Shown here: piece after piece, positions 1 to 64,000 of the stretch
How positions within the stretch are numbered: position 1 is the first letter of the stretch
Layout of the letters: each line of letters opens with the position of its first letter
Source of the DNA: Photobacterium pectinilyticum
Lineage (GTDB): Bacteria; Pseudomonadota; Gammaproteobacteria; Enterobacterales; Vibrionaceae
DNA length: 64,000 nt
NCBI RefSeq assembly: GCF_024357955.1
Contig: NZ_JANEYT010000015.1
Coordinates: 1-64,000 of the forward strand
Direction: 5' to 3'
Made by a program: the position numbers and the translations under genes
The notes under the pieces: generated by a model
Seen by the model: only the letters and a program-made list of their open reading frames with translations
What the model was told of the DNA's origin: nothing
The model's database searches: none

Positions 1-115
1 AGTGAGCTTGGAGCATAAAAATTCCCTCCAGTTGCTGCCTACTTTAAGTGTAGCAACAACTTAAGGGAACATAGCGAATAGAAAAGACCATGCGTACAAC
101 GCGTGGTTTTTTTTT
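1..115 (+). other. Structured RNA end upstream of yaaA (candidate)
   Basis: Two nested stems can be read directly: TTCCCT (22-27) with AGGGAA (64-69), enclosing GTTGCT (31-36) with AGCAAC (52-57). A terminator-like hairpin with a T9 run follows at 87-115. Together they look like the 3' end of a structured transcript (small RNA or 3' UTR) whose start lies outside the window. No ORF was recognised here. Identity is unknown. Confidence 0.35.
87..115 (+). terminator. Rho-independent terminator
   Basis: ACCATGCG pairs with CGCGTGGT (one G-T pair) around a TACAA loop and is followed by nine T. It ends whatever transcript enters from the left edge. Confidence 0.7.
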
Positions 116-163
116 GTCATGCTGTTAACATCTTAGCCATATAAGATCAAAAGGAAGCATCCC

Positions 164-937
164 ATGTTAATAGTGGTTTCACCGGCAAAAACACTCGATT
201 ATGACTCTCCGTTGGCAACAGAGATGTTCACCCAGCCTGAGCTGACTGATCATTCGGCAGAGCTGATAGAAGTGTGTCGCGAGCTGACCCCGGCCCAGAT
301 AGCCAGCCTGATGAAAGTCAGTGATAAAATCGCCGGTTTGAATGCGGCCCGTTTCGCTGAGTGGCAACCTGAATTTACCACCGATAACGCCCGCCAAGCG
401 ATTTTAGCCTTTAAAGGTGATGTTTATACCGGTTTGGCCGCCGAAACCATGGATGACGCCCAATTTGCTTATGCTCAGCAGCATCTGCGAATGCTATCGG
501 GCCTGTATGGCCTGCTGCGCCCGCTTGACTTGATGCAGCCATACCGTCTGGAAATGGGGACCAAGCTGGCCAACCCGCGCGGCACCAATTTGTACCAGTT
601 TTGGGGCAATATCATTACTGATAAGATCAACCAGGCATTAGTTGAGCAAGGTGATGATACCCTGATCAACTTGGCGTCAAATGAATACTTTAAGGCGGTT
701 AAGGCCAAGCAGGTGGCGGGTAAGGTAATAACTCCAGTGTTCAAAGACTGCAAGAATGGTACTTACAAGGTTATTAGCTTCTACGCTAAGAAGGCGCGTG
801 GCATGATGGCGCGTTACATCATTGATAACCAAGTGGATTCGGTGGAAAAGCTCAAGCAGTTTGATACCGCGGGTTATTACTTTGTGCCAGCCGAGTCGAC
901 GGCGACCGAGTTGGTGTTTAAGCGCGAAGAGCCGTAA
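164..937 (+). CDS. yaaA: Peroxide stress protein YaaA (UPF0246/DUF328)
   Basis: The 257-residue product matches the YaaA family over its full usual length (about 258), beginning [13 protein letters not shown] and including the characteristic [12 protein letters not shown] and [13 protein letters not shown] segments. In E. coli YaaA is cytosolic, belongs to the OxyR response and lowers free iron and DNA damage during peroxide stress; its biochemical activity is poorly defined. The ATG at 164 follows a good ribosome site, AAGGAAG, at 151-157. The gene is alone on its strand and converges on srmB. No frameshift or missing block is apparent. Confidence 0.95.
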
Positions 938-987
938 TTATTATCGTGTAGAGTCGTGGTACCAATATTATTGGGTTTGGTATTAGA

Positions 988-1018
988 AAAAACGGGCTGG
1001 TGAATACCAGCCCGTTTG
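988..1018 (-). terminator. Hairpin terminator between yaaA and srmB
   Basis: AACGGGCTGG and CCAGCCCGTT (991-1016) form a 10-bp stem. The T-run is good on the minus strand (srmB side) and weaker on the plus strand, so it probably serves mainly srmB. Confidence 0.65.
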
Positions 1019-1041
1019 TGTATTAGGTGAAAGCAGAAGTA

Positions 1042-2265
1042 TTACTTCTTCGCTTTTTTCTTTTTCACAGCCGCTTTCTTTTTCGGATCTTTTTTCTTCT
1101 TCTTTTTCACGGTCAGGGCTTTTTTGTGTTTCGGGCGCATGCCTTCGATAAAACGCTCTGCCACTTCTTCGTTCATGTAGCGACCAACACGATCGATCAT
1201 GCTTTGATCATGTGCTTCGATAAGCGATATGGCAGTGCCTTTCTTACCGGCCCGGGCGGTACGGCCAATTCTGTGTAGGTAAACGTCGGCAGTACGTGGC
1301 ATGTCGAAGTTGATGACGTGGCTGATATCCGGCAGATCGATACCACGGGCAGCAACGTCGGTTGCCAGCATGATATTTATTTCGCCATCACGGAAGCGGC
1401 GGATAGTATTGTTACGCGAGGCTTGGGCCATTTCGCCTTGGAGCCAGCAGCAAGGGATCTGCATCGCAGCAAGCTGGTCACGCAGTGTCGCCAGACGTTC
1501 TCGAGTCTTGACGAAAATGATGGTGCGTTCGGCTTCGCTTTTAAGAATTGTCTCCAGCAGCGCCAGCTTGTGGGCCATGTCGTCGCAGCGGTGGTAGTAC
1601 TGATGGATTTTCTTGCGCTCACGACGTGGCGGCTCGGCATTGACTTCAACTGGCTCGTTAAGGATGGTGCTTGAGAAGTCGCGGACACCTTTGCCTTCCA
1701 AGGTTGCGGAGAACAGTAAGCTCTGGCGGCGCCAGCGACATTCGTTGTGAAGACGTTGGACGATTTTACCAAAGCCCATGTCCAGCATGCGGTCAGCTTC
1801 GTCGAGGATCAGGCATTCAATTGCACGGCAGTCAAAGCGCTCGCTTTCGATGTACTCCATCAGGCGACCCGGTGTTGCCACCACGATATCTTGGGTTTTG
1901 CCCAATAGCTCGGCATGCTCATCGTAGGAGATGCCGCCGGTAATGGTGAAAACCTTCAGCTGGGTGTGCTTGGCAAGCGCGCGGGCTTGATCGGCGACCT
2001 GAATAGCCAGCTCTCGGGTTGGTGTTAGTACCAGTACGCGCGCAGGCCCCGGCTTTTTACGCGGGAAATCCTGCAGGTGCTGGATCATCGGCAGAAGAAA
2101 TGCTGCGGTTTTTCCGGTACCGGTAGGAGCGGACGCTAGTACATCTCGGCCATCCAGCGCGTGCGGGATCGCTTCAGCTTGGATCACGGTTGGGCGATCG
2201 TAGCCGAGATCGGCAATGGCCTGCAGCAGCTCGCTATCTAATTCTAATTCGGAAAACTCTCTCAC
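1042..2265 (-). CDS. srmB: DEAD-box RNA helicase SrmB
   Basis: This 407-residue DEAD-box helicase has motif I APTGTGKT (46-53), PTRELA, TPGRL, DEAD (155-158), SAT and HRIGRTARAG in order, giving the two RecA-like domains. The short N-terminus and very lysine-rich C-terminal tail (last 30 residues) fit SrmB, which acts early in 50S ribosome assembly; related helicases such as RhlE are larger or differ in the tail. The start MREFSELELD has an AGGAGAA-type site just upstream (around 2272-2278 on the minus strand). It lies next to trmN, as in E. coli, where srmB and yfiC are divergent neighbours; here they are codirectional. Confidence 0.92.
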   Translation of the reverse strand: MREFSELELDSELLQAIADLGYDRPTVIQAEAIPHALDGRDVLASAPTGTGKTAAFLLPMIQHLQDFPRKKPGPARVLVLTPTRELAIQVADQARALAKHTQLKVFTITGGISYDEHAELLGKTQDIVVATPGRLMEYIESERFDCRAIECLILDEADRMLDMGFGKIVQRLHNECRWRRQSLLFSATLEGKGVRDFSSTILNEPVEVNAEPPRRERKKIHQYYHRCDDMAHKLALLETILKSEAERTIIFVKTRERLATLRDQLAAMQIPCCWLQGEMAQASRNNTIRRFRDGEINIMLATDVAARGIDLPDISHVINFDMPRTADVYLHRIGRTARAGKKGTAISLIEAHDQSMIDRVGRYMNEEVAERFIEGMRPKHKKALTVKKKKKKDPKKKAAVKKKKAKK

Positions 2266-2441
2266 CAGTCATTTCTCCTTGGGGAAATAAGGGAATCCCC
2301 CTCTTTTATATGGGGAGCCTATAGATCGCCGGTTACGTGCAAAAAACATAAGGGGCGGCATTATAGAGATTATTGCCGCAACGATCACCGATAAAAGTAT
2401 AAAAACTTCCGCATTTCGCCAAATTGAATGCGGTATTCACA

Positions 2442-3158
2442 TTACATTTTCAAGTAAAACGCCTTGGTTAGGGCAATAAAGCCCTTGCTGTACTGGCCGC
2501 CTTGGTGGATCACCAGTCGTTCGCTTTGGCACGATGACGGATTTGTCCCCAATTCGATCAGCAGCCGGCTCGGTGGTTTGCGCTCGGTGGTTTTCACTTT
2601 GCACAACCGCTGGCAATAGAGCTGGTGGACACGCGCCGCTTCGATCAATTGCTCGCCTTCATACACCGGTAAAATGAGGCTGGCACTTCCCGTTGGGCTC
2701 AGCAGGTGGCGAATAGCCGCCAGCAACTCGTGATGTGGCAAGGTATCGGTATGACGTGCCGTTGCCCGTGCTTGGCTGTCAGCCTGCTCACCATGGTTGA
2801 AATAAGGCGGGTTACAGACAATCGTACCGACGGAGCCGGCTGGTTGCTGGTTAGCCCAAGCCTGAACGGTTTGGTGCGCTATTTTGATGCGTCCTGTCCA
2901 TGGGGAGTCGGTGACGTTGCGCTGAGCTGCCAATGCTGCACCGTTGTCAATTTCAATCGCGGTGATGGGATTGCCTTGCTTAGCTGTGCGTTGTGCTGCC
3001 ATCAGCGCTAGCAAACCGCTACCTGTGCCGATATCGAGGATCGGGCCAGATGGCGACAGGGTTACCCAGGCACCGAGCAGAACCCCATCAGTACTGACGG
3101 GCATACCACAGCCGTGGTCATTAATGTGGAATTGCTTGAAGGTGAAACCTTTTGCCAT
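2442..3158 (-). CDS. trmN: tRNA1(Val) adenine(37)-N6-methyltransferase
   Basis: SAM-dependent methyltransferase of the TrmN6/YfiC family, which makes m6A37 in tRNA1-Val. Visible are the SAM-binding glycine loop DIGTGSGLLALMAA and the N6-adenine catalytic motif NPPY (VCNPPYFNHGEQ). The reading frame is open back to 3254, but family homology begins at MAKGFTFKQFHINDHGCGMPV, so I place the start at 3158, giving 238 residues; the 32 codons before it do not resemble the family. The C-terminus ends in the expected substrate-binding extension. Confidence 0.9.
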   Translation of the reverse strand: MAKGFTFKQFHINDHGCGMPVSTDGVLLGAWVTLSPSGPILDIGTGSGLLALMAAQRTAKQGNPITAIEIDNGAALAAQRNVTDSPWTGRIKIAHQTVQAWANQQPAGSVGTIVCNPPYFNHGEQADSQARATARHTDTLPHHELLAAIRHLLSPTGSASLILPVYEGEQLIEAARVHQLYCQRLCKVKTTERKPPSRLLIELGTNPSSCQSERLVIHQGGQYSKGFIALTKAFYLKM

Positions 3159-3520
3159 GGCGTAGCTGGACCTTGTGATGTTTTTGACCTTGCCATTATA
3201 GCCTGCTCGGGAACAATTTAAGAATGATAACCTTCTGTTGAATAGTTGTTGCATGGTTATTGATTCTGTTTTTTATGTTTTTCATAAGTGGATTTTATCG
3301 GTATTTAACTTTGATCTGGTTGTTTTTTTTGGTTGTATATACTAGTTTTTTAGTGTTGAAACCAAAGAATGTAGTGTTTTTAACTGTGATATTGCTTATT
3401 GAGTGCTTTTTCGTCATTATGCTGCGAGCAAGGTCACATTCAGGTAATCCTTTTTTGTGGCCAAAAAAATAACAATATTTACAAAACAGCAGACATAACA
3501 TCAAGAGTGGAAGGTGCAGT
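3159..3520. other. AT-rich intergenic region before brnQ
   Basis: This space separates divergent trmN and brnQ. It is AT-rich and contains an open frame of about 70 mostly hydrophobic codons (3260-3472) that I do not accept as a gene: it has no ribosome site and its composition is that of low-complexity DNA. It must carry the brnQ promoter, but I could not identify one. Confidence 0.6.
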
Positions 3521-4840
3521 TTGAAAAAGTCACTCAGTTTTACCGATATCATGGCGTTGGGTTTTATGACCTTCGCTTTCTTCTTAGGCGCAGGTAATAT
3601 CATATTCCCGCCACAGGCTGGCCAGCAGGCTGGTGATCACCTCGTACCGGCGATGTTCGGGTTCCTTTCAACCGGTGTTACCTTGCCGCTTGTTGCCATT
3701 ATTGCCGTTGCCGTTGCCGGCGGTTGGAAAGGCATGACCCAAGACTTGCCGTCGAAAGTCGCCACATTACTGGCTGTGCTGATCTTTATCGTGATCGGCC
3801 CGGCATTTGCCGCTCCGCGTGCCGGTTTGGTTGCCTATGAAATGGGCGTGAAACCGTTTATTGCCGATGCAGGACAGCTTAGCCTTACAGTTTTCTCTAT
3901 TGTCTTTTTTGGCATAGCGATGTTCCTGTCGCGTTCACGTGGCAATTTGGTTGATTTGGTCGGTAAGTTCCTGACACCGATTTTGTTTGTGGCCTTAGTG
4001 GTATTGGCTGTGAGCGTTGTCGTCAATCCGCAAGATGCGATTGAAGCGGCCAAGGGTGACTATGTCGAGATGCCGTTCCTCAAAGGCTTTGTCGAAGGGT
4101 ATAACACCCTGGATGCGGTTGCCGCCTTGCTGTTCGGTATGGTGATTGTTGATGCCGTGCGTAACAAAGGTGTGACCGATGAGCAAGCAACCCGTAAATA
4201 CCTGATCATGGCCGGCCTTATTGCCGCTGCCGGTCTGGCATTTGTGTATATCTCCCTGTTCTACTTGGGAGCGACCAGTGTCAACATTGCGGCCAATGCG
4301 TCGAATGGTGGTGATATCCTGGCGATCTACGTTGCGGCGCTATTTGGCCCTGCCGGCCAGATGATGTTGTCGTTGATTGTGTTGTTGGCATGTTTGACCA
4401 CCGTGGTTGGCCTGATCAGTGCGTGTTCTGAGTACTTCTCTTCGCTGACTCGCTGGTCTTACGAAAAATGGGCGGTATTGTTATCAGTGATTTGCTGTGT
4501 GGTGGCCAATGTAGGTCTGAACCAGCTGATTGTCCTGTCGCTGCCAGCGCTATTTGCTCTGTATCCAATTGCAATGGCATTGGTTATCCTGACGTTCATC
4601 CGCCGCTGGTTGCCAAGCCCGACACTGTCTTACCGCGTTGTTATGCTGGTGGCGCTGTCGTTCAGCATGATTGATGCCGCTAAGGTCGCAGGGTTTAATG
4701 TTTCTGCATTCCGTGTTTTGCCGTTGTTTGATTACGGTATGGCGTGGGTGATGCCGACATTTGCGGCGCTGGTTGTGACTTGCTTTGTTGGTTCACAACA
4801 GGCGATTAAGCAAGACCAGCAGGAAAGCCAAACCGCTTAA
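3521..4840 (+). CDS. brnQ: Branched-chain amino acid:cation symporter BrnQ
   Basis: A 439-residue polytopic inner-membrane protein of the LIVCS family, importing Leu, Ile and Val with Na+ or H+. The family N-terminus is plain (SFTDIMALGFMTFAFFLGAGN then IIFPPQAGQQAG), followed by about twelve hydrophobic segments. The start is TTG at 3521, supported by the AAGGTG site at 3511-3516 and by homology; no closer ATG fits. It is a single-gene unit ended by the hairpin at 4883-4910. The substrate is inferred from the family. Confidence 0.93.
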   Translation: MKKSLSFTDIMALGFMTFAFFLGAGNIIFPPQAGQQAGDHLVPAMFGFLSTGVTLPLVAIIAVAVAGGWKGMTQDLPSKVATLLAVLIFIVIGPAFAAPRAGLVAYEMGVKPFIADAGQLSLTVFSIVFFGIAMFLSRSRGNLVDLVGKFLTPILFVALVVLAVSVVVNPQDAIEAAKGDYVEMPFLKGFVEGYNTLDAVAALLFGMVIVDAVRNKGVTDEQATRKYLIMAGLIAAAGLAFVYISLFYLGATSVNIAANASNGGDILAIYVAALFGPAGQMMLSLIVLLACLTTVVGLISACSEYFSSLTRWSYEKWAVLLSVICCVVANVGLNQLIVLSLPALFALYPIAMALVILTFIRRWLPSPTLSYRVVMLVALSFSMIDAAKVAGFNVSAFRVLPLFDYGMAWVMPTFAALVVTCFVGSQQAIKQDQQESQTA

Positions 4841-4882
4841 GGTGATATAGATTGTATCGCTTTGACTAAAAGAGCGAAGACA

Positions 4883-4912
4883 AAAAAGGGATGCCTCGGC
4901 ATCCCTTTTTGT
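4883..4912 (+). terminator. brnQ terminator
   Basis: AAAAAGGGATGCC, TCG loop, then GGCATCCCTTTTT; strong stem with T-run on both strands, so it can also stop fldB transcription arriving from the right. Confidence 0.85.
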
Positions 4913-4959
4913 ATTTCCAGCCGCTCACGCACGGTTGGAGGGGGGCGATGAAAAAAGCG

Positions 4960-5478
4960 TTACAGCGTTTCGCTGTACTCAGTTAGGATTTGTTCACACC
5001 ATGTCGTGATACGCTCATCGCTCAATTCATATTGGCTATCTTCATCCAGAGCCAGGCCAACAAATAGCGTGCCGTCGTCGGTAAGTGCTTTCGAGGCTTC
5101 GAAGTCGTACCCTTCATTTGGCCAGTAGCCGACAAACTGGGCGCCGGTCGCCAGCAGTTTCTCGTGCAGCATGCCCATCGCATCGAGGAACCATTCGGTA
5201 TAGCCTTCCTGATCGCCAAGGCCGAATAGGGCCACGGTTTTGCCACTCAAGCTGAGCCCGTCGAGTTGCTCCCACACGGCTTCCCAGTCTTCCTGCAACT
5301 CGCCGAAATCCCACGTCGAGATCCCAAGGATCAGCATGTCATACTGGTTCATCCCGCTGATATCTGCTTCTTTGATATTATGTAAATCAACCAGTTCAGC
5401 ACCGATGCATTCGCGGATTTTCTCCGAGGCCATTTCGGTATAGCAGGTGGTTGAGCCGTAGAATAAGCCAATCTTCAT
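4960..5478 (-). CDS. fldB: Flavodoxin FldB
   Basis: A 172-residue long-chain flavodoxin. The FMN phosphate loop GSTTCYTE (residues 8-15), the [10 protein letters not shown] segment and the [17 protein letters not shown] block match FldB better than FldA. It is an FMN-binding low-potential electron carrier in the cytosol; its specific partner is not evident from sequence. It is divergent from xerD, the same neighbour as in E. coli, which supports the FldB assignment. The ATG at 5478 gives the canonical [11 protein letters not shown] start. Confidence 0.93.
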
Positions 5479-5686
5479 GCTGCTTGTCCAATGTGTAACG
5501 AATAATGATAGGGGATTCTACCTAGCTTGGGCGGTCTTGACTATTTCTGAGTGATTGAGTCAGAAATTCCGGTTGCAACTGGGCCGAGTCGTTACATTTG
5601 ACTGGAAATCGTCTACCATTGAGTACTGTGTATTTATCCATGTGTTTTTGCGGGAAATAACCCCTAAAGCGTACACCGAGGTTGTA

Positions 5687-6583
5687 GTGGAAAACGATGA
5701 AGTGATCATCGAGCGGTTTCTCGATGCGATGTGGATGGAGCGGGGCTTGTCTGAAAATACCCTGATGTCATACCGCAATGATCTGAAAAAAATGGAGAGC
5801 TGGCTCGACGAGCAAGGGCTAACGCTAGAGCGGGTGTCTACCGATGATCTGCAGCGATATCAGCAGTGGTTGTTCGATGCTGACTATAAACAGACTTCCC
5901 GGGCCCGCATGGTGTCGGCGATCCGTCGTTTGTTCCAGTATTTAAATCGGGAAAAAATGCGCGATGATGATCCCAGCGCTCTGCTCGTTAGCCCAAGGCT
6001 GCCCAAGCGCCTGCCCAAAGATATTACCGAAGAGCAAGTCGATGCTTTGTTGTCGGCTCCCGATCCCAACGATCCGATAGAGCTGCGTGACAAGGCGATG
6101 CTTGAGTTGCTGTATGCCACCGGGTTGCGTGTTACAGAGTTAGTCAGTCTGACGATGGAAAATGTCAGTTTGCGCCAAGGAGTGGTGCGGGTTATCGGTA
6201 AAGGTAATAAAGAGCGCCTTGTGCCGATGGGCGAGGATGCGATTGACTGGATTGAACAGTTCCTGCAAAACGGGCGCCCCTTATTGTTAGGGGAGAAAAG
6301 CTCGGATGTGGTATTCCCGAGCAAGCGAGCCAAACAGATGACTCGCCAGACATTCTGGCATCGGATCAAGCACTATGCGGTGAAGGCCGACATTGATGCA
6401 GAGACATTGTCCCCCCATGTGATGCGCCATGCGTTTGCGACCCACTTGCTCAATTACGGGGCGGATCTACGAGTGGTGCAGATGCTGCTCGGGCATAGCG
6501 ATTTATCGACCACCCAGATTTATACCCATGTTGCGACCGAGCGACTCAAACAGCTACATGGTGAGCACCATCCACGAGCTTGA
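5687..6583 (+). CDS. xerD: Site-specific tyrosine recombinase XerD
   Basis: XerD works with XerC at dif to resolve chromosome dimers during division. The N-terminal SAM-like core-binding domain is followed by the catalytic domain with the tyrosine-recombinase residues: Arg in ATGLRVTELV, Lys in GKGNKERLV, HVMRHAFATH, LLGHSDLSTTQ and the nucleophilic Tyr in IYTHVATERL. The frame is open upstream to 5555, but a GTG at 5687 with GAGG at 5678-5681 gives exactly 298 residues, the E. coli length, with an alignable N-terminus (ENDEVIIERFLDAMW), so I choose it. It heads xerD-dsbC-recJ-prfB-lysS, the ancestral order. Confidence 0.93.
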   Translation: MENDEVIIERFLDAMWMERGLSENTLMSYRNDLKKMESWLDEQGLTLERVSTDDLQRYQQWLFDADYKQTSRARMVSAIRRLFQYLNREKMRDDDPSALLVSPRLPKRLPKDITEEQVDALLSAPDPNDPIELRDKAMLELLYATGLRVTELVSLTMENVSLRQGVVRVIGKGNKERLVPMGEDAIDWIEQFLQNGRPLLLGEKSSDVVFPSKRAKQMTRQTFWHRIKHYAVKADIDAETLSPHVMRHAFATHLLNYGADLRVVQMLLGHSDLSTTQIYTHVATERLKQLHGEHHPRA

Positions 6584-6779
6584 GTGGCTGTTTAGCCTTG
6601 CTTACCGTGATGGCTAACCTGCATCTGGTTGATACTTGGGTATATACTAGAAAGGGTGAGATTATTTGCGGAATGTGAAATTTTTTTGCACTATCGGGGT
6701 CATATACCCCGTAGTGATGGGTGCTGGCGGTGATCGCCATACTCCGGCACGAACTTATTTTTTTAAAGGAAAGAGTCGC

Positions 6780-7502
6780 ATGCACTTTTTGAGTCGTACG
6801 TTACTTGCAACCGCAGTGGCAATGACTGCCTTTACGGCATCAGCCAAGCCAGATGAGGCGGCAATTACAAGCAAGTTGAGTAAACTGGGGCTGGCGCCGG
6901 TTTCTATCAGCGCTTCACCGCTACCTGGGCTCAATGAAGTCGTGACTGAGCGTGGCATTTTTTATGTGTCCGATGATGGTGGCCATTTCATTCTTGGCAG
7001 TCTATATCAGGCTACTGATGCAGAGCCGGTTAACCTGACCGAGCAGAAGATGGCTAAGTTGAACAAGGCCAAGCTACAGGGGATGGAGGACGAAATGATC
7101 GTCTATCCGGCCAAAGATGAAAAATATGTGGTAACGGTCTTTACCGATACCAGCTGTGGTTATTGCCGCAAGCTACACAGTGAAATGCAGGCCTACAATG
7201 ATGCGGGTATCACCATTCGCTATTTGGCCTTTCCACGTGGGGGGGAGCGCTCGCGTAACTTCGGTGAGATGAGTGCTATTTGGGGAGCCAAAGATCCGGC
7301 GAAAGCGATGGATCAGGCCAAAGAAGGCACCTTTAACCCTGCCGGTGTTGAGACACAGAACGATTTGATCAATAAACATTATCAGCTCGGTGTCGCAATG
7401 GGTGTTTCCGGTACGCCGGCGATGATTTTGGAAGATGGCACTATGCTGCCGGGTTACCAGCCGGCGCAAATGCTGCGTCAGATGCTAGATAGCCGCGGTT
7501 AA
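6780..7502 (+). CDS. dsbC: Thiol:disulfide interchange protein DsbC
   Basis: Periplasmic disulfide isomerase of 240 residues. A signal peptide (about residues 1-22, ending in TASA) precedes the dimerisation domain and a thioredoxin-fold domain with active site CGYC at residues 126-129 and the cis-proline loop SGTPAMI. DsbC is a V-shaped dimer kept reduced by DsbD. The frame opens earlier (6666), but the ATG at 6780 follows AAAGGAAAG and starts directly with the signal peptide. It stands between xerD and recJ as in E. coli. Confidence 0.95.
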   Translation: MHFLSRTLLATAVAMTAFTASAKPDEAAITSKLSKLGLAPVSISASPLPGLNEVVTERGIFYVSDDGGHFILGSLYQATDAEPVNLTEQKMAKLNKAKLQGMEDEMIVYPAKDEKYVVTVFTDTSCGYCRKLHSEMQAYNDAGITIRYLAFPRGGERSRNFGEMSAIWGAKDPAKAMDQAKEGTFNPAGVETQNDLINKHYQLGVAMGVSGTPAMILEDGTMLPGYQPAQMLRQMLDSRG

Positions 7503-7530
7503 AAAAGCATACACCCAGTGACTCGGGTAC

Positions 7531-7560
7531 AAGGCCTCGGCTAAGACCGGGGCTTTTTTA
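7531..7560 (+). terminator. Hairpin terminator after dsbC
   Basis: An imperfect stem between AAGGCCTCGG and CCGGGGCTT is followed by TTTTTA. It separates dsbC from recJ, so read-through is probably partial. Confidence 0.6.
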
Positions 7561-7662
7561 CACGCCGAATTTCTGTTGCCCGCTCATGTTCAGCGCCTAT
7601 AATGGCTTGAGGCACATATGCCCAAGTAACCCTAACTTATCCCCTGCCTATAGACTGACCCA

Positions 7663-9387
7663 ATGATTGAAATTAAACGCCGTCCAGAAGCCGATACCAG
7701 CCAGTTTACCGACTCAACTCCGCCTATCTTGCAGCGGATCTATGCTGCCAGAGGTATTTCTAGTGAAGTTGAATTGGAGCGCGGGGTACGCGGGTTGCTG
7801 GGTTATAACCAGCTGTACGGCATTGCCCCAGCGGTGGCACTGCTTAAGCAGGCATTAGCCGAGCAGCGTCGGATCATCGTTGTCGGTGATTTCGATGCCG
7901 ATGGGGCAACAAGTTCAGCATTGTCCGTGCTGGCATTGCGGATGCTAGGCAGCCGTAATGTCGATTATCTGGTCCCTAACCGTTTTGACGATGGCTACGG
8001 CTTGAGCCCTGAAGTGGTTGAGCAGGCTGCCGATCGCGGGGCTGAACTGATCATGACGGTGGACAACGGGGTCTCTTCTATTTCTGGGGTTGCCGCAGCG
8101 AAAGCGCGCGGTATTCAAGTATTGGTCACTGACCACCACTTACCGGGAGATGTATTACCGGAAGCTGATGCCATCGTGAACCCCAATCTGCATGAGTGTA
8201 CGTTTCCCTCCAAAGCATTGTGTGGGGTAGGGGTTGCCTTCTACCTGATGCTAGCCGTGCGTGCGTCGCTGCGTGAGGAAAACTGGTTTGCCGAGCAGGG
8301 GCTACCAGAGCCTAATTTGGCTGAGTTGCTGGACTTAGTCGCGCTGGGGACCGTGGCCGATGTGGTGGCTCTGGACGGAAATAATCGTATTTTGGTTCAT
8401 CAGGGCCTGCAGCGTATTAGGGCTGGTAAGTGCCGGCCGGGGATCCGTGCCCTGATTGAAGTCGCCAACCGCGATCCAGCCCGTTTGGTCGCCACCGATT
8501 TGGGTTTTGCCTTGGGGCCGAGGATCAATGCGGCTGGACGTTTGGATGACATGTCATTCGGGGTGGAATTATTGCTGTGTGACAACATTCAGGCTGCGCG
8601 CAGAATGGCCACCGAGCTTGATGCCTTGAATCAGACTCGCAAGGAAATTGAGCACGGAATGAAAGAAGAGGCGGTGGCGATCTGTGAGCGCCTTAAGTTT
8701 AACAAACAGGACATGCCATACGGTTTGTCGCTGTTCCAGCGAGACTGGCACCAAGGCGTGATAGGGATCCTTGCCTCGCGTATCAAAGAGCAATATCACC
8801 GCCCGGTGATTGCCTTTGCTGATGCCGGTAACGGTGAAATCAAGGGCTCGTGCCGCTCTATCCCCGGTTTGCATATGCGTGATGTGTTAGATCTTATCGA
8901 TACCCAAAACCCAGGGATGATCCTCAAGTTTGGCGGCCATGCCATGGCGGCAGGACTGACCATTCCTGAGACGCAATTGGACGCCTTTAATCAAGCCTTT
9001 GACAACGCGGTACGTGCTGAACTCGACGAAGATGCATTGCGTGGCGTGTTGCTCAGCGATGGTGAATTAATGCCGCAGGAGTTGAACTTGCAGGTGGCAG
9101 AAGTGTTGCGGGCTGGTGGGCCGTGGGGGCAGCAGTTCCCCGAGCCGATGTTTGATGGCCGCTTCCGTCTGCTGCACCAGAAGCTGGTGGGTAGCAAGCA
9201 TCTCAAGATGATGCTTGAGCCATTGGCTGGTGGCAGCGTGATTGATGCTATTGCCTTCAATGTTGATGTTCGTCGCTGGCCGGATGCCTCGGTCCAGCAG
9301 GTAGAATTGGCATACCGACTGGATGTCAACGAGTTCCGCGATAACCGCAGCGCCCAGTTATTGGTCGAGCACATCACGGCTGTTTAA
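7663..9387 (+). CDS. recJ: Single-strand DNA 5'-3' exonuclease RecJ
   Basis: A 574-residue DHH-family exonuclease (E. coli RecJ 577) acting in RecFOR recombination, mismatch repair and replication restart. Metal-binding motifs are visible: VVGDFDADG at about 73-81, TDHHLPGD with DHH at 157-159, and the DHHA1 motif FGGHAMAAGLT near residue 425. The OB-fold C-terminal domain is complete. Start MIEIKRRP at 7663 lacks a strong ribosome site but is the only start consistent with the family length. It continues the xerD-dsbC-recJ-prfB order. Confidence 0.94.
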   Translation: MIEIKRRPEADTSQFTDSTPPILQRIYAARGISSEVELERGVRGLLGYNQLYGIAPAVALLKQALAEQRRIIVVGDFDADGATSSALSVLALRMLGSRNVDYLVPNRFDDGYGLSPEVVEQAADRGAELIMTVDNGVSSISGVAAAKARGIQVLVTDHHLPGDVLPEADAIVNPNLHECTFPSKALCGVGVAFYLMLAVRASLREENWFAEQGLPEPNLAELLDLVALGTVADVVALDGNNRILVHQGLQRIRAGKCRPGIRALIEVANRDPARLVATDLGFALGPRINAAGRLDDMSFGVELLLCDNIQAARRMATELDALNQTRKEIEHGMKEEAVAICERLKFNKQDMPYGLSLFQRDWHQGVIGILASRIKEQYHRPVIAFADAGNGEIKGSCRSIPGLHMRDVLDLIDTQNPGMILKFGGHAMAAGLTIPETQLDAFNQAFDNAVRAELDEDALRGVLLSDGELMPQELNLQVAEVLRAGGPWGQQFPEPMFDGRFRLLHQKLVGSKHLKMMLEPLAGGSVIDAIAFNVDVRRWPDASVQQVELAYRLDVNEFRDNRSAQLLVEHITAV

Positions 9388-9403
9388 GTGCCGTTTGGCG
9401 GGC

Positions 9404-9478
9404 AAAAACAGTCTGCCGCTATCCCGGTTGCAGAGAGGCAAGGTGAAAAGCCGCCTCTTTGTAACAGACGGCGTTTTT
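9404..9478 (+). terminator. Two-tier terminator after recJ
   Basis: Outer helix AAAAAC+GTCTG (9404-9415) pairs with CAGAC+GTTTTT (9465-9478); inner helix AGAGGC (9434-9439) pairs with GCCTCT (9453-9458). The five T at the end give it terminator form. It implies prfB has its own promoter. Confidence 0.65.
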
Positions 9479-9530
9479 GTGATCGGGTTAAAAAAATAAA
9501 TTCGCCGATTCCCTTCCCTTTCCACTGTAT

Positions 9531-9554
9531 ATTCTATCTACAATTCGATAGAAT
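9531..9554. promoter_or_regulatory. 8-bp perfect inverted repeat upstream of prfB
   Basis: ATTCTATC and GATAGAAT flank an 8-bp spacer that contains a TACAAT-like -10 element. It sits 38 bp before the prfB start and after the recJ terminator. It may be a regulator-binding palindrome over the prfB promoter or a 5' hairpin; no regulator is suggested by the sequence. Confidence 0.4.
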
Positions 9555-9591
9555 CCTTCGGTTATGTCCATTTCGGCTATGAAGAGTGGCA

Positions 9592-10690
9592 ATGTTCGAG
9601 ATTAATCCTATTAAAAACCGACTTGAGGATGTATCAGCACGTACTGATATCCTTAGGGGGTACCTTTGACTATGATGCTAAGAAAGAGCGTCTAGAAGAG
9701 GTCAATGCAGAGTTAGAGCAACCTGATGTATGGAATGAACCCGATCGCGCACAGGCGCTGGGGAAAGAACGTTCATCATTAGAAGCGATTGTTGATACGA
9801 TCGATCAGCTGGACCAAGGCGTGGAAGACGTCGAAGGTTTGCTTGAGCTGGCGATTGAAGAAGAAGATCAAGAGACATTTGACGAGATTGAACCAGAACT
9901 CGCTGAGCTAGAAAGCAAACTGGCCAAGCTTGAGTTCCGTCGTATGTTCTCTGGCGATCACGATGGCTCAGATTGCTATATCGATCTACAGGCTGGTTCG
10001 GGTGGTACCGAAGCACAGGACTGGACGTCTATGATGCTGCGTATGTACCTGCGCTGGGCAGATGCCAAGGGCTTCAAAACAGAAGTTATCGAAGTATCTG
10101 AAGGTGATGTAGCTGGCCTTAAGTCGGCAACTGTCCGTATTAGCGGCGAATATGCTTACGGCTGGTTACGTACAGAAACGGGTGTTCACCGCTTGGTGCG
10201 TAAGTCACCATTTGACTCCGGTGGCCGCCGTCATACGTCATTCTCATCAGCATTTATTTACCCGGAAGTGGATGACAACATTGATATCGAGATCAACCCA
10301 TCTGATCTACGTATTGATGTTTACCGAGCTTCGGGCGCAGGTGGTCAGCACGTAAACACCACTGAGTCGGCAGTACGTATTACCCACGTGCCGACCAATA
10401 CCGTGGTGCAGTGTCAGAATGACCGCTCTCAGCACAAGAACAAAGATCAGGCGATGAAGCAGTTGAAAGCGAAACTGTTCGAGCTTGAGATGCAGAGACA
10501 AAATGCTGAGAAGCAAGCCAATGAAGACTCAAAGTCTGACATTGGTTGGGGTAGCCAGATCCGCTCTTATGTGCTGGATGACTCCCGTATTAAAGATTTA
10601 CGTACCGGGGTGGAAAATCGTAACACCCAGGCCGTACTTGACGGCGATTTAGACCGTTTTATTGAAGCCAGCCTGAAATCAGGTCTGTAA
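9592..10690 (+). CDS. prfB: Peptide chain release factor RF2 (programmed +1 frameshift)
   Basis: RF2 recognises UGA and UAA. The gene is two frames: ATG 9592 to CTT 9664-9666 (25 codons, starting [11 protein letters not shown]), then an in-frame TGA at 9667, with translation continuing from GAC at 9668 to 10690. The spliced product is 365 residues, identical in length to E. coli RF2. Codon recognition motif SPF ([10 protein letters not shown]) and catalytic GGQ (250-252) are present; residue 246 is Ala, unlike the Thr of E. coli K-12. The frameshift site is listed separately. It is followed by lysS after 33 bp, the usual prfB-lysS operon. Confidence 0.97.
9655..9670 (+). promoter_or_regulatory. 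RF2 +1 programmed frameshift site
   Basis: AGGGGG (9655-9660), a Shine-Dalgarno-like stimulator, lies three bases before CTT TGA C (9664-9670). Low RF2 slows termination at the UGA, allowing the P-site tRNA-Leu to slip +1, so RF2 regulates its own level. The arrangement matches E. coli except TAC for TAT. Confidence 0.97.
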
Positions 10691-10723
10691 CCGACTCCGG
10701 TTAAAACATTTAAGGGTTAACCC

Positions 10724-12232
10724 ATGACTGATCAATTACAAGATGAGAATAAGCTGATTGCTGAACGTCGCGCGAAATTGGATAAGATCCGCGAAAATTG
10801 CAAGGCAAACGGCCACCCAAATGATTTCCGTCGCGATAGCCTCGCGGCAGATCTGCAGGCTAAATACGGCGAACTGACTAAAGAAGAGCTTGCTGAAGCG
10901 GGTAACGTAGTGGCAATTGCTGGCCGTGTAATGGCTAAGCGTGGTCCTTTCCTTGCGATTCAAGATGTCTCTGGCCGTGTTCAGGCTTACGCTGACAAGA
11001 ACGTTCAGAAAGAGCTGAAAGAAAAATACTCAGGTCTGGATATCGGTGACATCATCGGTGTTAAAGGAGCCCTGCATAAATCAGGTAAAGGCGACCTTTA
11101 CGTTAACATGGACGAGTACGAGCTGCTGACCAAAGCACTGCGTCCTCTGCCAGAAAAATTCCACGGCCTGACTGATCAGGAAATGCGCTACCGCCAGCGT
11201 TACGTTGACCTTATCGTTAACGACGACTCGCGTAATGCGTTCATCATCCGTTCTAAGCTGGTAGCTGCAATTCGTAACTTCATGATGTCTAAAGACTACC
11301 TTGAAGTTGAAACGCCAATGATGCATGTGATCCCTGGCGGTGCGACAGCGCGTCCGTTCATCACTCGCCACAATGCACTGGATATCGACATGTACCTGCG
11401 CGTGGCACCAGAGCTGTACCTGAAGCGTTTGGTTGTGGGCGGTTTCGATCGTGTATTCGAAATCAACCGTAACTTCCGTAACGAAGGTCTATCGCCACGT
11501 CACAATCCAGAATTCACCATGATGGAATTCTACCAGGCTTACGCGGACTACAAAGATCTGATGGATCTGACGGAAGAGATGCTAAGTACGGTTGCGATGG
11601 AAGTACTGGGTTCAACGGCGATGCCTTACGGTGACGAGACGGTTGAGTTCGGCGGTACTTACATGCGTATGAGCATGTTTGAAGCGATCAAGCACTACAA
11701 CCCGAACCACGAGCAAATCCAGGCGCTGACAGAAGAAGATCTGCAGAACCGTGAGCTGATGGTTTCTATTGCCAAGTCTGTTCACGTTGAAGTGGAAGAT
11801 TTCTGGACATGTGGTCAGTTGCTAGAGGAGATCTTTGGTGAAACGGCTGAGCCGAAACTGATCCAGCCAACGTTCATTACGGGCTACCCGGCAGATATCT
11901 CGCCATTGGCACGTCGCAGCGATGACAACCCGTTCTTCACTGACCGCTTTGAGTTCTTCATTGGTGGCCGTGAAGTGGCGAATGGTTTCTCTGAGCTTAA
12001 CGATGCTGAAGATCAAGACGCACGTTTCAAGGCACAGGTTGAAGCGAAAGATGCCGGTGATGACGAAGCCATGTTCTACGATGCTGATTACATTACAGCG
12101 TTGGAGCACGGTCTTCCGCCAACAGCGGGTCAGGGGATCGGTATCGACCGTCTGGCAATGCTGTTCACCAACACTCACACTATCCGTGACGTCCTTCTGT
12201 TCCCGGCTATGCGCCCGCAGAACAACGACTAA
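10724..12232 (+). CDS. lysS: Lysyl-tRNA synthetase, class II
   Basis: Cytosolic class IIb synthetase charging tRNA-Lys; 502 residues against about 505 in E. coli. An N-terminal OB-fold anticodon-binding domain (about residues 60-150, with [18 protein letters not shown]) is followed by the catalytic core: motif 1 near [14 protein letters not shown], motif 2 around [20 protein letters not shown] and motif 3 [11 protein letters not shown] near the C-terminus. ATG 10724 follows AAGGGTTAA. It is translated from the prfB transcript and ends at two tandem hairpins. Confidence 0.97.
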
Positions 12233-12254
12233 TCCACGCTGATTGTGAATGATG

Positions 12255-12281
12255 AAAGCCACCTCCGGGTGGCTTTTTTAT
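12255..12281 (+). terminator. lysS terminator 1
   Basis: AAAGCCACC, TCCG loop, GGTGGCTTTTTT; textbook intrinsic terminator 22 bases after the lysS stop. Confidence 0.9.
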
Positions 12282-12298
12282 TGGCTATCAAAGCAATC

Positions 12299-12337
12299 TA
12301 AGGGCCTTTCTGATTGGGATCAGAGAGGCCTTTTTAA
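12299..12337 (+). terminator. lysS terminator 2
   Basis: A second imperfect stem with arms near AGGGCCTTTCTGAT and ATCAGAGAGGCCT, followed by TTTTTAATA, backs up the first terminator. Confidence 0.6.
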
Positions 12338-12685
12338 TAGTTTCCAATAATAAATCTGGTTACAAAATGTTCGTATAGTAAACGCGTGGGTGTGATGAGG
12401 GGCACGTTTTCCGTAATTGATAATTATGTATACAAAGCCATATATCGCCAAACTTTGTGCTATTGATAGTGTGAATAAGTTACCGTTTTGCATGGATTTT
12501 AGTGTTTTGTTTTGGATTTACCGTCTGATTCTGGTGATTAATGATGTATTTAAATTGTATCTAGATTGTAAAAATTATTCTTTTAAGTTTGTATTCACTG
12601 TGTAAAATGACGCCCAATCTCGTGATGGACAGCGGGAATGGGAACTAAATATAGTTTTTAAAGCACAACAGACTGGAGATGGACG
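12338..12685. other. AT-rich leader before the symporter gene
   Basis: Beyond the tandem terminators I see only AT-rich DNA with a spurious 62-codon open frame (12417-12605) lacking a ribosome site. It should contain the symporter promoter; a TAAAAT at 12603-12608 is a possible -10 but has no convincing -35. The ribosome site for the next gene, GGAGATGG, is at 12675-12682. Confidence 0.5.
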
Positions 12686-13969
12686 ATGAAGAAATCGCTA
12701 TCAGGAAAGATATTTGCAGGCTTATTTGCCGGCCTGATCATCGGTACGGCAATACAGTACCTGTTTAATGGCGTGACCTTGATGGATACTTATGTGCTCG
12801 GCTTGGCAGAAGGTGCTGGCGGCATGTTTGTCTCGTTGATCAAGCTATTGGTTGTTCCTTTGGTGTATGTGTCGATTGTTTGCGGCATCGTTGAACTGAA
12901 AGACATTACCGCGTTTGGTCGCCTCGGTGGTAAAACCTTTGCCCTATACATTATCAATACCATCATCGCCATTACCGCAGCCTTAACGGTTGGGATGATT
13001 TTCCAACCGGGCGCCGATGCCAATTTGGCCGGTACCGTGTCGGAAGCCGTTGAACTGACGGCGACAGAAACCCCGGATATCTTCTCACTGATTGTAAACA
13101 TCGTACCGAGTAACCCGGTGCAGGCATTTGCCAATGGCGATATGCTGCAGATCATCTTCATGGCGATCCTGACCGGTCTGGCGATTCAGGCACTGGATAC
13201 CCGTGGTGGCCCTGCCATCAAGACCTTCAAAATGGCCAATGAGATCATGATGAAGCTGGTTGGCCTGGTGATGAGCTTAGCGCCATTCGGCGTGTTTGCC
13301 CTGATGATCCAACTGGGTGCCACTTTGGATGCCAACACCTTGATGTCAGTAGCCGGTTATGTGGCTCTGGTTGTCTCGATGCTGGTGTTCTGGATTTTCT
13401 TCTTCTACCCAATGATGGTGGGTCTGGCAACCGGTATCAAGCCGAGTGAGTTTCTCCGCCATACTCGCGAACAGATCCTGTTCTCGCTATCAACGGCGAG
13501 CTCGAATGCAACGATTCCTGTGACTATGCGTACACTGACTGACAAAATTGGTGTGTCGAAATCTGTGGCTGGCTTTGGTGTTCCATTGGGGGCAACGATG
13601 AATATGTCTGGGGTATCTATCTACATTGCCCTGGCAACGCTGTTCGTGGCCAATGCTTTCGGCCAGCCAATCAATAGTGCTGATATCTTCACTCTTGGTC
13701 TGACTATCCTGTTGCTCTCTATCGGTGCCGGTGGTGTACCGGGTGGTGGTGTGGTGATGGTGGGTGTGCTGCTGCACCAACTAGGCCTACCACCTGAAGG
13801 TTTGGCAATCATTGCAGCTGTTGACCGTATCAATGATATGTTCTGCACCAGCTCGAACGTGGTCGGTGACACGGCAGTCAACACCATTGTGGCGAAATCA
13901 GAAAATGAAATCGGCACCGCCGTTGAAACCGATTCAGAGCTTCAGGCTGAGCGCGCTACGGTGAGTTAA
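12686..13969 (+). CDS. Dicarboxylate/amino acid:cation symporter (DAACS family)
   Basis: A 427-residue glutamate/aspartate-type transporter of the GltP/DctA/GltT fold. The re-entrant hairpin HP1 serine motif reads STASSNATIPVTMRT, the TM7 motif GATMNMSG takes the place of NMDG, and the TM8 segment reads VDRINDMFCTSSNVVGDTAV. The DMFCTSSNV stretch replaces the RCRTMVNV of DctA and the usual TM8 substrate-binding residues, so glutamate or C4-dicarboxylate transport cannot be assumed. ATG 12686 follows GGAGATGG. It is a single-gene unit ended by the hairpin at 13997. Confidence 0.85.
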   Translation: MKKSLSGKIFAGLFAGLIIGTAIQYLFNGVTLMDTYVLGLAEGAGGMFVSLIKLLVVPLVYVSIVCGIVELKDITAFGRLGGKTFALYIINTIIAITAALTVGMIFQPGADANLAGTVSEAVELTATETPDIFSLIVNIVPSNPVQAFANGDMLQIIFMAILTGLAIQALDTRGGPAIKTFKMANEIMMKLVGLVMSLAPFGVFALMIQLGATLDANTLMSVAGYVALVVSMLVFWIFFFYPMMVGLATGIKPSEFLRHTREQILFSLSTASSNATIPVTMRTLTDKIGVSKSVAGFGVPLGATMNMSGVSIYIALATLFVANAFGQPINSADIFTLGLTILLLSIGAGGVPGGGVVMVGVLLHQLGLPPEGLAIIAAVDRINDMFCTSSNVVGDTAVNTIVAKSENEIGTAVETDSELQAERATVS

Positions 13970-13996
13970 CAATAGGTCTCAATGGGATGAAACATG

Positions 13997-14021
13997 AAAG
14001 CGCCTTCGGGCGCTTTTTTTA
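13997..14021 (+). terminator. Symporter gene terminator
   Basis: AAAGCGCC, TTCG tetraloop, GGCGCTTTTTTT. Confidence 0.92.
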
Positions 14022-14178
14022 TTTGCGTCTAAAATTTTTGTCTATCGCCAGACTTAGCTACAATTTTAATATTAAATTAATTGCGCATTAGTTAGATTGT
14101 ATTAACTGGTTGGTTACAGACTATGTCTGAAATGGCACCTTAGCCAATAAGGATGCTCTGGCCGAGAAGGTATCGCGG

Positions 14179-15513
14179 ATGAAAAGAACAAAGGGAAACA
14201 GTTCTGTCTTGGGGACATTGGTGATTTTAGGTGGTGGGGCACCGACCTGGATAAAGGTACTGGAGAAAGCGGGCTGGGCTTGCCATCGCTGTTACGATCT
14301 CCGTGCTGCCGAATCGTTGATGCTGGAAATTGGCCCCTGTATTGGCGTTGTCGATCTCACTCGGGATGACTTTAGCCTGCAAGGGGTGGCTGGGCTGGTC
14401 AACCGCAACAAACAGGTGCGCTGGCTGGCACTGGTACAAGAGCGTCAACTTAACCATGATTCTATTTGCCAGTTTATCGTTAACTTCTGTATCGATTACT
14501 TCACCGACCCGGTACCTGAAGCTCAGTTACTCGGCACCATCGGTCACCAGTTAGGGATGCTCCAATTGGAGCATAGGGTGTGGCCGCAGCTCGGAGTGTT
14601 TGGTCAATCTGGTTTGCAGGGCGAGCAGGCAGCAATGAAAAAGCTTCGTCATCATGTCAAAAGGATCGCGATGGCAGATGTCCCGGTTTTGGTCCAGGGA
14701 GAGATCGGCACTGGCAAGGAGTTGGTTGCCCAGGCTATCCACCAAGCGTCGACCCGTGGCAAGGGGGCGTTTGTCAGTGTGAATTGCGAAGCATTAACAG
14801 AGAGCTGGATGGCAGAGCTAGCGACTGGTAAACCGGCTGAGTGTTGCCTAGCCGCAGCAGATGGTGGGGTGCTGTTTTTTGATGAAATTACCCAGCTTGA
14901 TCTCGAGCGCCAGCAGGAATTGGTTCGTTTGCTACAAGTCGAAGCCTTTACTATGGTTTCGGGCCGAAAAGTGTCAGTGGATACTCGGGTTATTGTTTCA
15001 ACCCGTTATTCTCAAGAAGAACTTTTGGAGTCCGGGCTGATCAGTGAGGAGTTGTACTTTAGGCTTAATGCCTTGGGGGTGATGGTGCCAGCACTCCGTG
15101 AGCGGGGCGAAGATATCGTGCTGTTGGCCGAGTTTTTTATGCTGAAATTTGCCCGTCAGTACAATAGCCCGGTCAAGCAGCTATCATCGGAAGCTGGCCA
15201 GCTACTGGTGAGTTACTCTTGGCCTGGCAATGTCAGGGAATTAATAGGCCATATCAAGCGGGCTATTTTGTTGGCTGATGATAAAGTATTACAAGCCGAT
15301 CACCTTGATCTACCCCGAGTGATGGACGATAAGCAAAGCCTCAAAAAAATCCGGGCTGATTCGGAGCGTGGGGCAATATTGACGGTGCTCGAAAACAATA
15401 AAGGGCAAATATCAGCTGCTGCCAGGGAGCTGGGGGTGTCGAGGGCCACCATGTACCGCCTGCTCAACAAGCATGATTTAGTGCCACCGCCCAAACACTT
15501 TCGTCAAAGCTGA
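14179..15513 (+). CDS. vpsR: VpsR-type c-di-GMP-responsive regulator (bEBP-like)
   Basis: The 444-residue protein has the architecture and, as I recall, the exact length of Vibrio cholerae VpsR, activator of exopolysaccharide and biofilm genes. An atypical receiver domain (1-130) keeps an Asp at position 59, the VpsR residue D59. The AAA+ domain has Walker A GEIGTGKE (174-181) and Walker B GGVLFFDE (about 229-236). The sigma-54 contact loop GAFTGA is absent: the expected place reads ELATGKPAECCLAAADGG. A Fis-type helix-turn-helix lies at about 405-435. Loss of GAFTGA agrees with reports that VpsR works with sigma-70 polymerase. It is a monocistronic gene close to lysS, matching the V. cholerae position as I remember it. 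Confidence 0.9.
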   Translation: MKRTKGNSSVLGTLVILGGGAPTWIKVLEKAGWACHRCYDLRAAESLMLEIGPCIGVVDLTRDDFSLQGVAGLVNRNKQVRWLALVQERQLNHDSICQFIVNFCIDYFTDPVPEAQLLGTIGHQLGMLQLEHRVWPQLGVFGQSGLQGEQAAMKKLRHHVKRIAMADVPVLVQGEIGTGKELVAQAIHQASTRGKGAFVSVNCEALTESWMAELATGKPAECCLAAADGGVLFFDEITQLDLERQQELVRLLQVEAFTMVSGRKVSVDTRVIVSTRYSQEELLESGLISEELYFRLNALGVMVPALRERGEDIVLLAEFFMLKFARQYNSPVKQLSSEAGQLLVSYSWPGNVRELIGHIKRAILLADDKVLQADHLDLPRVMDDKQSLKKIRADSERGAILTVLENNKGQISAAARELGVSRATMYRLLNKHDLVPPPKHFRQS

Positions 15514-15582
15514 AACTGGTGGCATTGTCTGGCGTTATACGTGATAGCGGTGAATAATTCATCAAATTCTGCGGGGCCAAGC

Positions 15583-15607
15583 TAATGCGCAGAGCATTGT
15601 TTTTTTA
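15583..15607 (+). terminator. vpsR terminator (weak stem)
   Basis: AATGC-GCAGA-GCATT followed by GTTTTTTT. A longer-range pairing GCGGTGA (15547-15553) with TCACCGC (15608-15614) could enclose it. Confidence 0.55.
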
Positions 15608-15632
15608 TCACCGCAATCGAGCCTAGGTGGTT

Positions 15633-15660
15633 GTTTTGTATTCACTACTTGTTACAATAA
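15633..15660 (+). promoter_or_regulatory. Predicted sigma-70 promoter for the DUF1127 locus
   Basis: TTGTTT (15633-15638), 16-bp spacer, TACAAT (15655-15660). It is 45 bp upstream of the small leader ORF and downstream of the vpsR terminator. Confidence 0.5.
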
Positions 15661-15704
15661 ACCCATACTTCAAATCTTCATAACTTATTACCGGAGGAGC
15701 TGAT

Positions 15705-15773
15705 ATGCCAGTTACTATCACGATGTCGTACACCAGTTCATTCGGTGAGACCTGCATCAAACCTAATCATTAA
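15705..15773 (+). CDS. 22-residue leader ORF / small protein
   Basis: ATG at 15705 is preceded by GGAGGAG (15693-15699), one of the best ribosome sites in the window, at ideal spacing, so translation is likely. The 22-codon product starts MPVTITMSYTSSFGE and ends KPNH; it has no transmembrane segment and no homology I recognise. It lies 129 bases before the DUF1127-type gene, with overlapping hairpins between them, which suggests a regulatory leader peptide, but an independent small protein is equally possible. Confidence 0.5.
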   Translation: MPVTITMSYTSSFGETCIKPNH

Positions 15774-15778
15774 CGGCA

Positions 15779-15892
15779 ATCCGCTGTGTAAATGGGCCGC
15801 GGATTTCTGTCGCGGCTAGCTAAGTTTTTGCTTATGTTGTTAGCCTGAACGGCAGGATCTGTGTCCCTCCAACTATCTGTAATTATTTGGAG
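15779..15892 (+). promoter_or_regulatory. Competing hairpins and SD-sequestering stem
   Basis: ATCCGC (from 15779) can pair with GCGGAT (ending near 15804), or the overlapping GCCGCG can pair with CGCGGC (about 15797-15817): the two stems are mutually exclusive. Further down, CTCCAA (15867-15872) is complementary to TTGGAG (15887-15892), part of the ribosome site of the DUF1127 gene. The layout resembles translational attenuation; this is inference. Confidence 0.4.
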
Positions 15893-15901
15893 AGTACAAT
15901 T

Positions 15902-16150
15902 ATGCGCCAATCAGTATATCTACGCCTTGCAGTCTTTCTTGTCCAACTCGATGTAAAACGTGAGGATGCCCAGTGGCGTCGAGAACACCGTCGTGTTCAG
16001 GTCCACCTGCCGTACCATCTTTCGGCTTATATGCTAAAAGACATCGGTATCGATGAAGAGCAGCGTATGGCCCCACATCTACTGAGCACCTCTGCGAGTC
16101 GTAAGGTTCGCCATTTGAGACGGGAATACAAATCTAGACTCGTGACGTAA
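15902..16150 (+). CDS. DUF1127-type small protein
   Basis: An 82-residue basic protein ending in a DUF1127-like helix, AYMLKDIGIDEEQ (compare the usual LLRDIGLSR consensus). The N-terminal 20 residues (RQSVYLRLAVFLVQLDVKRE) are amphipathic or hydrophobic but too short for a clear membrane anchor. DUF1127 proteins are small, arginine-rich and in some alphaproteobacteria bind RNA or affect phosphate and carbon metabolism; function here is unknown. The ATG at 15902, seven bases after GGAGAG, is preferred to the TTG at 15887, which overlaps that site. Predicted regulation is through the leader just upstream. Confidence 0.75.
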   Translation: MRQSVYLRLAVFLVQLDVKREDAQWRREHRRVQVHLPYHLSAYMLKDIGIDEEQRMAPHLLSTSASRKVRHLRREYKSRLVT

Positions 16151-16152
16151 TG

Positions 16153-16183
16153 CCTCCCTCCGTAAAACGGTTGCGGAGGGAGG
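16153..16183 (+). repeat. 10-bp perfect hairpin after the DUF1127 gene
   Basis: CCTCCCTCCG (16153-16162) and CGGAGGGAGG (16174-16183) form a very stable stem without a T-run. It probably stabilises the mRNA 3' end or hides the purine-rich AGGGAGG stretch. Confidence 0.6.
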
Positions 16184-16345
16184 AAAACATGACGAACTGT
16201 TAGCGACAGGGAGAGACCGTCATGGCTTGTAACATTTACCAACGCTTTGCGACGAATGCTCTCTAGAGCAAGGGTGGAAGCTTAGGTAAAGTAGCCGGGC
16301 ATCAACAAAGGTGTCTACCTAAGTTGGTTGAGCTAATGTTTTTTG

Positions 16346-16373
16346 GCCTCCGTATTACGGGGGCTTTTTTTTT
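16346..16373 (+). terminator. Terminator of the DUF1127 locus
   Basis: GCCTCCGT, ATT, ACGGGGGC followed by nine T. It closes a transcript whose last 200 bases also contain CTTAGGTA/TACCTAAG arms (16281-16288 and 16316-16323). Confidence 0.85.
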
Positions 16374-16405
16374 GCCTGCGATTTGCTGGCGGGGGCATTG
16401 GCAAG

Positions 16406-17440
16406 TCAAGGGCAAGGGTTGGAATATTGAACGCCGACCTGTTGCAGATCCTGCAACACCTCTTCACTTAGCTCGACATCTAGGCTGTCGATGTTTTCGT
16501 TAAGTTGTTCGAGCGTAGTGGCGCCGATGATATTGCTGGCGACAAAAGGACGTTGGTTGACGAAGGCCAGTGCCATCTGGCTAGGGTTCAAGCCATGCTT
16601 GTGGGCAATATTGACGTAGGCTTCGGTAGCGGCAATGCCTTGCGGTTTGAAGTAACGCGAAAAGCGTTCGAACAAGCTGCAGCGGGCTCCTTCCGGGCGG
16701 GCATTATTTAGATACTTACCACTAAGGGTACCGAAAGCGAGTGGTGAGTAGGCCAGTAGCTCGACCCCTTCATGGTGGCTGATCTCCGACAAACCGACTT
16801 CAAAGCTGCGGTTGAGCAGGTTGTAGGGGTTTTGGATGGTGACCACTCGTGGCAAGTTGTGCTTTTCGGCCAGGCGTAAAAATGACATGACGCCCCAAGG
16901 GGTCTCATTGGATAGGCCGATATAGCGGATTTTCCCCATTCTGACCAATTCGGCGAGTGCTTCAAGCGAGTCTGTCAGGGTAACGCCGGAATGATCCTCT
17001 TGGTATTGGTAGTTGAGCTGGCCGAAGCAGTTAGTCTCACGTTGTGGCCAGTGCAGTTGGTACAGGTCGATATAGTCGGTTTGCAACCGATTGAGGCTGG
17101 CTTCAACAGCGTCGTGGATATTGCGCCTGTCGAGGGCCATGTCCGGTCGGACATAAGGTAAATTGCGGGGCCCAGCCACCTTGGTCGCAAGGATAACCTT
17201 GTCACGCTGGCCGGTTTTTTTTAGCCAGCTACCAATATAAGTTTCGGTGAGCCCTTGGCTTTGTGCGTTGGGTGGAACAGGGTACATCTCGGCGGTATCA
17301 ATGAAGTTAATCCCGCGTTCAAAGGCTAAATCAAGTTGGCTGTGTGCCTCTTGTTCGTTGTTTTGCTCACCAAAGGTCATGGTGCCGAGGCAGATTTTGC
17401 TGACCTCAAGGCTCGAGTGGGGGATCTTGTGGTATTTCAT
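16406..17440 (-). CDS. tas: NADP(H)-dependent aldo-keto reductase Tas
   Basis: A 344-residue TIM-barrel oxidoreductase very close to E. coli Tas: N-terminus YHKIPHSSLEVSKICLGTMTFG, catalytic Asp-Tyr in DTAEMYPVPP, Lys in ILATKVAGP, His in LYQLHWPQRETNCFG. The cofactor pocket near the C-terminus reads IIGATTLEQLNENI. The physiological substrate of Tas is unknown; the name comes from suppression of tyrosine auxotrophy in E. coli. ATG at 17440 follows GGAGGG on the minus strand. Gene order tas-(DUF6482)-mutH recurs in Vibrio. Confidence 0.92.
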   Translation of the reverse strand: MKYHKIPHSSLEVSKICLGTMTFGEQNNEQEAHSQLDLAFERGINFIDTAEMYPVPPNAQSQGLTETYIGSWLKKTGQRDKVILATKVAGPRNLPYVRPDMALDRRNIHDAVEASLNRLQTDYIDLYQLHWPQRETNCFGQLNYQYQEDHSGVTLTDSLEALAELVRMGKIRYIGLSNETPWGVMSFLRLAEKHNLPRVVTIQNPYNLLNRSFEVGLSEISHHEGVELLAYSPLAFGTLSGKYLNNARPEGARCSLFERFSRYFKPQGIAATEAYVNIAHKHGLNPSQMALAFVNQRPFVASNIIGATTLEQLNENIDSLDVELSEEVLQDLQQVGVQYSNPCP

Positions 17441-17623
17441 TAGCCCTCCTTGGACTGAGCAGATGTTCTGTCTTCGACTATAGCGCGAGTTTTATAGTGT
17501 GAGAAGTCCTACAGCACCTCGGCAGGTCCCTACCTTAGCCTTGCTGAGTTAGGGATTGTGACTAATAGTTAGGTATTGTCGAAAGTGGTAATGCAGAGTA
17601 ACGCTGGGGGAGGCGCGATCGCG

Positions 17624-17926
17624 ATGAAGCTGTCACAACTGAAACACTGGACCAAAGCGGGAGGTGGGGCTACTCCTGCTTGTATTTTGACAAGTTATGC
17701 AGGGTGTTCTGATTACCTGATCGAAGTGGAATACAAGCATCACCTCGAGCCGCTCAAAACCGAAAGTGGGGATATGGTTAAGTTTCAGTCCATCGAGCAG
17801 GTGAGGGAGCTGTTGCGGCCGCTGGGGATCACCAGTGTGACACTAAGGGTCATTGACCCCTATGATGAATTTTCGCCTGATGGGCTGCTGAGTAACTGCC
17901 GTGAGGATATGACGATTGCGCTATAA
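17624..17926 (+). CDS. DUF6482-type conserved hypothetical protein
   Basis: A 100-residue soluble protein that I match only to the small DUF6482 group by pattern (KLSQLKHWTKAGG, YAGCSDYLIEVEY, then VKFQSIEQVRELLRPLGI). No catalytic motif is evident. The frame is open to 17576, but the ATG at 17624 follows GGGGGAGG (17606-17613) and gives the family-like N-terminus. It converges on mutH with six bases between the stops and no terminator between them. Function unknown. Confidence 0.7.
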   Translation: MKLSQLKHWTKAGGGATPACILTSYAGCSDYLIEVEYKHHLEPLKTESGDMVKFQSIEQVRELLRPLGITSVTLRVIDPYDEFSPDGLLSNCREDMTIAL

Positions 17927-17932
17927 TCGTGC

Positions 17933-18601
17933 CTAAAGGATAAAGTACTTTTCCAGCAGGCTGGCGGTAAACTGGGTCTTGAGGTAAAACCCTCTTGGCA
18001 GGGTTTTGATCGGTTGGCCATTGGCGCCGTATGCTTCGGTCTGCGCTTTACTGTTTGCCGCTTTAGGGCGCAATTGAAGTACTTCACCGTGGCGTGCGGT
18101 GATCTGCTCGACTTGGCCGAGTACGATCATATCCATCAGCTCCTCCCAGTCCTGCCGGAGTTGTTGCTCTTCCTCTGGTGAAGGGCTCCACAGTAGCGGA
18201 GAGCCGACATGACGATCGGCAAGAGGAATGTCTCGCTCTCCCTCAACCGGGACCCATAGTACCCGTGCGAGCTTATGGCGGATATGGCTGTTTTCCCAGC
18301 ATAGGCCATGCAGTCCTATTAGCGGGGCAACACAGACGAAGGTCGTTTCCAGCGGTTTGCCGTGATATCCCACAGGAATAGTCTTGAGCTCAATGCCCAG
18401 GTCGTCGAAATCAGGCACCGGTTTGCTACCGGCACTGGCACCGAGGTGCCACTCCAGCAATTGCCCGACCCAGCCCTTGTCACGGCGGAGATCCGGCGGG
18501 ACGACAATATTGGCGATCTGTGCCAGTTCACCGAGGGTCATTCCCGCGAGAGCGTTGGCACGCATCAAAAGTTCCTGTTCAGTCTTCGGGGTGGGTTGCA
18601 T
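17933..18601 (-). CDS. mutH: DNA mismatch repair endonuclease MutH
   Basis: MutH nicks the unmethylated strand at hemimethylated GATC when activated by MutS-MutL, so the organism has Dam-directed mismatch repair. The catalytic triad D-x6-E-x-K is visible as [10 protein letters not shown] (Asp64, Glu71, Lys73), followed by [25 protein letters not shown] and GSPLLWSP as in E. coli. The frame extends to 18637, but the ATG at 18601 has AAGG eight bases upstream and gives 222 residues, close to the 229 of E. coli. Confidence 0.95.
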
Positions 18602-18665
18602 GACGTTTACCTTCTTTGTGGCAGGAGATCCTACCATAGCCGCCGTAGAGGATCCTATTATCTAG

Positions 18666-19072
18666 TTATCCACAGGGGGATGAAGGAAAAACTTTCCACC
18701 AGCCTGTCTGTGCATTTATACAGGTGTTGGTTGGTAAATTAATCAGTTTCCTGGTGCTTTTTTGAGTGATTGGTGCTTTTTGATGTGGATAAAATGATGA
18801 TTGGTTGATCTTTGACCGATCGTGGTTGGTGGTGCAAAAATACGAGCTGTAAAACGTGGTTATAGTTGCTTTTTTGGTTTTTAATTCATGTTTATTAAGG
18901 TTTTTACTTTAATGTTGAGTCTCTGTTTTTATTTATTAGTTACTACAAACTCAATAGTAATCCTCTGGATTGACGGCTTCTTAACAAATCTATCCACAGA
19001 AAACGTGTATAAATGTGGGCTATGTCTCATTGGGGTGTTCATAAAGTATCCAGTCACCGAAAGTTATCCAGA
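18666..19072. promoter_or_regulatory. DnaA-box cluster, candidate DARS2 locus
   Basis: The 579-base mutH-rppH space has five DnaA boxes (TTATNCACA): perfect at 18666-18674 (+) and 18784-18792 (-), and 8/9 matches at 18990-18998 (+), 19004-19012 (-) and 19064-19072 (+). The third and fourth face each other across 5 bp and the fifth lies about 50 bp on. E. coli DARS2, which regenerates ATP-DnaA, lies beside mutH and has a core of three boxes with boxes I and II in opposite orientation. The same role is inferred here. No convincing gene lies in the space. Confidence 0.6.
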
Positions 19073-19180
19073 TAATGAGGCTTGGCTAGTAAAATAGACG
19101 GATAAATAACAATGTTTGTTTACCCATTGAGTTGTCTGTGAAAAAATCACTATTAATAGAGATTTAATTGAGGTCGTCCA

Positions 19181-19699
19181 GTGATTGATGGCGATGGGTA
19201 CCGCCCTAATGTGGGTATTGTGATCTGTAATAGCCATGGCCAAGTATTCTGGGCTCGACGATATGGACAACATTCTTGGCAGTTTCCGCAAGGTGGGATT
19301 GATGAAGGGGAAACCCCTGAGCAAGCCATGTACCGGGAATTATACGAGGAAGTAGGGCTAACCAAGAAGGATGTACGAATTGTGGCGTCAAGTCGCCACT
19401 GGCTTCGTTACAAGTTACCCAAGCGCTTGGTGCGCTGGGATTCCAAGCCGGTTTGTATCGGGCAAAAGCAGAAATGGTTTCTGCTCAGTCTAGAGTGCGA
19501 TGAGTCAAAGGTGAATATGCAACGTGGCAGTACGCCAGAGTTCGATGGTTGGCGTTGGGTCAGCTATTGGTACCCGGTGCGTCAGGTTGTGTCTTTCAAG
19601 CGAGATGTTTATCGCAGAGCATTAAAAGAATTTGCTGCTATAGCTATGCCTTTTAAAGAGCGCAAAGAGCGAAAAAAGCGCCGGGGCAAGCGCGGCTAG
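19181..19699 (+). CDS. rppH: RNA pyrophosphohydrolase RppH (NudH)
   Basis: RppH converts 5'-triphosphate (via diphosphate) RNA ends to monophosphate and so triggers RNase E decay. The 172-residue Nudix protein begins with the family signature [13 protein letters not shown] and has the full Nudix box at residues 38-60, ending [28 protein letters not shown] and [14 protein letters not shown] are diagnostic. The start is GTG at 19181, supported by alignment to MIDDDGYRPN of E. coli. The arginine/lysine-rich tail is usual. ptsP follows after 27 bases, the conserved rppH-ptsP pair. Confidence 0.96.
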
Positions 19700-19726
19700 G
19701 CCTGTTGGTAGGGAGCGGGGCGGATT

Positions 19727-21982
19727 ATGCTGACGCAACTAAGAGAAATTGTTGAAAAGGTGGCGACGGCCCCGAGTCTGCTTGATGCCCTTGAACAACT
19801 GGTGATCAGTACGTGTAAGGCGATGAAGACCGAGTGCTGCTCGGTATACATTGCCGATCACCAACGCCAGCGCTTCACCTTAATGGCTACCAAGGGGCTT
19901 AAAAAGCCCCACCGTCATGTCGGCTTGCCTTTTGGTAAAGGGCTGGTTGGTTTGGTTGCCGACCGGGCTGAGCCCATAAATGTTGCCGATGCCCGGCATC
20001 ACCCTCATTTCAAACATCTTCCCGGGATCGGGGAAGAGTCCTTCAGTTCGTTTTTTGGTACGCCAATTATCCATCAGCGGCAAGTGCTCGGGGTACTGGT
20101 GATCCAGCAGCGTGAACAGCGCGAGTTCGACGAAAGTGAAGAGTCCTTTATGGTCACGCTAGCCGCGCAGCTGGCAGTATTGCTGGCTCATGCCAAGGCG
20201 CAGGGTATGTGGCCGGATCAACATAACGGTTTGCACTTGATGGGATCGGCTGCGTCAACCGGGGTCGCGGTTGCCCGTGCTTGGTGGGATGATAACCAGC
20301 CCCGGCTTGAGTTGGTGGCCCCGGCTTCTTGTTTGGACCGGGATGCTGAGCAAGAGCGTCTGAGTATTGCTATTGAGTTGGCGAGTGCGGAGTTTCGTCG
20401 GCTGCGCAAGCGTTTCGACAGTGAACTGCACAAGGAAACGCTGGCGATTTTCGACTTGTTCAGTCATTTGCTCAACGATCCCATGCTGCGCAAGGATCTG
20501 TCCCATAAAATTGCCGGTGGCGACATGGCCGAGTGGGCGATTCGCCAGGTAGTGGAAATCTATTCTGTTCGCTTTTCCAATATGGAGGATGCCTACCTCA
20601 AAGAGCGAGTGCAGGATATCCGCGAGCTCGGCCAGCGGTTGTTGTACTTTTTGGCCAACGAGAAAGCCACTGAGCACTCTTGGGATGAGCCGGTAGTACT
20701 ACTGACTCGTGAATTGACCGCTGCAATGCTGGCTAGTGTCCCGCGCGACAAGCTGGCGGCGGTGGTTTCCCAGGAAGGGGCCGCGAACTCTCATGCCGCG
20801 ATTCTTTCCCGAGCGCTGGGGATCCCTGCTGTGATGGGGGTCGATTTTGTTCCGGAAAAAATTCATAACAGCCAAGTCATTGTCGATGGTTACCGTGGCG
20901 ATCTGCTGGTCAATCCCAATCGTCATGTACTGGCTGAATACCTACGCTTGCAGAAAGAAGAGCAGGAATTGGCCGAAGTTGTCGAAACTGGGTTGGATAA
21001 ACCCGCGGCGACGCTTGATGATGAACGTATTAATATTTTCCTCAATGCAGGGTTGAGTGCAGATACCAGTATAGCGGTCAACCGCGGTGTTGACGGTGTT
21101 GGTTTATACCGTACCGAGGTCCCTTTTTTGCTGCAGCGCAGCTTTCCTTCGGAAGAAGAACAAACCCAGCAGTACCAATCTATTCTCAAAACCTATGGCG
21201 GCAAGCCGGTGGTCATGCGCACGCTGGATATTGGTGGTGATAAACCGTTACCTTACCTGGCTATTGAAGAGGATAACCCCTTCTTGGGTTGGCGCGGGAT
21301 CCGTTTCACCCTCGACCATCCAGAGATTTTCTTAATTCAGGTTAGGGCGATGCTGAAAGCCAGTATCGGGCATGACAACATGGATATTCTGTTGCCAATG
21401 ATCTCCGGAATTGCTGAGCTGGACGATTCGTTGGCCTTGATAGAGAGAGCCTATACCGAGGTGGCAAAAACAGCGGCTGATCAAGGGTATGTATTGCGCC
21501 GGCCACGGGTCGGTATAATGATTGAAGTTCCCTCCATCCTTTACCAGTTACCGGCCTTGAAAGGGCGGGTCGATTATATTTCGGTCGGTAGCAACGACTT
21601 AACTCAGTATTTGTTGGCCGTTGACCGGAACAATTCACGGGTTGCCGGTATCTATGATGCGCTACACCCTGCTGTAATCCATGCTCTCAAGCATATTATT
21701 GACGTCAGCCAGCAGCTTGAGCTGCCGGTCAGCGTATGTGGCGAGTTAGCCGGTGATCCGATTGGTGCCTTGTTGCTGGTGGGAATAGGGTATCGTTCGC
21801 TCAGTATGAATACCCGTAACGTTGCAAAGATTAAATACATTTTGCGTCACGTGTCGGTCAGCGACATGGAACAGTTGGCGGAGTTCGCCTTATCGGCGAC
21901 TTATGCCGATGAAGTAAGGCGTAATACTATTGAGTTTGTTGATGGCCATGGCTTGGGTGGGTTCATTCGTGCTGGTAAGTAA
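19727..21982 (+). CDS. ptsP: Phosphoenolpyruvate-protein phosphotransferase PtsP (EI-Ntr)
   Basis: The first enzyme of the nitrogen PTS, passing phosphate from PEP to NPr and then EIIA-Ntr. A GAF domain (about 1-150) precedes the EI-like region; the phosphorylated His is residue 356 in ANSHAAILSRALGIPAVMG, the E. coli position. PEP-binding elements RTEVPFLL and the C-terminal CGELAGD motif are present. Length 751 matches E. coli (748). The GAF domain of homologues senses glutamine. It sits between rppH and a TauE-type gene, then lgt and thyA. Confidence 0.95.
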   Translation: MLTQLREIVEKVATAPSLLDALEQLVISTCKAMKTECCSVYIADHQRQRFTLMATKGLKKPHRHVGLPFGKGLVGLVADRAEPINVADARHHPHFKHLPGIGEESFSSFFGTPIIHQRQVLGVLVIQQREQREFDESEESFMVTLAAQLAVLLAHAKAQGMWPDQHNGLHLMGSAASTGVAVARAWWDDNQPRLELVAPASCLDRDAEQERLSIAIELASAEFRRLRKRFDSELHKETLAIFDLFSHLLNDPMLRKDLSHKIAGGDMAEWAIRQVVEIYSVRFSNMEDAYLKERVQDIRELGQRLLYFLANEKATEHSWDEPVVLLTRELTAAMLASVPRDKLAAVVSQEGAANSHAAILSRALGIPAVMGVDFVPEKIHNSQVIVDGYRGDLLVNPNRHVLAEYLRLQKEEQELAEVVETGLDKPAATLDDERINIFLNAGLSADTSIAVNRGVDGVGLYRTEVPFLLQRSFPSEEEQTQQYQSILKTYGGKPVVMRTLDIGGDKPLPYLAIEEDNPFLGWRGIRFTLDHPEIFLIQVRAMLKASIGHDNMDILLPMISGIAELDDSLALIERAYTEVAKTAADQGYVLRRPRVGIMIEVPSILYQLPALKGRVDYISVGSNDLTQYLLAVDRNNSRVAGIYDALHPAVIHALKHIIDVSQQLELPVSVCGELAGDPIGALLLVGIGYRSLSMNTRNVAKIKYILRHVSVSDMEQLAEFALSATYADEVRRNTIEFVDGHGLGGFIRAGK

Positions 21983-21988
21983 AGTCAT

Positions 21989-22032
21989 CGTTTTAGTTGG
22001 TTGGTATAACCGTTTTCGTTGGTTGGTATAAG
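21989..22032 (+). repeat. Tandem duplication of 22 bp
   Basis: Two adjacent 22-bp units, 21989-22010 and 22011-22032, agree at 20 of 22 positions (each has TTGGTTGGTATAA). They fill the space between the ptsP stop and the next start, so they change the ribosome-loading region. Confidence 0.85.
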
Positions 22033-22036
22033 CAGC

Positions 22037-22858
22037 ATGACCGACATGGTACCTTTGTATGCAAACGAGTTATGGGTGTTTGCTTGGTGCTTGGCTCTGG
22101 GGGGCGTGGTCGGGATCCTGGCTGGCCTGTTGGGGATTGGTGGTGGTTTGCTGGTGGTACCGGCGCTGGTATGGTTGCTGCCTCAGGCGGGTATTGATGC
22201 CGATATGGTGATGCATATTGCTCTGGGAACGTCCCTAGCGAGCATTGTTTTGACCTCGGGCTCGTCGGCGCGTAACCATTTCAAGCTAGGTAATGTGGAT
22301 TTAGCCATCGTTCGCAGCTTGGCTCCGGGAGTCATTTTGGGAGGGCTGGGTGGCAGTTTTGTCGCAGAATTAGTGCCTTCATCGATGTTGCCGAAAATTT
22401 TTGCCATTATTGTGTTATTGCTGGCAACCCAAATGCTGTTGTCACTGCGCTTTAGCGCTCAGCGTGATATGCCGAGTGGTGTGGGCACATTTTGCTCTGG
22501 TGGGGTGATCGGGGTTGTGTCTAGCCTGGCCGGTATTGGTGGTGGTTCGTTGACGGTCCCTTACTTGAACTGGCACGGGGTAGAAATGCGGCGGGCCATC
22601 GGGTGTGCCTCTTTTTCGGGTGTACTGATCGCGATTGCTGGCATGAGTGGGTTTGTGTTGGCGGGTGTGGGTGAGCAAACGCTGCCTGCGATGAGCTTGG
22701 GTTATGTGTACCTGCCGGCTTTATTGGGTATCGTATTGGTCTCAATGCAGACGACACGTTTGGGTGCGGCTTGGGTAAGTTATCTACCGACACCGGTACT
22801 TAAGAAAATATTTGCGGTTTTTTTACTGTTTATCAGTATCAAAATGTTTATGGGATAA
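22037..22858 (+). CDS. TauE/SafE-family membrane transporter
   Basis: A 273-residue inner-membrane protein with about eight hydrophobic segments. The two internally repeated glycine motifs of the family are clear: GILAGLLGIGGGLLVVPAL near residue 30 and GVVSSLAGIGGGSLTVPYL near residue 165. Family members export sulfite, sulfoacetate or other organic anions; the substrate cannot be told here. Possible starts are TTG 22019, ATG 22037 and ATG 22046; I choose 22037 although no strong ribosome site exists, the tandem repeat lying just upstream. Recognisable orthologues occur between ptsP and lgt in Vibrio. Confidence 0.85.
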   Translation: MTDMVPLYANELWVFAWCLALGGVVGILAGLLGIGGGLLVVPALVWLLPQAGIDADMVMHIALGTSLASIVLTSGSSARNHFKLGNVDLAIVRSLAPGVILGGLGGSFVAELVPSSMLPKIFAIIVLLLATQMLLSLRFSAQRDMPSGVGTFCSGGVIGVVSSLAGIGGGSLTVPYLNWHGVEMRRAIGCASFSGVLIAIAGMSGFVLAGVGEQTLPAMSLGYVYLPALLGIVLVSMQTTRLGAAWVSYLPTPVLKKIFAVFLLFISIKMFMG

Positions 22859-22900
22859 TCATCATAGGCCTATCGCCTGTGAAGAATAGAGATTTATTAG

Positions 22901-23707
22901 ATGAGCCAAGTTTTTTTTACGTTTCCGAATATTGATCCGGTATTGATTGAAATTGGACCGTTAGCCATCCGCTGGTATGGCATGATGTATCTGTTGGGGT
23001 TTGTGTTTGCCATGTGGTTGGCTAACCGCCGGGCTGACAAGCCGGGCAGTGGCTGGACCCGCGATCAGGTCAGCGATTTATTGTTTGCCGGTTTCCTTGG
23101 GGTAGTACTCGGTGGCCGTATCGGCTATGTGTTGTTCTACAACTTCCCGTTGTTCCTTGATAATCCGCTGTACTTGTTCAAGGTTTGGACCGGTGGGATG
23201 TCCTTCCACGGTGGTTTGCTCGGTGTGATTGCGGCTATGTTTTTGTATGCCTACAAAAACAATCGAACCTTCTTCAACGTCGCTGATTTTATCGCCCCGC
23301 TAGTGCCATTTGGGCTGGGCGTCGGCCGTGTGGGCAATTTCATCAATGGTGAGCTCTGGGGGCGGGTGACCGACTCGCCATTGGGCATGGTGTTCCCGAC
23401 CGGCGGTCCACTTCCACGCCATCCTTCTCAGCTGTATGAATTCTTCCTCGAGGGTTTGGTCTTAATGATCATCCTTAACGTATTTATCCGCAAACCACGA
23501 CCGGCAGGGGCTGCCTCGGGACTGTTCCTATTCGGCTACGGTAGCTTTCGCTTTGTCGTCGAGTATTTCCGCGAACCAGATGCGCATCTGGGCTTGTTTG
23601 GTGGCTGGATCAGTATGGGACAGATCCTGTCGTTGCCGATGGTGATTGGTGGAGCTTTGATGATGCTATGGGCTTATAAATACCAGCCGAAAGGCAAAAC
23701 AGCCTAA
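22901..23707 (+). CDS. lgt: Prolipoprotein diacylglyceryl transferase Lgt
   Basis: Lgt attaches diacylglycerol from phosphatidylglycerol to the lipobox Cys of prolipoproteins at the inner membrane. The 268-residue polytopic protein has the HGGL-type motif (MSFHGGLLG), the Lgt signature [14 protein letters not shown] and the essential Arg/His neighbourhood RHPSQLYEF. The second step, LspA, is also in this window. Length fits the family (about 270-290). Terminated by a hairpin; thyA, usually co-transcribed, is 127 bases on. Confidence 0.96.
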
Positions 23708-23726
23708 TCCAAATATACTCTAAGAC

Positions 23727-23754
23727 AGGGCAGCCATTGGGCTGCCCTTTTTTA
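23727..23754 (+). terminator. lgt terminator
   Basis: AGGGCAGCC, ATT, GGGCTGCCCTTTTTT. Confidence 0.88.
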
Positions 23755-23834
23755 TAGCGGGATATAACCTGAATAATTCGTGGTTTCGTGTAGAATTAGC
23801 CGCACTTTATTTGTTAACTAAGGCCAGCGGAACC

Positions 23835-24686
23835 ATGAAACAGTATCTCGCGCTTTGCCAGCGCATTGTGGACGAAGGAGTATGGGTTGAGAACGAGCGA
23901 ACGGGCAAGCGTTGCCTAACGGTGATCAATGCCGATTTGAATTATGATGTAGCCAACAACCAGTTTCCGCTGATCACTACGCGCAAAAGCTTCTGGAAAG
24001 CCGCGATTGCCGAGATGTTGGGTTATATCCGTGGCTATGACAATGCCGCTGACTTCCGTGCTCTGGGTACGAAAACGTGGGACATGAACGCCAATGACAA
24101 TGCCGCGTGGCAGGCTAACCCTCACCGCAAGGGTGAAGATGATATGGGCCGCGTCTACGGTGTGCAGGGCCGTAGTTGGCAAAAGCCCGATGGCAGCACG
24201 ATCGATCAGCTGCGCAAGATCATTGATAACCTGAGTAAGGGGATTGACGATCGTGGTGAAATTCTGACCTTCTATAACCCGGGTGAGTTCGATATGGGCT
24301 GTCTGCGTCCGTGCATGCATACCCACACGTTTTCTTTGCTGGGTGATACTTTGCACCTCACTAGCTACCAGCGCTCTTGCGACGTGCCACTGGGGTTGAA
24401 CTTCAACCAAATCCAAGTCTTCGCCCTATTGGCGATTGTCGCCCAGATCACTGGTCATAAGCCTGGTCAGGCCTACCATAAAATCGTCAATGCGCACATC
24501 TATGAAGATCAGTTGGAGCTAATGCGTGATGTCCAACTTAAGCGTGAGCCATTCCCATCGCCGCAGCTGAAGATTAATCCAGACATCAAGTCGCTCGAAG
24601 ATCTTGAAACCTGGGTCACCATGGATGACTTTGAAGTCATTGGTTACCACCATCACGACCCAATCAAGTACCCTTTTTCTGTATAA
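23835..24686 (+). CDS. thyA: Thymidylate synthase ThyA
   Basis: ThyA makes dTMP from dUMP using methylene-tetrahydrofolate. The nucleophile Cys is in [12 protein letters not shown], the dUMP-binding stretch is [15 protein letters not shown] and the Asn/His/Tyr region is [15 protein letters not shown]. At 283 residues it is longer than the 264 of E. coli, with extra sequence around 85-115 and the unusual RPCMHTH active-site context instead of APCHAFFQ; the Vibrio cholerae enzyme has the same length as I recall. The frame opens at 23811, but ATG 23835 gives the aligned MKQYLALCQ start. Confidence 0.94.
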
Positions 24687-24737
24687 AAGTATTTCTCCCG
24701 GTAACAAGGTGTTGTTGCTGAAATAACTTTACCCGCT

Positions 24738-24766
24738 AAAAAGTCCCTTTTGGGGCTTTTTTTATA
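24738..24766 (+). terminator. thyA terminator
   Basis: AAAAAGTCCC, TTTT, GGGGCTTTTTTT; the stem is short but the T-run is strong. Confidence 0.75.
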
Positions 24767-24805
24767 TCTCGCATTAGAGAGGTAAATAGAAGTACAAGTT
24801 AATTT

Positions 24806-24964
24806 ACGCTCGCTAGTTCTTGGTACAAAAACAGTTTACATTCTTACGAAGTAAGGCAGTGAAGACAATTAGACGATACCGCTCCTCAGTAGCGCATAGA
24901 AAGCGTATAGACGATGTGCAGTGAGTTACCCCTGTAAAGACTACTTTGTACTGTTAGCGAGCGT
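24806..24964 (+). ncRNA. Candidate structured RNA between thyA and nptA
   Basis: Three nested helices can be read: ACGCTCGCTA (24806-24815) with TAGCGAGCGT (24955-24964), GTACAAA (24823-24829) with TTTGTAC (24945-24951), and TTTACA (24835-24840) with TGTAAA (24933-24938). Inside, CTTAC-GAA-GTAAG (24843-24855) and CGCT/AGCG hairpins fit. The rest of the gap, 24965-25062, is GGA-rich (TTAGGAGGAAA, ATAGGGATAGCAGGACGAGGGG) and ends at the bidirectional terminator at 25063. No ORF with a ribosome site is present. The strand and function are inference; it is not 6S RNA, tmRNA or an integron attC by eye. Confidence 0.45.
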
Positions 24965-25060
24965 CTGGGCTCTTTTAGGAGGAAATCGAAGTCGGGTAGT
25001 AAAGAGTAATTGCAATGCCATATAGGGATAGCAGGACGAGGGGCTAAACCGAGATAATAA

Positions 25061-25087
25061 AAAACCCGCCGGGGCGGGTTTCTTTTT
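25061..25087. terminator. Bidirectional terminator before nptA 3' end
   Basis: AACCCGCC-GG-GGCGGGTT with A-run on the left and T-run on the right. It ends nptA on the minus strand and any plus-strand RNA from the thyA-nptA gap. Confidence 0.9.
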
Positions 25088-25105
25088 AAAGCATCGTATT
25101 TGTGC

Positions 25106-26257
25106 TTAGGCAGTAAGAGCCAAGATAATGCCAGGTACTAGAACAAAAACAGTGCCTAGGTAAGCCACAACGGCCATCTTGTTTTTTGCGGCAACATCGC
25201 CCAGCCAGAAAGCACCTTTCACTGGCAGTTCTCGTAGGAATGGGATACCGAACACAACCAGAGTCGCCATAATGTTGAATACTAGGTGGACCAATGCGAT
25301 TTGCAGAGCAAATACCGCGAACTCACCACTTGCAGATGTTGCTGCGATAAGGGCTGTGATACAGGTACCGATGTTCGCACCGACGGTGAACGGATAAACC
25401 TCACGTACTTTCAGGACGCCAGTGCCTACCAGTGGAACCATAAGGCTAGTGGTGGTAGAAGATGATTGCACCAAAATTGTCACAACACTGCCAGAAGCAA
25501 TACCGTGAATTGGACCACGACCGATAGCTGATTTCAGGATGTCGCGGGCGCGTCCAACCATCAGCTTACGCATTAGTTTACCCATTAAGCTGATTGACGT
25601 CATGATAATGGCAATACCCATCACGATCATCACGATACCGCCAATAGTAGGAGAGAACATCGTGCCGACAGACTTGAACAGGTCTGTCGCCGGGCCTGTC
25701 AGGGTCTTCATAAAGTTGAAACCGTTGGCCGCACTCATGTCACCGGCAGCGGCCATTGGCGATACCAGCCACTCTGAGATACGATCCATAAGGCCGAACA
25801 TAATTTCCAGAGGAAGAAAGATTGCCACTGCGATTAGGTTGAATACGTCGTGAATCGTTGCAGAAGCAAACGCACGGCGAAATTCTTCTTTACAGCGGGC
25901 ATGGCCTAAGCTCACCAAGGTATTAGTGGTTGTTGTGCCAATGTTGGCGCCCATAATCATCGGAATAGCGGTTTCAACCGGCAGGCCGCCAGCAACCAAA
26001 CCAACGGTAATAGAGGTTGTTGTGCTTGACGATTGAGTTAGCGCCGTTGCGATAAGACCAATCATTAAGCCGGCAACCGGATGCGAGGCAAATTCAAAGA
26101 GCGTTTTCGCTTGATCGCCAACCGCCATCTTGAAGCCACCGCTGACAACAGAAACGGCAACAAGTAGAAGGTATAGCATGAACGCTAGGTTTGCCCAGCG
26201 GACCCAATGCATAGAGCTGCTCATTGGCTGTTCAGCAGTAGTGGCTTGGGTAGTCAT
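25106..26257 (-). CDS. nptA: Sodium-dependent phosphate symporter NptA
   Basis: A 383-residue Na+/Pi cotransporter of the SLC34-like family. The duplicated QSSS core is conspicuous: ALTQSSSTTTSITVG near residue 70 and ILVQSSSTTTSLMVP near residue 265, each in a re-entrant segment. Vibrio cholerae NptA is a characterised Pi transporter. Of two ATGs, 26263 and 26257, the second is better placed behind GGAGAA on the minus strand. A Pho-box-like promoter lies just upstream, consistent with induction by phosphate starvation. Confidence 0.93.
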   Translation of the reverse strand: MTTQATTAEQPMSSSMHWVRWANLAFMLYLLLVAVSVVSGGFKMAVGDQAKTLFEFASHPVAGLMIGLIATALTQSSSTTTSITVGLVAGGLPVETAIPMIMGANIGTTTTNTLVSLGHARCKEEFRRAFASATIHDVFNLIAVAIFLPLEIMFGLMDRISEWLVSPMAAAGDMSAANGFNFMKTLTGPATDLFKSVGTMFSPTIGGIVMIVMGIAIIMTSISLMGKLMRKLMVGRARDILKSAIGRGPIHGIASGSVVTILVQSSSTTTSLMVPLVGTGVLKVREVYPFTVGANIGTCITALIAATSASGEFAVFALQIALVHLVFNIMATLVVFGIPFLRELPVKGAFWLGDVAAKNKMAVVAYLGTVFVLVPGIILALTA

Positions 26258-26318
26258 AATCATTTCTCCATGACAGGAATATGTCGTTTTGGTTTCATAT
26301 TTTTGAAATCTGAGGGCG

Positions 26319-26352
26319 ATGGTAGAGAACGATTATTTCAGAAATATGACAA
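26319..26352 (-). promoter_or_regulatory. Pho-box-type promoter of nptA
   Basis: On the minus strand TTGTCAT-ATTT-CTGAAAT (plus 26335-26352) matches the PhoB box CTGTCAT-N4-CTGTCAT at 11 of 14 defined positions. Ten bases downstream comes TACCAT (plus 26319-26324) as -10, the spacing of PhoB-dependent promoters in which the box replaces -35. Confidence 0.55.
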
Positions 26353-26740
26353 CTGCTGTCACGGAGTAAGTTTGTGCTCTTTTTGCGAGGTTAAGACGCG
26401 ATCCTCGGTGTAATGAATATTTTACCTTGAAATTAAGATGCTGATTTTTATTGTTTATTTTTAAGTTGGTTGTTTCATGGTGACGTTAAATTTTTTTCTC
26501 TTGTAAATGTACTTTTTTTTAGAGTGAATGAGTAGCCGATGGTTTTTTGAGCCGTCATAAATGACAAGTATGACAGTGTAAATAAAACAGTACGGTTATT
26601 GCATGTATTGAAGGTATTATTACTCGGTTTTACCGATGTTTATGTTCTGAACAAACGATTTAACAATATAGTGCTGTGACGTCTAAACTAAATTTACATT
26701 TTTCTTGTGACATTTGTTTCATGCAAAGGAGTTCCGGTCC
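26353..26740. other. nptA-nhaA divergent intergenic region
   Basis: AT-rich divergent promoter space. Near 26551-26577 there are TGTCAT/ATGACA words on a 9-bp pitch that do not form a proper Pho box, and a small CGGT-TTT-ACCG hairpin near 26632-26642. No gene and no recognised riboswitch were found. The nhaA ribosome site AAGGAG is at 26726-26731. Confidence 0.5.
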
Positions 26741-27919
26741 ATGACCGATGCGATTCGTAAATTCTTAAAACTAGAATCTGCTGGTGGGATTATCCTGATC
26801 ATCGCGGCAGCAGTGGCCATGTTGATAGCAAACTCTCCGTTGCAGGATTTATATAACGGCACTCTGCACACTTATGTTGCAGGCTTATCTATTTCCCATT
26901 GGATCAACGACGGCCTGATGGCGGTGTTTTTCCTGCTTATTGGCTTGGAAGTCAAGCGTGAGTTAATTGAAGGGGCACTAAACACTAAGGAAAAAGCGAT
27001 TTTCCCAGCGATTGCAGCTGTCGGTGGTATGATTGCACCCGCATTGGTCTATGTGCTTTTTAACTTTTCTGATCCGTTGGCGATACAAGGCTGGGCTATT
27101 CCGGCTGCAACAGATATTGCTTTCGCTTTGGGTATCATGGCCCTGCTTGGTAGTCGTGTGCCGGTAACTCTGAAGGTCTTTTTATTGGCACTGGCCATTA
27201 TCGATGATCTTGGTGTTATCGTGATCATTGCCCTGTTCTATAGCAGCGATCTGTCAACCTTGGCGTTGGCTGTGGCTTTTGCGGCAACAGCAGCTCTGTT
27301 TGTCATGAATGCTAGAAATGTTACCAAGGTGTCCTGGTACGTGGTGGTTGGTTTGATCCTTTGGGTCAGCGTGCTTAAATCTGGTGTCCACGCAACGCTG
27401 GCGGGTGTCGTAATGGGCTTTGCTATTCCGCTATCCGGTGAAAATGGTTTATCGGATGAGCATTCACCGCTCAAAAAAATGGAGCATGCCCTCCATCCGT
27501 ATGTCGCATTCCTGATCCTGCCGCTGTTCGCTTTTGCCAATGCTGGGATCTCGCTAGAAGGGGTCTCTTTGTCTGGCCTGACATCGATGTTACCACTGGG
27601 TATCGCCCTTGGCCTGATGATTGGCAAGCCGCTAGGTATCTTCACCGCTAGTTACTTGGCGATTAAAGCCGGGATGGCTACTATGCCGGAAGGTATTGGA
27701 TTTAGGCAGATTTTTTCGGTGTCAGTACTGTGTGGTATTGGTTTTACCATGTCCATCTTCATTTCGTCGCTGGCCTTTGTCGGTGCACCAGAGGATTTCA
27801 GTACCTACTCTCGTCTAGGGATTTTGTTGGGGTCGACGATATCAGCTGTAGTGGGGTACATGATGCTAAGCCGTTCGTTGCCTAGCGCTGTTGCCAAGGA
27901 AAACGGAGGTGTAATATGA
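26741..27919 (+). CDS. nhaA: Na+/H+ antiporter NhaA
   Basis: A 392-residue electrogenic Na+(Li+)/H+ antiporter of the inner membrane, central to sodium tolerance and alkaline pH homeostasis. The ion-binding Asp pair is [11 protein letters not shown] (Asp155-Asp156, equal to 163-164 in E. coli), and [19 protein letters not shown] and the [10 protein letters not shown] segment are intact. The frame opens at 26714; the ATG at 26741 with AAGGAG ten bases before is chosen. Its stop overlaps the start of a small secreted protein by four bases; nhaR lies downstream. Confidence 0.96.
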
Positions 27920-28212
27920 AACGCGCATTGATTGTTGTTGGGATCATGATGTCAACTTCAGTGATGGCTGTGCCAGATTATCAAAACTGTAACCAAGACA
28001 GTAGCTCTGACATCTGTCAGGCTTACCTGGCTGGTTTGAACCAAGCTAAGTCGGCAGCTGAGACCACGGCTATGGCTGAAAGCGACAGCGCATTCCGCTC
28101 CAGGGCTCTTGAGCAGCGGGTTGGTGAGCGCTATCGAAAAATGACATCGATTGAGCAGAAAAAATATTCAACTACCGAGCAACAAACATTTTTTTTGATA
28201 GATGAAAACTGA
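27916..28212 (+). CDS. Small secreted protein overlapping nhaA
   Basis: This 98-residue protein starts inside the nhaA stop (ATGA overlap at 27916-27919), with GGAGG at 27905-27909 inside nhaA as its ribosome site, so the two are translationally coupled. A signal peptide is clear ([20 protein letters not shown], cleavage after SVMA near residue 18), predicting a periplasmic product. The mature part has two Cys ([10 protein letters not shown]) that could form a disulfide, then a charged helical stretch with glutamines. I recognise no family. Coupling to nhaA suggests a role linked to the antiporter or envelope under Na+ stress, which is inference. Confidence 0.8.
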
Positions 28213-28258
28213 ATAAGTGTAATATTTCATTTGTGAATGATTGATTACGGTTGAAGCG

Positions 28259-28300
28259 CCCAGAAGCTAAGCGTAAGCTGACTTCTGGGTTTTTTATTTT
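28259..28300 (+). terminator. nhaA operon terminator
   Basis: CCCAGAAG (28259-28266) and CTTCTGGG (28282-28289), followed by TTTTTTATTTTT. Confidence 0.85.
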
Positions 28301-28312
28301 TAAGGCAGTCGA

Positions 28313-28415
28313 ATTTCCAATCAGTATTTTGGTAACTTGACGACGTTACCGTAAACTCTTCTTGTACTCGGCTACTCAACCTCTACGTTGGCCCTTGCCC
28401 ATCCCGATTGGAAAT
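28313..28415 (+). promoter_or_regulatory. Long-range stem in the nhaR leader
   Basis: ATTTCCAATC (28313-28322) is perfectly complementary to GATTGGAAAT (28406-28415), enclosing GGTAAC-N8-GTTACC (28332-28351). The 3' arm ends 30 bases before the nhaR ATG, so a structured 5' UTR or a pair of operator half-sites is possible. Confidence 0.4.
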
Positions 28416-28445
28416 ACACATGCATATGGAAAATGGTTGCTAAAC

Positions 28446-29336
28446 ATGTCTCACCTTAACTACAACCACCTTTATTATTTTTGGATGGTCTGCAAGCAGG
28501 GCTCGGTTACCAAAGCTGCCGATGCGTTGTTTTTGGCCCCACAGACGGTTACCGGACAGATCAGAGCGCTGGAAGAGCGCCTCAAAGGTAAATTGACCAA
28601 ACGGGTTGGCCGTAATATCGAACCGACCGAACTGGGTCAGCTGGTTTTCAAGTATGCCGATAAGATGTTCGATCTTAGTTACGAAATGCTGGATATCGTC
28701 AACTACACCCAGCGCGAGAATCTGCTGCTGGAAGTGGGTGTCGCTGATGCACTGTCAAAACGCCTGGTCAGCAAGGTCTTGATGGAGGGCTTGCCGGAAG
28801 ATGAGCGTATTCACCTGCGCTGTTATGAATCAACCCATGAAATGTTGCTAGAGCAGCTATCACAGCACAAGCTGGATATGATTCTGTCTGACTGTCCGGT
28901 GGACTCTACCCAGAGCCCAGGCCTATACAGTAAGAAGCTGGGGGAGTCGACGATGAGCTTCTTTTGTACCGATCCGGATAAGCCGCTGAACTTCCCTGCT
29001 TGCATAGAGGATTACAAGTTGCTGATCCCGGGCCGGCGTACGGCAATGGGGCGTAAGCTTATCCATTGGTTCGATCAGATGGGTATTACACCGAATATCC
29101 TTGGTGAATTTGATGATGCCGCCTTGATGAAAGCGTTTGGCTTGTATCAGCAGTCGATGTTCGTTGCGCCGTCGATTTATGCCGCAGAGCTGGAAGATAC
29201 CAGCCACAATATCCGCGAGGTGAAGCGGGTGAAGGAAATTCGCGAAGAATACTACGTGATTTTCGCTGAACGGATGATCATGCACCCAGCGGTTAAGCGG
29301 ATATGTGAGGCAGACTTTAGGAAACTGTTTAAATAA
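28446..29336 (+). CDS. nhaR: LysR-type regulator NhaR
   Basis: A 296-residue LysR-family activator (E. coli NhaR 301) that induces nhaA in response to Na+. The N-terminal winged helix is distinctive, [44 protein letters not shown], of which the first 18 residues identify NhaR rather than a generic LysR protein; the effector domain follows from about residue 90. The upstream frame opens at 28362, but homology starts at ATG 28446. No good ribosome site precedes it, so translation may be weak or controlled by the leader stem. Confidence 0.93.
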
Positions 29337-29396
29337 GGTTGCATTTTTGTTCGTTTGATTCAAATATCCATACTGTGTGCTAGAAAACCACCTTTA

Positions 29397-29424
29397 AATT
29401 AAGTACATTAGCGTTAACTTAATT
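29397..29424. promoter_or_regulatory. Palindrome upstream of hlyU (possible operator)
   Basis: AATTAAGT (29397-29404) and ACTTAATT (29417-29424) are perfect inverted repeats, 12 bp apart, ending 16 bases before the hlyU ATG. ArsR-family repressors bind AT-rich dyads like this, so autoregulation is plausible. Confidence 0.45.
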
Positions 29425-29440
29425 GACAGGTGGTAGCAGT

Positions 29441-29737
29441 ATGGAACTACAGCAAATGGAGCAAAATGCCCCTAAAGCCGTAGCTCTGCTAAAAGCAATG
29501 GCCAACGAGCGACGTTTATTTATCCTGTGTTACTTGCTGGAAGAAGAAATGTCGGTTGGTATGATGAGTGAGCGACTGGGGCTTAGCCAATCAGCGCTAT
29601 CGCAGCATCTGGCCTGGTTGCGGCGTGATGGCCTGGTAGAGACAAGGAAGGTTGCTCAGACGGTCTATTATCGCCTCAAGAGCGATGAGGTCAAAGCGAT
29701 GATACAGTTGTTACACAAGATGTATTGCGGGACCTGA
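29441..29737 (+). CDS. hlyU: ArsR-family transcription regulator HlyU
   Basis: A 98-residue winged-helix protein that agrees closely with Vibrio cholerae HlyU: KAVALLKAMANERRLFIL, LSQSALSQHLAWLRRDGLV and AQTVYYRLKSDEVKAMI. In Vibrio, HlyU counter-silences H-NS at hemolysin and RTX genes and responds to thiol oxidation; the two redox cysteines (Cys38 and Cys104 of V. cholerae) are kept as Cys30 and Cys96. No metal-binding Cys set of true ArsR is present. ATG 29441 follows AGGTGG at 29428-29433. Targets are not in the window. Confidence 0.9.
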   Translation: MELQQMEQNAPKAVALLKAMANERRLFILCYLLEEEMSVGMMSERLGLSQSALSQHLAWLRRDGLVETRKVAQTVYYRLKSDEVKAMIQLLHKMYCGT

Positions 29738-29766
29738 CAGTGCAGCAATTGTTGAGAGGCAGATAT

Positions 29767-29795
29767 AAAAAAACCGGCTTACGCCGGTTTTTTTA
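29767..29795. terminator. Bidirectional terminator hlyU/rpsT
   Basis: AAACCGGC-TTAC-GCCGGTTT flanked by A-run and T-run between the convergent genes. Confidence 0.9.
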
Positions 29796-29814
29796 TCGAA
29801 ATCATAAACTCAAA

Positions 29815-30075
29815 TTAAAGAGCTTTGATTTTAGCAGCTAGACGAGCTTTATGACGTGCAGCTTTGTTTTTGTGGATCAGGCCTTTAGTAGCCATGCGGT
29901 CCATAACAGGTTGCATTTCATTGAAAGCTTGAGTAGCAGCTTCTTTGTTGCCCGCTTCGATAGCAGCAATAACTTTCTTGAAGAAAGTACGCATCATAGA
30001 ACGACGGCTAGCGTTGTGCTGGCGACGTTTTTCTGAAGTGATCGCACGTTTCTTAGCAGATTTGATGTTAGCCAA
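29815..30075 (-). CDS. rpsT: 30S ribosomal protein S20
   Basis: An 86-residue, lysine/arginine-rich helical protein binding 16S rRNA early in 30S assembly. The start [31 protein letters not shown] is the S20 signature (first 18 residues shown suffice) and the full length matches the family. Codon use is that of a highly expressed gene. It is divergent from murJ, as in E. coli, and has its own promoter. In E. coli rpsT translation is autoregulated; nothing in this short leader proves it here. Confidence 0.97.
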
Positions 30076-30120
30076 GGGTATAACTCCAAAACTTGGTACG
30101 GTGACATTTTAAGGCCGAGG

Positions 30121-30149
30121 ACTATGCCTCTTTTGCCCGTGATTGTCAA
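30121..30149 (-). promoter_or_regulatory. rpsT promoter
   Basis: On the minus strand TTGACA (plus 30144-30149), 17-bp spacer, CATAGT (plus 30121-30126). It lies 46 bp before the rpsT start. Confidence 0.65.
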
Positions 30150-30282
30150 ATGATTTGTGCAAATAACCGCCTAACCAATTGAATTGGCACTTGCGGAATA
30201 ACACGGTTAATATGGCGGCAGATTTTACCAGCATTTGGCTACGGAAGTCACCTTTTGGGGCCATCTTTATGAGGTTTTTTTT

Positions 30283-31842
30283 GTGAGCAAGCGTCTTTTG
30301 CGCTCAGGACTGATTGTCAGCACCATGACATTGGTCTCTCGGGTACTTGGTTTAGTGCGAGATGTGGTGGTCGCCAACCTGATGGGGGCCGGTGCTGCGG
30401 CCGATGTTTTCTTCTTTGCCAATAAGATCCCTAACTTCCTGCGGCGGCTGTTCGCCGAGGGAGCCTTTTCCCAAGCCTTTGTCCCTGTTCTGACTGAATA
30501 CCATGCCTCTGGTGAGGTAGACCGTACCCGCCAGTTGATAGCGAGGGCATCGGGTACCTTGGGGATGATTGTTTCTATTGTTACCTTGCTGGGCATATTG
30601 GGTTCGGGCGTTGTGACAGCCTTATTCGGGGCGGGTTGGTTTCTCGATTGGCTCAACGATGGGCCCTCGGCGCCGAAGTTCGAGTTGGCTAGCTTGTTGC
30701 TGAAAATCACGTTTCCATATTTGTGGTTTATTACTTTTGTCGCGCTGTCGGGGGCGATCCTCAACACGCTGGGCAAATTTGCCGTTTCCTCCTTTACCCC
30801 GGTTTTTCTTAATGTCGCCATCATTGGTTGTGCTTGGTTCGTATCACCGAATTTGAGCCAGCCAGAAATTGGTTTGGCGCTAGGGGTATTCTTAGGGGGG
30901 CTGATCCAGTTCTTGTTCCAGCTGCCCTTCCTATATAAAGAAGGCATGCTGGTGAAACCCAAGTGGGGATGGCATGACCCAGGTGTGGTGAAGATCCGCA
31001 CCCTGATGATCCCAGCACTGTTCGGTGTTTCTGTCAGTCAAATCAATCTGTTGTTTGATACCTTTATAGCCAGTTTCCTCGCTACCGGCTCGATCAGTTG
31101 GTTGTATTACTCCGATCGTTTGCTGGAGTTTCCGCTTGGCCTGTTCGGTATTGCTATTGCCACGGTGATCTTGCCTGCGCTGTCACGCAAGCATGTTGAT
31201 CAAAGTCCGGAGCAATTTGCCCATACTATGGACTGGGGGGTACGCATGGTGCTGCTGCTCGGTCTCCCGGCAATGCTCGGTTTGATGGTACTGGCCAAGC
31301 CGATGTTGATGGTGCTGTTTATGCGTGGCGAGTTCAGCCCTAACGATGTTCATCAGGCGTCGATGTCTTTGTTGGCCTATGCGTCCGGCTTACTTAACTT
31401 TATGCTGATTAAGGTGTTGGCTCCGGGCTACTACGCAAGGCAAGACACTAAGACTCCGGTGAAGTTCGGTATTGTCGCTATGATCACCAATATGTTCTTC
31501 AATGCCATTTTCGCTTATTTCTACGGTTACGTCGGTCTGGCGATGGCTACCGCATTGTCGGCGTTGGTCAATGCGGCGCTGCTGTACCGCGGTTTGCACA
31601 TGACTGGCGTCTATAAAGTGACAGCCGAGACCCTATGGTTTGTTATCCGCCTTGTCATTGCCGGTGCTGTAATGGCCGGTGCACTGCTGTGGTTATTGCC
31701 TGGCATGGCCGTCTGGCTGGAATGGAGCTTCCTGAACCGGGCGATGTGGTTGGCTGGGTTGATCGGCGTAGGTGCTGGCGTTTATCTGGTGGCTGTCATG
31801 CTGATGGGGATTCGCCCCCGTCACCTGCGTGCAGCCAGTTAA
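30283..31842 (+). CDS. murJ: Lipid II flippase MurJ
   Basis: MurJ (MviN) moves lipid II across the inner membrane for peptidoglycan synthesis. The 519-residue protein has about 14 hydrophobic segments; VSRVLGLVRDVVVANLMGAG contains the essential cavity Arg, and NFLRRLFAEGAFSQAFVPVL is a family hallmark. The frame opens at 30235, but GTG 30283, with GAGG at 30271-30274, gives the Vibrio-type start (SKRLLRSGLIVSTMTL). It precedes ribF, the usual order rpsT/murJ-ribF-ileS-lspA. Confidence 0.95.
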   Translation: MSKRLLRSGLIVSTMTLVSRVLGLVRDVVVANLMGAGAAADVFFFANKIPNFLRRLFAEGAFSQAFVPVLTEYHASGEVDRTRQLIARASGTLGMIVSIVTLLGILGSGVVTALFGAGWFLDWLNDGPSAPKFELASLLLKITFPYLWFITFVALSGAILNTLGKFAVSSFTPVFLNVAIIGCAWFVSPNLSQPEIGLALGVFLGGLIQFLFQLPFLYKEGMLVKPKWGWHDPGVVKIRTLMIPALFGVSVSQINLLFDTFIASFLATGSISWLYYSDRLLEFPLGLFGIAIATVILPALSRKHVDQSPEQFAHTMDWGVRMVLLLGLPAMLGLMVLAKPMLMVLFMRGEFSPNDVHQASMSLLAYASGLLNFMLIKVLAPGYYARQDTKTPVKFGIVAMITNMFFNAIFAYFYGYVGLAMATALSALVNAALLYRGLHMTGVYKVTAETLWFVIRLVIAGAVMAGALLWLLPGMAVWLEWSFLNRAMWLAGLIGVGAGVYLVAVMLMGIRPRHLRAAS

Positions 31843-31856
31843 CCAAGCCGAAAGAG

Positions 31857-31928
31857 CCAGCGAGAGGTGATAAATCACTGATAAAATCTCGCTGGTTGAT
31901 GCATAAGGCAGGGGTTTGGGTATATAAT
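31857..31928 (+). promoter_or_regulatory. Hairpin and -10 element before ribF
   Basis: CCAGCGAGA (31857-31865) pairs with TCTCGCTGG (31887-31895), with an inner GTGA/TCAC stem, and lacks a T-run. A perfect TATAAT (31923-31928) lies 38 bases before the ribF start without a clear -35. Confidence 0.5.
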
Positions 31929-31965
31929 CCGTCAGTTTTTCACTCTGCGAAAATGAACTTGACGC

Positions 31966-32937
31966 ATGGAATTGATCCGAGGAATACATAATATCCAGCC
32001 AAGGCACCGCGGTTGCGTGCTAACGATTGGTAATTTTGATGGTGTTCACCTAGGTCACCAGGCAGTGCTTAGCAATGTCATGGCCAAGGCGAAGGAGCTG
32101 GGCTGTCCGGCGACAGTCATGAGCTTTGAACCCCAACCTCAGGAACTGTTTGCTGGTGATGACGCACCAGCTCGACTAACTCGCTTTCGCGACAAGTACT
32201 TACGCTTAAAAGCGCAAGGCTTGGCGCGTTTTCTGTGCGTGAATTTCAATCACCATTTTGCCAGCCTGTCGGCACAAGATTTTGTCCGCCGCTTGTTGGT
32301 TGAGCAATTGGGTGTTAAGTTTCTGGTAGTTGGTGACGATTTTCGTTTCGGCAAAGGTCGCAGCGGGAACTTCGCCATGTTGCAAGCGGCTGGTAAAGAA
32401 TATGGCTTTACGGTTGTGAGTACTCAGAGTTTCTGTGTCTCCGAGCAGCGTGTCAGCAGTACCGCTATCCGTCAGGCTTTGGCCGACGATCAGCTTGAGC
32501 TGGCAGAGTCCATGCTAGGGCGCCCGTTCAGTATTAGCGGACGTGTCTCCCATGGTAGAAAATTAGGACGGACTATCGGGTTCCCGACAGCCAACGTCCC
32601 ACTAAAACGCCGGGTCTCACCGGTTTCTGGCGTTTATGCCGTCGAAGTCCACGGCGTGGCCGATACACCGCTTGCCGGGGTGGCCAATGTCGGTCGACGA
32701 CCGACAGTAAATGGTGTGCGCCGCCAACTGGAAGTGCACCTATTTGATTTCCAATCTGATCTCTACGGGACCCAGATTGACGTCGTGTTATGCCATAAGC
32801 TGCGCGACGAGATAAAATTTGAATCATTTGATGCGTTGAAAGCACAAATCGAGCGTGATGCCCAGTCAGCACGGGTGTGGCTGACTGAGCGTAATAATGT
32901 CCAACTTCGCCCAAGTAACGGAATCGAGAATCAATGA
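31966..32937 (+). CDS. ribF: Bifunctional riboflavin kinase/FMN adenylyltransferase
   Basis: RibF converts riboflavin to FMN and FAD. The N-terminal nucleotidyltransferase domain (about 1-185) shows the [14 protein letters not shown] motif and [10 protein letters not shown]; the C-terminal riboflavin-kinase domain shows [11 protein letters not shown] and RRPTVNG. Length 323 is normal. Its stop overlaps the ileS start (ATGA, 32934-32937), so ribF, ileS and lspA form one translationally coupled operon as in E. coli. Confidence 0.96.
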
Positions 32938-35765
32938 GCGACTATAAAGATACCCTGAACCTGCCTGAAACAGGGTTTCCGATGCGAGGCAACCTAGCTC
33001 AGCGTGAGCCTGCAATGCTTAAGCGTTGGTACGATGAAGATCTTTACGGTGAAATTCGTAAAGCCAAGAAGGGTAAAAAATCCTTCGTACTGCACGATGG
33101 CCCTCCATATGCCAACGGTGATATTCACATTGGTCACGCGCTAAACAAGATTCTTAAAGACATTATTATTAAGTCAAAGACTCTGTCTGGCTTTGATGCG
33201 CCATACATTCCTGGTTGGGATTGTCACGGTCTTCCTATCGAACTGATGGTAGAGAAGAAAGTCGGCAAGCCGGGCCAGAAGGTAACGGCTGCGGAATTCC
33301 GTGAAAAGTGCCGTACTTATGCTGCCGGTCAGGTTGAAGGCCAGAAAGAAAGCTTTATGCGTCTGGGCGTACTGGGGGAGTGGGATAAGCCATACCGTAC
33401 TATGGACTTTGGCACCGAAGCCAACATTATCCGCTCGCTAGGTAAAATTGCCGATCAGGGTCACCTGCTTAAAGGCTTCAAGCCCGTTCACTGGTGTACT
33501 GATTGTGGCTCTGCACTGGCAGAAGCGGAAGTAGAATACAAAGATAAAGTCTCGCCTTCTATCGATGTTCGCTTTAAAGCGGCTGATGAAGCAGCAACTG
33601 TTGCGAAATTCCAGTGTGCTGATGGCCATACCGGTGAAGGCGATATCTCTATCGTGATCTGGACCACGACACCTTGGACCTTGCCAGCAAACCGTGCTGT
33701 TGCGGTTCGTGACGATCTGGAATACGTACTTATTCAGGTTGAAGGTGAGAAGAAAGAGCGTCTGATCGTAGCGGCTGAGCTAGCGAAAGATGTCCTAGAC
33801 CGTGCGGGAATCGAACACTTCCACAACCTAGGTTTCTGTAAAGGTGCTGATCTGGAGTTGATGCAATTCAACCACCCGTTCTACAGCTTTAACGTACCGG
33901 TGATCCTAGGCGATCACGTAACGACTGAATCTGGTACGGGTTGTGTACACACCGCACCAGGCCACGGCCAGGAAGACTTCGCGGTAGGCCAGAAATACGG
34001 CCTAGAAGTGGCGAACCCTGTTGGTAGCAACGGTGTTTACCTGCCAGATACCGAGCTATTTGCCGGTCAGCATGTATTCAAAGCGAATGATGCCGTTGTT
34101 GAAACCTTGAAAGAACACGGTGCGCTATTGCATCACCACGCTTACGAGCACAGCTACCCGCACTGCTGGCGCCACAAGACGCCAATCATCTTCCGTGCGA
34201 CTCCTCAGTGGTTCATCTCGATGGATCAGGCTGGTCTGCGTGCGAAAGCGTTGGAAGAAATTAAAGCTGTAGAGTGGATGCCTGAATGGGGCCAGAGCCG
34301 TATCGAAGGTATGGTTGAAGGTCGTCCTGAGTGGTGTATCTCTCGCCAGCGTACTTGGGGTGTGCCAATTGCCCTGTTCGTTCACAAAGAAACGCAAGAT
34401 CTACACCCGAACAGCGCAGAGCTGATCGAGAAAGTCGCGCAGCTTGTTGAGCAGAAAGGCATCCAAGCTTGGTGGGACCTTGATCTAGCAGACGTCATGA
34501 GCGAAGACGATGCGGTTAAGTACGAGAAAGTACTTGATACCTTGGACGTATGGTTCGACTCGGGTGTGACTCACTTCTCGGTCGTTGATAGCCGCGAAGA
34601 ATACAACGGCAACAGTGCCGATCTATACCTTGAAGGTTCTGATCAGCACCGTGGTTGGTTCCAATCGTCCCTGATTTCGTCGGTAGCGATGAAAGGTGTC
34701 GCGCCATACAAACAAGTACTGACCCACGGCTTCGTGGTTGATGGCCAGGGCCGTAAGATGTCGAAATCTATCGGTAACGTTGTTGCGCCGAAAGATGTAA
34801 CCAACAAGCTAGGTGCCGATATCCTGCGTCTGTGGGTTGCGTCAACGGACTACACTGGTGAAGTGGCTGTATCTGACGAGATCTTGAAGCGTTCAGCTGA
34901 TGCTTACCGCCGTATCCGTAACACGTCACGTTTCTTCTTGGCGAACCTAAGCGGATTCAACCCAGAAACTGACCTGGTTGCCCCAGAAGAGATGGTCGCA
35001 CTGGATCGCTGGGCTGTAGGCCGTGCAATGGCTGCGCAGGAAGAAATCATCAAAGCATATGATGAGTACAACCTGCATACTGTTACCCAGCGCCTGATGC
35101 AGTTCTGCTCGGTTGAAATGGGTTCTTTCTACCTGGATGTGATTAAAGATCGCCAGTACACAGCAAAACAAGGTGGCCATGCGCAGCGCAGCTGTCAGAC
35201 CGCACTATACTACATCGTAGAAGCCTTGGTTCGCTGGATGGCGCCTATCATGTCGTTCACGGCCGATGAGATCTGGAACGAAATGCCAGGCCAGCGCGAT
35301 AAATTCGTGTTTACCGGTGAGTGGTTCGAAGGACTATTCGGTCTCGCAGAAGGCGAAGCGCTGAACAACGAGTTCTGGGCTGAAATCCAGACCGTGCGTG
35401 GTGCGGTGAACAAACTGCTTGAAGGCGCACGTAAAGACAAAGTGATTGGTGGTGCACTGCAGGCTGAAATTACGCTGCACGCGTCGGAAGCATTGGCTGC
35501 CAAGCTGAACAAGCTGGAAGATGAACTGCGTTTTGTTCTGCTAACATCAAAAGCAGAAGTCGTTGTTGCTGACAGCAAGCCAGAAGGCGCACAAGAAACT
35601 GACGTTGACGGTCTGTTTGTGACTGTTTCAGCGTCTGAAGCAGCGAAGTGTGACCGTTGCTGGCACCACGTTGCCGATGTTGGCACTATCGAAGGCCACG
35701 AAGAAGTGTGTGGTCGCTGTGTCAGCAATGTCGAAGGTGAAGGTGAAGAGCGTAAGTTTGCCTAA
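32934..35765 (+). CDS. ileS: Isoleucyl-tRNA synthetase
   Basis: A 943-residue class Ia synthetase. HIGH is at 65-68 ([11 protein letters not shown]) and KMSKS at 608-612; the editing domain (CP1), with [12 protein letters not shown], occupies about 200-390. The C-terminal zinc-binding cysteines (CDRCWHH and CGRC) are intact, marking the bacterial, mupirocin-sensitive subtype by family. It overlaps ribF by four bases and lspA by one. Confidence 0.97.
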
Positions 35766-36301
35766 TGAGTAAGTTATCGTCTGAGAACAGACTATCGCTG
35801 AAACAATCTGGGGTTCGCTGGCTATGGCTGGCGGCTCTGGTCTTTGTTATTGATATCGCCAGCAAGTTGCTGGTGATGAATACAATGGAATACGGTTGGC
35901 CAAACCGTATTGAGCTGCTGCCATTCTTTAACTTGCTGTATGTGCATAATACAGGTGCGGCATTTAGCTTTCTGAGTGATGCTGGCGGTTGGCAGCGTTG
36001 GTTGTTCGCGGCGATAGCCCTCGGGGTTTGTGCCATGTTGATGTTCTGGATGCGAAAGCTTCCGGCAAGCCACAAGCTCGCGAATGTCTCCTATGCCCTG
36101 ATCATTGGCGGCGCGTTGGGTAACCTGTTTGATCGCTTATACCATGGCTTTGTCGTCGACTTCTTGGACTTTTATGTGGGTACCTACCACTGGCCAGCCT
36201 TTAATATCGCTGATATGGGGATATGTATTGGTGCCGGATTGATCATCCTCGAAGGTTTTCTGTCTGACAAAGACAAAAAGAAGCAAACCGTCAAACACTA
36301 G
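35765..36301 (+). CDS. lspA: Lipoprotein signal peptidase LspA
   Basis: Signal peptidase II, cleaving diacylglyceryl prolipoproteins. A 178-residue protein with four membrane segments; the catalytic Asp pair lies in [20 protein letters not shown] and [13 protein letters not shown]. The first base of its ATG is the last base of the ileS stop. Slightly longer than E. coli LspA (164), with extra N-terminal residues. It ends the operon at a strong hairpin. Confidence 0.96.
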
Positions 36302-36322
36302 CCTTGCCTGAGCTTATAACCC

Positions 36323-36358
36323 AAAGCGCCGCCCGTTGATACGGGCGGCGCTTTGTTG
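36323..36358 (+). terminator. lspA terminator
   Basis: AAAGCGCCGCCCG-TTGATA-CGGGCGGCGCTTT, a very stable 13-bp stem, though the T-run is interrupted (TTTGTTGTT). Confidence 0.75.
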
Positions 36359-36396
36359 TTAAATGGGCGGATAAAATATTCTAGAAGGGATCCTAC

Positions 36397-36831
36397 ATGC
36401 CGGTTATTACGGAAAGCAGTGAAGTTCTTATGCATTTTGCCATCAAGCTAGAAGATGGTTCTGTGGCAGATTCAACCCAGTCGATGGGCAAACCGGCAAA
36501 ATTTACCATGGGAGATGGCAGCCTGACCGATAATTTCGAAAAATGCTTGCTGGGGTTGGCTCTGGGGCAGAAAAGCAGCTTCGATCTTGCGCCTGAAGAC
36601 GCGTTCGGCTTACCCAATCCTGATAATATCCACCATGTTGACCGTACCAAATTTGGTACTGATGCCCCTGCCGAAGTCGGCAACATTATCGCCTTTGCCG
36701 GACCTGATGGCAGTGATATCCCGGGCATTATTACGGAAGTTCTCGGTGATTCTGTGACCGTTGATTTCAACCACCCGCTAGCAGGGCAGCGTGTGACTTT
36801 CGACGTGGAAGTCGTTGCCATTGAAAACTAA
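36397..36831 (+). CDS. fkpB: FKBP-type peptidyl-prolyl isomerase FkpB (SlpA-like)
   Basis: A 144-residue cytosolic SlyD-like PPIase with an inserted IF domain. N-terminal LHFAIKLEDGSVADST-type opening, PAKFTMGDG and ALGQKSSFDLAPEDAFG are family hallmarks; the SlyD His-rich tail is absent, so it is FkpB rather than SlyD. It precedes ispH with 12 bases between them, the conserved fkpB-ispH pair. ATG 36397 follows AGAAGGGAT. Confidence 0.94.
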   Translation: MPVITESSEVLMHFAIKLEDGSVADSTQSMGKPAKFTMGDGSLTDNFEKCLLGLALGQKSSFDLAPEDAFGLPNPDNIHHVDRTKFGTDAPAEVGNIIAFAGPDGSDIPGIITEVLGDSVTVDFNHPLAGQRVTFDVEVVAIEN

Positions 36832-36843
36832 GAGTCGTTAGCA

Positions 36844-37785
36844 ATGAAAATCTTACTCGCGAACCCTCGGGGTTTTTGTGCCGGTGTTGACCGAGCCATC
36901 AGTATTGTTGAGCGTGCGCTGGATATGTATCAGCCGCCAATTTATGTTCGCCATGAAGTTGTCCATAACCGCTTTGTGGTTGAAGGCCTCAAGCAGCGCG
37001 GTGCCATTTTTGTCGAAAAGCTGCATGAAGTACCGGATGACAATATTGTCATTTTCTCTGCCCACGGGGTATCGCAGGCTGTGCGCAACGAAGCCAAGGC
37101 ACGTCAGCTGACCGTGTTCGATGCAACTTGCCCGTTGGTAACCAAAGTCCATATGGAAGTCGCCCGTGCTAGCCGCCGCAGCATGGAAGTGGTACTGATT
37201 GGCCATGCTGGCCATCCAGAAGTGGAAGGCACCATGGGGCAGTATGCCAGTGAGACTGGCGGCATGTATCTGGTCGAGAAGCCAGAAGATGTCGAAGCGT
37301 TGAGTGTGAAAGATCCAAGTAATTTGCACTACGTGAGTCAAACGACCTTATCAGTTGATGAAACGGCTGATGTCATCACCAAGCTGCGCGAAGTGTTCCC
37401 TGAGATCCAGGGTCCACGTAAAGACGATATCTGTTATGCGACCCAGAACAGACAAGATGCAGTACGTGAAATGGCGACGGATGTCGATGTCATGATCGTG
37501 GTTGGTTCGAAGAACTCATCAAACTCCAATCGCTTGCGTGAGCTGGCCGAGAAACTTGGCACGCCGGGCTTTCTGACTGATTGTCCGGAAGATATCGATC
37601 AGGCATGGTTTGATGGCAAAGCGAAAATCGGTATTACTGCCGGGGCATCGGCGCCGGAAGAGCTGGTTAACCAGATTATCGCCCGGATCCAATCACTGAC
37701 CGATGCTAGTGTAGAGGAATTGTCCGGCCGAGAAGAGAACATGTTCTTTGAAGTGCCGCGCGAGTTGCAGGTCAGGAACGTCTAA
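36844..37785 (+). CDS. ispH: 4-hydroxy-3-methylbut-2-enyl diphosphate reductase IspH
   Basis: Last enzyme of the MEP isoprenoid pathway, producing IPP and DMAPP with a [4Fe-4S] cluster. The three cluster cysteines are visible: Cys12 (RGFCAGV), Cys96 (DATCPLV) and the third in FLTDCPED near residue 197. [15 protein letters not shown] supplies substrate-binding His. Length 313 is normal. Terminated by the hairpin at 37822. Confidence 0.97.
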
Positions 37786-37821
37786 GCACTAGCCGTCGGC
37801 AGTGTGCTTTTTGGATTTATT

Positions 37822-37850
37822 AGCCCCAGCCATTGCTGGGGCTTTTTTTA
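37822..37850 (+). terminator. ispH terminator
   Basis: AGCCCCAGC, CATT, GCTGGGGCTTTTTTT. Confidence 0.9.
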
Positions 37851-37911
37851 TCGTTCTCAACAGGCTACATTGGGAGCCAGAGAGTAATACCAAACAGAAC
37901 CAGGGAGATGA

Positions 37912-38727
<816 letters not shown>

Positions 38728-38741
38728 ATCTTCCAGAATAG

Positions 38742-38768
38742 ACCGGCCAATTGGCCGGTTTTTTTTAT
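38742..38768 (+). terminator. dapB terminator
   Basis: ACCGGCC-AATT-GGCCGGT followed by eight T. Confidence 0.93.
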
Positions 38769-39210
38769 TCCTTAGCGGGTGTGATGCCGGTTAATGGCTG
38801 CGATGATGTAGAACAAGGAGTCGTGCAAACCATTCCCGAGGGAAATTTCTTACCGGTTCGGCACTGCCGTTATGCTTGATGAGTGCATATTCAGCCACTT
38901 TCTTCTCGTTCGTTTAGCGTCTTGGTTAGGGGGTAGAATGTAGACTGTATTTTCTTGTCTTTGTGTCGTATTTTACCGTGTTTGTTCTAATTGCTGGCCT
39001 TTGTGCTTAAAAAGCGGTGCAAAGTGTGCCTTTGATGGCGGTTTGATGCTGTTTTTTTGTTTTTGTTTTTTTTGTGATTTAGGCAAACGATAAACTGGAT
39101 CGGCGGTGAAAAAAAGACCGATCAATGCTGGGGTTTTCTTGTTCTTTTGCCAGCTTCTAATGGTTTTAGCTATGAGGTGGCTAAAAAATAATTATATTTT
39201 TCGTGATCTG
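38769..39210. other. dapB-carA intergenic region
   Basis: No gene was found. TGAGTGCATATTCA at 38880-38893 resembles an ArgR operator (TGAATWWWWATTCA), but it lies about 330 bp before the carA promoter found here; a second, upstream promoter as in E. coli carAB would be needed to make sense of it. The rest is AT-rich and low in complexity. Confidence 0.35.
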
Positions 39211-39239
39211 TTGACAGATTCTGTCGCCATAACTAGAAT
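39211..39239 (+). promoter_or_regulatory. carA sigma-70 promoter
   Basis: TTGACA (39211-39216), exactly 17-bp spacer, TAGAAT (39234-39239), preceded by an A/T-rich stretch that could act as an UP element. Predicted leader is about 100 nt. Confidence 0.85.
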
Positions 39240-39348
39240 GCGCGCAATTTGTCAAAATTCGGCTTGACTCGGGTTTTGACTTTGTATGGAATGGGTAATT
39301 GCAACTTTATCTGTTTTAACTGCATTTTTATATTTTTTGGAGGTTGTC

Positions 39349-40488
39349 TTGAGCAAATCAGCGCTGTTAGTCCTTGAAGATGGGACAGTGTTCCGCGGCG
39401 TGTCCATTGGGGCAGATGGTTCGGCCGTTGGTGAAGTTGTTTTTAACACCTCGATGACGGGGTATCAGGAAATTCTCACTGACCCTTCTTATTCTCAGCA
39501 GATTGTTACTCTTACTTATCCCCATATTGGAAATACCGGAACCAACTCCGAAGACGAAGAATCCTCCTCTATCCACGCCCAAGGCCTGGTAATTCGTGAC
39601 CTCCCTCTTATTGCTTCTAACTTCCGTAATCAACAGACCCTTTCTGATTACCTGAAGTCCCAGAACATCGTTGGCATTGCCGATATCGATACCCGTAAGC
39701 TAACTCGCCTACTTCGCGAGAAAGGCGCACAAAACGGCTGTGTCGTTGCGGGTAACAACCTGGACGAAGCGCTGGCACAGGCAAAAGCGAAAGAGTTCCC
39801 AGGCCTGAAAGGCATGGACTTGGCTAAAGAGGTCACAACCTCTGAAGCATACCAGTGGAAGCAGGGATCTTGGACGCTGGAAGGCGGCCTGCCTGAGGCC
39901 AAAGATGACAGCGAACTGCCATACCACGTTGTGGCGTATGACTTTGGTGCCAAGCGCAATATCTTACGTATGCTGGTTGACCGTGGCTGTCGTTTGACAG
40001 TGGTTCCTGCCCAAACTTCTGCAGAAGAAGTATTGGCCCTGAACCCAGATGGTGTATTCCTATCAAACGGCCCTGGTGACCCAGAGCCATGTACCTATGC
40101 GATTGAAGCAACCAAAGTGTTCCTAGATAAAGGTCTACCGGTATTCGGTATCTGTCTAGGCCACCAGATCCTGGCTCTGGCTTCTGGTGCACAAACAGTG
40201 AAAATGAAATTTGGCCACCATGGTGCCAACCACCCAGTTAAAGATCTTGACCGCGATGTTGTCATGATCACCTCACAGAACCACGGCTTTGCCGCTGATG
40301 AAGCAACGCTGCCTGACAACCTGCGAGCGACCCACAAGTCACTGTTTGACGGTTCGCTACAGGGTATCCATCGTACTGACAAGCCGGCATTTAGCTTCCA
40401 GGGCCACCCTGAAGCAAGCCCAGGCCCGCACGATGCAGCGCCACTATTTGATCACTTCATTGACCTAATTAAGCAGCACAGCGCCTAA
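39349..40488 (+). CDS. carA: Carbamoyl-phosphate synthase small subunit
   Basis: Glutaminase subunit feeding ammonia to CarB for arginine and pyrimidine synthesis. The class I amidotransferase triad is present: Cys269 in FGICLGHQ, and His/Glu in [15 protein letters not shown]. The start is TTG at 39349 with GGAGG at 39339-39343; the frame open from 39286 has no family similarity before it. Product 379 residues, normal. carB follows after 16 bases. Confidence 0.96.
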
Positions 40489-40504
40489 GCCGGAGTAGTA
40501 AGCA

Positions 40505-43500
40505 ATGCCAAAACGTACAGATATTCAAAGTGTTCTAATCCTAGGTGCTGGCCCGATCGTTATCGGTCAGGCCTGTGAGTTCGATTACTCAGGCGCTCAG
40601 GCGTGTAAAGCCCTACGTGAAGAAGGCTACCGAGTTATCCTGGTTAACTCGAACCCAGCTACTATCATGACTGACCCAGACATGGCCGATGCGACTTACA
40701 TCGAGCCAATCCACTGGGAAGTGGTACGCAAAATCATTGAAAAAGAGCGCCCGGATGCCGTTCTTCCTACCATGGGTGGCCAGACGGCACTGAACTGTGC
40801 ACTTGATCTTGAGAAACACGGCGTACTGGAAGAGTTCGGCGTGGAAATGATTGGTGCTACGGCTGACGCGATTGATAAAGCCGAAGATCGTTCTCGCTTC
40901 GATAAAGCGATGAAGTCGATTGGCCTTGAGTGTCCGCGTGCTGATACTGCGAAAACCATGGAAGAAGCTTACAAAGTTCTCGATATGGTTGGCTTCCCTT
41001 GTATCATCCGTCCATCGTTCACTATGGGTGGTACCGGTGGTGGTATCGCCTATAACAAAGAAGAGTTCGAAGAAATTTGTCGCCGTGGCTTGGATTTGTC
41101 ACCGACGAACGAACTGCTTATCGATGAATCACTGATTGGCTGGAAAGAGTACGAGACAGAAGTTGTTCGTGATAAGAATGATAACTGTATCATTGTTTGT
41201 ACGATTGAAAACTTCGATGCCATGGGGATCCACACCGGTGACTCCATCACCGTTGCCCCAGCCCAAACACTGACAGACAAAGAATATCAGCTAATGCGTA
41301 ATGCATCGCTAGCGGTATTGCGCGAAATCGGTGTTGAAACAGGTGGTTCGAACGTACAGTTTGGTATCAACCCGAAAGATGGCCGTATGGTTATCATCGA
41401 GATGAACCCGCGTGTATCTCGTTCTTCTGCATTGGCATCGAAAGCGACGGGATTCCCGATTGCAAAAGTAGCCGCGAAACTGGCTATTGGCTTTACCCTA
41501 GACGAACTGATGAACGACATCACTGGCGGCGCAACACCGGCTTCGTTCGAACCAACCATCGACTACGTTGTGACTAAGATCCCTCGTTTTAACTTCGAGA
41601 AGTTCGCGGGTGCGAACGACCGCCTGACGACTCAGATGAAGTCTGTTGGTGAAGTGATGGCGATTGGCCGTAACCAGCAAGAATCAATGCAAAAAGCGTT
41701 ACGCGGCCTAGAAGTTGGCGCTAACGGCTTTGATGAAATGGTTGACCTAGACGCGCCAGACGCGCTAACAACCATTCGTCATGAATTAAAAGATGCGGGC
41801 TCTGAGCGTATTTGGTATATCGCCGATGCCTTCCGTGCTGGTATGTCAGTTGATGGCGTATTCAACCTAACCAATGTTGATCGTTGGTTCCTGGTACAAA
41901 TCGAAGATATTGTAAAAGAAGAGCAAGCGGTTAAAGAGGGCGGTTTTGCTGGCCTGAATGCAGACGTACTGCGTAAGCTGAAGCGTAAAGGTTTTGCCGA
42001 TGCGCGTTTGGCGAAACTGTTGGGTGTGGCTGAATCTGAAATCCGCAAACTGCGTGATAAGTTCGACATTCACCCAGTCTACAAGCGTGTTGATACCTGT
42101 GCTGCTGAATTCTCTTCGGACACGGCGTACATGTACTCATCTTACGATGAAGAGTGTGAATCACAGCCAACGGATAAAGATAAAATCATGGTATTGGGTG
42201 GTGGCCCGAACCGTATTGGTCAAGGTATCGAGTTCGATTACTGCTGTGTACACGCTTCGCTTGCGCTGCGTGAAGACGGTTACGAAACCATCATGGTTAA
42301 CTGTAACCCAGAGACAGTTTCGACTGACTACGACACATCTGACCGCCTGTACTTCGAACCGGTAACGTTGGAAGATGTACTTGCTATCGTCCGTGTCGAG
42401 AAGCCAAAAGGTGTTATCGTTCAGTACGGTGGTCAAACACCACTGAAACTGGCTCGTGCACTTGAAGCGGCAGGCGTGCCGATTATCGGTACCAGCCCTG
42501 ATGCCATTGACCGTGCAGAAGACCGTGAGCGTTTCCAAGCTGCTGTTGAGCGTCTTGGCCTGCTACAGCCTGAAAATGCAACCGTAACGACTATGGAGCA
42601 GGCTGTTGAGAAATCAAAAGAAATTGGTTTCCCTCTGGTTGTACGTCCGTCATACGTCCTGGGTGGCCGTGCGATGGAAATCGTATACGACGAGCAAGAC
42701 CTACGCCGTTACTTCAATGAAGCGGTTAGCGTATCGAATGAATCGCCGGTTCTACTAGACCGTTTCCTTGATGATGCAATCGAAGTTGACGTTGATGCTA
42801 TCTGCGACGGTGAGCGTGTGGTTATCGGCGGTATCATGGAGCACATCGAGCAGGCAGGTGTTCACTCTGGTGACTCAGCATGTTCGCTACCAGCGTATAC
42901 GCTAAGCCAAGACATCCAAGATGTGATGCGCCAGCAAGTTGAGAAGCTAGCGTTCGAATTGGGCGTACGTGGTCTAATGAACACCCAGTTCGCGGTGAAA
43001 GACAACGAAGTCTACCTGATTGAAGTTAACCCGCGTGCTGCGCGTACGGTACCATTCGTTTCGAAGGCTACAGGCGCACCGCTGGCGAAAATCGCTGCAC
43101 GTGTAATGGCTGGTCAGTCTCTTGAGTCGCAGGGCTTTACCAAAGAGATCATCCCGCCGTACTACTCTGTAAAAGAAGTGGTATTGCCGTTCAACAAATT
43201 CCCGGGCGTTGACCCACTGCTTGGCCCTGAAATGCGCTCTACCGGTGAGGTTATGGGTGTTGGCGATACGTTTGCAGAAGCGTTTGCCAAAGCTGAGCTT
43301 GGCTGTGGTAAAGAGAAACAAGCGAAAGGACGTGCTCTATTGTCTGTTCGCGGTAACGACAAGCAACGTGTGGTTGACCTAGCTTCCAAGCTGGTTAAGC
43401 AAGGCTACGAGCTTGACGCAACGCATGGTACTGCGGTCGTTCTTGGTGAAGCCGGTATCAACCCTCGCTTGGTGAACAAAGTACATGAAGGTCGTCCTCA

Positions 43501-43729
43501 TATTCTTGACCGTATCAAGAACAACGAGTACTCGTACATTGTGAATACTGCGGAAGGCCGCCAGGCGATTGAAGATTCGAAAGTTCTTCGTCGCGGTGCC
43601 TTGGCTGAGAAGGTGAACTACACCACGACGCTGAACGCTGCCTTTGCAACGTGTATGGCTTGGAGTGCTGATGACCGTAACAAGGTAACTTCAGTACAAG
43701 AGTTACATGCTCGCATCAAAAACGCGTAA
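40505..43729 (+). CDS. carB: Carbamoyl-phosphate synthase large subunit
   Basis: A 1074-residue synthetase made of two duplicated ATP-grasp halves: the N-terminal carboxyphosphate domain (about 1-400), oligomerisation domain (400-550), C-terminal carbamoyl-phosphate domain (550-935) and an MGS-like allosteric domain (935-1074) binding UMP and ornithine. [19 protein letters not shown] and [17 protein letters not shown] mark the two halves. Codon use is that of a well-expressed gene. Ends at a strong hairpin. Confidence 0.97.
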
Positions 43730-43760
43730 CCTCGGTTTTAGTTAGCGCGAATTAATGAAC

Positions 43761-43789
43761 AAACGGCCTGCATAGCAGGCCGTTTTGTT
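43761..43789 (+). terminator. carB terminator
   Basis: AACGGCCTGC-ATAG-CAGGCCGTT followed by TTGTTA; strong stem, short T-run. Confidence 0.8.
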
Positions 43790-43880
43790 ATCTAAAAGAA
43801 GCGGAATTCACCTAACTGTCATGGTTTTGTATAACTGTGATGCCATTAATACTTTGTGTCATTTGTAATTGAAAATCCTT

Positions 43881-43909
43881 TTGCAACCCTCAACTGAAGC
43901 GCGTACAAT
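43881..43909 (+). promoter_or_regulatory. Promoter of the mgtE-like leader
   Basis: TTGCAA (43881-43886), 17-bp spacer, TACAAT (43904-43909). Predicted start near 43916 puts the small stem ATCGC-ATAA-GCGAT (43917-43930) at the very 5' end of the RNA. Confidence 0.7.
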
Positions 43910-43953
43910 TAGCCGCATCGCATAAGCGATACTTATTTTTTTTGGAGACTTAG

Positions 43954-44007
43954 ATGAACGATACCGACCATCCCCCGAGTATGAAGGTGGAAAATCAAAC
44001 CTGTTAA
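43954..44007 (+). CDS. 17-residue leader peptide of the mgtE-like gene
   Basis: The ORF MNDTDHPPSMKVENQTC starts 7-8 bases after TTGGAG and sits about 38 nt into the predicted transcript. Asp residues and a Pro-Pro pair cluster at codons 3-8, the kind of sequence that destabilises ribosomes at low Mg2+ and that is used in the MgtL leader of enterobacterial mgtA. Its codons 3-5 (ACCGAC) can pair with GTCGGT just after the stop. Function as an attenuating leader peptide is inference; I know of no described homologue. Confidence 0.5.
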   Translation: MNDTDHPPSMKVENQTC

Positions 44008-44274
44008 CGGTGTCGGTCTCCAATGATTCCGAACTAGCCTCAGGTTCGGAATAGTCTGTTACTTCTCATCTTTAGATGACCCTTTTCAAACATACTTTTC
44101 CTCGGTTTTCCCAGCCATTATCTCAATATAGAATCTCGCCAATGTGTGGTGAATGACAGGCTTTTTTCTGTCTGTAGATCGTTTTTATATCTCTGCAGAT
44201 AGGAACTAGCACATTCGCGCCGTGTCATGGCGGTTTCTGGTGGTCGTTACTGTTAGCTAATCGGGAGATTCGCC
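43962..44274 (+). promoter_or_regulatory. Structured leader of the mgtE-like gene
   Basis: Visible elements are: a stem from 43960-43968 (GATACCGAC) to 44012-44020 (GTCGGTCTC) with one mismatch; a perfect 9-bp stem ATTCCGAAC (44026-44034) with GTTCGGAAT (44044-44052); CATCTTTAGATG near 44067; and GACAG-CTTTTTT-CTGTC near 44156-44172. The rest of the 270-nt leader has no further ORF. I do not recognise the conserved M-box riboswitch. Confidence 0.5.
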
Positions 44275-45129
44275 ATGGCGGTAATGAACTATGCAGCTGA
44301 TGCTGTGCTAGTAAACGAAAACTTGGCTGAGAACGATGTTCTGGCCGTACGCAACGCGTTTTTGAAATATGACATCGAAGAACAAGCCAAATTGCTGGTC
44401 AAGATGCCTATTTCAGAAGCGATTGCTATCTTGCATGAGATCCCACTTCGCCATGTACAGATCTTGTTGGATCTGCTTGATGATATGGATGAAGAAGTTT
44501 GTATGCGTCACTTGGCTAACGGCCTGGGCTTAATTTGTTCGGAAGCGGAGCCTGCAGGTCACTATCTGCAAAACAGTGTATTTAGCCACGTGCGTGAGCG
44601 TATTGGCTGGATTGTTGGCTTGGCGTTGCTGGGTATTGTATCGGGTCTTATCATCTCTCACTACGAAGATACCCTGAGCCAGCTGGTACTTCTGGCCGTG
44701 TACATGCCTGTTATTGCGGCTGCTGGTGGTAACACCGGATCTCAGGCTGCAACCTTGGTTGTCAGAGCCCTAGCAATGGAAGAGATACGCTGCCGGGATT
44801 GGGTCAAGGTAATGTGGAAGGAATTCCGAGTTGCGCTGGTGATCGCCGGTGTTTTGGCCGCGGTTATCATGGGACGCGTGATGATGTTCAGCGATGGCTC
44901 GTCATTACCTATCGGTATGGAACTGATGGATATCTCGATGGCCATCGGGGTAGCCATTTCTTTGCAGGTTGTGCTGTCGACAACGGTAGGCGGTGTGCTT
45001 CCGATGATTGCCCGTGCAGCCAAGCTTGATCCTGCGGTACTGGTGAGCCCGGTATTGGCATCGGTAGTCGATATTACCGGTATGATCATTTACTTCAAGA
45101 CGGTCAATGCATTCCTAGCGCTGGCCTAG
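44275..45129 (+). CDS. MgtE-like divalent cation transporter lacking CBS domains
   Basis: A 284-residue membrane protein. The C-terminal part (about 112-284) has five hydrophobic segments with the MgtE pore signature YMPVIAAAGGNTGSQAATLVVRAL and matches the MgtE (SLC41-type) transmembrane domain. The first 100 residues (ISEAIAILHEIPLRHVQILL) resemble a reduced MgtE N domain; the CBS pair that gates canonical MgtE (about 450 residues) is missing. Mg2+ or Co2+ transport is inferred. ATG 44275 follows GGGAGA. Regulation is probably through the long leader with its small ORF. Confidence 0.85.
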   Translation: MAVMNYAADAVLVNENLAENDVLAVRNAFLKYDIEEQAKLLVKMPISEAIAILHEIPLRHVQILLDLLDDMDEEVCMRHLANGLGLICSEAEPAGHYLQNSVFSHVRERIGWIVGLALLGIVSGLIISHYEDTLSQLVLLAVYMPVIAAAGGNTGSQAATLVVRALAMEEIRCRDWVKVMWKEFRVALVIAGVLAAVIMGRVMMFSDGSSLPIGMELMDISMAIGVAISLQVVLSTTVGGVLPMIARAAKLDPAVLVSPVLASVVDITGMIIYFKTVNAFLALA

Positions 45130-45157
45130 TCCAAACTGCCTCAATATTTAGACCATA

Positions 45158-45191
45158 AAAAAGCGAGTGACGATGAGTCACTCGCTTTTTT
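45158..45191. terminator. Bidirectional terminator mgtE-like/dacB
   Basis: AAAAAGCGAGTGAC (45158-45171) and GTCACTCGCTTTTT (45177-45190): 14 perfect base pairs between convergent genes. Confidence 0.95.
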
Positions 45192-45217
45192 GTTTAGCTT
45201 ATCGACACACTTTAGTG

Positions 45218-46696
45218 TCAGTATTGCTTGTATAGGCTTTGGTATAACGTGCGCTCGAACGTTTCGATCGGCGGCGCAATAGCCGGTTGGCTTTCATCGC
45301 GTTCTGGCGGGAAGTAGTTACTCACCATCTGGACAAACAGCAGGGTTTTACCTGACTGGGTTGTTAGTATTCCGGCGAGGTTATAGGTGCCATACAGTGA
45401 GCCGCTTTTGGCGCGGATATTTCCCTTCAGTGGTTGCTGGCGGAGACTCTGGCGGTAGCGCAGGGTGCCGCTTTGACCGCTGACGGGCATGGTCGCCAGT
45501 AGATCTAACTCATCGTTATGCTGGTAGATGTAAGTGATCACTTCCATCATTTGGCTTGTTGTCATTCGGTTGTTGCGGGACAATCCTGAACCATCGACCA
45601 TCACTGCACGCTCTAGGTCGATATTGGTTTCTTTCTTGAGGATCGCTTTTATGGCCTTGCTGCCGTTGGTAAAGCTGCCCGGCTGGTTGAAATACTCAGC
45701 GCCTAAGGTCTTGGCAATATTATCGGCATACAGGTTGTCGGATCTTTTGACCATATGGTCGAGTAATTCGTTCAGCGGTGCTGACTGGTGGTTTGCAATG
45801 ACCTTGCCCTTTGTATCCGTCGCTTTGTCATCACGCTTTATCTGACCTTCTAGCTTGATCCCGAGACGTTTTAATTCAGCCATGATCACTTGGCTGATAT
45901 AGGTTTCGGTGTCTTGTACCGCAAAATTGAGCGGCAGCGGCTTGTCGCGCTTTACTAGGCAGCCGCTCAAGTGATAGTGGTTACTTCCTTTATCAACCAG
46001 TTCAAGGTCACAATGACTCGCTTTCTGCTCTTCCTTGGTTGTTACTCGCGCACTGGTCGTGACGGTCAGTGGCTGGTGGTTGGGAATATTAACCCTGGTG
46101 CTCTCTCCGATTTGACGATTGCTGTATAGTGCCCCCTGTACACAGTTGTGTTCAAGGCTCAGGCTGCTCGATGGCGCGCTATAGCACACCCCCAGTATAT
46201 CCCACGGCCACCCCGGCGCTTGCTCATAGCCACTGAACTGGCTGCCGTTAAGCAGAAAGTCCCCTTTGATGGTGCTACCAGTATGGGCCTTGAGCTTGCC
46301 CAGTAACCCTGTGAGCTGCTTGCGTGATAAAGAGGGATCACCACTGAAGCGCAGCACGATATCATCCTCTTGCTGTTCTAGCTGGGTAGTAAAGCGGTAG
46401 TCCTTGCCGAGGTATAGCTGGGCAGCCAGTGCCGTGACCATTTTCTGGATACTGGCAGGAGGTTGAAACTGGTTCTCACGCTGCGCATAAAGCATCTTGC
46501 CGGTATTGGCATCTGCAACGAGCAAGGCAGTATCGTTGCCGTAGGGTAGCGAGCGGAGATCTGGGTGAAATGTCGCAGGGGCCATTGAGGCTGGCTCAGG
46601 ATCAGCTGTATTTATATTAGTGGGTTGGCCGACTGCCATGGGGGAAAGCAGCGACAAGCTAGCTGTTATAAGTACAAGACGAAGTGGCAGTTGCAT
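45218..46696 (-). CDS. dacB: D-alanyl-D-alanine carboxypeptidase/endopeptidase (PBP4)
   Basis: Periplasmic class C low-molecular-weight penicillin-binding protein trimming peptidoglycan cross-links. A signal peptide (about 1-23, ending AVG) precedes the active-site SIQK at 82-85; the SxN motif is SDN (MVKRSDNLYADN) and the KTG box is KSG (IRAKSGSLYGTYN). The large insert typical of PBP4 lies between SxxK and SxN. Length 492 fits E. coli DacB (477). It lies downstream of ompU on the same strand but separated by a terminator. Confidence 0.93.
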   Translation of the reverse strand: MQLPLRLVLITASLSLLSPMAVGQPTNINTADPEPASMAPATFHPDLRSLPYGNDTALLVADANTGKMLYAQRENQFQPPASIQKMVTALAAQLYLGKDYRFTTQLEQQEDDIVLRFSGDPSLSRKQLTGLLGKLKAHTGSTIKGDFLLNGSQFSGYEQAPGWPWDILGVCYSAPSSSLSLEHNCVQGALYSNRQIGESTRVNIPNHQPLTVTTSARVTTKEEQKASHCDLELVDKGSNHYHLSGCLVKRDKPLPLNFAVQDTETYISQVIMAELKRLGIKLEGQIKRDDKATDTKGKVIANHQSAPLNELLDHMVKRSDNLYADNIAKTLGAEYFNQPGSFTNGSKAIKAILKKETNIDLERAVMVDGSGLSRNNRMTTSQMMEVITYIYQHNDELDLLATMPVSGQSGTLRYRQSLRQQPLKGNIRAKSGSLYGTYNLAGILTTQSGKTLLFVQMVSNYFPPERDESQPAIAPPIETFERTLYQSLYKQY

Positions 46697-46931
46697 CTGT
46701 GGCCCCTGTTTTCTGAACGATGAGTTTGAACATTAGATATTGAACATGGATATTTGATTCTCATTACACCCATGATAAACAATATGGGACAGATAAAAAG
46801 TCAGAGGCAGGAAAGCTTGTTGGAGCGGGGACAAAAAGTCTCTATAAAAAGAGATTGCAAACATAAAAAAACACCGGCCAGAAGGCCGGTGCTTAGAAAA
46901 GGCTGCATTAACGCTCTATATCCAAATTGGA
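46697..46931. other. dacB-ompU spacer
   Basis: Contains the ompU terminator and a 74-codon plus-strand open frame (46754-46978) that runs antisense through that terminator and into ompU; it has no ribosome site and I do not accept it. Confidence 0.6.
46864..46893 (-). terminator. ompU terminator
   Basis: CACCGGCC-AGAA-GGCCGGTG with an eight-A tract on the plus strand (T-run for ompU). Confidence 0.9.
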
Positions 46932-47930
46932 TTAGAAGTCGTAACGTGCACCTAGAACTAGCTCATCAGAAGTATTAGCTCGAGTGATACCAGCTGTAGA
47001 GTCTTGGTCTAGCATGTTGAACTTGTACGATGCGTACGTACGGAAGTTCTTGTTGAAGTAGTGAGTTGCATCAATTGCAAGAGAGTCACGTAGGTCAACG
47101 TTCTTGTCTGTGTCTTCTAGGTAGTTGTAAGTTGCAACAAATACAGTTTTACCCATAGTGTAAGCTGCAGCAAATTCGTAACCTGTAGATTCTTTAACGT
47201 TGATGCTGTTTTTGCTTGCATCTTTGTATACAGAAGTGTTACGTGCGTCTTGGTAAAGACCAGCAACGTAGAAATCACCGAAGGTGTAAGAAACGCCAGC
47301 GAATGCTTGCTTACCAGTTGAATCACCAACTTGGCCGTCTTGCTCGCCGTAACCCGCACCGAATGCTAGACCCATGTCTAGTGCGTAGATTGCACCAACA
47401 GAGTAACCGTCAGTATCATCACCATCGTCGAATACGTAGTTCGCTTTAACAACTAGGTTGTCACCGCCAAGGTCGAAAGAACCCACGTATGCTAGGTTGT
47501 TGCCAGTACGGTCAGCTGCAGCTAGTTTGTTACCCGCTTCGTTACCGTGGTATGACATGATATCAGTCATGTCAGTGATCATGCCTAGAGAGCCGTCAGT
47601 CTTACCGTAAACAACTTGACCGAAATCGCCGCCAATACCTGCGTTGATGTGACGGTTGTTAACTTGGTTGCCGTCAGTGAACTCGCCTTCGTAGAAGCCG
47701 ATACCGTATACTGAATCAGTGATGTCAGTTTTACCAGCAACATTGATACGAGTACGAGTAGCATCAGAAACTTTGCTGTCGCCAGCTTCGTTGTCGGCCA
47801 TTACTGCACGTGCTTCAAAACGACCACCAATTGCTAGGCTTGATGTTTCGTCAGAGTAAACTTCTGCTGCTGTTGCTACAGAAGAGATTGATGCTGCTGC
47901 TACTGCTAGAGCAATCAGTTTCTTGTTCAT
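46932..47930 (-). CDS. ompU: OmpU-type general porin
   Basis: A 332-residue outer-membrane trimeric porin. A signal peptide ends in ATA (residue 21), the mature protein starts AEVYSDETSSLAIGGRFEAR, and the C-terminal residue is Phe (GARYDF), as needed for BAM recognition. Alternating amphipathic strands run throughout; it is acidic, as in marine porins. Codon use is strongly biased to preferred codons, indicating very high expression. In V. cholerae OmpU is activated by ToxR and sits beside greA and dacB, as here. ToxR control is not shown by the sequence. ATG 47930 follows AAAGGA. Confidence 0.92.
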   Translation of the reverse strand: MNKKLIALAVAAASISSVATAAEVYSDETSSLAIGGRFEARAVMADNEAGDSKVSDATRTRINVAGKTDITDSVYGIGFYEGEFTDGNQVNNRHINAGIGGDFGQVVYGKTDGSLGMITDMTDIMSYHGNEAGNKLAAADRTGNNLAYVGSFDLGGDNLVVKANYVFDDGDDTDGYSVGAIYALDMGLAFGAGYGEQDGQVGDSTGKQAFAGVSYTFGDFYVAGLYQDARNTSVYKDASKNSINVKESTGYEFAAAYTMGKTVFVATYNYLEDTDKNVDLRDSLAIDATHYFNKNFRTYASYKFNMLDQDSTAGITRANTSDELVLGARYDF

Positions 47931-48377
47931 TGTCGAATCCTTTTGGAATTATTTTGTTGTATGCATATCAATGCTAAATGCATGCTGTTCTTTTTACTGG
48001 TCTCTGGCCCGATCTGTTAGTAAAAAAAACTGAAAAATACTTTATTCCAATAGGTTGCGATCTTTTTGTGATGCTTATTGTCTTTAATATCAGTTGTTTA
48101 TAGGTATTAAATAAAGTTCGGTTTTAGGGGCGTTTTTTAGCTGTTTTTAGGGTTTTGTTCTTGCTTTTTTAGTCGGAAATAATTGTTTTATTAAATGTTT
48201 TTGTGATCTTTAGCGCATAAATTTTAAACGGCATGCGCTAGGCGTATGAATTGTGAAATTTTTATGATTTCTGACCGATAAGCTAGCGCCTGTCATGTAA
48301 AGTGTGCCGCTCAATGAACAGGATGATCTCTTGGGCATCTTTGTTTAGAATGAAGTGTTCCCATTAGTAATCGCTGA
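47931..48377. other. ompU-greA divergent intergenic region
   Basis: An AT-rich divergent control region. Close to ompU it has mirrored ATGCAT words (47970-47994) that can pair in the ompU leader. Poly-T/poly-A stretches around 48022-48050 and 48100-48190 would suit ToxR or H-NS binding, but I could not define sites. A 17-codon ORF at 48314 has no ribosome site. Confidence 0.4.
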
Positions 48378-48408
48378 GTTCGACCAACCTGTCGGACTGG
48401 CTTTGTTT
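48378..48408 (+). promoter_or_regulatory. Attenuator-like hairpin in the greA leader
   Basis: GTTCGAC (48378-48384) pairs with GTCGGAC (48391-48397), followed by CTTTGTTTTG. E. coli greA has a leader terminator that releases the GraL RNAs; this could be an analogue. Confidence 0.35.
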
Positions 48409-48452
48409 TGCCTAATAGCAGTCGCTATACGGGCGTTGAGGTAATAAGAGTT

Positions 48453-48926
48453 ATGGATAAGATTCCAATGACGGTACGCGGCGAGAAGCTGCTACGCGAA
48501 GAGCTGGAAGTATTAATGAAGCGTCGCCCGATCATTTCACAGGCCATTGGTGAAGCACGTGAATTGGGTGACCTGAAAGAGAATGCTGAATATCATGCTG
48601 CCCGTGAAGAGCAGGGTATCTGTGAAGCGCAGATCCGTGATATCGAGTACAAGTTGTCAGTATCGCAGGTGATTGATGTCACCAAGATACAGAACACCGG
48701 TAAAGTGATCTTCGGTACGACAGTCAGCCTGATTGATGTGGATACAGAAGAAGAAGTCACGTATCAGATCGTGGGTGACGACGAGGCAGATATCAAAGCC
48801 GGTCGTATTTCGGTGAACTCACCGATTGCTCGTGGTCTTATCGGTAAAATGCAGGATGACGAAGTGACAATCACCACACCGGGCGGTGCGCGTGAGTTTG
48901 AAATTTCGGAAGTTGCTTACATTTAA
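48453..48926 (+). CDS. greA: Transcription elongation factor GreA
   Basis: GreA rescues backtracked RNA polymerase by stimulating RNA cleavage through the secondary channel. The N-terminal coiled coil (1-75) carries the acidic tip [14 protein letters not shown]; the C-terminal FKBP-like domain (85-157) ends with EISEVAYI. Length 157 matches E. coli (158). The frame opens at 48408, but ATG 48453 yields the family start. Convergent with yhbY. Confidence 0.97.
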
Positions 48927-48965
48927 TATTACTAAAGTGTTATTAAATGTATCTGTAAAGAATGG

Positions 48966-48988
48966 ATCATGGCATTCCGTGCCATGAT
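48966..48988 (+). repeat. 9-bp perfect hairpin after greA
   Basis: ATCATGGCA-TTCCG-TGCCATGAT, without a T-run, just before the greA/yhbY terminator; probably a 3'-UTR stabiliser. Confidence 0.6.
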
Positions 48989-48996
48989 ACAGGCAT

Positions 48997-49024
48997 AAAA
49001 AAGGCCGCAGCGGCGGCCTTTTTT
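48997..49024. terminator. Bidirectional terminator greA/yhbY
   Basis: AAAAAAGGCCGC-AGCG-GCGGCCTTTTTT, 12 bp. Confidence 0.93.
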
Positions 49025-49319
49025 ATTTGCGCGGAAGCTCGATCTTACGTTCTTCGCTCTGGCGGTACAGTACCAGTGTCTTACCGATCACTTGGACTTT
49101 TTCTGCCTTGGTTTCGCGAACAATTGCGTCAACGATCAAAACCTTGGTCTCGCGCTCTTCAGCAGCCACTTTAACCTTGATAAGCTCGTGGTGGTTAAGT
49201 GCCAGTTCAATTTCGGCAATCACGGCTTCAGTCAGGCCATTTGCGCCCATTAGGACAACAGGCTTTAGGTTGTGGGCAAGACCTTTAAGGTATTGCTTCT
49301 GCTTGGTGCTTAGATTCAT
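49023..49319 (-). CDS. yhbY: Ribosome assembly RNA-binding protein YhbY
   Basis: A 98-residue CRM-domain (CRS1-YhbY) protein that binds pre-50S particles. The signature LSTKQKQYLKGLAHNLKPV, the GxxG loop MGANGLTEAVIAEIE and LVLYRQSEERKIELPRK are all present. It is divergent from rlmE with 138 bases between, as in E. coli. The last codons overlap the terminator stem. Confidence 0.96.
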   Translation of the reverse strand: MNLSTKQKQYLKGLAHNLKPVVLMGANGLTEAVIAEIELALNHHELIKVKVAAEERETKVLIVDAIVRETKAEKVQVIGKTLVLYRQSEERKIELPRK

Positions 49320-49457
49320 GTCGGCTCTATTATTAAATTAGGGTTGAAAACCGCGTATTCTAACGCCATATAGTCTAGAAGACTAATTTGTTTAGTATAC
49401 GCCATTTGTGGTGTTGCTGAGTATACTTGATAAGTACCCAAACTCATTAGGTAAATC

Positions 49458-50087
49458 ATGAGTAAGAAAAAACATTCGGGCAGTTCTGGCCGATGGCTGA
49501 AGGAACATTTTGATGACAAATATGTTCTAGAAGCTCAAAAAAAGGGCTACCGCTCTCGCGCGATTTTTAAAATCGAAGAAATTCAAAACAAAGATAAGCT
49601 CCTGAAGCCCGGCATGACCGTGGTCGATTTGGGAGCGGCTCCTGGTGGGTGGTCACAGTATGCGGCAGAGGTTGTTGGTGATGAGGGGCAGGTGATTGCC
49701 TGTGACATCTTGTCAATGGACTCGCTACCTGGTGTGAGCTTTCTGCAGGGGGATTTTCGAGAGGAGGCAGTCTTGGATGCGCTGCTTGAGCGTATCAAGC
49801 CGGATATGGTTGATGTCGTGTTATCTGACATGGCACCGAACATGAGTGGCAACTTGGCTTCAGATCAGCCTAGAGCTATGTATCTTGTTGAACTAGCATT
49901 AGATATGTGTAGACAAGTACTTGCGCCTGATGGCAGCTTTGCGGTTAAAGTTTTCCAAGGTGAAGGCTTTGACCAATATCTGGCAGAAGTGCGTAGTATG
50001 TTCAAGGCAGTCAAAATTCGTAAGCCAGATTCGTCACGAGATCGCTCTCGTGAGGTATATATTGTGGCTACAGGTTACAAACTGTAG
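49458..50087 (+). CDS. rlmE: 23S rRNA 2'-O-ribose U2552 methyltransferase RlmE
   Basis: RlmE (FtsJ/RrmJ) methylates U2552 of the A-loop late in 50S maturation. The 209-residue Rossmann methyltransferase has the SAM motif [15 protein letters not shown], catalytic Asp in [13 protein letters not shown], and the K-D-K-E tetrad completed by [17 protein letters not shown] and [10 protein letters not shown]. Length equals E. coli (209). It starts the conserved rlmE-ftsH operon. Confidence 0.97.
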
Positions 50088-50127
50088 TACCCTAAATTCA
50101 TCTATTAGTTATCGCGAGGTTAACACC

Positions 50128-52113
50128 TTGAGTGACATGGCAAAAAACTTGATTTTGTGGTTGGTCATCGCTGTGGTTCTGATGTCTGTTTTTCAGAGTT
50201 TCGGTCCCGGTGATAGTGCTGGCCGTCAAGTCGACTATACAACCTTTGTCCGTGAAATCGGTCAGGATCAGATAAGGGAAGTGCGATTCAATGATCGTGA
50301 AATTACCGTATTCAAACGTGATAACACGCGATACGTCACTTATCTACCTGTCGTTAACGACCAAAAGCTGTTAGACGATCTTATTAACGCTAATGTAAAG
50401 GTCATGGGTACTCCGCCTGAGGAGCCAAGCCTACTGGCCTCAATCTTTATATCCTGGTTCCCGATGCTCTTGCTCATCGGTGTCTGGATCTTCTTTATGC
50501 GCCAAATGCAGGGCGGCGGTGGCAAAGGAGCCATGTCGTTCGGTAAGTCTAAGGCTCGCATGATGAGTGAAGACCAGATCAAAACAACCTTCGCTGACGT
50601 AGCGGGTTGTGATGAGGCCAAAGAAGACGTGAAAGAGTTGGTGGATTACCTGCGCGATCCAAGCCGCTTCCAGAAACTGGGCGGTAAGATCCCAACGGGT
50701 GTCCTGATGGTTGGTCCTCCTGGTACGGGTAAAACGCTGTTGGCGAAAGCCATTGCCGGTGAAGCGAAAGTTCCATTCTTTACTATTTCAGGTTCTGACT
50801 TCGTTGAAATGTTTGTCGGTGTGGGTGCATCCCGTGTCCGCGACATGTTCGAGCAAGCGAAAAAAGCCGCACCTTGTATCATCTTTATCGATGAGATTGA
50901 TGCGGTAGGTCGTCAGCGTGGTGCTGGTGTAGGTGGTGGTCACGATGAACGTGAGCAAACCCTGAACCAGATGCTGGTTGAGATGGATGGTTTCGAAGGT
51001 AACGAAGGTATTATCGTTATCGCCGCGACTAACCGTCCTGACGTACTGGACCCTGCGTTATTGCGTCCTGGTCGTTTCGACCGCCAGGTTGTGGTTGGCT
51101 TGCCAGATGTACGTGGCCGTGAGCAAATCCTGAAAGTTCACATGCGTAAAGTACCGCTAGACGGTGATGTGAAGCCTGAGCTTATTGCTCGTGGTACACC
51201 GGGTTTCTCGGGTGCTGACCTGGCAAACTTGGTCAACGAAGCAGCATTGTTTGCAGCCCGTGGTAACAAGCGTGTTGTATCAATGGTGGAATTCGAACTG
51301 GCGAAAGACAAAATCATGATGGGCGCAGAGCGCAAGTCAATGGTGATGACGGACGAGCAGAAAGAGTCAACGGCTTACCACGAGGCTGGCCACGCGATTA
51401 TTGGTCGCTTGGTACCGGATCACGATCCGGTTTACAAGGTCTCTATCATTCCTCGTGGTCGTGCACTGGGTGTAACCATGTACCTGCCTGAGCAGGATCG
51501 TGTAAGCCACTCTCGTGAATTCTTGGAGTCAATGATTTCAAGCCTTTACGGTGGTCGACTCGCTGAAGAGCTTATTTACGGTGTTCAAAAAGTATCTACC
51601 GGTGCCTCGAATGATATCGAGCGTGCAACAGATATCGCCCGTAAGATGGTGACTCAGTGGGGCTTCTCTGAAAAGCTAGGCCCATTGCTTTATGCTGAAG
51701 ATGAAGGCGAGGTTTTCCTTGGCCGTTCAGTAACGCAGAGCAAGCACATGTCAGACGATACGGCGAAGCTTATCGATAATGAAGTTCGTACGCTTATTGA
51801 CCGCAACTACGAGCGAGCGCGTGAAATCCTAGAGCAAAACATGGATATCATGCACGCAATGAAAGATGCGTTAATGAAGTACGAAACCATCGATGCTGGT
51901 CAAATTGATGACCTGATGGAGCGTAAGCCAGTTATCCGAGCACCAAAAGGCTGGGGTAACGAGGACGACACCATGAAAGCTGACGCTGTTGCTGACGAGC
52001 AACCTGCTGAGCAAGAGGAAGCGGCGGCTGAGCCAAAAGCCGAAACGCAACCTGAGCAAGCACCTGATACTCAATCAGTACAGAACAAAGAAGACGACAA
52101 GCCACAAGCCTAA
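50128..52113 (+). CDS. ftsH: ATP-dependent zinc metalloprotease FtsH
   Basis: Membrane-anchored AAA+ protease degrading LpxC, RpoH-type substrates and damaged membrane proteins. Two N-terminal membrane segments (about 5-25 and 100-122) flank the periplasmic domain; Walker A GPPGTGKT is at 196-203, Walker B FIDEID follows, and zinc-binding HEAGH is at 418-422. I choose TTG 50128 over ATG 50137 because GCGAGG at 50113-50118 is properly spaced only for the TTG. The tail after 610 is acidic and Gln/Ala-rich. Terminated at 52131. Confidence 0.96.
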
Positions 52114-52129
52114 TCGTTGCTAGCTAATC

Positions 52130-52158
52130 AAAAACCCCGACTTAGTTCGGGGTTTTTT
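52130..52158 (+). terminator. ftsH terminator
   Basis: AAACCCCGA, CTTAG, TTCGGGGTTTTTT. Confidence 0.88.
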
Positions 52159-52193
52159 GCATATAGAACACCGAATATCCAGGAGCGGTACGC

Positions 52194-53033
52194 GTGATCC
52201 TCAAGAGCAAAACCAAAACGTTAGATCTTTCCCGTCCCCACACCATGGGGATTTTGAATGTCACCCCAGATTCTTTTTCCGATGGCGGGCGCTTTAACCG
52301 GATGGACGCGGCTTTGCGCCATGCCGAGGAGATGCTGGCGGCGGGCACGTCGATTTTAGATATTGGTGGCGAATCAACGCGGCCGGGTGCCGATGAGGTA
52401 TCGGTTGAGCGTGAGCTTGAGCGGGTAGTACCGGTGATTGAAGCCTTGCGTGAGCGTTTTGATTGCTGGATTTCGGTTGATACCAGCAAGGCGCAGGTGA
52501 TGAGCGAGGCGGTAACGGCAGGCGCCGATTTGATCAATGATGTCCGTGCCCTGCAAGAGCATGGAGCACTTGAGGCTGCAGCCAAGGCCGGCGTTCCTAT
52601 TTGTGTAATGCATATGCAGGGTCAACCGCGTACAATGCAACATCAGCCGTCATACCAAGATGTTATCGCCGATGTCGGTGACTTTTTGGCTGAGCGTATT
52701 CAAGCCTGTGAGCAGGTCGGGATCCCCCGCGAGCAATTATTGCTCGATCCCGGTTATGGGTTTGGTAAGACCCTGGAGCACAATTATCAATTGCTGGCTC
52801 ACCTTGATGAGTTCCATCGTTTCGGCCTGCCGTTATTGGTTGGCATGTCACGAAAGTCGATGGTGTTCAAATTATTAAATAAACAACCAGCCGATTGCCT
52901 GGCTGGTAGCCTTGCCTGCGCTGCTATCGCCGCAATGAAAGGGGCACAGATCATCAGAGTTCACGATGCGAAAGAGACCGTTGATGTCCTCAAAGTGTGC
53001 GAGATGACACTGTCCCAGTTGCGGAGCGAGTAA
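52194..53033 (+). CDS. folP: Dihydropteroate synthase
   Basis: Sulfonamide-target enzyme of folate synthesis, joining pABA to the pterin diphosphate. The two FolP signatures are present: ILNVTPDSFSDGGRF near residue 20 and DIGGESTRPGADEV near residue 58; DPGYGFGKT and GMSRKS supply later phosphate and pABA contacts. Starts at GTG 52194 behind AGGAGCGG. A typical 279-residue TIM barrel. Followed after 47 bases by glmM, the usual pair. Confidence 0.96.
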   Translation: MILKSKTKTLDLSRPHTMGILNVTPDSFSDGGRFNRMDAALRHAEEMLAAGTSILDIGGESTRPGADEVSVERELERVVPVIEALRERFDCWISVDTSKAQVMSEAVTAGADLINDVRALQEHGALEAAAKAGVPICVMHMQGQPRTMQHQPSYQDVIADVGDFLAERIQACEQVGIPREQLLLDPGYGFGKTLEHNYQLLAHLDEFHRFGLPLLVGMSRKSMVFKLLNKQPADCLAGSLACAAIAAMKGAQIIRVHDAKETVDVLKVCEMTLSQLRSE

Positions 53034-53080
53034 ATGCCGGCGGGCAGGAAAGAAAATAGATAAGTTGCTAGGAGCAGATA

Positions 53081-54418
53081 ATGGCAGAACGTAAGTACTT
53101 TGGTACCGACGGGATTCGTGGTTTGGTGGGCAAAGCCCCAATTACACCGGACTTTGTATTGAAACTGGGTTGGGCGGCTGGACGTGTATTGTCCCAGCAG
53201 GGCACCAAGAAAGTGATTATCGGTAAAGATACCCGTATCTCTGGCTATATGCTGGAATCGGCACTGGAAGCAGGCTTGGCAGCCGCTGGCTTGCAGGCGG
53301 CATTTACCGGCCCAATGCCAACCCCGGCTGTTGCTTATCTCACACGTACGTTTCGTGCAGAAGCGGGCATCGTGATATCGGCGTCCCATAACCCTTATTA
53401 CGACAATGGCATTAAGTTCTTCTCATCAGAAGGAACAAAACTGCCGGATGAGATCGAATTGGCGATTGAAGCCGAAATGGACAAGCCCCTAACTTGTGTT
53501 GAGTCGGCAATGCTGGGCAAGGCATACCGCATTAACGATGCGGCCGGTCGTTATATCGAATTTTGTAAAGGCACTTTCCCGAGTAAGTACGACTTGTCAG
53601 GCTATAAAATTGTGGTCGACTGTGCCCACGGCGCGACGTATCACATTGCGCCAAGCGTGTTCAAAGAATTAGGTGCCGAGGTGATCACTATTGGCTGTGA
53701 GCCAAACGGCACTAACATCAATGACAAAGTGGGCGCGACAGATGTTGCGGCTCTTCAAGCTAAGGTATTGGAAGAGAATGCAAACTTTGGTATCGCGCTA
53801 GATGGTGATGGCGACCGGGTGATCATGGTCGACGAAGAAGGCAACAAAATTGATGGTGATCAGATTGCCTACATTATTGCCCGTGATGCTTTGCGCCGCG
53901 GCGAGCTCAAAGGCGGTGTAGTCGGTACGCTGATGACAAACCTTGGTATGGAAAATGCCCTGAAGAACCTGGGGATCCCGTTTGTCCGTGCCAAGGTCGG
54001 TGACCGCTACGTGATGGAAGAGCTGAAGAGCCACGGTTGGTTGATCGGTGCCGAAAACTCAGGCCATGTTATCTTGCTTGACAAGGTGACGACGGGCGAC
54101 GGTATTGTCGCTGGCCTACAGGTGATGGCGTCGATTGTCGGCAGCAAGATGACCCTAAAAGAGTTGGCGGATGGCATGACCATGTACCCTCAGGTACTGG
54201 AGAACGTCCGTTTTGAAGGGGATTCTAATCCGTTGGAATCTGATGCAGTTGTTGCTGCAACCGCAGCCGTTGAAGCTAAACTCGGTGATAAGGGGCGCGT
54301 CTTGTTACGCAAATCAGGCACTGAACCTTTGATCCGTGTAATGGTGGAAGGGGAAGATGCTGCGCTGGTTAAAGAGTCAGCCTTGCTGATTGCTGACGCA
54401 GTGAAAGAAAACTGCTGA
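53081..54418 (+). CDS. glmM: Phosphoglucosamine mutase GlmM
   Basis: Interconverts glucosamine-6-P and glucosamine-1-P for peptidoglycan and LPS precursors. The active-site phosphoserine is Ser102 ([13 protein letters not shown]), the metal loop is [12 protein letters not shown] and the sugar-binding loop is GAENSGHVI. The C-terminal phosphate-binding motif [15 protein letters not shown] is complete. Length 445 is exact for the family. Confidence 0.97.
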
Positions 54419-54615
54419 TGTAGCCCTAAATTCAACTGATGGGTGTCGGTTTTGTCTAAATCTTCGACAAGTAATTCAAGAAACAGAGTTTTCGTTGATA
54501 TTTTACTTGTCAGTGAAGAGCGCTTTCGCTAGTATTCATTCCGCTCCTAATGGAAGGGGTGCGCTGGCACTGCTGAAGCAAAGCCGGCACAACAATTTAA
54601 CCATAGGTGGAACCC

Positions 54616-54948
54616 ATGTACGAAATTCTACTTGTGATTTATCTGTTGGCTGCGCTTGGTGTTATTGGCCTAGTTTTGGTTCAGCAAGGTAAAGGCGCAG
54701 ATATGGGAGCTTCATTTGGGGCTGGCGCATCAGGAACCCTGTTTGGCGCGAGCGGCTCTGGAAACTTTTTGACCCGAATGACCGCAGTTTTTGCGACTAT
54801 CTTTTTCGTCATCAGCCTAGTGCTTGGTAATATGAGCGCCAAAAAGGCAAACGAAACAAGTGGTTGGGAAGACCTAAGCGCTCCGGCGACTGAGCAAGTT
54901 GTTGAGCCAACTCAGAATGCACCCGTTAACAGTGACATTCCTGAGTAA
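54616..54948 (+). CDS. secG: Protein translocase subunit SecG
   Basis: A 110-residue SecYEG subunit with two membrane helices (about 3-23 and 55-75) joined by the conserved glycine-rich loop QQGKGADMGASFGAGASGTLFG, of which the first 18 residues define the family. The ATG at 54616 follows AGGTGG at 54605-54610. The C-terminal tail is acidic and longer than needed, as in other Vibrio. tRNA-Leu follows after 12 bases, as in E. coli secG-leuU. Confidence 0.96.
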   Translation: MYEILLVIYLLAALGVIGLVLVQQGKGADMGASFGAGASGTLFGASGSGNFLTRMTAVFATIFFVISLVLGNMSAKKANETSGWEDLSAPATEQVVEPTQNAPVNSDIPE

Positions 54949-54960
54949 ATAAAGAATTTA

Positions 54961-55045
54961 GCCGAGATGGTGAAATTGGTAGACACGCTAGCATGAGGTG
55001 CTAGTGCCGCAAGGTGTAGGGGTTCAAGTCCCCTTCTCGGCACCA
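54961..55045 (+). tRNA. leuU: tRNA-Leu(GAG)
   Basis: An 85-nt class II tRNA with encoded CCA. The acceptor GCCGAGA pairs with TCTCGGC (55035-55041); D-loop AAATTGGTAGAC; anticodon loop ATGAGGT (anticodon GAG) between GCTAGC and GCTAGT arms; a short variable arm; T-loop GTTCAAGTC. It is transcribed with secG, like E. coli leuU. Confidence 0.97.
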
Positions 55046-55056
55046 TTATTAGTCAC

Positions 55057-55085
55057 TTGAAAGAGTGCTGTCTGATCGATATAAT
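55057..55085 (+). promoter_or_regulatory. metY-nusA operon promoter
   Basis: TTGAAA (55057-55062), 17-bp spacer, TATAAT (55080-55085), 18 bases before the mature tRNA 5' end. No GC-rich discriminator is obvious (CGGTATC). Confidence 0.8.
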
Positions 55086-55102
55086 CGGTATCAGATTACG
55101 GA

Positions 55103-55179
<77 letters not shown>

Positions 55180-55260
55180 CTTTCCGAAAAAACAGCTATT
55201 ATTAGTAAGGTTGTTTTTTCTATCACAGCGACCCGCTGTGGTAATCAGGGTCCAGTGATA

Positions 55261-55287
55261 AAAAACCCCGTAATTCGGGGTTTTTTA
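55261..55287 (+). terminator. Terminator/attenuator between tRNA-fMet and rimP
   Basis: AAAACCCCG-TAATT-CGGGGTTTTTT. As rimP has no other obvious promoter, it probably partially terminates the metY transcript; in E. coli NusA autoregulates at comparable sites. Confidence 0.85.
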
Positions 55288-55357
55288 TTATCTGAAACAT
55301 GACCATTCAGGTATCTACTGGGCTTTATAGCCCTTTTTTTGTTTCCGGGGGGTTGTC

Positions 55358-55813
55358 TTGACAGCTTTAGAGATGCAATTGACCGAACTGCTTGATGCGC
55401 CGGTAACGGCGACAGGCTATGAACTTGTCGGTCTGGAATTTATCCGTGCAGGTGAACACTCAACACTACGAGTATTCATCGATCATGAAAACGGTATTAA
55501 CGTTGATGATTGTGCCGAAGTAAGCCGCCAGGTAAGCGCGGTGATGGATGTTGAAGATCCAATCACTGTAGCTTATCACCTGGAGGTCTCTTCCCCTGGT
55601 CTAGAAAGGCCGCTTTTTAAAGCCGCACATTACCAACAGTTTATTGGCCACGAGGTCAACCTGGTGTTGAAAATGGCGATGGGCAACCGTCGTAAGTGGA
55701 AAGGTGATATCGTTGCCGTTGAAGGTGAGCTTGTCACATTAAATGTTGATGGCAATGAAGAAACATTTGCACTGAGCAATATTTCCAAGGCCAACCTGGT
55801 TCCAAAATTCTAA
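55358..55813 (+). CDS. rimP: Ribosome maturation factor RimP
   Basis: A 151-residue factor for late 30S maturation. [47 protein letters not shown] and [11 protein letters not shown] are diagnostic (short pieces suffice). The start is TTG at 55358 behind GGGGGG; alignment to E. coli, which also uses a rare start, supports it. First protein gene of the nusA operon, 22 bases before nusA. Confidence 0.96.
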
Positions 55814-55835
55814 CCGCTAAATTGGGGCATTAGAA

Positions 55836-57323
55836 ATGAACAAAGAAATCTTGGCTGTCGTTGAAGCGGTATCCAACGAAAAAGCTGTACCTCGTGAGCG
55901 TATCTTTGAAGCACTAGAGATCGCACTGGCCACAGCAACGAAGAAAAAACACGAAGCGGAAATCGATGTTCGCGTAGCTATCGACCGCAAGACGGGTGAG
56001 TTCGAAACCTTCCGTCGCTGGAAAGCGGTTGAAGAAGTGACTCAGCCTACGCTGGAAATCACTTTGGAAGCAGCCCAGTTTGATGATGAAACCATCGAGC
56101 TTGACGGCTTCGTTGAAGACGAAATCGAATCGGTTACTTTCGATCGAATCACCACGCAGACTGCGAAGCAGGTTATCGTACAGAAAGTACGTGAAGCTGA
56201 GCGTGCTCAAATCGTTGAACAGTTTATTGACAACGAAGGTGAGCTAATCACCGGTGTAGTAAAGAAAGTTAACCGCGATGCTGTTATTATTGACCTTGGT
56301 AATAATGCAGAAGCTGTTATCCAGCGCGACGACCAGTTGCCACGCGAAAACTTCCGCCCAGGTGACCGTGTTCGTGGTCTTCTGTACGCAGTACGTCCTG
56401 AAGCGCGCGGTTTCCAATTGTTCATGACTCGCTCTAAGCCTGAGATGCTATCAGAGCTATTCCGCATCGAAGTGCCGGAAATCGGCGAAGAGATGATTGA
56501 ACTGATGGGTGCGGCTCGTGATCCAGGCTCTCGTGCCAAGATCGCTGTGAAGACTAACGACAAACGCATTGACCCTGTGGGTGCATGTGTGGGTATGCGT
56601 GGTGCACGTGTACAGGCTGTCTCTGGTGAACTAGGTGGCGAGCGTATCGATATCGTACTGTGGGACGAAAATGCCGCTCAGTACGTGATCAATGCGATGG
56701 CTCCAGCAGAAGTAAGTTCTATCATCGTTGATGAAGACAACCATACTATGGATATCGCTGTTGAGAAGGATAACCTTGCTCAGGCAATCGGCCGTAGTGG
56801 TCAGAATGTTCGCTTGGCGTCTCAGCTGACTGGCTGGGAACTGAACGTGATGACAGTTGAAGATCTTCAGAAGAAACACCAAGAAGAAGCCCAAGAGTCT
56901 ATTGAAGTGTTCACTAAGCACCTTGATATCGACGCTGACTTCGCCACTGTATTGGTTGAAGAAGGTTTCACTACGCTTGAAGAAATCGCCTACGTACCGG
57001 TAGCCGAGCTGATGGGTGTAGATGGCCTGGATGAAGACACAGTTGAAGAACTGCGTAACCGTGCGAAAGAAGCGCTAACCACGCTTGCCCTTGCTCAGGA
57101 AGAAACTTTTGAAGGTGTTGAGCCTGCTGAAGATCTACTGGGTCTGGAAGGCTTGGAGCGTGAGCTTGCGTTTAAGCTGGCTGCGAAAGGCGTTACAACG
57201 CTAGAAGATCTTGCTGATCAGGGTACTGATGATCTTACTGATATCGACGGCGTCGATGAAGCAAGAGCGGGCGAGCTGATTATGGCTGCTCGTAATATTT
57301 GCTGGTTCAGTGACGAAGCATAA
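55836..57323 (+). CDS. nusA: Transcription termination/antitermination factor NusA
   Basis: NusA binds RNA polymerase and nascent RNA to control pausing, termination and antitermination. The 495-residue protein keeps the whole layout: N-terminal polymerase-binding domain (1-130), S1 (about 135-200, [21 protein letters not shown]), KH1 and KH2 (200-345), and two acidic repeats AR1 and AR2 (365-495) including [23 protein letters not shown]. The AR repeats are limited mostly to gammaproteobacteria. Confidence 0.98.
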
Positions 57324-57350
57324 AAATTTCATACGCAAGGGAGAAGCAGC

Positions 57351-60101
57351 ATGTCAGAGGTTACAGTTAAAGCATTAGCCGAGGAAATTGGTACGCCGAT
57401 TGACCGTGTGCTTCAACAGTTTGCCGATGCTGGTATCAGCAAGAAAGCTGAAGAAAGCGTAAGCCAACAGGAAAAACAGACACTGTTAGCCCACCTGAAG
57501 AAAGAACATGGTGGCGATAGTAGTGCTGGCGAGGCTCCTACACGCCTTACTTTGCAACGTAAGACCCGAAGTACGCTGAGTGTTTCGGGCTCAGGTGGCA
57601 AAAATAAAAGTGTTCAGGTAGAAGTGCGCAAAAAGCGCACCTACGTAAAGCGTTCTGCGCTTGAAGAAGAACAGCGTGCCGCGGAAGAAGCAACACGCCA
57701 GGCTGAAGACAAAGCCCAGCGCGAAGCGGAAGAAGCCGCTCAGCTAGCAGCCAAAGAAGCTGCCAAGCGTGAAGCAGAAGAGCAGGCAAAACGCGAAGCT
57801 GAAGAAGCTGCTAAGCGTGCTGCTGAAGAAACGCGTTTAGCTGAAGAAAAAGCTAAACAAAATGCAGAACAGAATGCAGATCGCAATGCTGAGGACCAGC
57901 AGAAGCGTGATGCAGAAGATAAGCGTTTGGCCGAAGAAAAAGCTAAACGCGCCGCCGCTGATGAACAGGCTAAAAAAGAAGCTGAGTCGCTACAACGTCG
58001 CCGGGAAGAGGAAGCCAAGCGTAAAGCCGAAGAAGACAGTCAGCGTCAGCTAGAAGAGGCACGCAAAATGGCAGAAATGAATGAAAAGAACTGGTCAAAA
58101 CCTGACCAGGAAAAAGGTAATATGGATAAAGCAGACTACCATACTACAACGTCTAGCTACGCACGCGCAGCTGAAGACGAGCAAGATCGTAAGGAAGAGG
58201 GTGGTACTACCCGTCGTCGCAAGAAGAAAAAAGCGGCTCCTAAACAAGACAACCGCGGTGGCCGCAACCAGCGTGGCCGTGGTAAGCCTCAGATGAACAA
58301 GCCGACGTCAATGCAGCATGGCTTTGACAAGACCGCGACCGTTGCTAAGCAAGATGTCGTGATCGGCGAGACTATCGTTGTTTCTGAACTTGCTAACAAG
58401 ATGTCTGTAAAGGGCGTTGAAGTTATCAAGGTGATGATGAAGATGGGTGCGATGGCAACCATCAACCAGGTTATTGACCAGGAAACTGCAGCACTCGTTG
58501 CAGAAGAAATGGGTCACAAGGTTGTTCTACGTAAAGAGAACGAACTTGAAGAAGCGGTACTGTCTGACCGTGACGAAAACCTATCTGTTGTTCCTCGTGC
58601 TCCTGTTGTTACCATCATGGGTCACGTTGACCACGGTAAAACATCAACACTGGATTACATCCGTAAAGCGCACGTTGCTTCTGGCGAAGCGGGCGGTATT
58701 ACGCAGCACATCGGTGCATACCACGTTGAAACTGACAACGGTATGATCACTTTCCTTGATACTCCTGGACACGCCGCGTTTACCGCAATGCGTGCCCGTG
58801 GTGCTCAAGCGACAGATATCGTTGTTCTTGTTGTTGCAGCAGATGATGGTGTAATGCCACAGACTGTTGAGGCAATCCAGCACGCGAAAGCGGCAGGTGT
58901 TCCTCTAATTGTTGCTGTTAACAAGATCGATAAAGAAGACGCAAACCCAGACAACGTTAAGAATGAGCTAGCTCAGTACGATGTTATCCCTGAAGAGTGG
59001 GGCGGTGAGAACATGTTTGTTCACATCTCTGCGAAACAAGGTACTAACATTGACGGCCTGCTAGAAGCTATCTTGCTTCAGTCTGAAATTCTTGAACTGA
59101 CAGCAGTTGCAGAAGGTATGGCGAGCGGTGTTGTTGTTGAATCACGCCTAGATAAAGGTCGTGGTCCAGTTGCAACAGTACTTGTACAAGCCGGTACTCT
59201 TCGCAAAGGTGACATCGTTCTTTGTGGTCTTGAGCACGGTCGTGTTCGTGCAATGCGTGATGAGCTGGGTCAAGAAATCGACTCTGCGGGTCCTTCTATC
59301 CCGGTTGAGATCCTTGGTCTTTCTGGTGTGCCTTCTTCAGGTGATGAAGCAACTGTTGTACGTGATGAGCGTAAAGCACGTGAAGTTGCACTTTACCGCC
59401 AAGGTAAATTCCGTGACGTGAAACTGGCTCGCCAGCAGAAAGCGAAGCTGGAAAACATGTTCTCGAACATGACAGCCGGTGAAGTCGCTGAACTTAACGT
59501 TGTACTGAAAGCTGACGTACAGGGTTCTGTAGAAGCGATTGCTGACTCACTACGCAAGCTATCAACTGACGAAGTTAAGGTTAACATCGTTGGTTCTGGT
59601 GTTGGTGGTCTGACTGAGACTGATGCCGTACTTGCTGCAGCCTCTAACGCGATTCTTCTTGGCTTCAACGTTCGTGCAGATGCATCTGCGCGTCGTACCA
59701 TTGAAACTGAGAACCTTGACCTACGCTACTACTCAATCATCTACCAGTTGATTGACGAAGTGAAAGCGGCAATGGGCGGTATGCTGTCTCCTGAATTCAA
59801 GCAGGAAATCATTGGTCTTGCTGAAGTTCGTGACGTGTTCAAGTCGCCTAAGATCGGTGCTATCGCCGGTTGTATGGTTACTGAAGGTACCATCAAGCGT
59901 AACAACCCAATCCGCGTATTGCGTGATAACGTTGTTATCTACGAAGGTGAGCTTGAGTCACTACGTCGCTTCAAAGACGACGTTCAGGAAGTTAAGAACG
60001 GCTACGAGTGTGGTATCGGCGTTAAGAACTACAACGATGTTCGTGTTGGCGACCAGATCGAAGTTTACGAAATTGTTGAAATCCAGCGTACTCTTGACTA
60101 A
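57351..60101 (+). CDS. infB: Translation initiation factor IF-2
   Basis: A 916-residue GTPase placing fMet-tRNA on the 30S subunit. A small N-terminal IF2_N domain (1-55) is followed by a long Ala/Glu/Lys/Arg coiled linker (about 105-250) and a basic patch ([12 protein letters not shown]). The G domain begins around 424 with GHVDHGKT (424-431), then DTPGHAAF and NKID; the C-terminal domains bind fMet-tRNA. Internal starts giving shorter IF2 forms are known in E. coli; candidates here cannot be settled by eye. Codon bias changes to preferred codons after the linker. Confidence 0.98.
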
Positions 60102-60140
60102 TTTCAAGAGTCAACAAGCTGTTTTATAACAAATAATTTT

Positions 60141-60162
60141 ATGGGGAGCTTCGGCTCCCCAT
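60141..60162 (+). repeat. infB-rbfA intercistronic hairpin
   Basis: ATGGGGAGC-TTCG-GCTCCCCAT, a stable UUCG-loop stem lacking a T-run (followed by TCTTTC), so more likely a processing or stabilising element than a full terminator. Confidence 0.6.
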
Positions 60163-60196
60163 TCTTTCAAGAGAGTTTTCTCTAAGAGAGGATTGA

Positions 60197-60595
60197 ATGT
60201 CTAAAGAATTTAGCCGTACTCAGCGTGTTGCTCAGCAGCTGCAAAAAGAGTTGGCAGTGATCCTACAGCGCGAGTTGAAAGATCCACGCATTGGTATGAC
60301 AACTATCTCAAGTGTTGATGTATCACGTGATATGAACTACGCGAAAGTGTATGTAACTTTCCTTACCATTGGTGAGCAAACACCGGAAGGTAGTTTGGAA
60401 GCACTCCGTGAAATTGCACCATACATCCGTTCATTGCTAGGTAAGGAAATCCGCCTACGTGTGACGCCTGAGCTAAACTTTATCTTTGATCAATCTTTGA
60501 CTGAAGGTATGCGTATTTCTAACCTGGTTTCAAAAGCTGTGCGTGATGACGAAGATCGCCGCGGTGACGAGCCAGAAGCTGAAGGCGAGGAATAA
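60197..60595 (+). CDS. rbfA: Ribosome-binding factor A
   Basis: A 132-residue KH-fold 30S maturation and cold-adaptation factor. [39 protein letters not shown] and [15 protein letters not shown] are family hallmarks. The tail is acidic (DEPEAEGEE). ATG 60197 follows AGAGAGGA; truB starts three bases after the stop. Confidence 0.97.
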
Positions 60596-60598
60596 AGC

Positions 60599-61543
60599 AT
60601 GGCACGTCGTCGTAAGGGCCGTCCGATAGACGGTGTTATTCTGGTGGATAAGCCAACGGGCATTAGTTCAAATGATACACTTCAGAAAGTGAAGCGTATC
60701 TTTTTTGCTCAAAAAGCTGGCCATACAGGAGCGTTAGATCCTTTAGCGACGGGCATGCTGCCGATTTGTTTCGGTGAAGCGACAAAGTTTTCCCAGTTCT
60801 TGTTGGACTCGGATAAACGCTACCGGGTGATTGCCAAACTGGGTGAGCGCACTGATACCTCAGATTCTGATGGTGAAGTGGTGCAGACCCGGGAAGTGAA
60901 AGTCGACCGTGGCCAACTTGAACGCTGCATTGCCAAGTTCCGTGGCACCACCGATCAAATCCCGTCGATGTACTCGGCATTGAAATACCAAGGCCGTAAG
61001 CTGTACGAATATGCCCGCGAGGGAATTGAAGTACCCCGTGAATCTCGCAAAATCACTGTTTATTCTGTGGAGCTGCTGCGCTTTAGCGATAACGAAGTAG
61101 AAATGGAACTGCATGTGTCGAAAGGCACTTACATCCGTACTATCGTTGATGATCTTGGTGAGATGTTAGGATGTGGTGCACACGTCACCTTCTTGCGCCG
61201 GACGGGAGTATCCAACTACCCAATGGAGCGGATGATGACCATTGAGCAGCTTGAAGCCCTGCTTGAGCAGGCCAAGGAGCAAGATATTGCCCCTTCAGAG
61301 CTGCTGGATCCACTGTTGCTACCCACTGACACCGCGGTGCAAGATCTACCTGAAGTGAATATCCCCCCAGCATCGGCGGTATATATCCTTAATGGTAACC
61401 CGGTTCGCGCGGGCCGTTTGCCGGCAGAAGGTACGCTAGTGCGAATTACTGTTGCTGAACAGAAAGAGTTCATCGGCATTGGCGTGGTTGATCCAGAGGG
61501 TCAGTTGGCACCTAAGCGTGTTATGGCGAACCCGCAGGCATAG
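60599..61543 (+). CDS. truB: tRNA pseudouridine(55) synthase TruB
   Basis: TruB makes pseudouridine 55 in nearly all tRNAs and folds tRNA. Nucleophile Asp47 lies in [14 protein letters not shown], and the motifs [20 protein letters not shown] region, [16 protein letters not shown] and [14 protein letters not shown] follow. The C-terminal PUA domain starts around 250. Length 314 equals E. coli. Three bases separate it from rbfA, so the two are likely translationally coupled. Confidence 0.97.
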
Positions 61544-61563
61544 CGAAACAGCAATAAATTATC

Positions 61564-61592
61564 TTGTAGTTATTTTGCGCTCCACGTATAAT
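61564..61592 (+). promoter_or_regulatory. rpsO promoter
   Basis: TTGTAG (61564-61569), 17-bp spacer, TATAAT (61587-61592), 75 bases before the rpsO start; followed by a GC-rich CCGCGGCTCGGG stretch. Confidence 0.8.
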
Positions 61593-61666
61593 CCGCGGCT
61601 CGGGTGTCGGCTGAATCAGAGATTGGCTGGCGCAAATTAGAAACATCTTTGTATTAGGAATGAGTT

Positions 61667-61936
61667 ATGTCTCTGAATGCAGAAACTAAAGCAGCAATCG
61701 TTGCTGATTACGCGCAGTGCGAAAACGACACTGGTTCACCTGAAGTTCAAGTTGCTTTGCTAACAGCACAGATCAACCACCTTCAAGGTCACTTTGCTAA
61801 CCACAAGCACGACCACCACAGCCGTCGCGGTCTACTACGCATGGTTTCTCGTCGTCGTAAGCTTCTAGACTACCTAAAAGGTAAGAACCTAGATCGTTAC
61901 CAAGACCTAATCAAGCGTCTAGGCCTACGTCGCTAA
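61667..61936 (+). CDS. rpsO: 30S ribosomal protein S15
   Basis: An 89-residue primary 16S rRNA binder. The signature [20 protein letters not shown] and [24 protein letters not shown] are present and length is exact. Codon use is highly biased. In E. coli S15 represses its own mRNA through a pseudoknot; not verified here. Own promoter and terminator; pnp follows, the universal rpsO-pnp pair. Confidence 0.98.
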
Positions 61937-61947
61937 GATTGCTTTCT

Positions 61948-61977
61948 GAAAGGAGCCGAATGGCTCCTTTCTTTTTA
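61948..61977 (+). terminator. rpsO terminator
   Basis: GAAAGGAGCC-GAAT-GGCTCCTTTC then TTTTTATTC. Confidence 0.92.
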
Positions 61978-62029
61978 TTCCTGCACTTCCATCTGTAATA
62001 ACACGAGTCGTTTTCGTCGACCTTTAGGT

Positions 62030-62078
62030 CGCGACTAATGACAGTTTTCCTCCCGAGAGGGAATTTTCATTAGTCGCG
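62030..62078 (+). promoter_or_regulatory. pnp leader stem-loop (RNase III type)
   Basis: CGCGACTAATG (62030-62040) pairs perfectly with CATTAGTCGCG (62068-62078); an inner CTC-CCGA-GAG stem extends it to a long duplex. In E. coli RNase III cuts the equivalent stem and PNPase then represses its own mRNA; the same control is inferred. Confidence 0.75.
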
Positions 62079-62183
62079 ATACGTGAAATTACCGTAAAGT
62101 GCTTTTCATCACATGACGCTTTTCCTTGTGTCAGATATACTTAACGGCGCAAATAGAAAGCGGATTAAATTAAGGAAATTCAC

Positions 62184-64000
62184 GTGAATCCTATCGTAAA
62201 GACTTTCCAGTACGGTAACCACACGGTTACTATCGAAACTGGTGTAATGGCACGTCAAGCTACTGCTGCTGTAATGGTAAGCATGGATGATACGTCTGTA
62301 TTCGTCTCTGTTGTTGGTAAGAAAACAGCGGTTGAAGGTCAAGACTTCTTCCCTCTAACTGTTAACTACCAAGAGCGTACTTACGCTGCGGGTAAAATTC
62401 CTGGTGGTTTCTTCAAGCGTGAAGGCCGTCCATCAGAAGGCGAAACACTAACCGCTCGCCTGATTGACCGTCCAATTCGTCCGCTATTCCCAGATGATTT
62501 CAAGAACGAAGTACAAGTAATTGCTACTGTTGTTTCTATCAACCCAGACGTTAACCCAGATATCGTGACAATGATCGGTACATCTGCGGCACTGGCTATC
62601 TCTGGTATTCCTTTCAATGGCCCTATCGGTGCAGCACGTGTTGGTTTCATCAACGATCAGTTGGTATTGAACCCGAGCAACACTGAACTTGAAGAGAGCA
62701 AGCTAGACCTTGTTGTCGCGGGTACTGAAGGCGCAGTATTGATGGTTGAGTCAGAAGCTGACCGTCTATCTGAAGAACAAATGCTACAAGCGGTTGTTTA
62801 CGGCCACGACCAGCAGCAAGTTGTTATCAACGCGATCAACGAGTTCGCGGCTGAAGTAGCGACTCCTGCATGGGATTGGACAGCACCAGCTGTAAACACT
62901 GAGCTTAAAGCACTTGTTGCTGAAAAAGCAGAAGAGCGTCTATCGACGGCTTACCAAATCACAGAAAAGATGGCGCGTTACGAGCAAGTTGGCGCAATCA
63001 AATCTGACGTAGTTGAATCACTACTTGCAGAAAACGAAGCACTAGACGAGCGCGAAATTCGTGACATGCTTGGTTCTCTAGAGAAGAACGTTGTACGTAG
63101 CCGCATCATCGCTGGCAACCCGCGTATCGATGGCCGTGAAAAAGACATGGTTCGTGCGCTAGACGTACGTACTGGTGTACTTCCGCGTACTCACGGTTCT
63201 TCACTATTCACTCGTGGTGAAACTCAGGCGCTTGTGACTGCAACGCTTGGCACCCAACGTGATGCACAAATCATCGATAGCCTAATGGGTGAGAAGAAAG
63301 ATCACTTCCTTCTACACTACAACTTCCCTCCATACTGTGTAGGTGAAACAGGTTTCGTTGGTTCGCCTAAGCGTCGTGAAATTGGTCACGGTAAACTGGC
63401 TAAGCGTGGTATTGCTGCAGTAATGCCATCTGTTGACGAATTCCCATACACAGTACGTGTTGTATCAGAAATCACAGAATCTAACGGTTCATCGTCAATG
63501 GCTTCTGTATGTGGTACGTCTCTTGCGCTTATGGACGCAGGTGTGCCAATCAAGGCATCTGTTGCGGGTATCGCAATGGGTCTTGTTAAAGAAGGCGATG
63601 ACTTTGTTGTTCTTTCTGACATTCTGGGTGACGAAGACCACCTAGGTGACATGGACTTCAAAGTAGCGGGTACTGAAGACGGTATCACTGCACTGCAGAT
63701 GGATATCAAAATCGAAGGTATCACCAAAGAAATCATGCAGATTGCTTTGAACCAAGCAAAAGGTGCACGTACGCATATCCTTAGCGTGATGGACGAAGCA
63801 ATCAACACGCACCGTGAAGATATCTCTGAGTTTGCTCCGCGTATCCATACGCTGAAGATCAACCCTGAGAAGATCAAAGACGTGATCGGTAAAGGCGGTG
63901 CTGTTATTCGTGCACTAACCGAAGAAACTGGCACAACAATCGAAATCGAAGACGACGGTACAGTGAAGATTGCTGCGACCGAAGGTACTGCTGCGAAAGA
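62184..64000 (+). CDS. pnp: Polyribonucleotide nucleotidyltransferase (partial at window end)
   Basis: The exoribonuclease of the degradosome and mRNA turnover. Translation from GTG 62184 (AAGGAAATT upstream) is open to the window end: 605 of about 710 codons. The two RNase PH domains are complete, including the catalytic core with [22 protein letters not shown] and [19 protein letters not shown] motifs (here [16 protein letters not shown]). The KH domain has begun ([20 protein letters not shown]) with intact GxxG; the S1 domain is beyond the edge. Nothing suggests a defect. Confidence 0.97.

Follow-up and report, generated by a model that had tools for sequence, protein, structure and literature searches.

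The window analysed here is a stretch of 64,000 nucleotides from the 5.7-Mb genome of Photobacterium pectinilyticum, whose closest named kin by MgtE protein are P. lutimaris (97% identical) and P. sanctipauli (95% identical). Between carB and the gene for a short MgtE-like divalent cation transporter lies a leader that contains a short upstream open reading frame (uORF), several stems and a structured mgtE start site:

40505-43729: carB, the upstream neighbour of the mgtE leader
43761-43785: terminator-like site after carB
43881-43909, forward strand: promoter-like sequence TTGCAA-17-TACAAT, matching the consensus at 9 of 12 positions
43917-43930, forward strand: 5' hairpin AUCGC-AUAA-GCGAU, close to where transcription is inferred to start
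43942-43949, forward strand: outer 5' arm of stem P1, covering the uORF Shine-Dalgarno sequence; pairing taken from folds of the window
43944-43947, forward strand: uORF Shine-Dalgarno sequence GGAG
43954-44007, forward strand: leader ORF MNDTDHPPSMKVENQTC and TAA, 17 codons plus stop
43959-43966, forward strand: inner 5' arm of P1 (uORF codons 2-5), with changes on both sides at uORF nucleotides 7-9
43966-43980, forward strand: conserved core codons GAC CAT CCC CCG AGT (Asp-His-Pro-Pro-Ser)
44008-44023, forward strand: 3' arm of P1, starting right behind the uORF stop
44026-44052, forward strand: hairpin 2
44053-44145, forward strand: pyrimidine-rich, G-poor stretch, a possible Rho loading region
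44239-44251, forward strand: conserved start-site element GGUGGUCGUUACU, the 5' arm closing the mgtE start site
44256-44273, forward strand: inner hairpin GC-U-AAUC-GGGA-GAUU-C-GC, with the mgtE Shine-Dalgarno sequence inside its loop
44275-45129, forward strand: short MgtE-like divalent cation transporter of 284 amino acids, in which no CBS domain was found
44280-44287, forward strand: 3' arm of the start-site stem, GGUAAUGA (mgtE codons 2-5)

Many of these features had been noticed in a first-pass annotation, which read them as leader-peptide control analogous to that by MgtL. The 5' stem, the 17-codon ORF with its ribosome site and the pairing of the start region (43942-43949 plus 43959-43966) with the sequence behind the stop (44008-44023) were all found again, and the 270 nt given for the leader agree with the 267 nt that we measured between the uORF stop and the ATG of mgtE (44275). 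The remaining elements are present as well. For the TTGCAA-17-TACAAT sequence, four such sites occur in 900 bases versus 1.6 expected, so the match is weak when taken alone; relatives carry an A+T-rich box at the matching distance in the alignment, as judged by eye and uncounted. Hairpin 2, described as a perfect 9-bp stem, exists but has ten pairs, nine Watson-Crick and one G-U. At the place in the alignment that corresponds to the 5' hairpin, the sequences of the relatives differ by eye. When the whole 363-nt leader was folded, it reached -103.6 kcal/mol versus -88.6 kcal/mol (sd 5.1) for 100 shuffles (z -2.95). Five Grimontia/Enterovibrio loci (L027, L028, L030, L031, L032) have in common the stretch ATAACCTCCTTGCCCGCC just before the carB terminator, which we take to be reminiscent of the carAB 3'-UTR sRNA CarZ.

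Thirty-four relatives were picked from one public genome collection by their MgtE protein alone, with the ORF unused in the selection, and all 34 possess the uORF in frame and with a Shine-Dalgarno sequence. A pattern expression for the uORF caught 33 of them; the remaining one (L022) is a Tyr6 variant that reads MNDTDYPPSMKQENLA. The uORFs encode 14-19 residues. Their consensus is M-N-x-[T/I/N]-D-[H/Q/Y]-P-P-S plus a variable tail; the first nine residues are strongly conserved, the part behind Ser9 poorly. The core DNA pattern is found in 212 of 329 Vibrionaceae genomes, with a single match per genome (reversed pattern, 2/329), and mgtE is present downstream in each of the 70 pattern loci inspected (69 of these genomes plus the window). 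Its position is directly adjacent in 105/105 loci (104 plus the window), a collection in which the pattern-found and named-collection sets overlap in species and in which 34 loci were selected by the MgtE protein alone. The reading frame, whose loss had been named beforehand as refuting the leader-peptide reading, is kept, and Pro8 varies in its third base only.

All 117 pattern-negative Vibrionaceae genomes were searched with the MgtE protein, 52 of them at a cut-off of 1e-10 and 65 at 1e-40. A short MgtE is present in eight, and the others contain different MgtE paralogs only, or none at these cut-offs. Seven of the eight carry a variant D-x-P-P leader: MNNTDHPPVAG in G102 and G194 (L108 and L111), in which a natural one-base deletion after Pro-Pro has removed the serine and shortened the peptide to 11 residues while the start-site element is intact; MSNADNPPSSRGEK in G216 and G218; MSNTDNPPSSRGEK in G217; and MQNVDFPPSLNGIGNN, without an obvious Shine-Dalgarno sequence, in G258 and G321 (L138 and L139), which retain the peptide although the conserved start-site element is absent. 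The eighth leader (G276, L109) looks decayed; its ATG has become CTG, the core is altered and both arms of the start-site stem are lost too. A short mgtE match with in-frame stops at G260:C4:453340-453948, which may reflect gene decay or a fault of the assembly, is accompanied by both the leader and the start-site element. One annotated Salinivibrio record, whose gene table is incomplete, shows no feature in the 346 nt that precede mgtE.

The peptide core extends to other families, which the first-pass annotation had missed. When 394 genomes from the order were surveyed, 13 matches turned up outside Vibrionaceae. One of them (G375, L141) specifies an MgtE that is 74% identical to that of the window, preceded by a complete leader that comprises MNDSDHPPSIKVGNNP and a start-site element; this unit resides in a different gene context (L141 1298-1500), and its protein is placed beside the window protein in a tree (support 99/79), a position that points to a probable horizontal transfer of the leader together with mgtE. 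The other 12 matches (families f2, f6 and f12) belong to longer MgtE proteins that are 43-46% identical across the membrane part, and all 12 long-form loci have the leader core [D/E]-x-Pro-Pro-Ser (for example MEIDIPPS..., MENEIPPS..., MLNDIPPS... and MKKDIPPS...) embedded in different RNA. Family f2 consists of 11 genomes of one genus, of which seven have a long-form MgtE, each with the leader. A class-wide search for further long-form relatives, run without a positive control, gave none in 369 genomes at E <= 1e-60.

As a control, we inspected 24 MgtE loci from Vibrionaceae genomes without the exact uORF pattern, leaving out the short-MgtE loci. Related leaders precede two of them (MNSNSQEPPSW... 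and MNTNKQEPPSW..., L114 and L118), another acidic leader (MDGDSR...) precedes two, and the other 20 have neither. Survey and control scan together define the invariant core as Pro-Pro-Ser and, usually one position ahead of it, an acidic residue. In L114 (MNSNSQEPPSWRFKIVHL) and L118 (MNTNKQEPPSWWFNSFST), glutamate stands directly before Pro-Pro-Ser and tryptophan behind it, again with CCY as the first proline codon and AGT for serine. The different acidic leader found in L112 (MDGDSRSWAIKFNKRRVLSRRL) and L113 (MDGDSRFLLNSSRGWRW), two Vibrionaceae genomes, is located before a long MgtE and is a possible second leader type; a wider scan of the 24 control loci also listed further short ORFs of acidic type, in L114, L119 and L131. 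ORFs with PPS in L127, L130 and L134 were rejected as leaders, being situated inside a coding frame, out of frame and with no acidic neighbour of Pro-Pro. L114 also harbours, as a single occurrence, the short ORF MEPDSCHYCSY with a Shine-Dalgarno sequence 226 nt before the open mgtE frame begins; its first residues, MEPD, are those with which MgtL starts.

Among 61 distinct Vibrionaceae uORFs, from loci mostly gathered by a pattern that fixes GAY and AGY, the codon for Pro7 is CCT or CCC only and that for Ser9 is AGT only, while the third base of Pro8 is free (CCG 29, CCT 19, CCC 10, CCA 3). We parsed 55 loci across families (the 34 MgtE-selected loci and the window, five variants, L141, the 12 long-form loci, L114 and L118), which include many close kin and hence are not independent. 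The first proline codon is CCC or CCU followed by C in 55/55, the acidic residue stands directly before Pro-Pro or one residue earlier, and the codon following Pro-Pro is AGU in 53/55, other families included, the two exceptions being the MNNTDHPPVAG frameshift. L138 and L139, which are beyond the 55, have the codons CCT CCC AGT. For comparison, CCY makes up 41 of 113 proline codons and AGU 17 of 184 serine codons in seven genes of the window. CCC and CCU are described as slow, and as avoided in the first position of proline pairs (PMC8129111); CC[C/U]-C codons are further reported to need the m1G37 tRNA modification by TrmD, a strictly Mg2+-dependent enzyme, a property proposed to be relevant for MgtL (PMC6335274). 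The CCY bias at the first proline, taken together with this published slowness and TrmD dependence, makes the leader look as if it had been selected for a pause; the CCY and AGU choices together are what a programmed slow spot would predict. For the AGU preference at the serine we found no explanation.

The RNA around the uORF is structured beyond expectation. Segment 43939-44055 folds to -36.1 kcal/mol versus -26.9 (sd 3.3) for shuffled sequences, only one of 200 of which was as low. The mean duplex energy of P1 across 81 distinct rows is -13.4 kcal/mol, compared with -7.4 when the partners were letter-shuffled (100 rounds, the lowest mean being -8.2) and with -12.2 when they were swapped between rows; the stem is weak in L045 (-4.4). 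With the pairs picked by energy, which favours pairing, 79 rows gave A-U 43, G-C 29, G-U 3 and C-G 1 at uORF nucleotide 7, A-U 61, C-G 8 and U-A 3 at nucleotide 8, and U-A 50, U-G 16 and A-U 2 at nucleotide 9. Of the two stems for which the first-pass annotation had proposed a covariation check, P1 has thus changed on both of its sides, and the region of hairpin 2 is more stable than its dinucleotide-shuffled versions in 82 of 83 rows. Hairpin 2 was rejected as an intrinsic terminator; it is absent from the predicted terminator sites and has no U run after it. The pyrimidine-rich stretch behind it contains more C than G in 98 of 105 loci (fixed window, no shuffle control).

A second structured region, a conserved hairpin at the mgtE start site, had escaped the first-pass annotation. 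Segment 44236-44292 folds to -19.9 kcal/mol versus -12.1 (sd 2.4) for shuffles, with 1/200 as low; in the predicted fold the helix between GGUCGUUACC and mgtE codons 2-5 closes around the hairpin whose loop holds the Shine-Dalgarno sequence. The GGA in this loop was considered as what would presumably be a CsrA-type site. The start-site element is present in 181/329 genomes (reversed control, 0), and in a comparison of tables by eye all but two of these (G102 and G194) also have the uORF pattern. Among 12 distinct combinations of its arms, nine retain 7 or 8 of the 8 pairs, while 6 remain in L026; L025 has one compensatory pair as well as one break, the stem is broken in L034 and L086, and in the lineage of G216-G218 plus G276 both arms are gone together. 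Altogether, the stem is broken or lost in L034, L086, L109, L110, L136 and L137, and partly so in L025, L026 and L083, and most of these loci keep the uORF; the output switch is therefore not uniform. Part of the element (GGUGGUCG) is complementary, with one G-U, to CGACCAUC in the uORF, an 8-bp complementarity that 0.2-1.3% of shuffles reach. The eight pairs between CGACCAUC and GAUGGUCG are kept in 34 of 47 distinct rows, are worse by eye in the L022 and L026 types and have no compensatory support, and we put this long-range pairing forward as a suggestion only.

The transporter encoded behind this leader, whose substrate we assume to be Mg2+, resembles MgtE in the membrane domain only. The window protein scores 110.8 bits with the PF01769 membrane domain (cut-off 27.6) and aligns with residues 306-468 of the MgtE of entry 2yvx. 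Its MgtE_N score (16.4 bits) is below the cut-off of 25.9, CBS is absent, and with 135.4 it stays below the TIGR00400 cut-off of 232.75. In classical MgtE proteins the N and CBS domains are reported to gate the channel by Mg2+. We compared the domains of leader-bearing proteins and paralogs at E up to 0.01. In most of the leader-bearing MgtEs that were tested, no N/CBS module for sensing magnesium is recognisable: six of the seven longer proteins tested from other families match PF01769 only, as does L118 of the QEPPS pair. All four leaderless paralogs tested have the N domain and some CBS match, one below the cut-off. L112 and L113 have a CBS match, below the cut-off in the former and above it in the latter, and neither has the N domain. 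The association of the leader with CBS loss is a tendency and not a rule, because L114 is complete (N plus CBS), L164 also has a CBS match and L120 is a short MgtE without a PPS leader. In a tree of 47 membrane domains, the 16 D-x-P-P-S proteins group together in a single clade (88/87). All leader types fall, with six leaderless paralogs, into one half of the tree (33 rows, 96/95), and the other half consists of 14 leaderless paralogs; some branches are very long.

Taken together, the observation made in the first-pass annotation is real and more general than reported, and its interpretation as leader-peptide control analogous to MgtL finds support in sequence conservation and analogy. The leader is convincing as a conserved leader; its Mg2+ sensing through pausing, the direction of the switch and the part that Rho or translation would play in it are what we infer. 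We consider it fairly probable that the mgtE mRNA of Vibrionaceae starts with a cis-acting leader peptide that controls mgtE via the slowing of ribosomes at low Mg2+. The leader would most likely act as a brake that is released once ribosomes slow on the uORF, and this release would probably occur when magnesium is scarce. Ribosomes would start on the uORF immediately upon its transcription, and fast reading through [D/E]-x-Pro-Pro-Ser to the end would leave the downstream RNA closed, with the mgtE Shine-Dalgarno sequence and start inside the hairpin and with an early end of transcription possible in the pyrimidine-rich stretch. At low cytosolic Mg2+, a pause or drop-off would be expected at Asp-x-Pro(CCY)-Pro-Ser(AGU). 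With Pro8 in its P site, a ribosome of the usual footprint size would cover roughly uORF nucleotides 8-38 and with them the greater part of P1's 5' arm; P1 would thus stay open as long as a ribosome is paused there, and would be free to close once the ribosome has finished or if there is none. When the uORF is occupied, P1 could not form, the leader would refold and mgtE would be made. The closed start site points to control of translation and the C-rich stretch to Rho, and either or both may act. By analogy with MgtL (PMC11282234), slow or aborted reading of the uORF should raise mgtE expression. Several points count against this proposal: the core has one acidic residue and two prolines, fewer than MgtL; the start-site stem is not kept in every lineage; L138 and L139 have the peptide without the start-site element or an obvious Shine-Dalgarno sequence; P1 is weak in L045; and the MNNTDHPPVAG variant lacks the serine.

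A signal other than Mg2+, such as EF-P or prolyl-tRNA status, polyamines, or a low salinity or osmotic state that slows reading of Pro-Pro-Ser, strikes us as unlikely, yet it is the strongest competitor. Amino-acid attenuators usually have more regulatory codons than the two prolines present here, on which ground a proline attenuator was rejected, and the conserved acidic residue and the controlled gene both point to Mg2+. On the other side, Pro-Pro is reported to need EF-P, and codons described as slow and avoided first in proline pairs (PMC8129111) nevertheless occupy that position in all parsed loci. One MgtE of Photobacterium damselae, possibly from another mgtE gene, is reported to be 5.35-fold up at low salinity (PMC10308900); low-salinity seawater media may, however, be poor in Mg2+ too.

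It is quite improbable that an RNA element, be it a riboswitch-like Mg2+ sensor or the target of an sRNA or protein at the mgtE start, is what has been conserved, with the ORF incidental or secondary. P1, hairpin 2, the start-site stem and the rarity of the uORF/start-site complementarity among shuffles would fit such an element, and so would the near-invariant nucleotides of the start site and of AAC and CAT in the uORF (GAC and AGT are near-invariant as well, partly through the way loci were selected). The free third base of Pro8 amid fixed amino acids speaks against it, as does the peptide core that is kept amid different RNA in other families and in L138/L139. In window positions 40000-48000 the matches to Rfam (E up to 5) were weak and chance-like, none of them credible, and no family reached gathering score in 10 relatives; the M-box riboswitch (RF00380) matched neither in that region at E up to 5 nor in the 10 relatives at gathering score. 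A small protein acting in trans, for example on MgtE, could account for the strongly conserved first nine residues and the constant neighbourhood of mgtE, but is highly improbable given the 14-19 residues with a poorly conserved tail, the natural 11-residue variant and the retention of slow codons that suit pausing rather than yield.

A leader peptide analogous and not homologous to MgtL of the Salmonella/E. coli mgtA gene is the best reading of these comparisons. Both uORFs precede a Mg2+ transporter gene within its leader, beside stems and a pyrimidine-rich stretch, and both have N-terminal acidic and proline residues and CC[C/U] codons (PMC11282234; PMC6335274). In contrast to MgtL, the mgtE leader has [D/E]-x-P-P-S without EPDP and without the basic tail, the RNA, the families and the transporter class (MgtE, not a P-type ATPase) differ, and the mgtE start site is additionally closed by a hairpin. 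Judged by eye against EPDP (PMC11282234) and the MgtL sequence, no motif beyond acidic and proline residues is common to the two. CorL is likewise a short ORF, situated in the structured 5' leader of corA, which encodes a Mg2+ channel, and is described as inversely related to downstream expression; its conserved N-terminus has a single proline and the gene family is another one (PMC11552253). MgtP and MgtM are proline-codon leader ORFs before the Mg2+-related mgtCBR operon, and MgtP of Photobacterium damselae is named in a figure legend; we set them apart by their description, since that leader responds to ATP and proline and precedes other genes (PMC3641672). The M-box (ykoK) riboswitch also controls mgtE-type genes, and that of Mycobacterium tuberculosis is reported to act on a conserved uORF with Rho (PMC12810186), but there the uORF is the target of the riboswitch, whereas in the mgtE leader the sensor appears to be the peptide itself. 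The mgtE motif SRC-65-1, another candidate cis element, overlaps the start site of an mgtE gene and is set apart by its description as a riboswitch candidate of Thioalkalivibrio only (PMC11109978). In agreement with the first-pass annotation, we found no earlier account of an mgtE leader peptide from Vibrionaceae in the open-access full-text literature, outside of which lie most subscription papers and all bioRxiv preprints. We regard the mgtE leader as a new leader-peptide family of a known kind.

More tentatively, and with some doubt, this MgtE subfamily might have given up sensing by its N and CBS domains and moved Mg2+ sensing to the ribosome, with the leader setting the amount of an ungated channel. 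The motif [D/E]-x-Pro(CCY)-Pro-Ser(AGU) would then be decoded in a manner that depends on Mg2+-sensitive tRNA modification, on EF-P or on the stability of the nascent chain, and in Vibrionaceae the paused ribosome, P1 and the pairing of the uORF with the start site would form one switch.

Mg2+-responsive leader peptides are already known for mgtA, mgtCBR and corA of enterobacteria. The mgtE leaders add a family in which the core is fixed while the RNA changes freely, before another transporter class and in several bacterial families. Such a combination separates what the ribosome must read from the task of the RNA, and offers a natural experiment on which leader residues and codons matter. Its CCY and AGU choices make models based on TrmD/m1G37, on EF-P and on ribosome drop-off testable side by side, and the link to the loss of the N/CBS sensor suggests that control has shifted from protein gating to gene expression.
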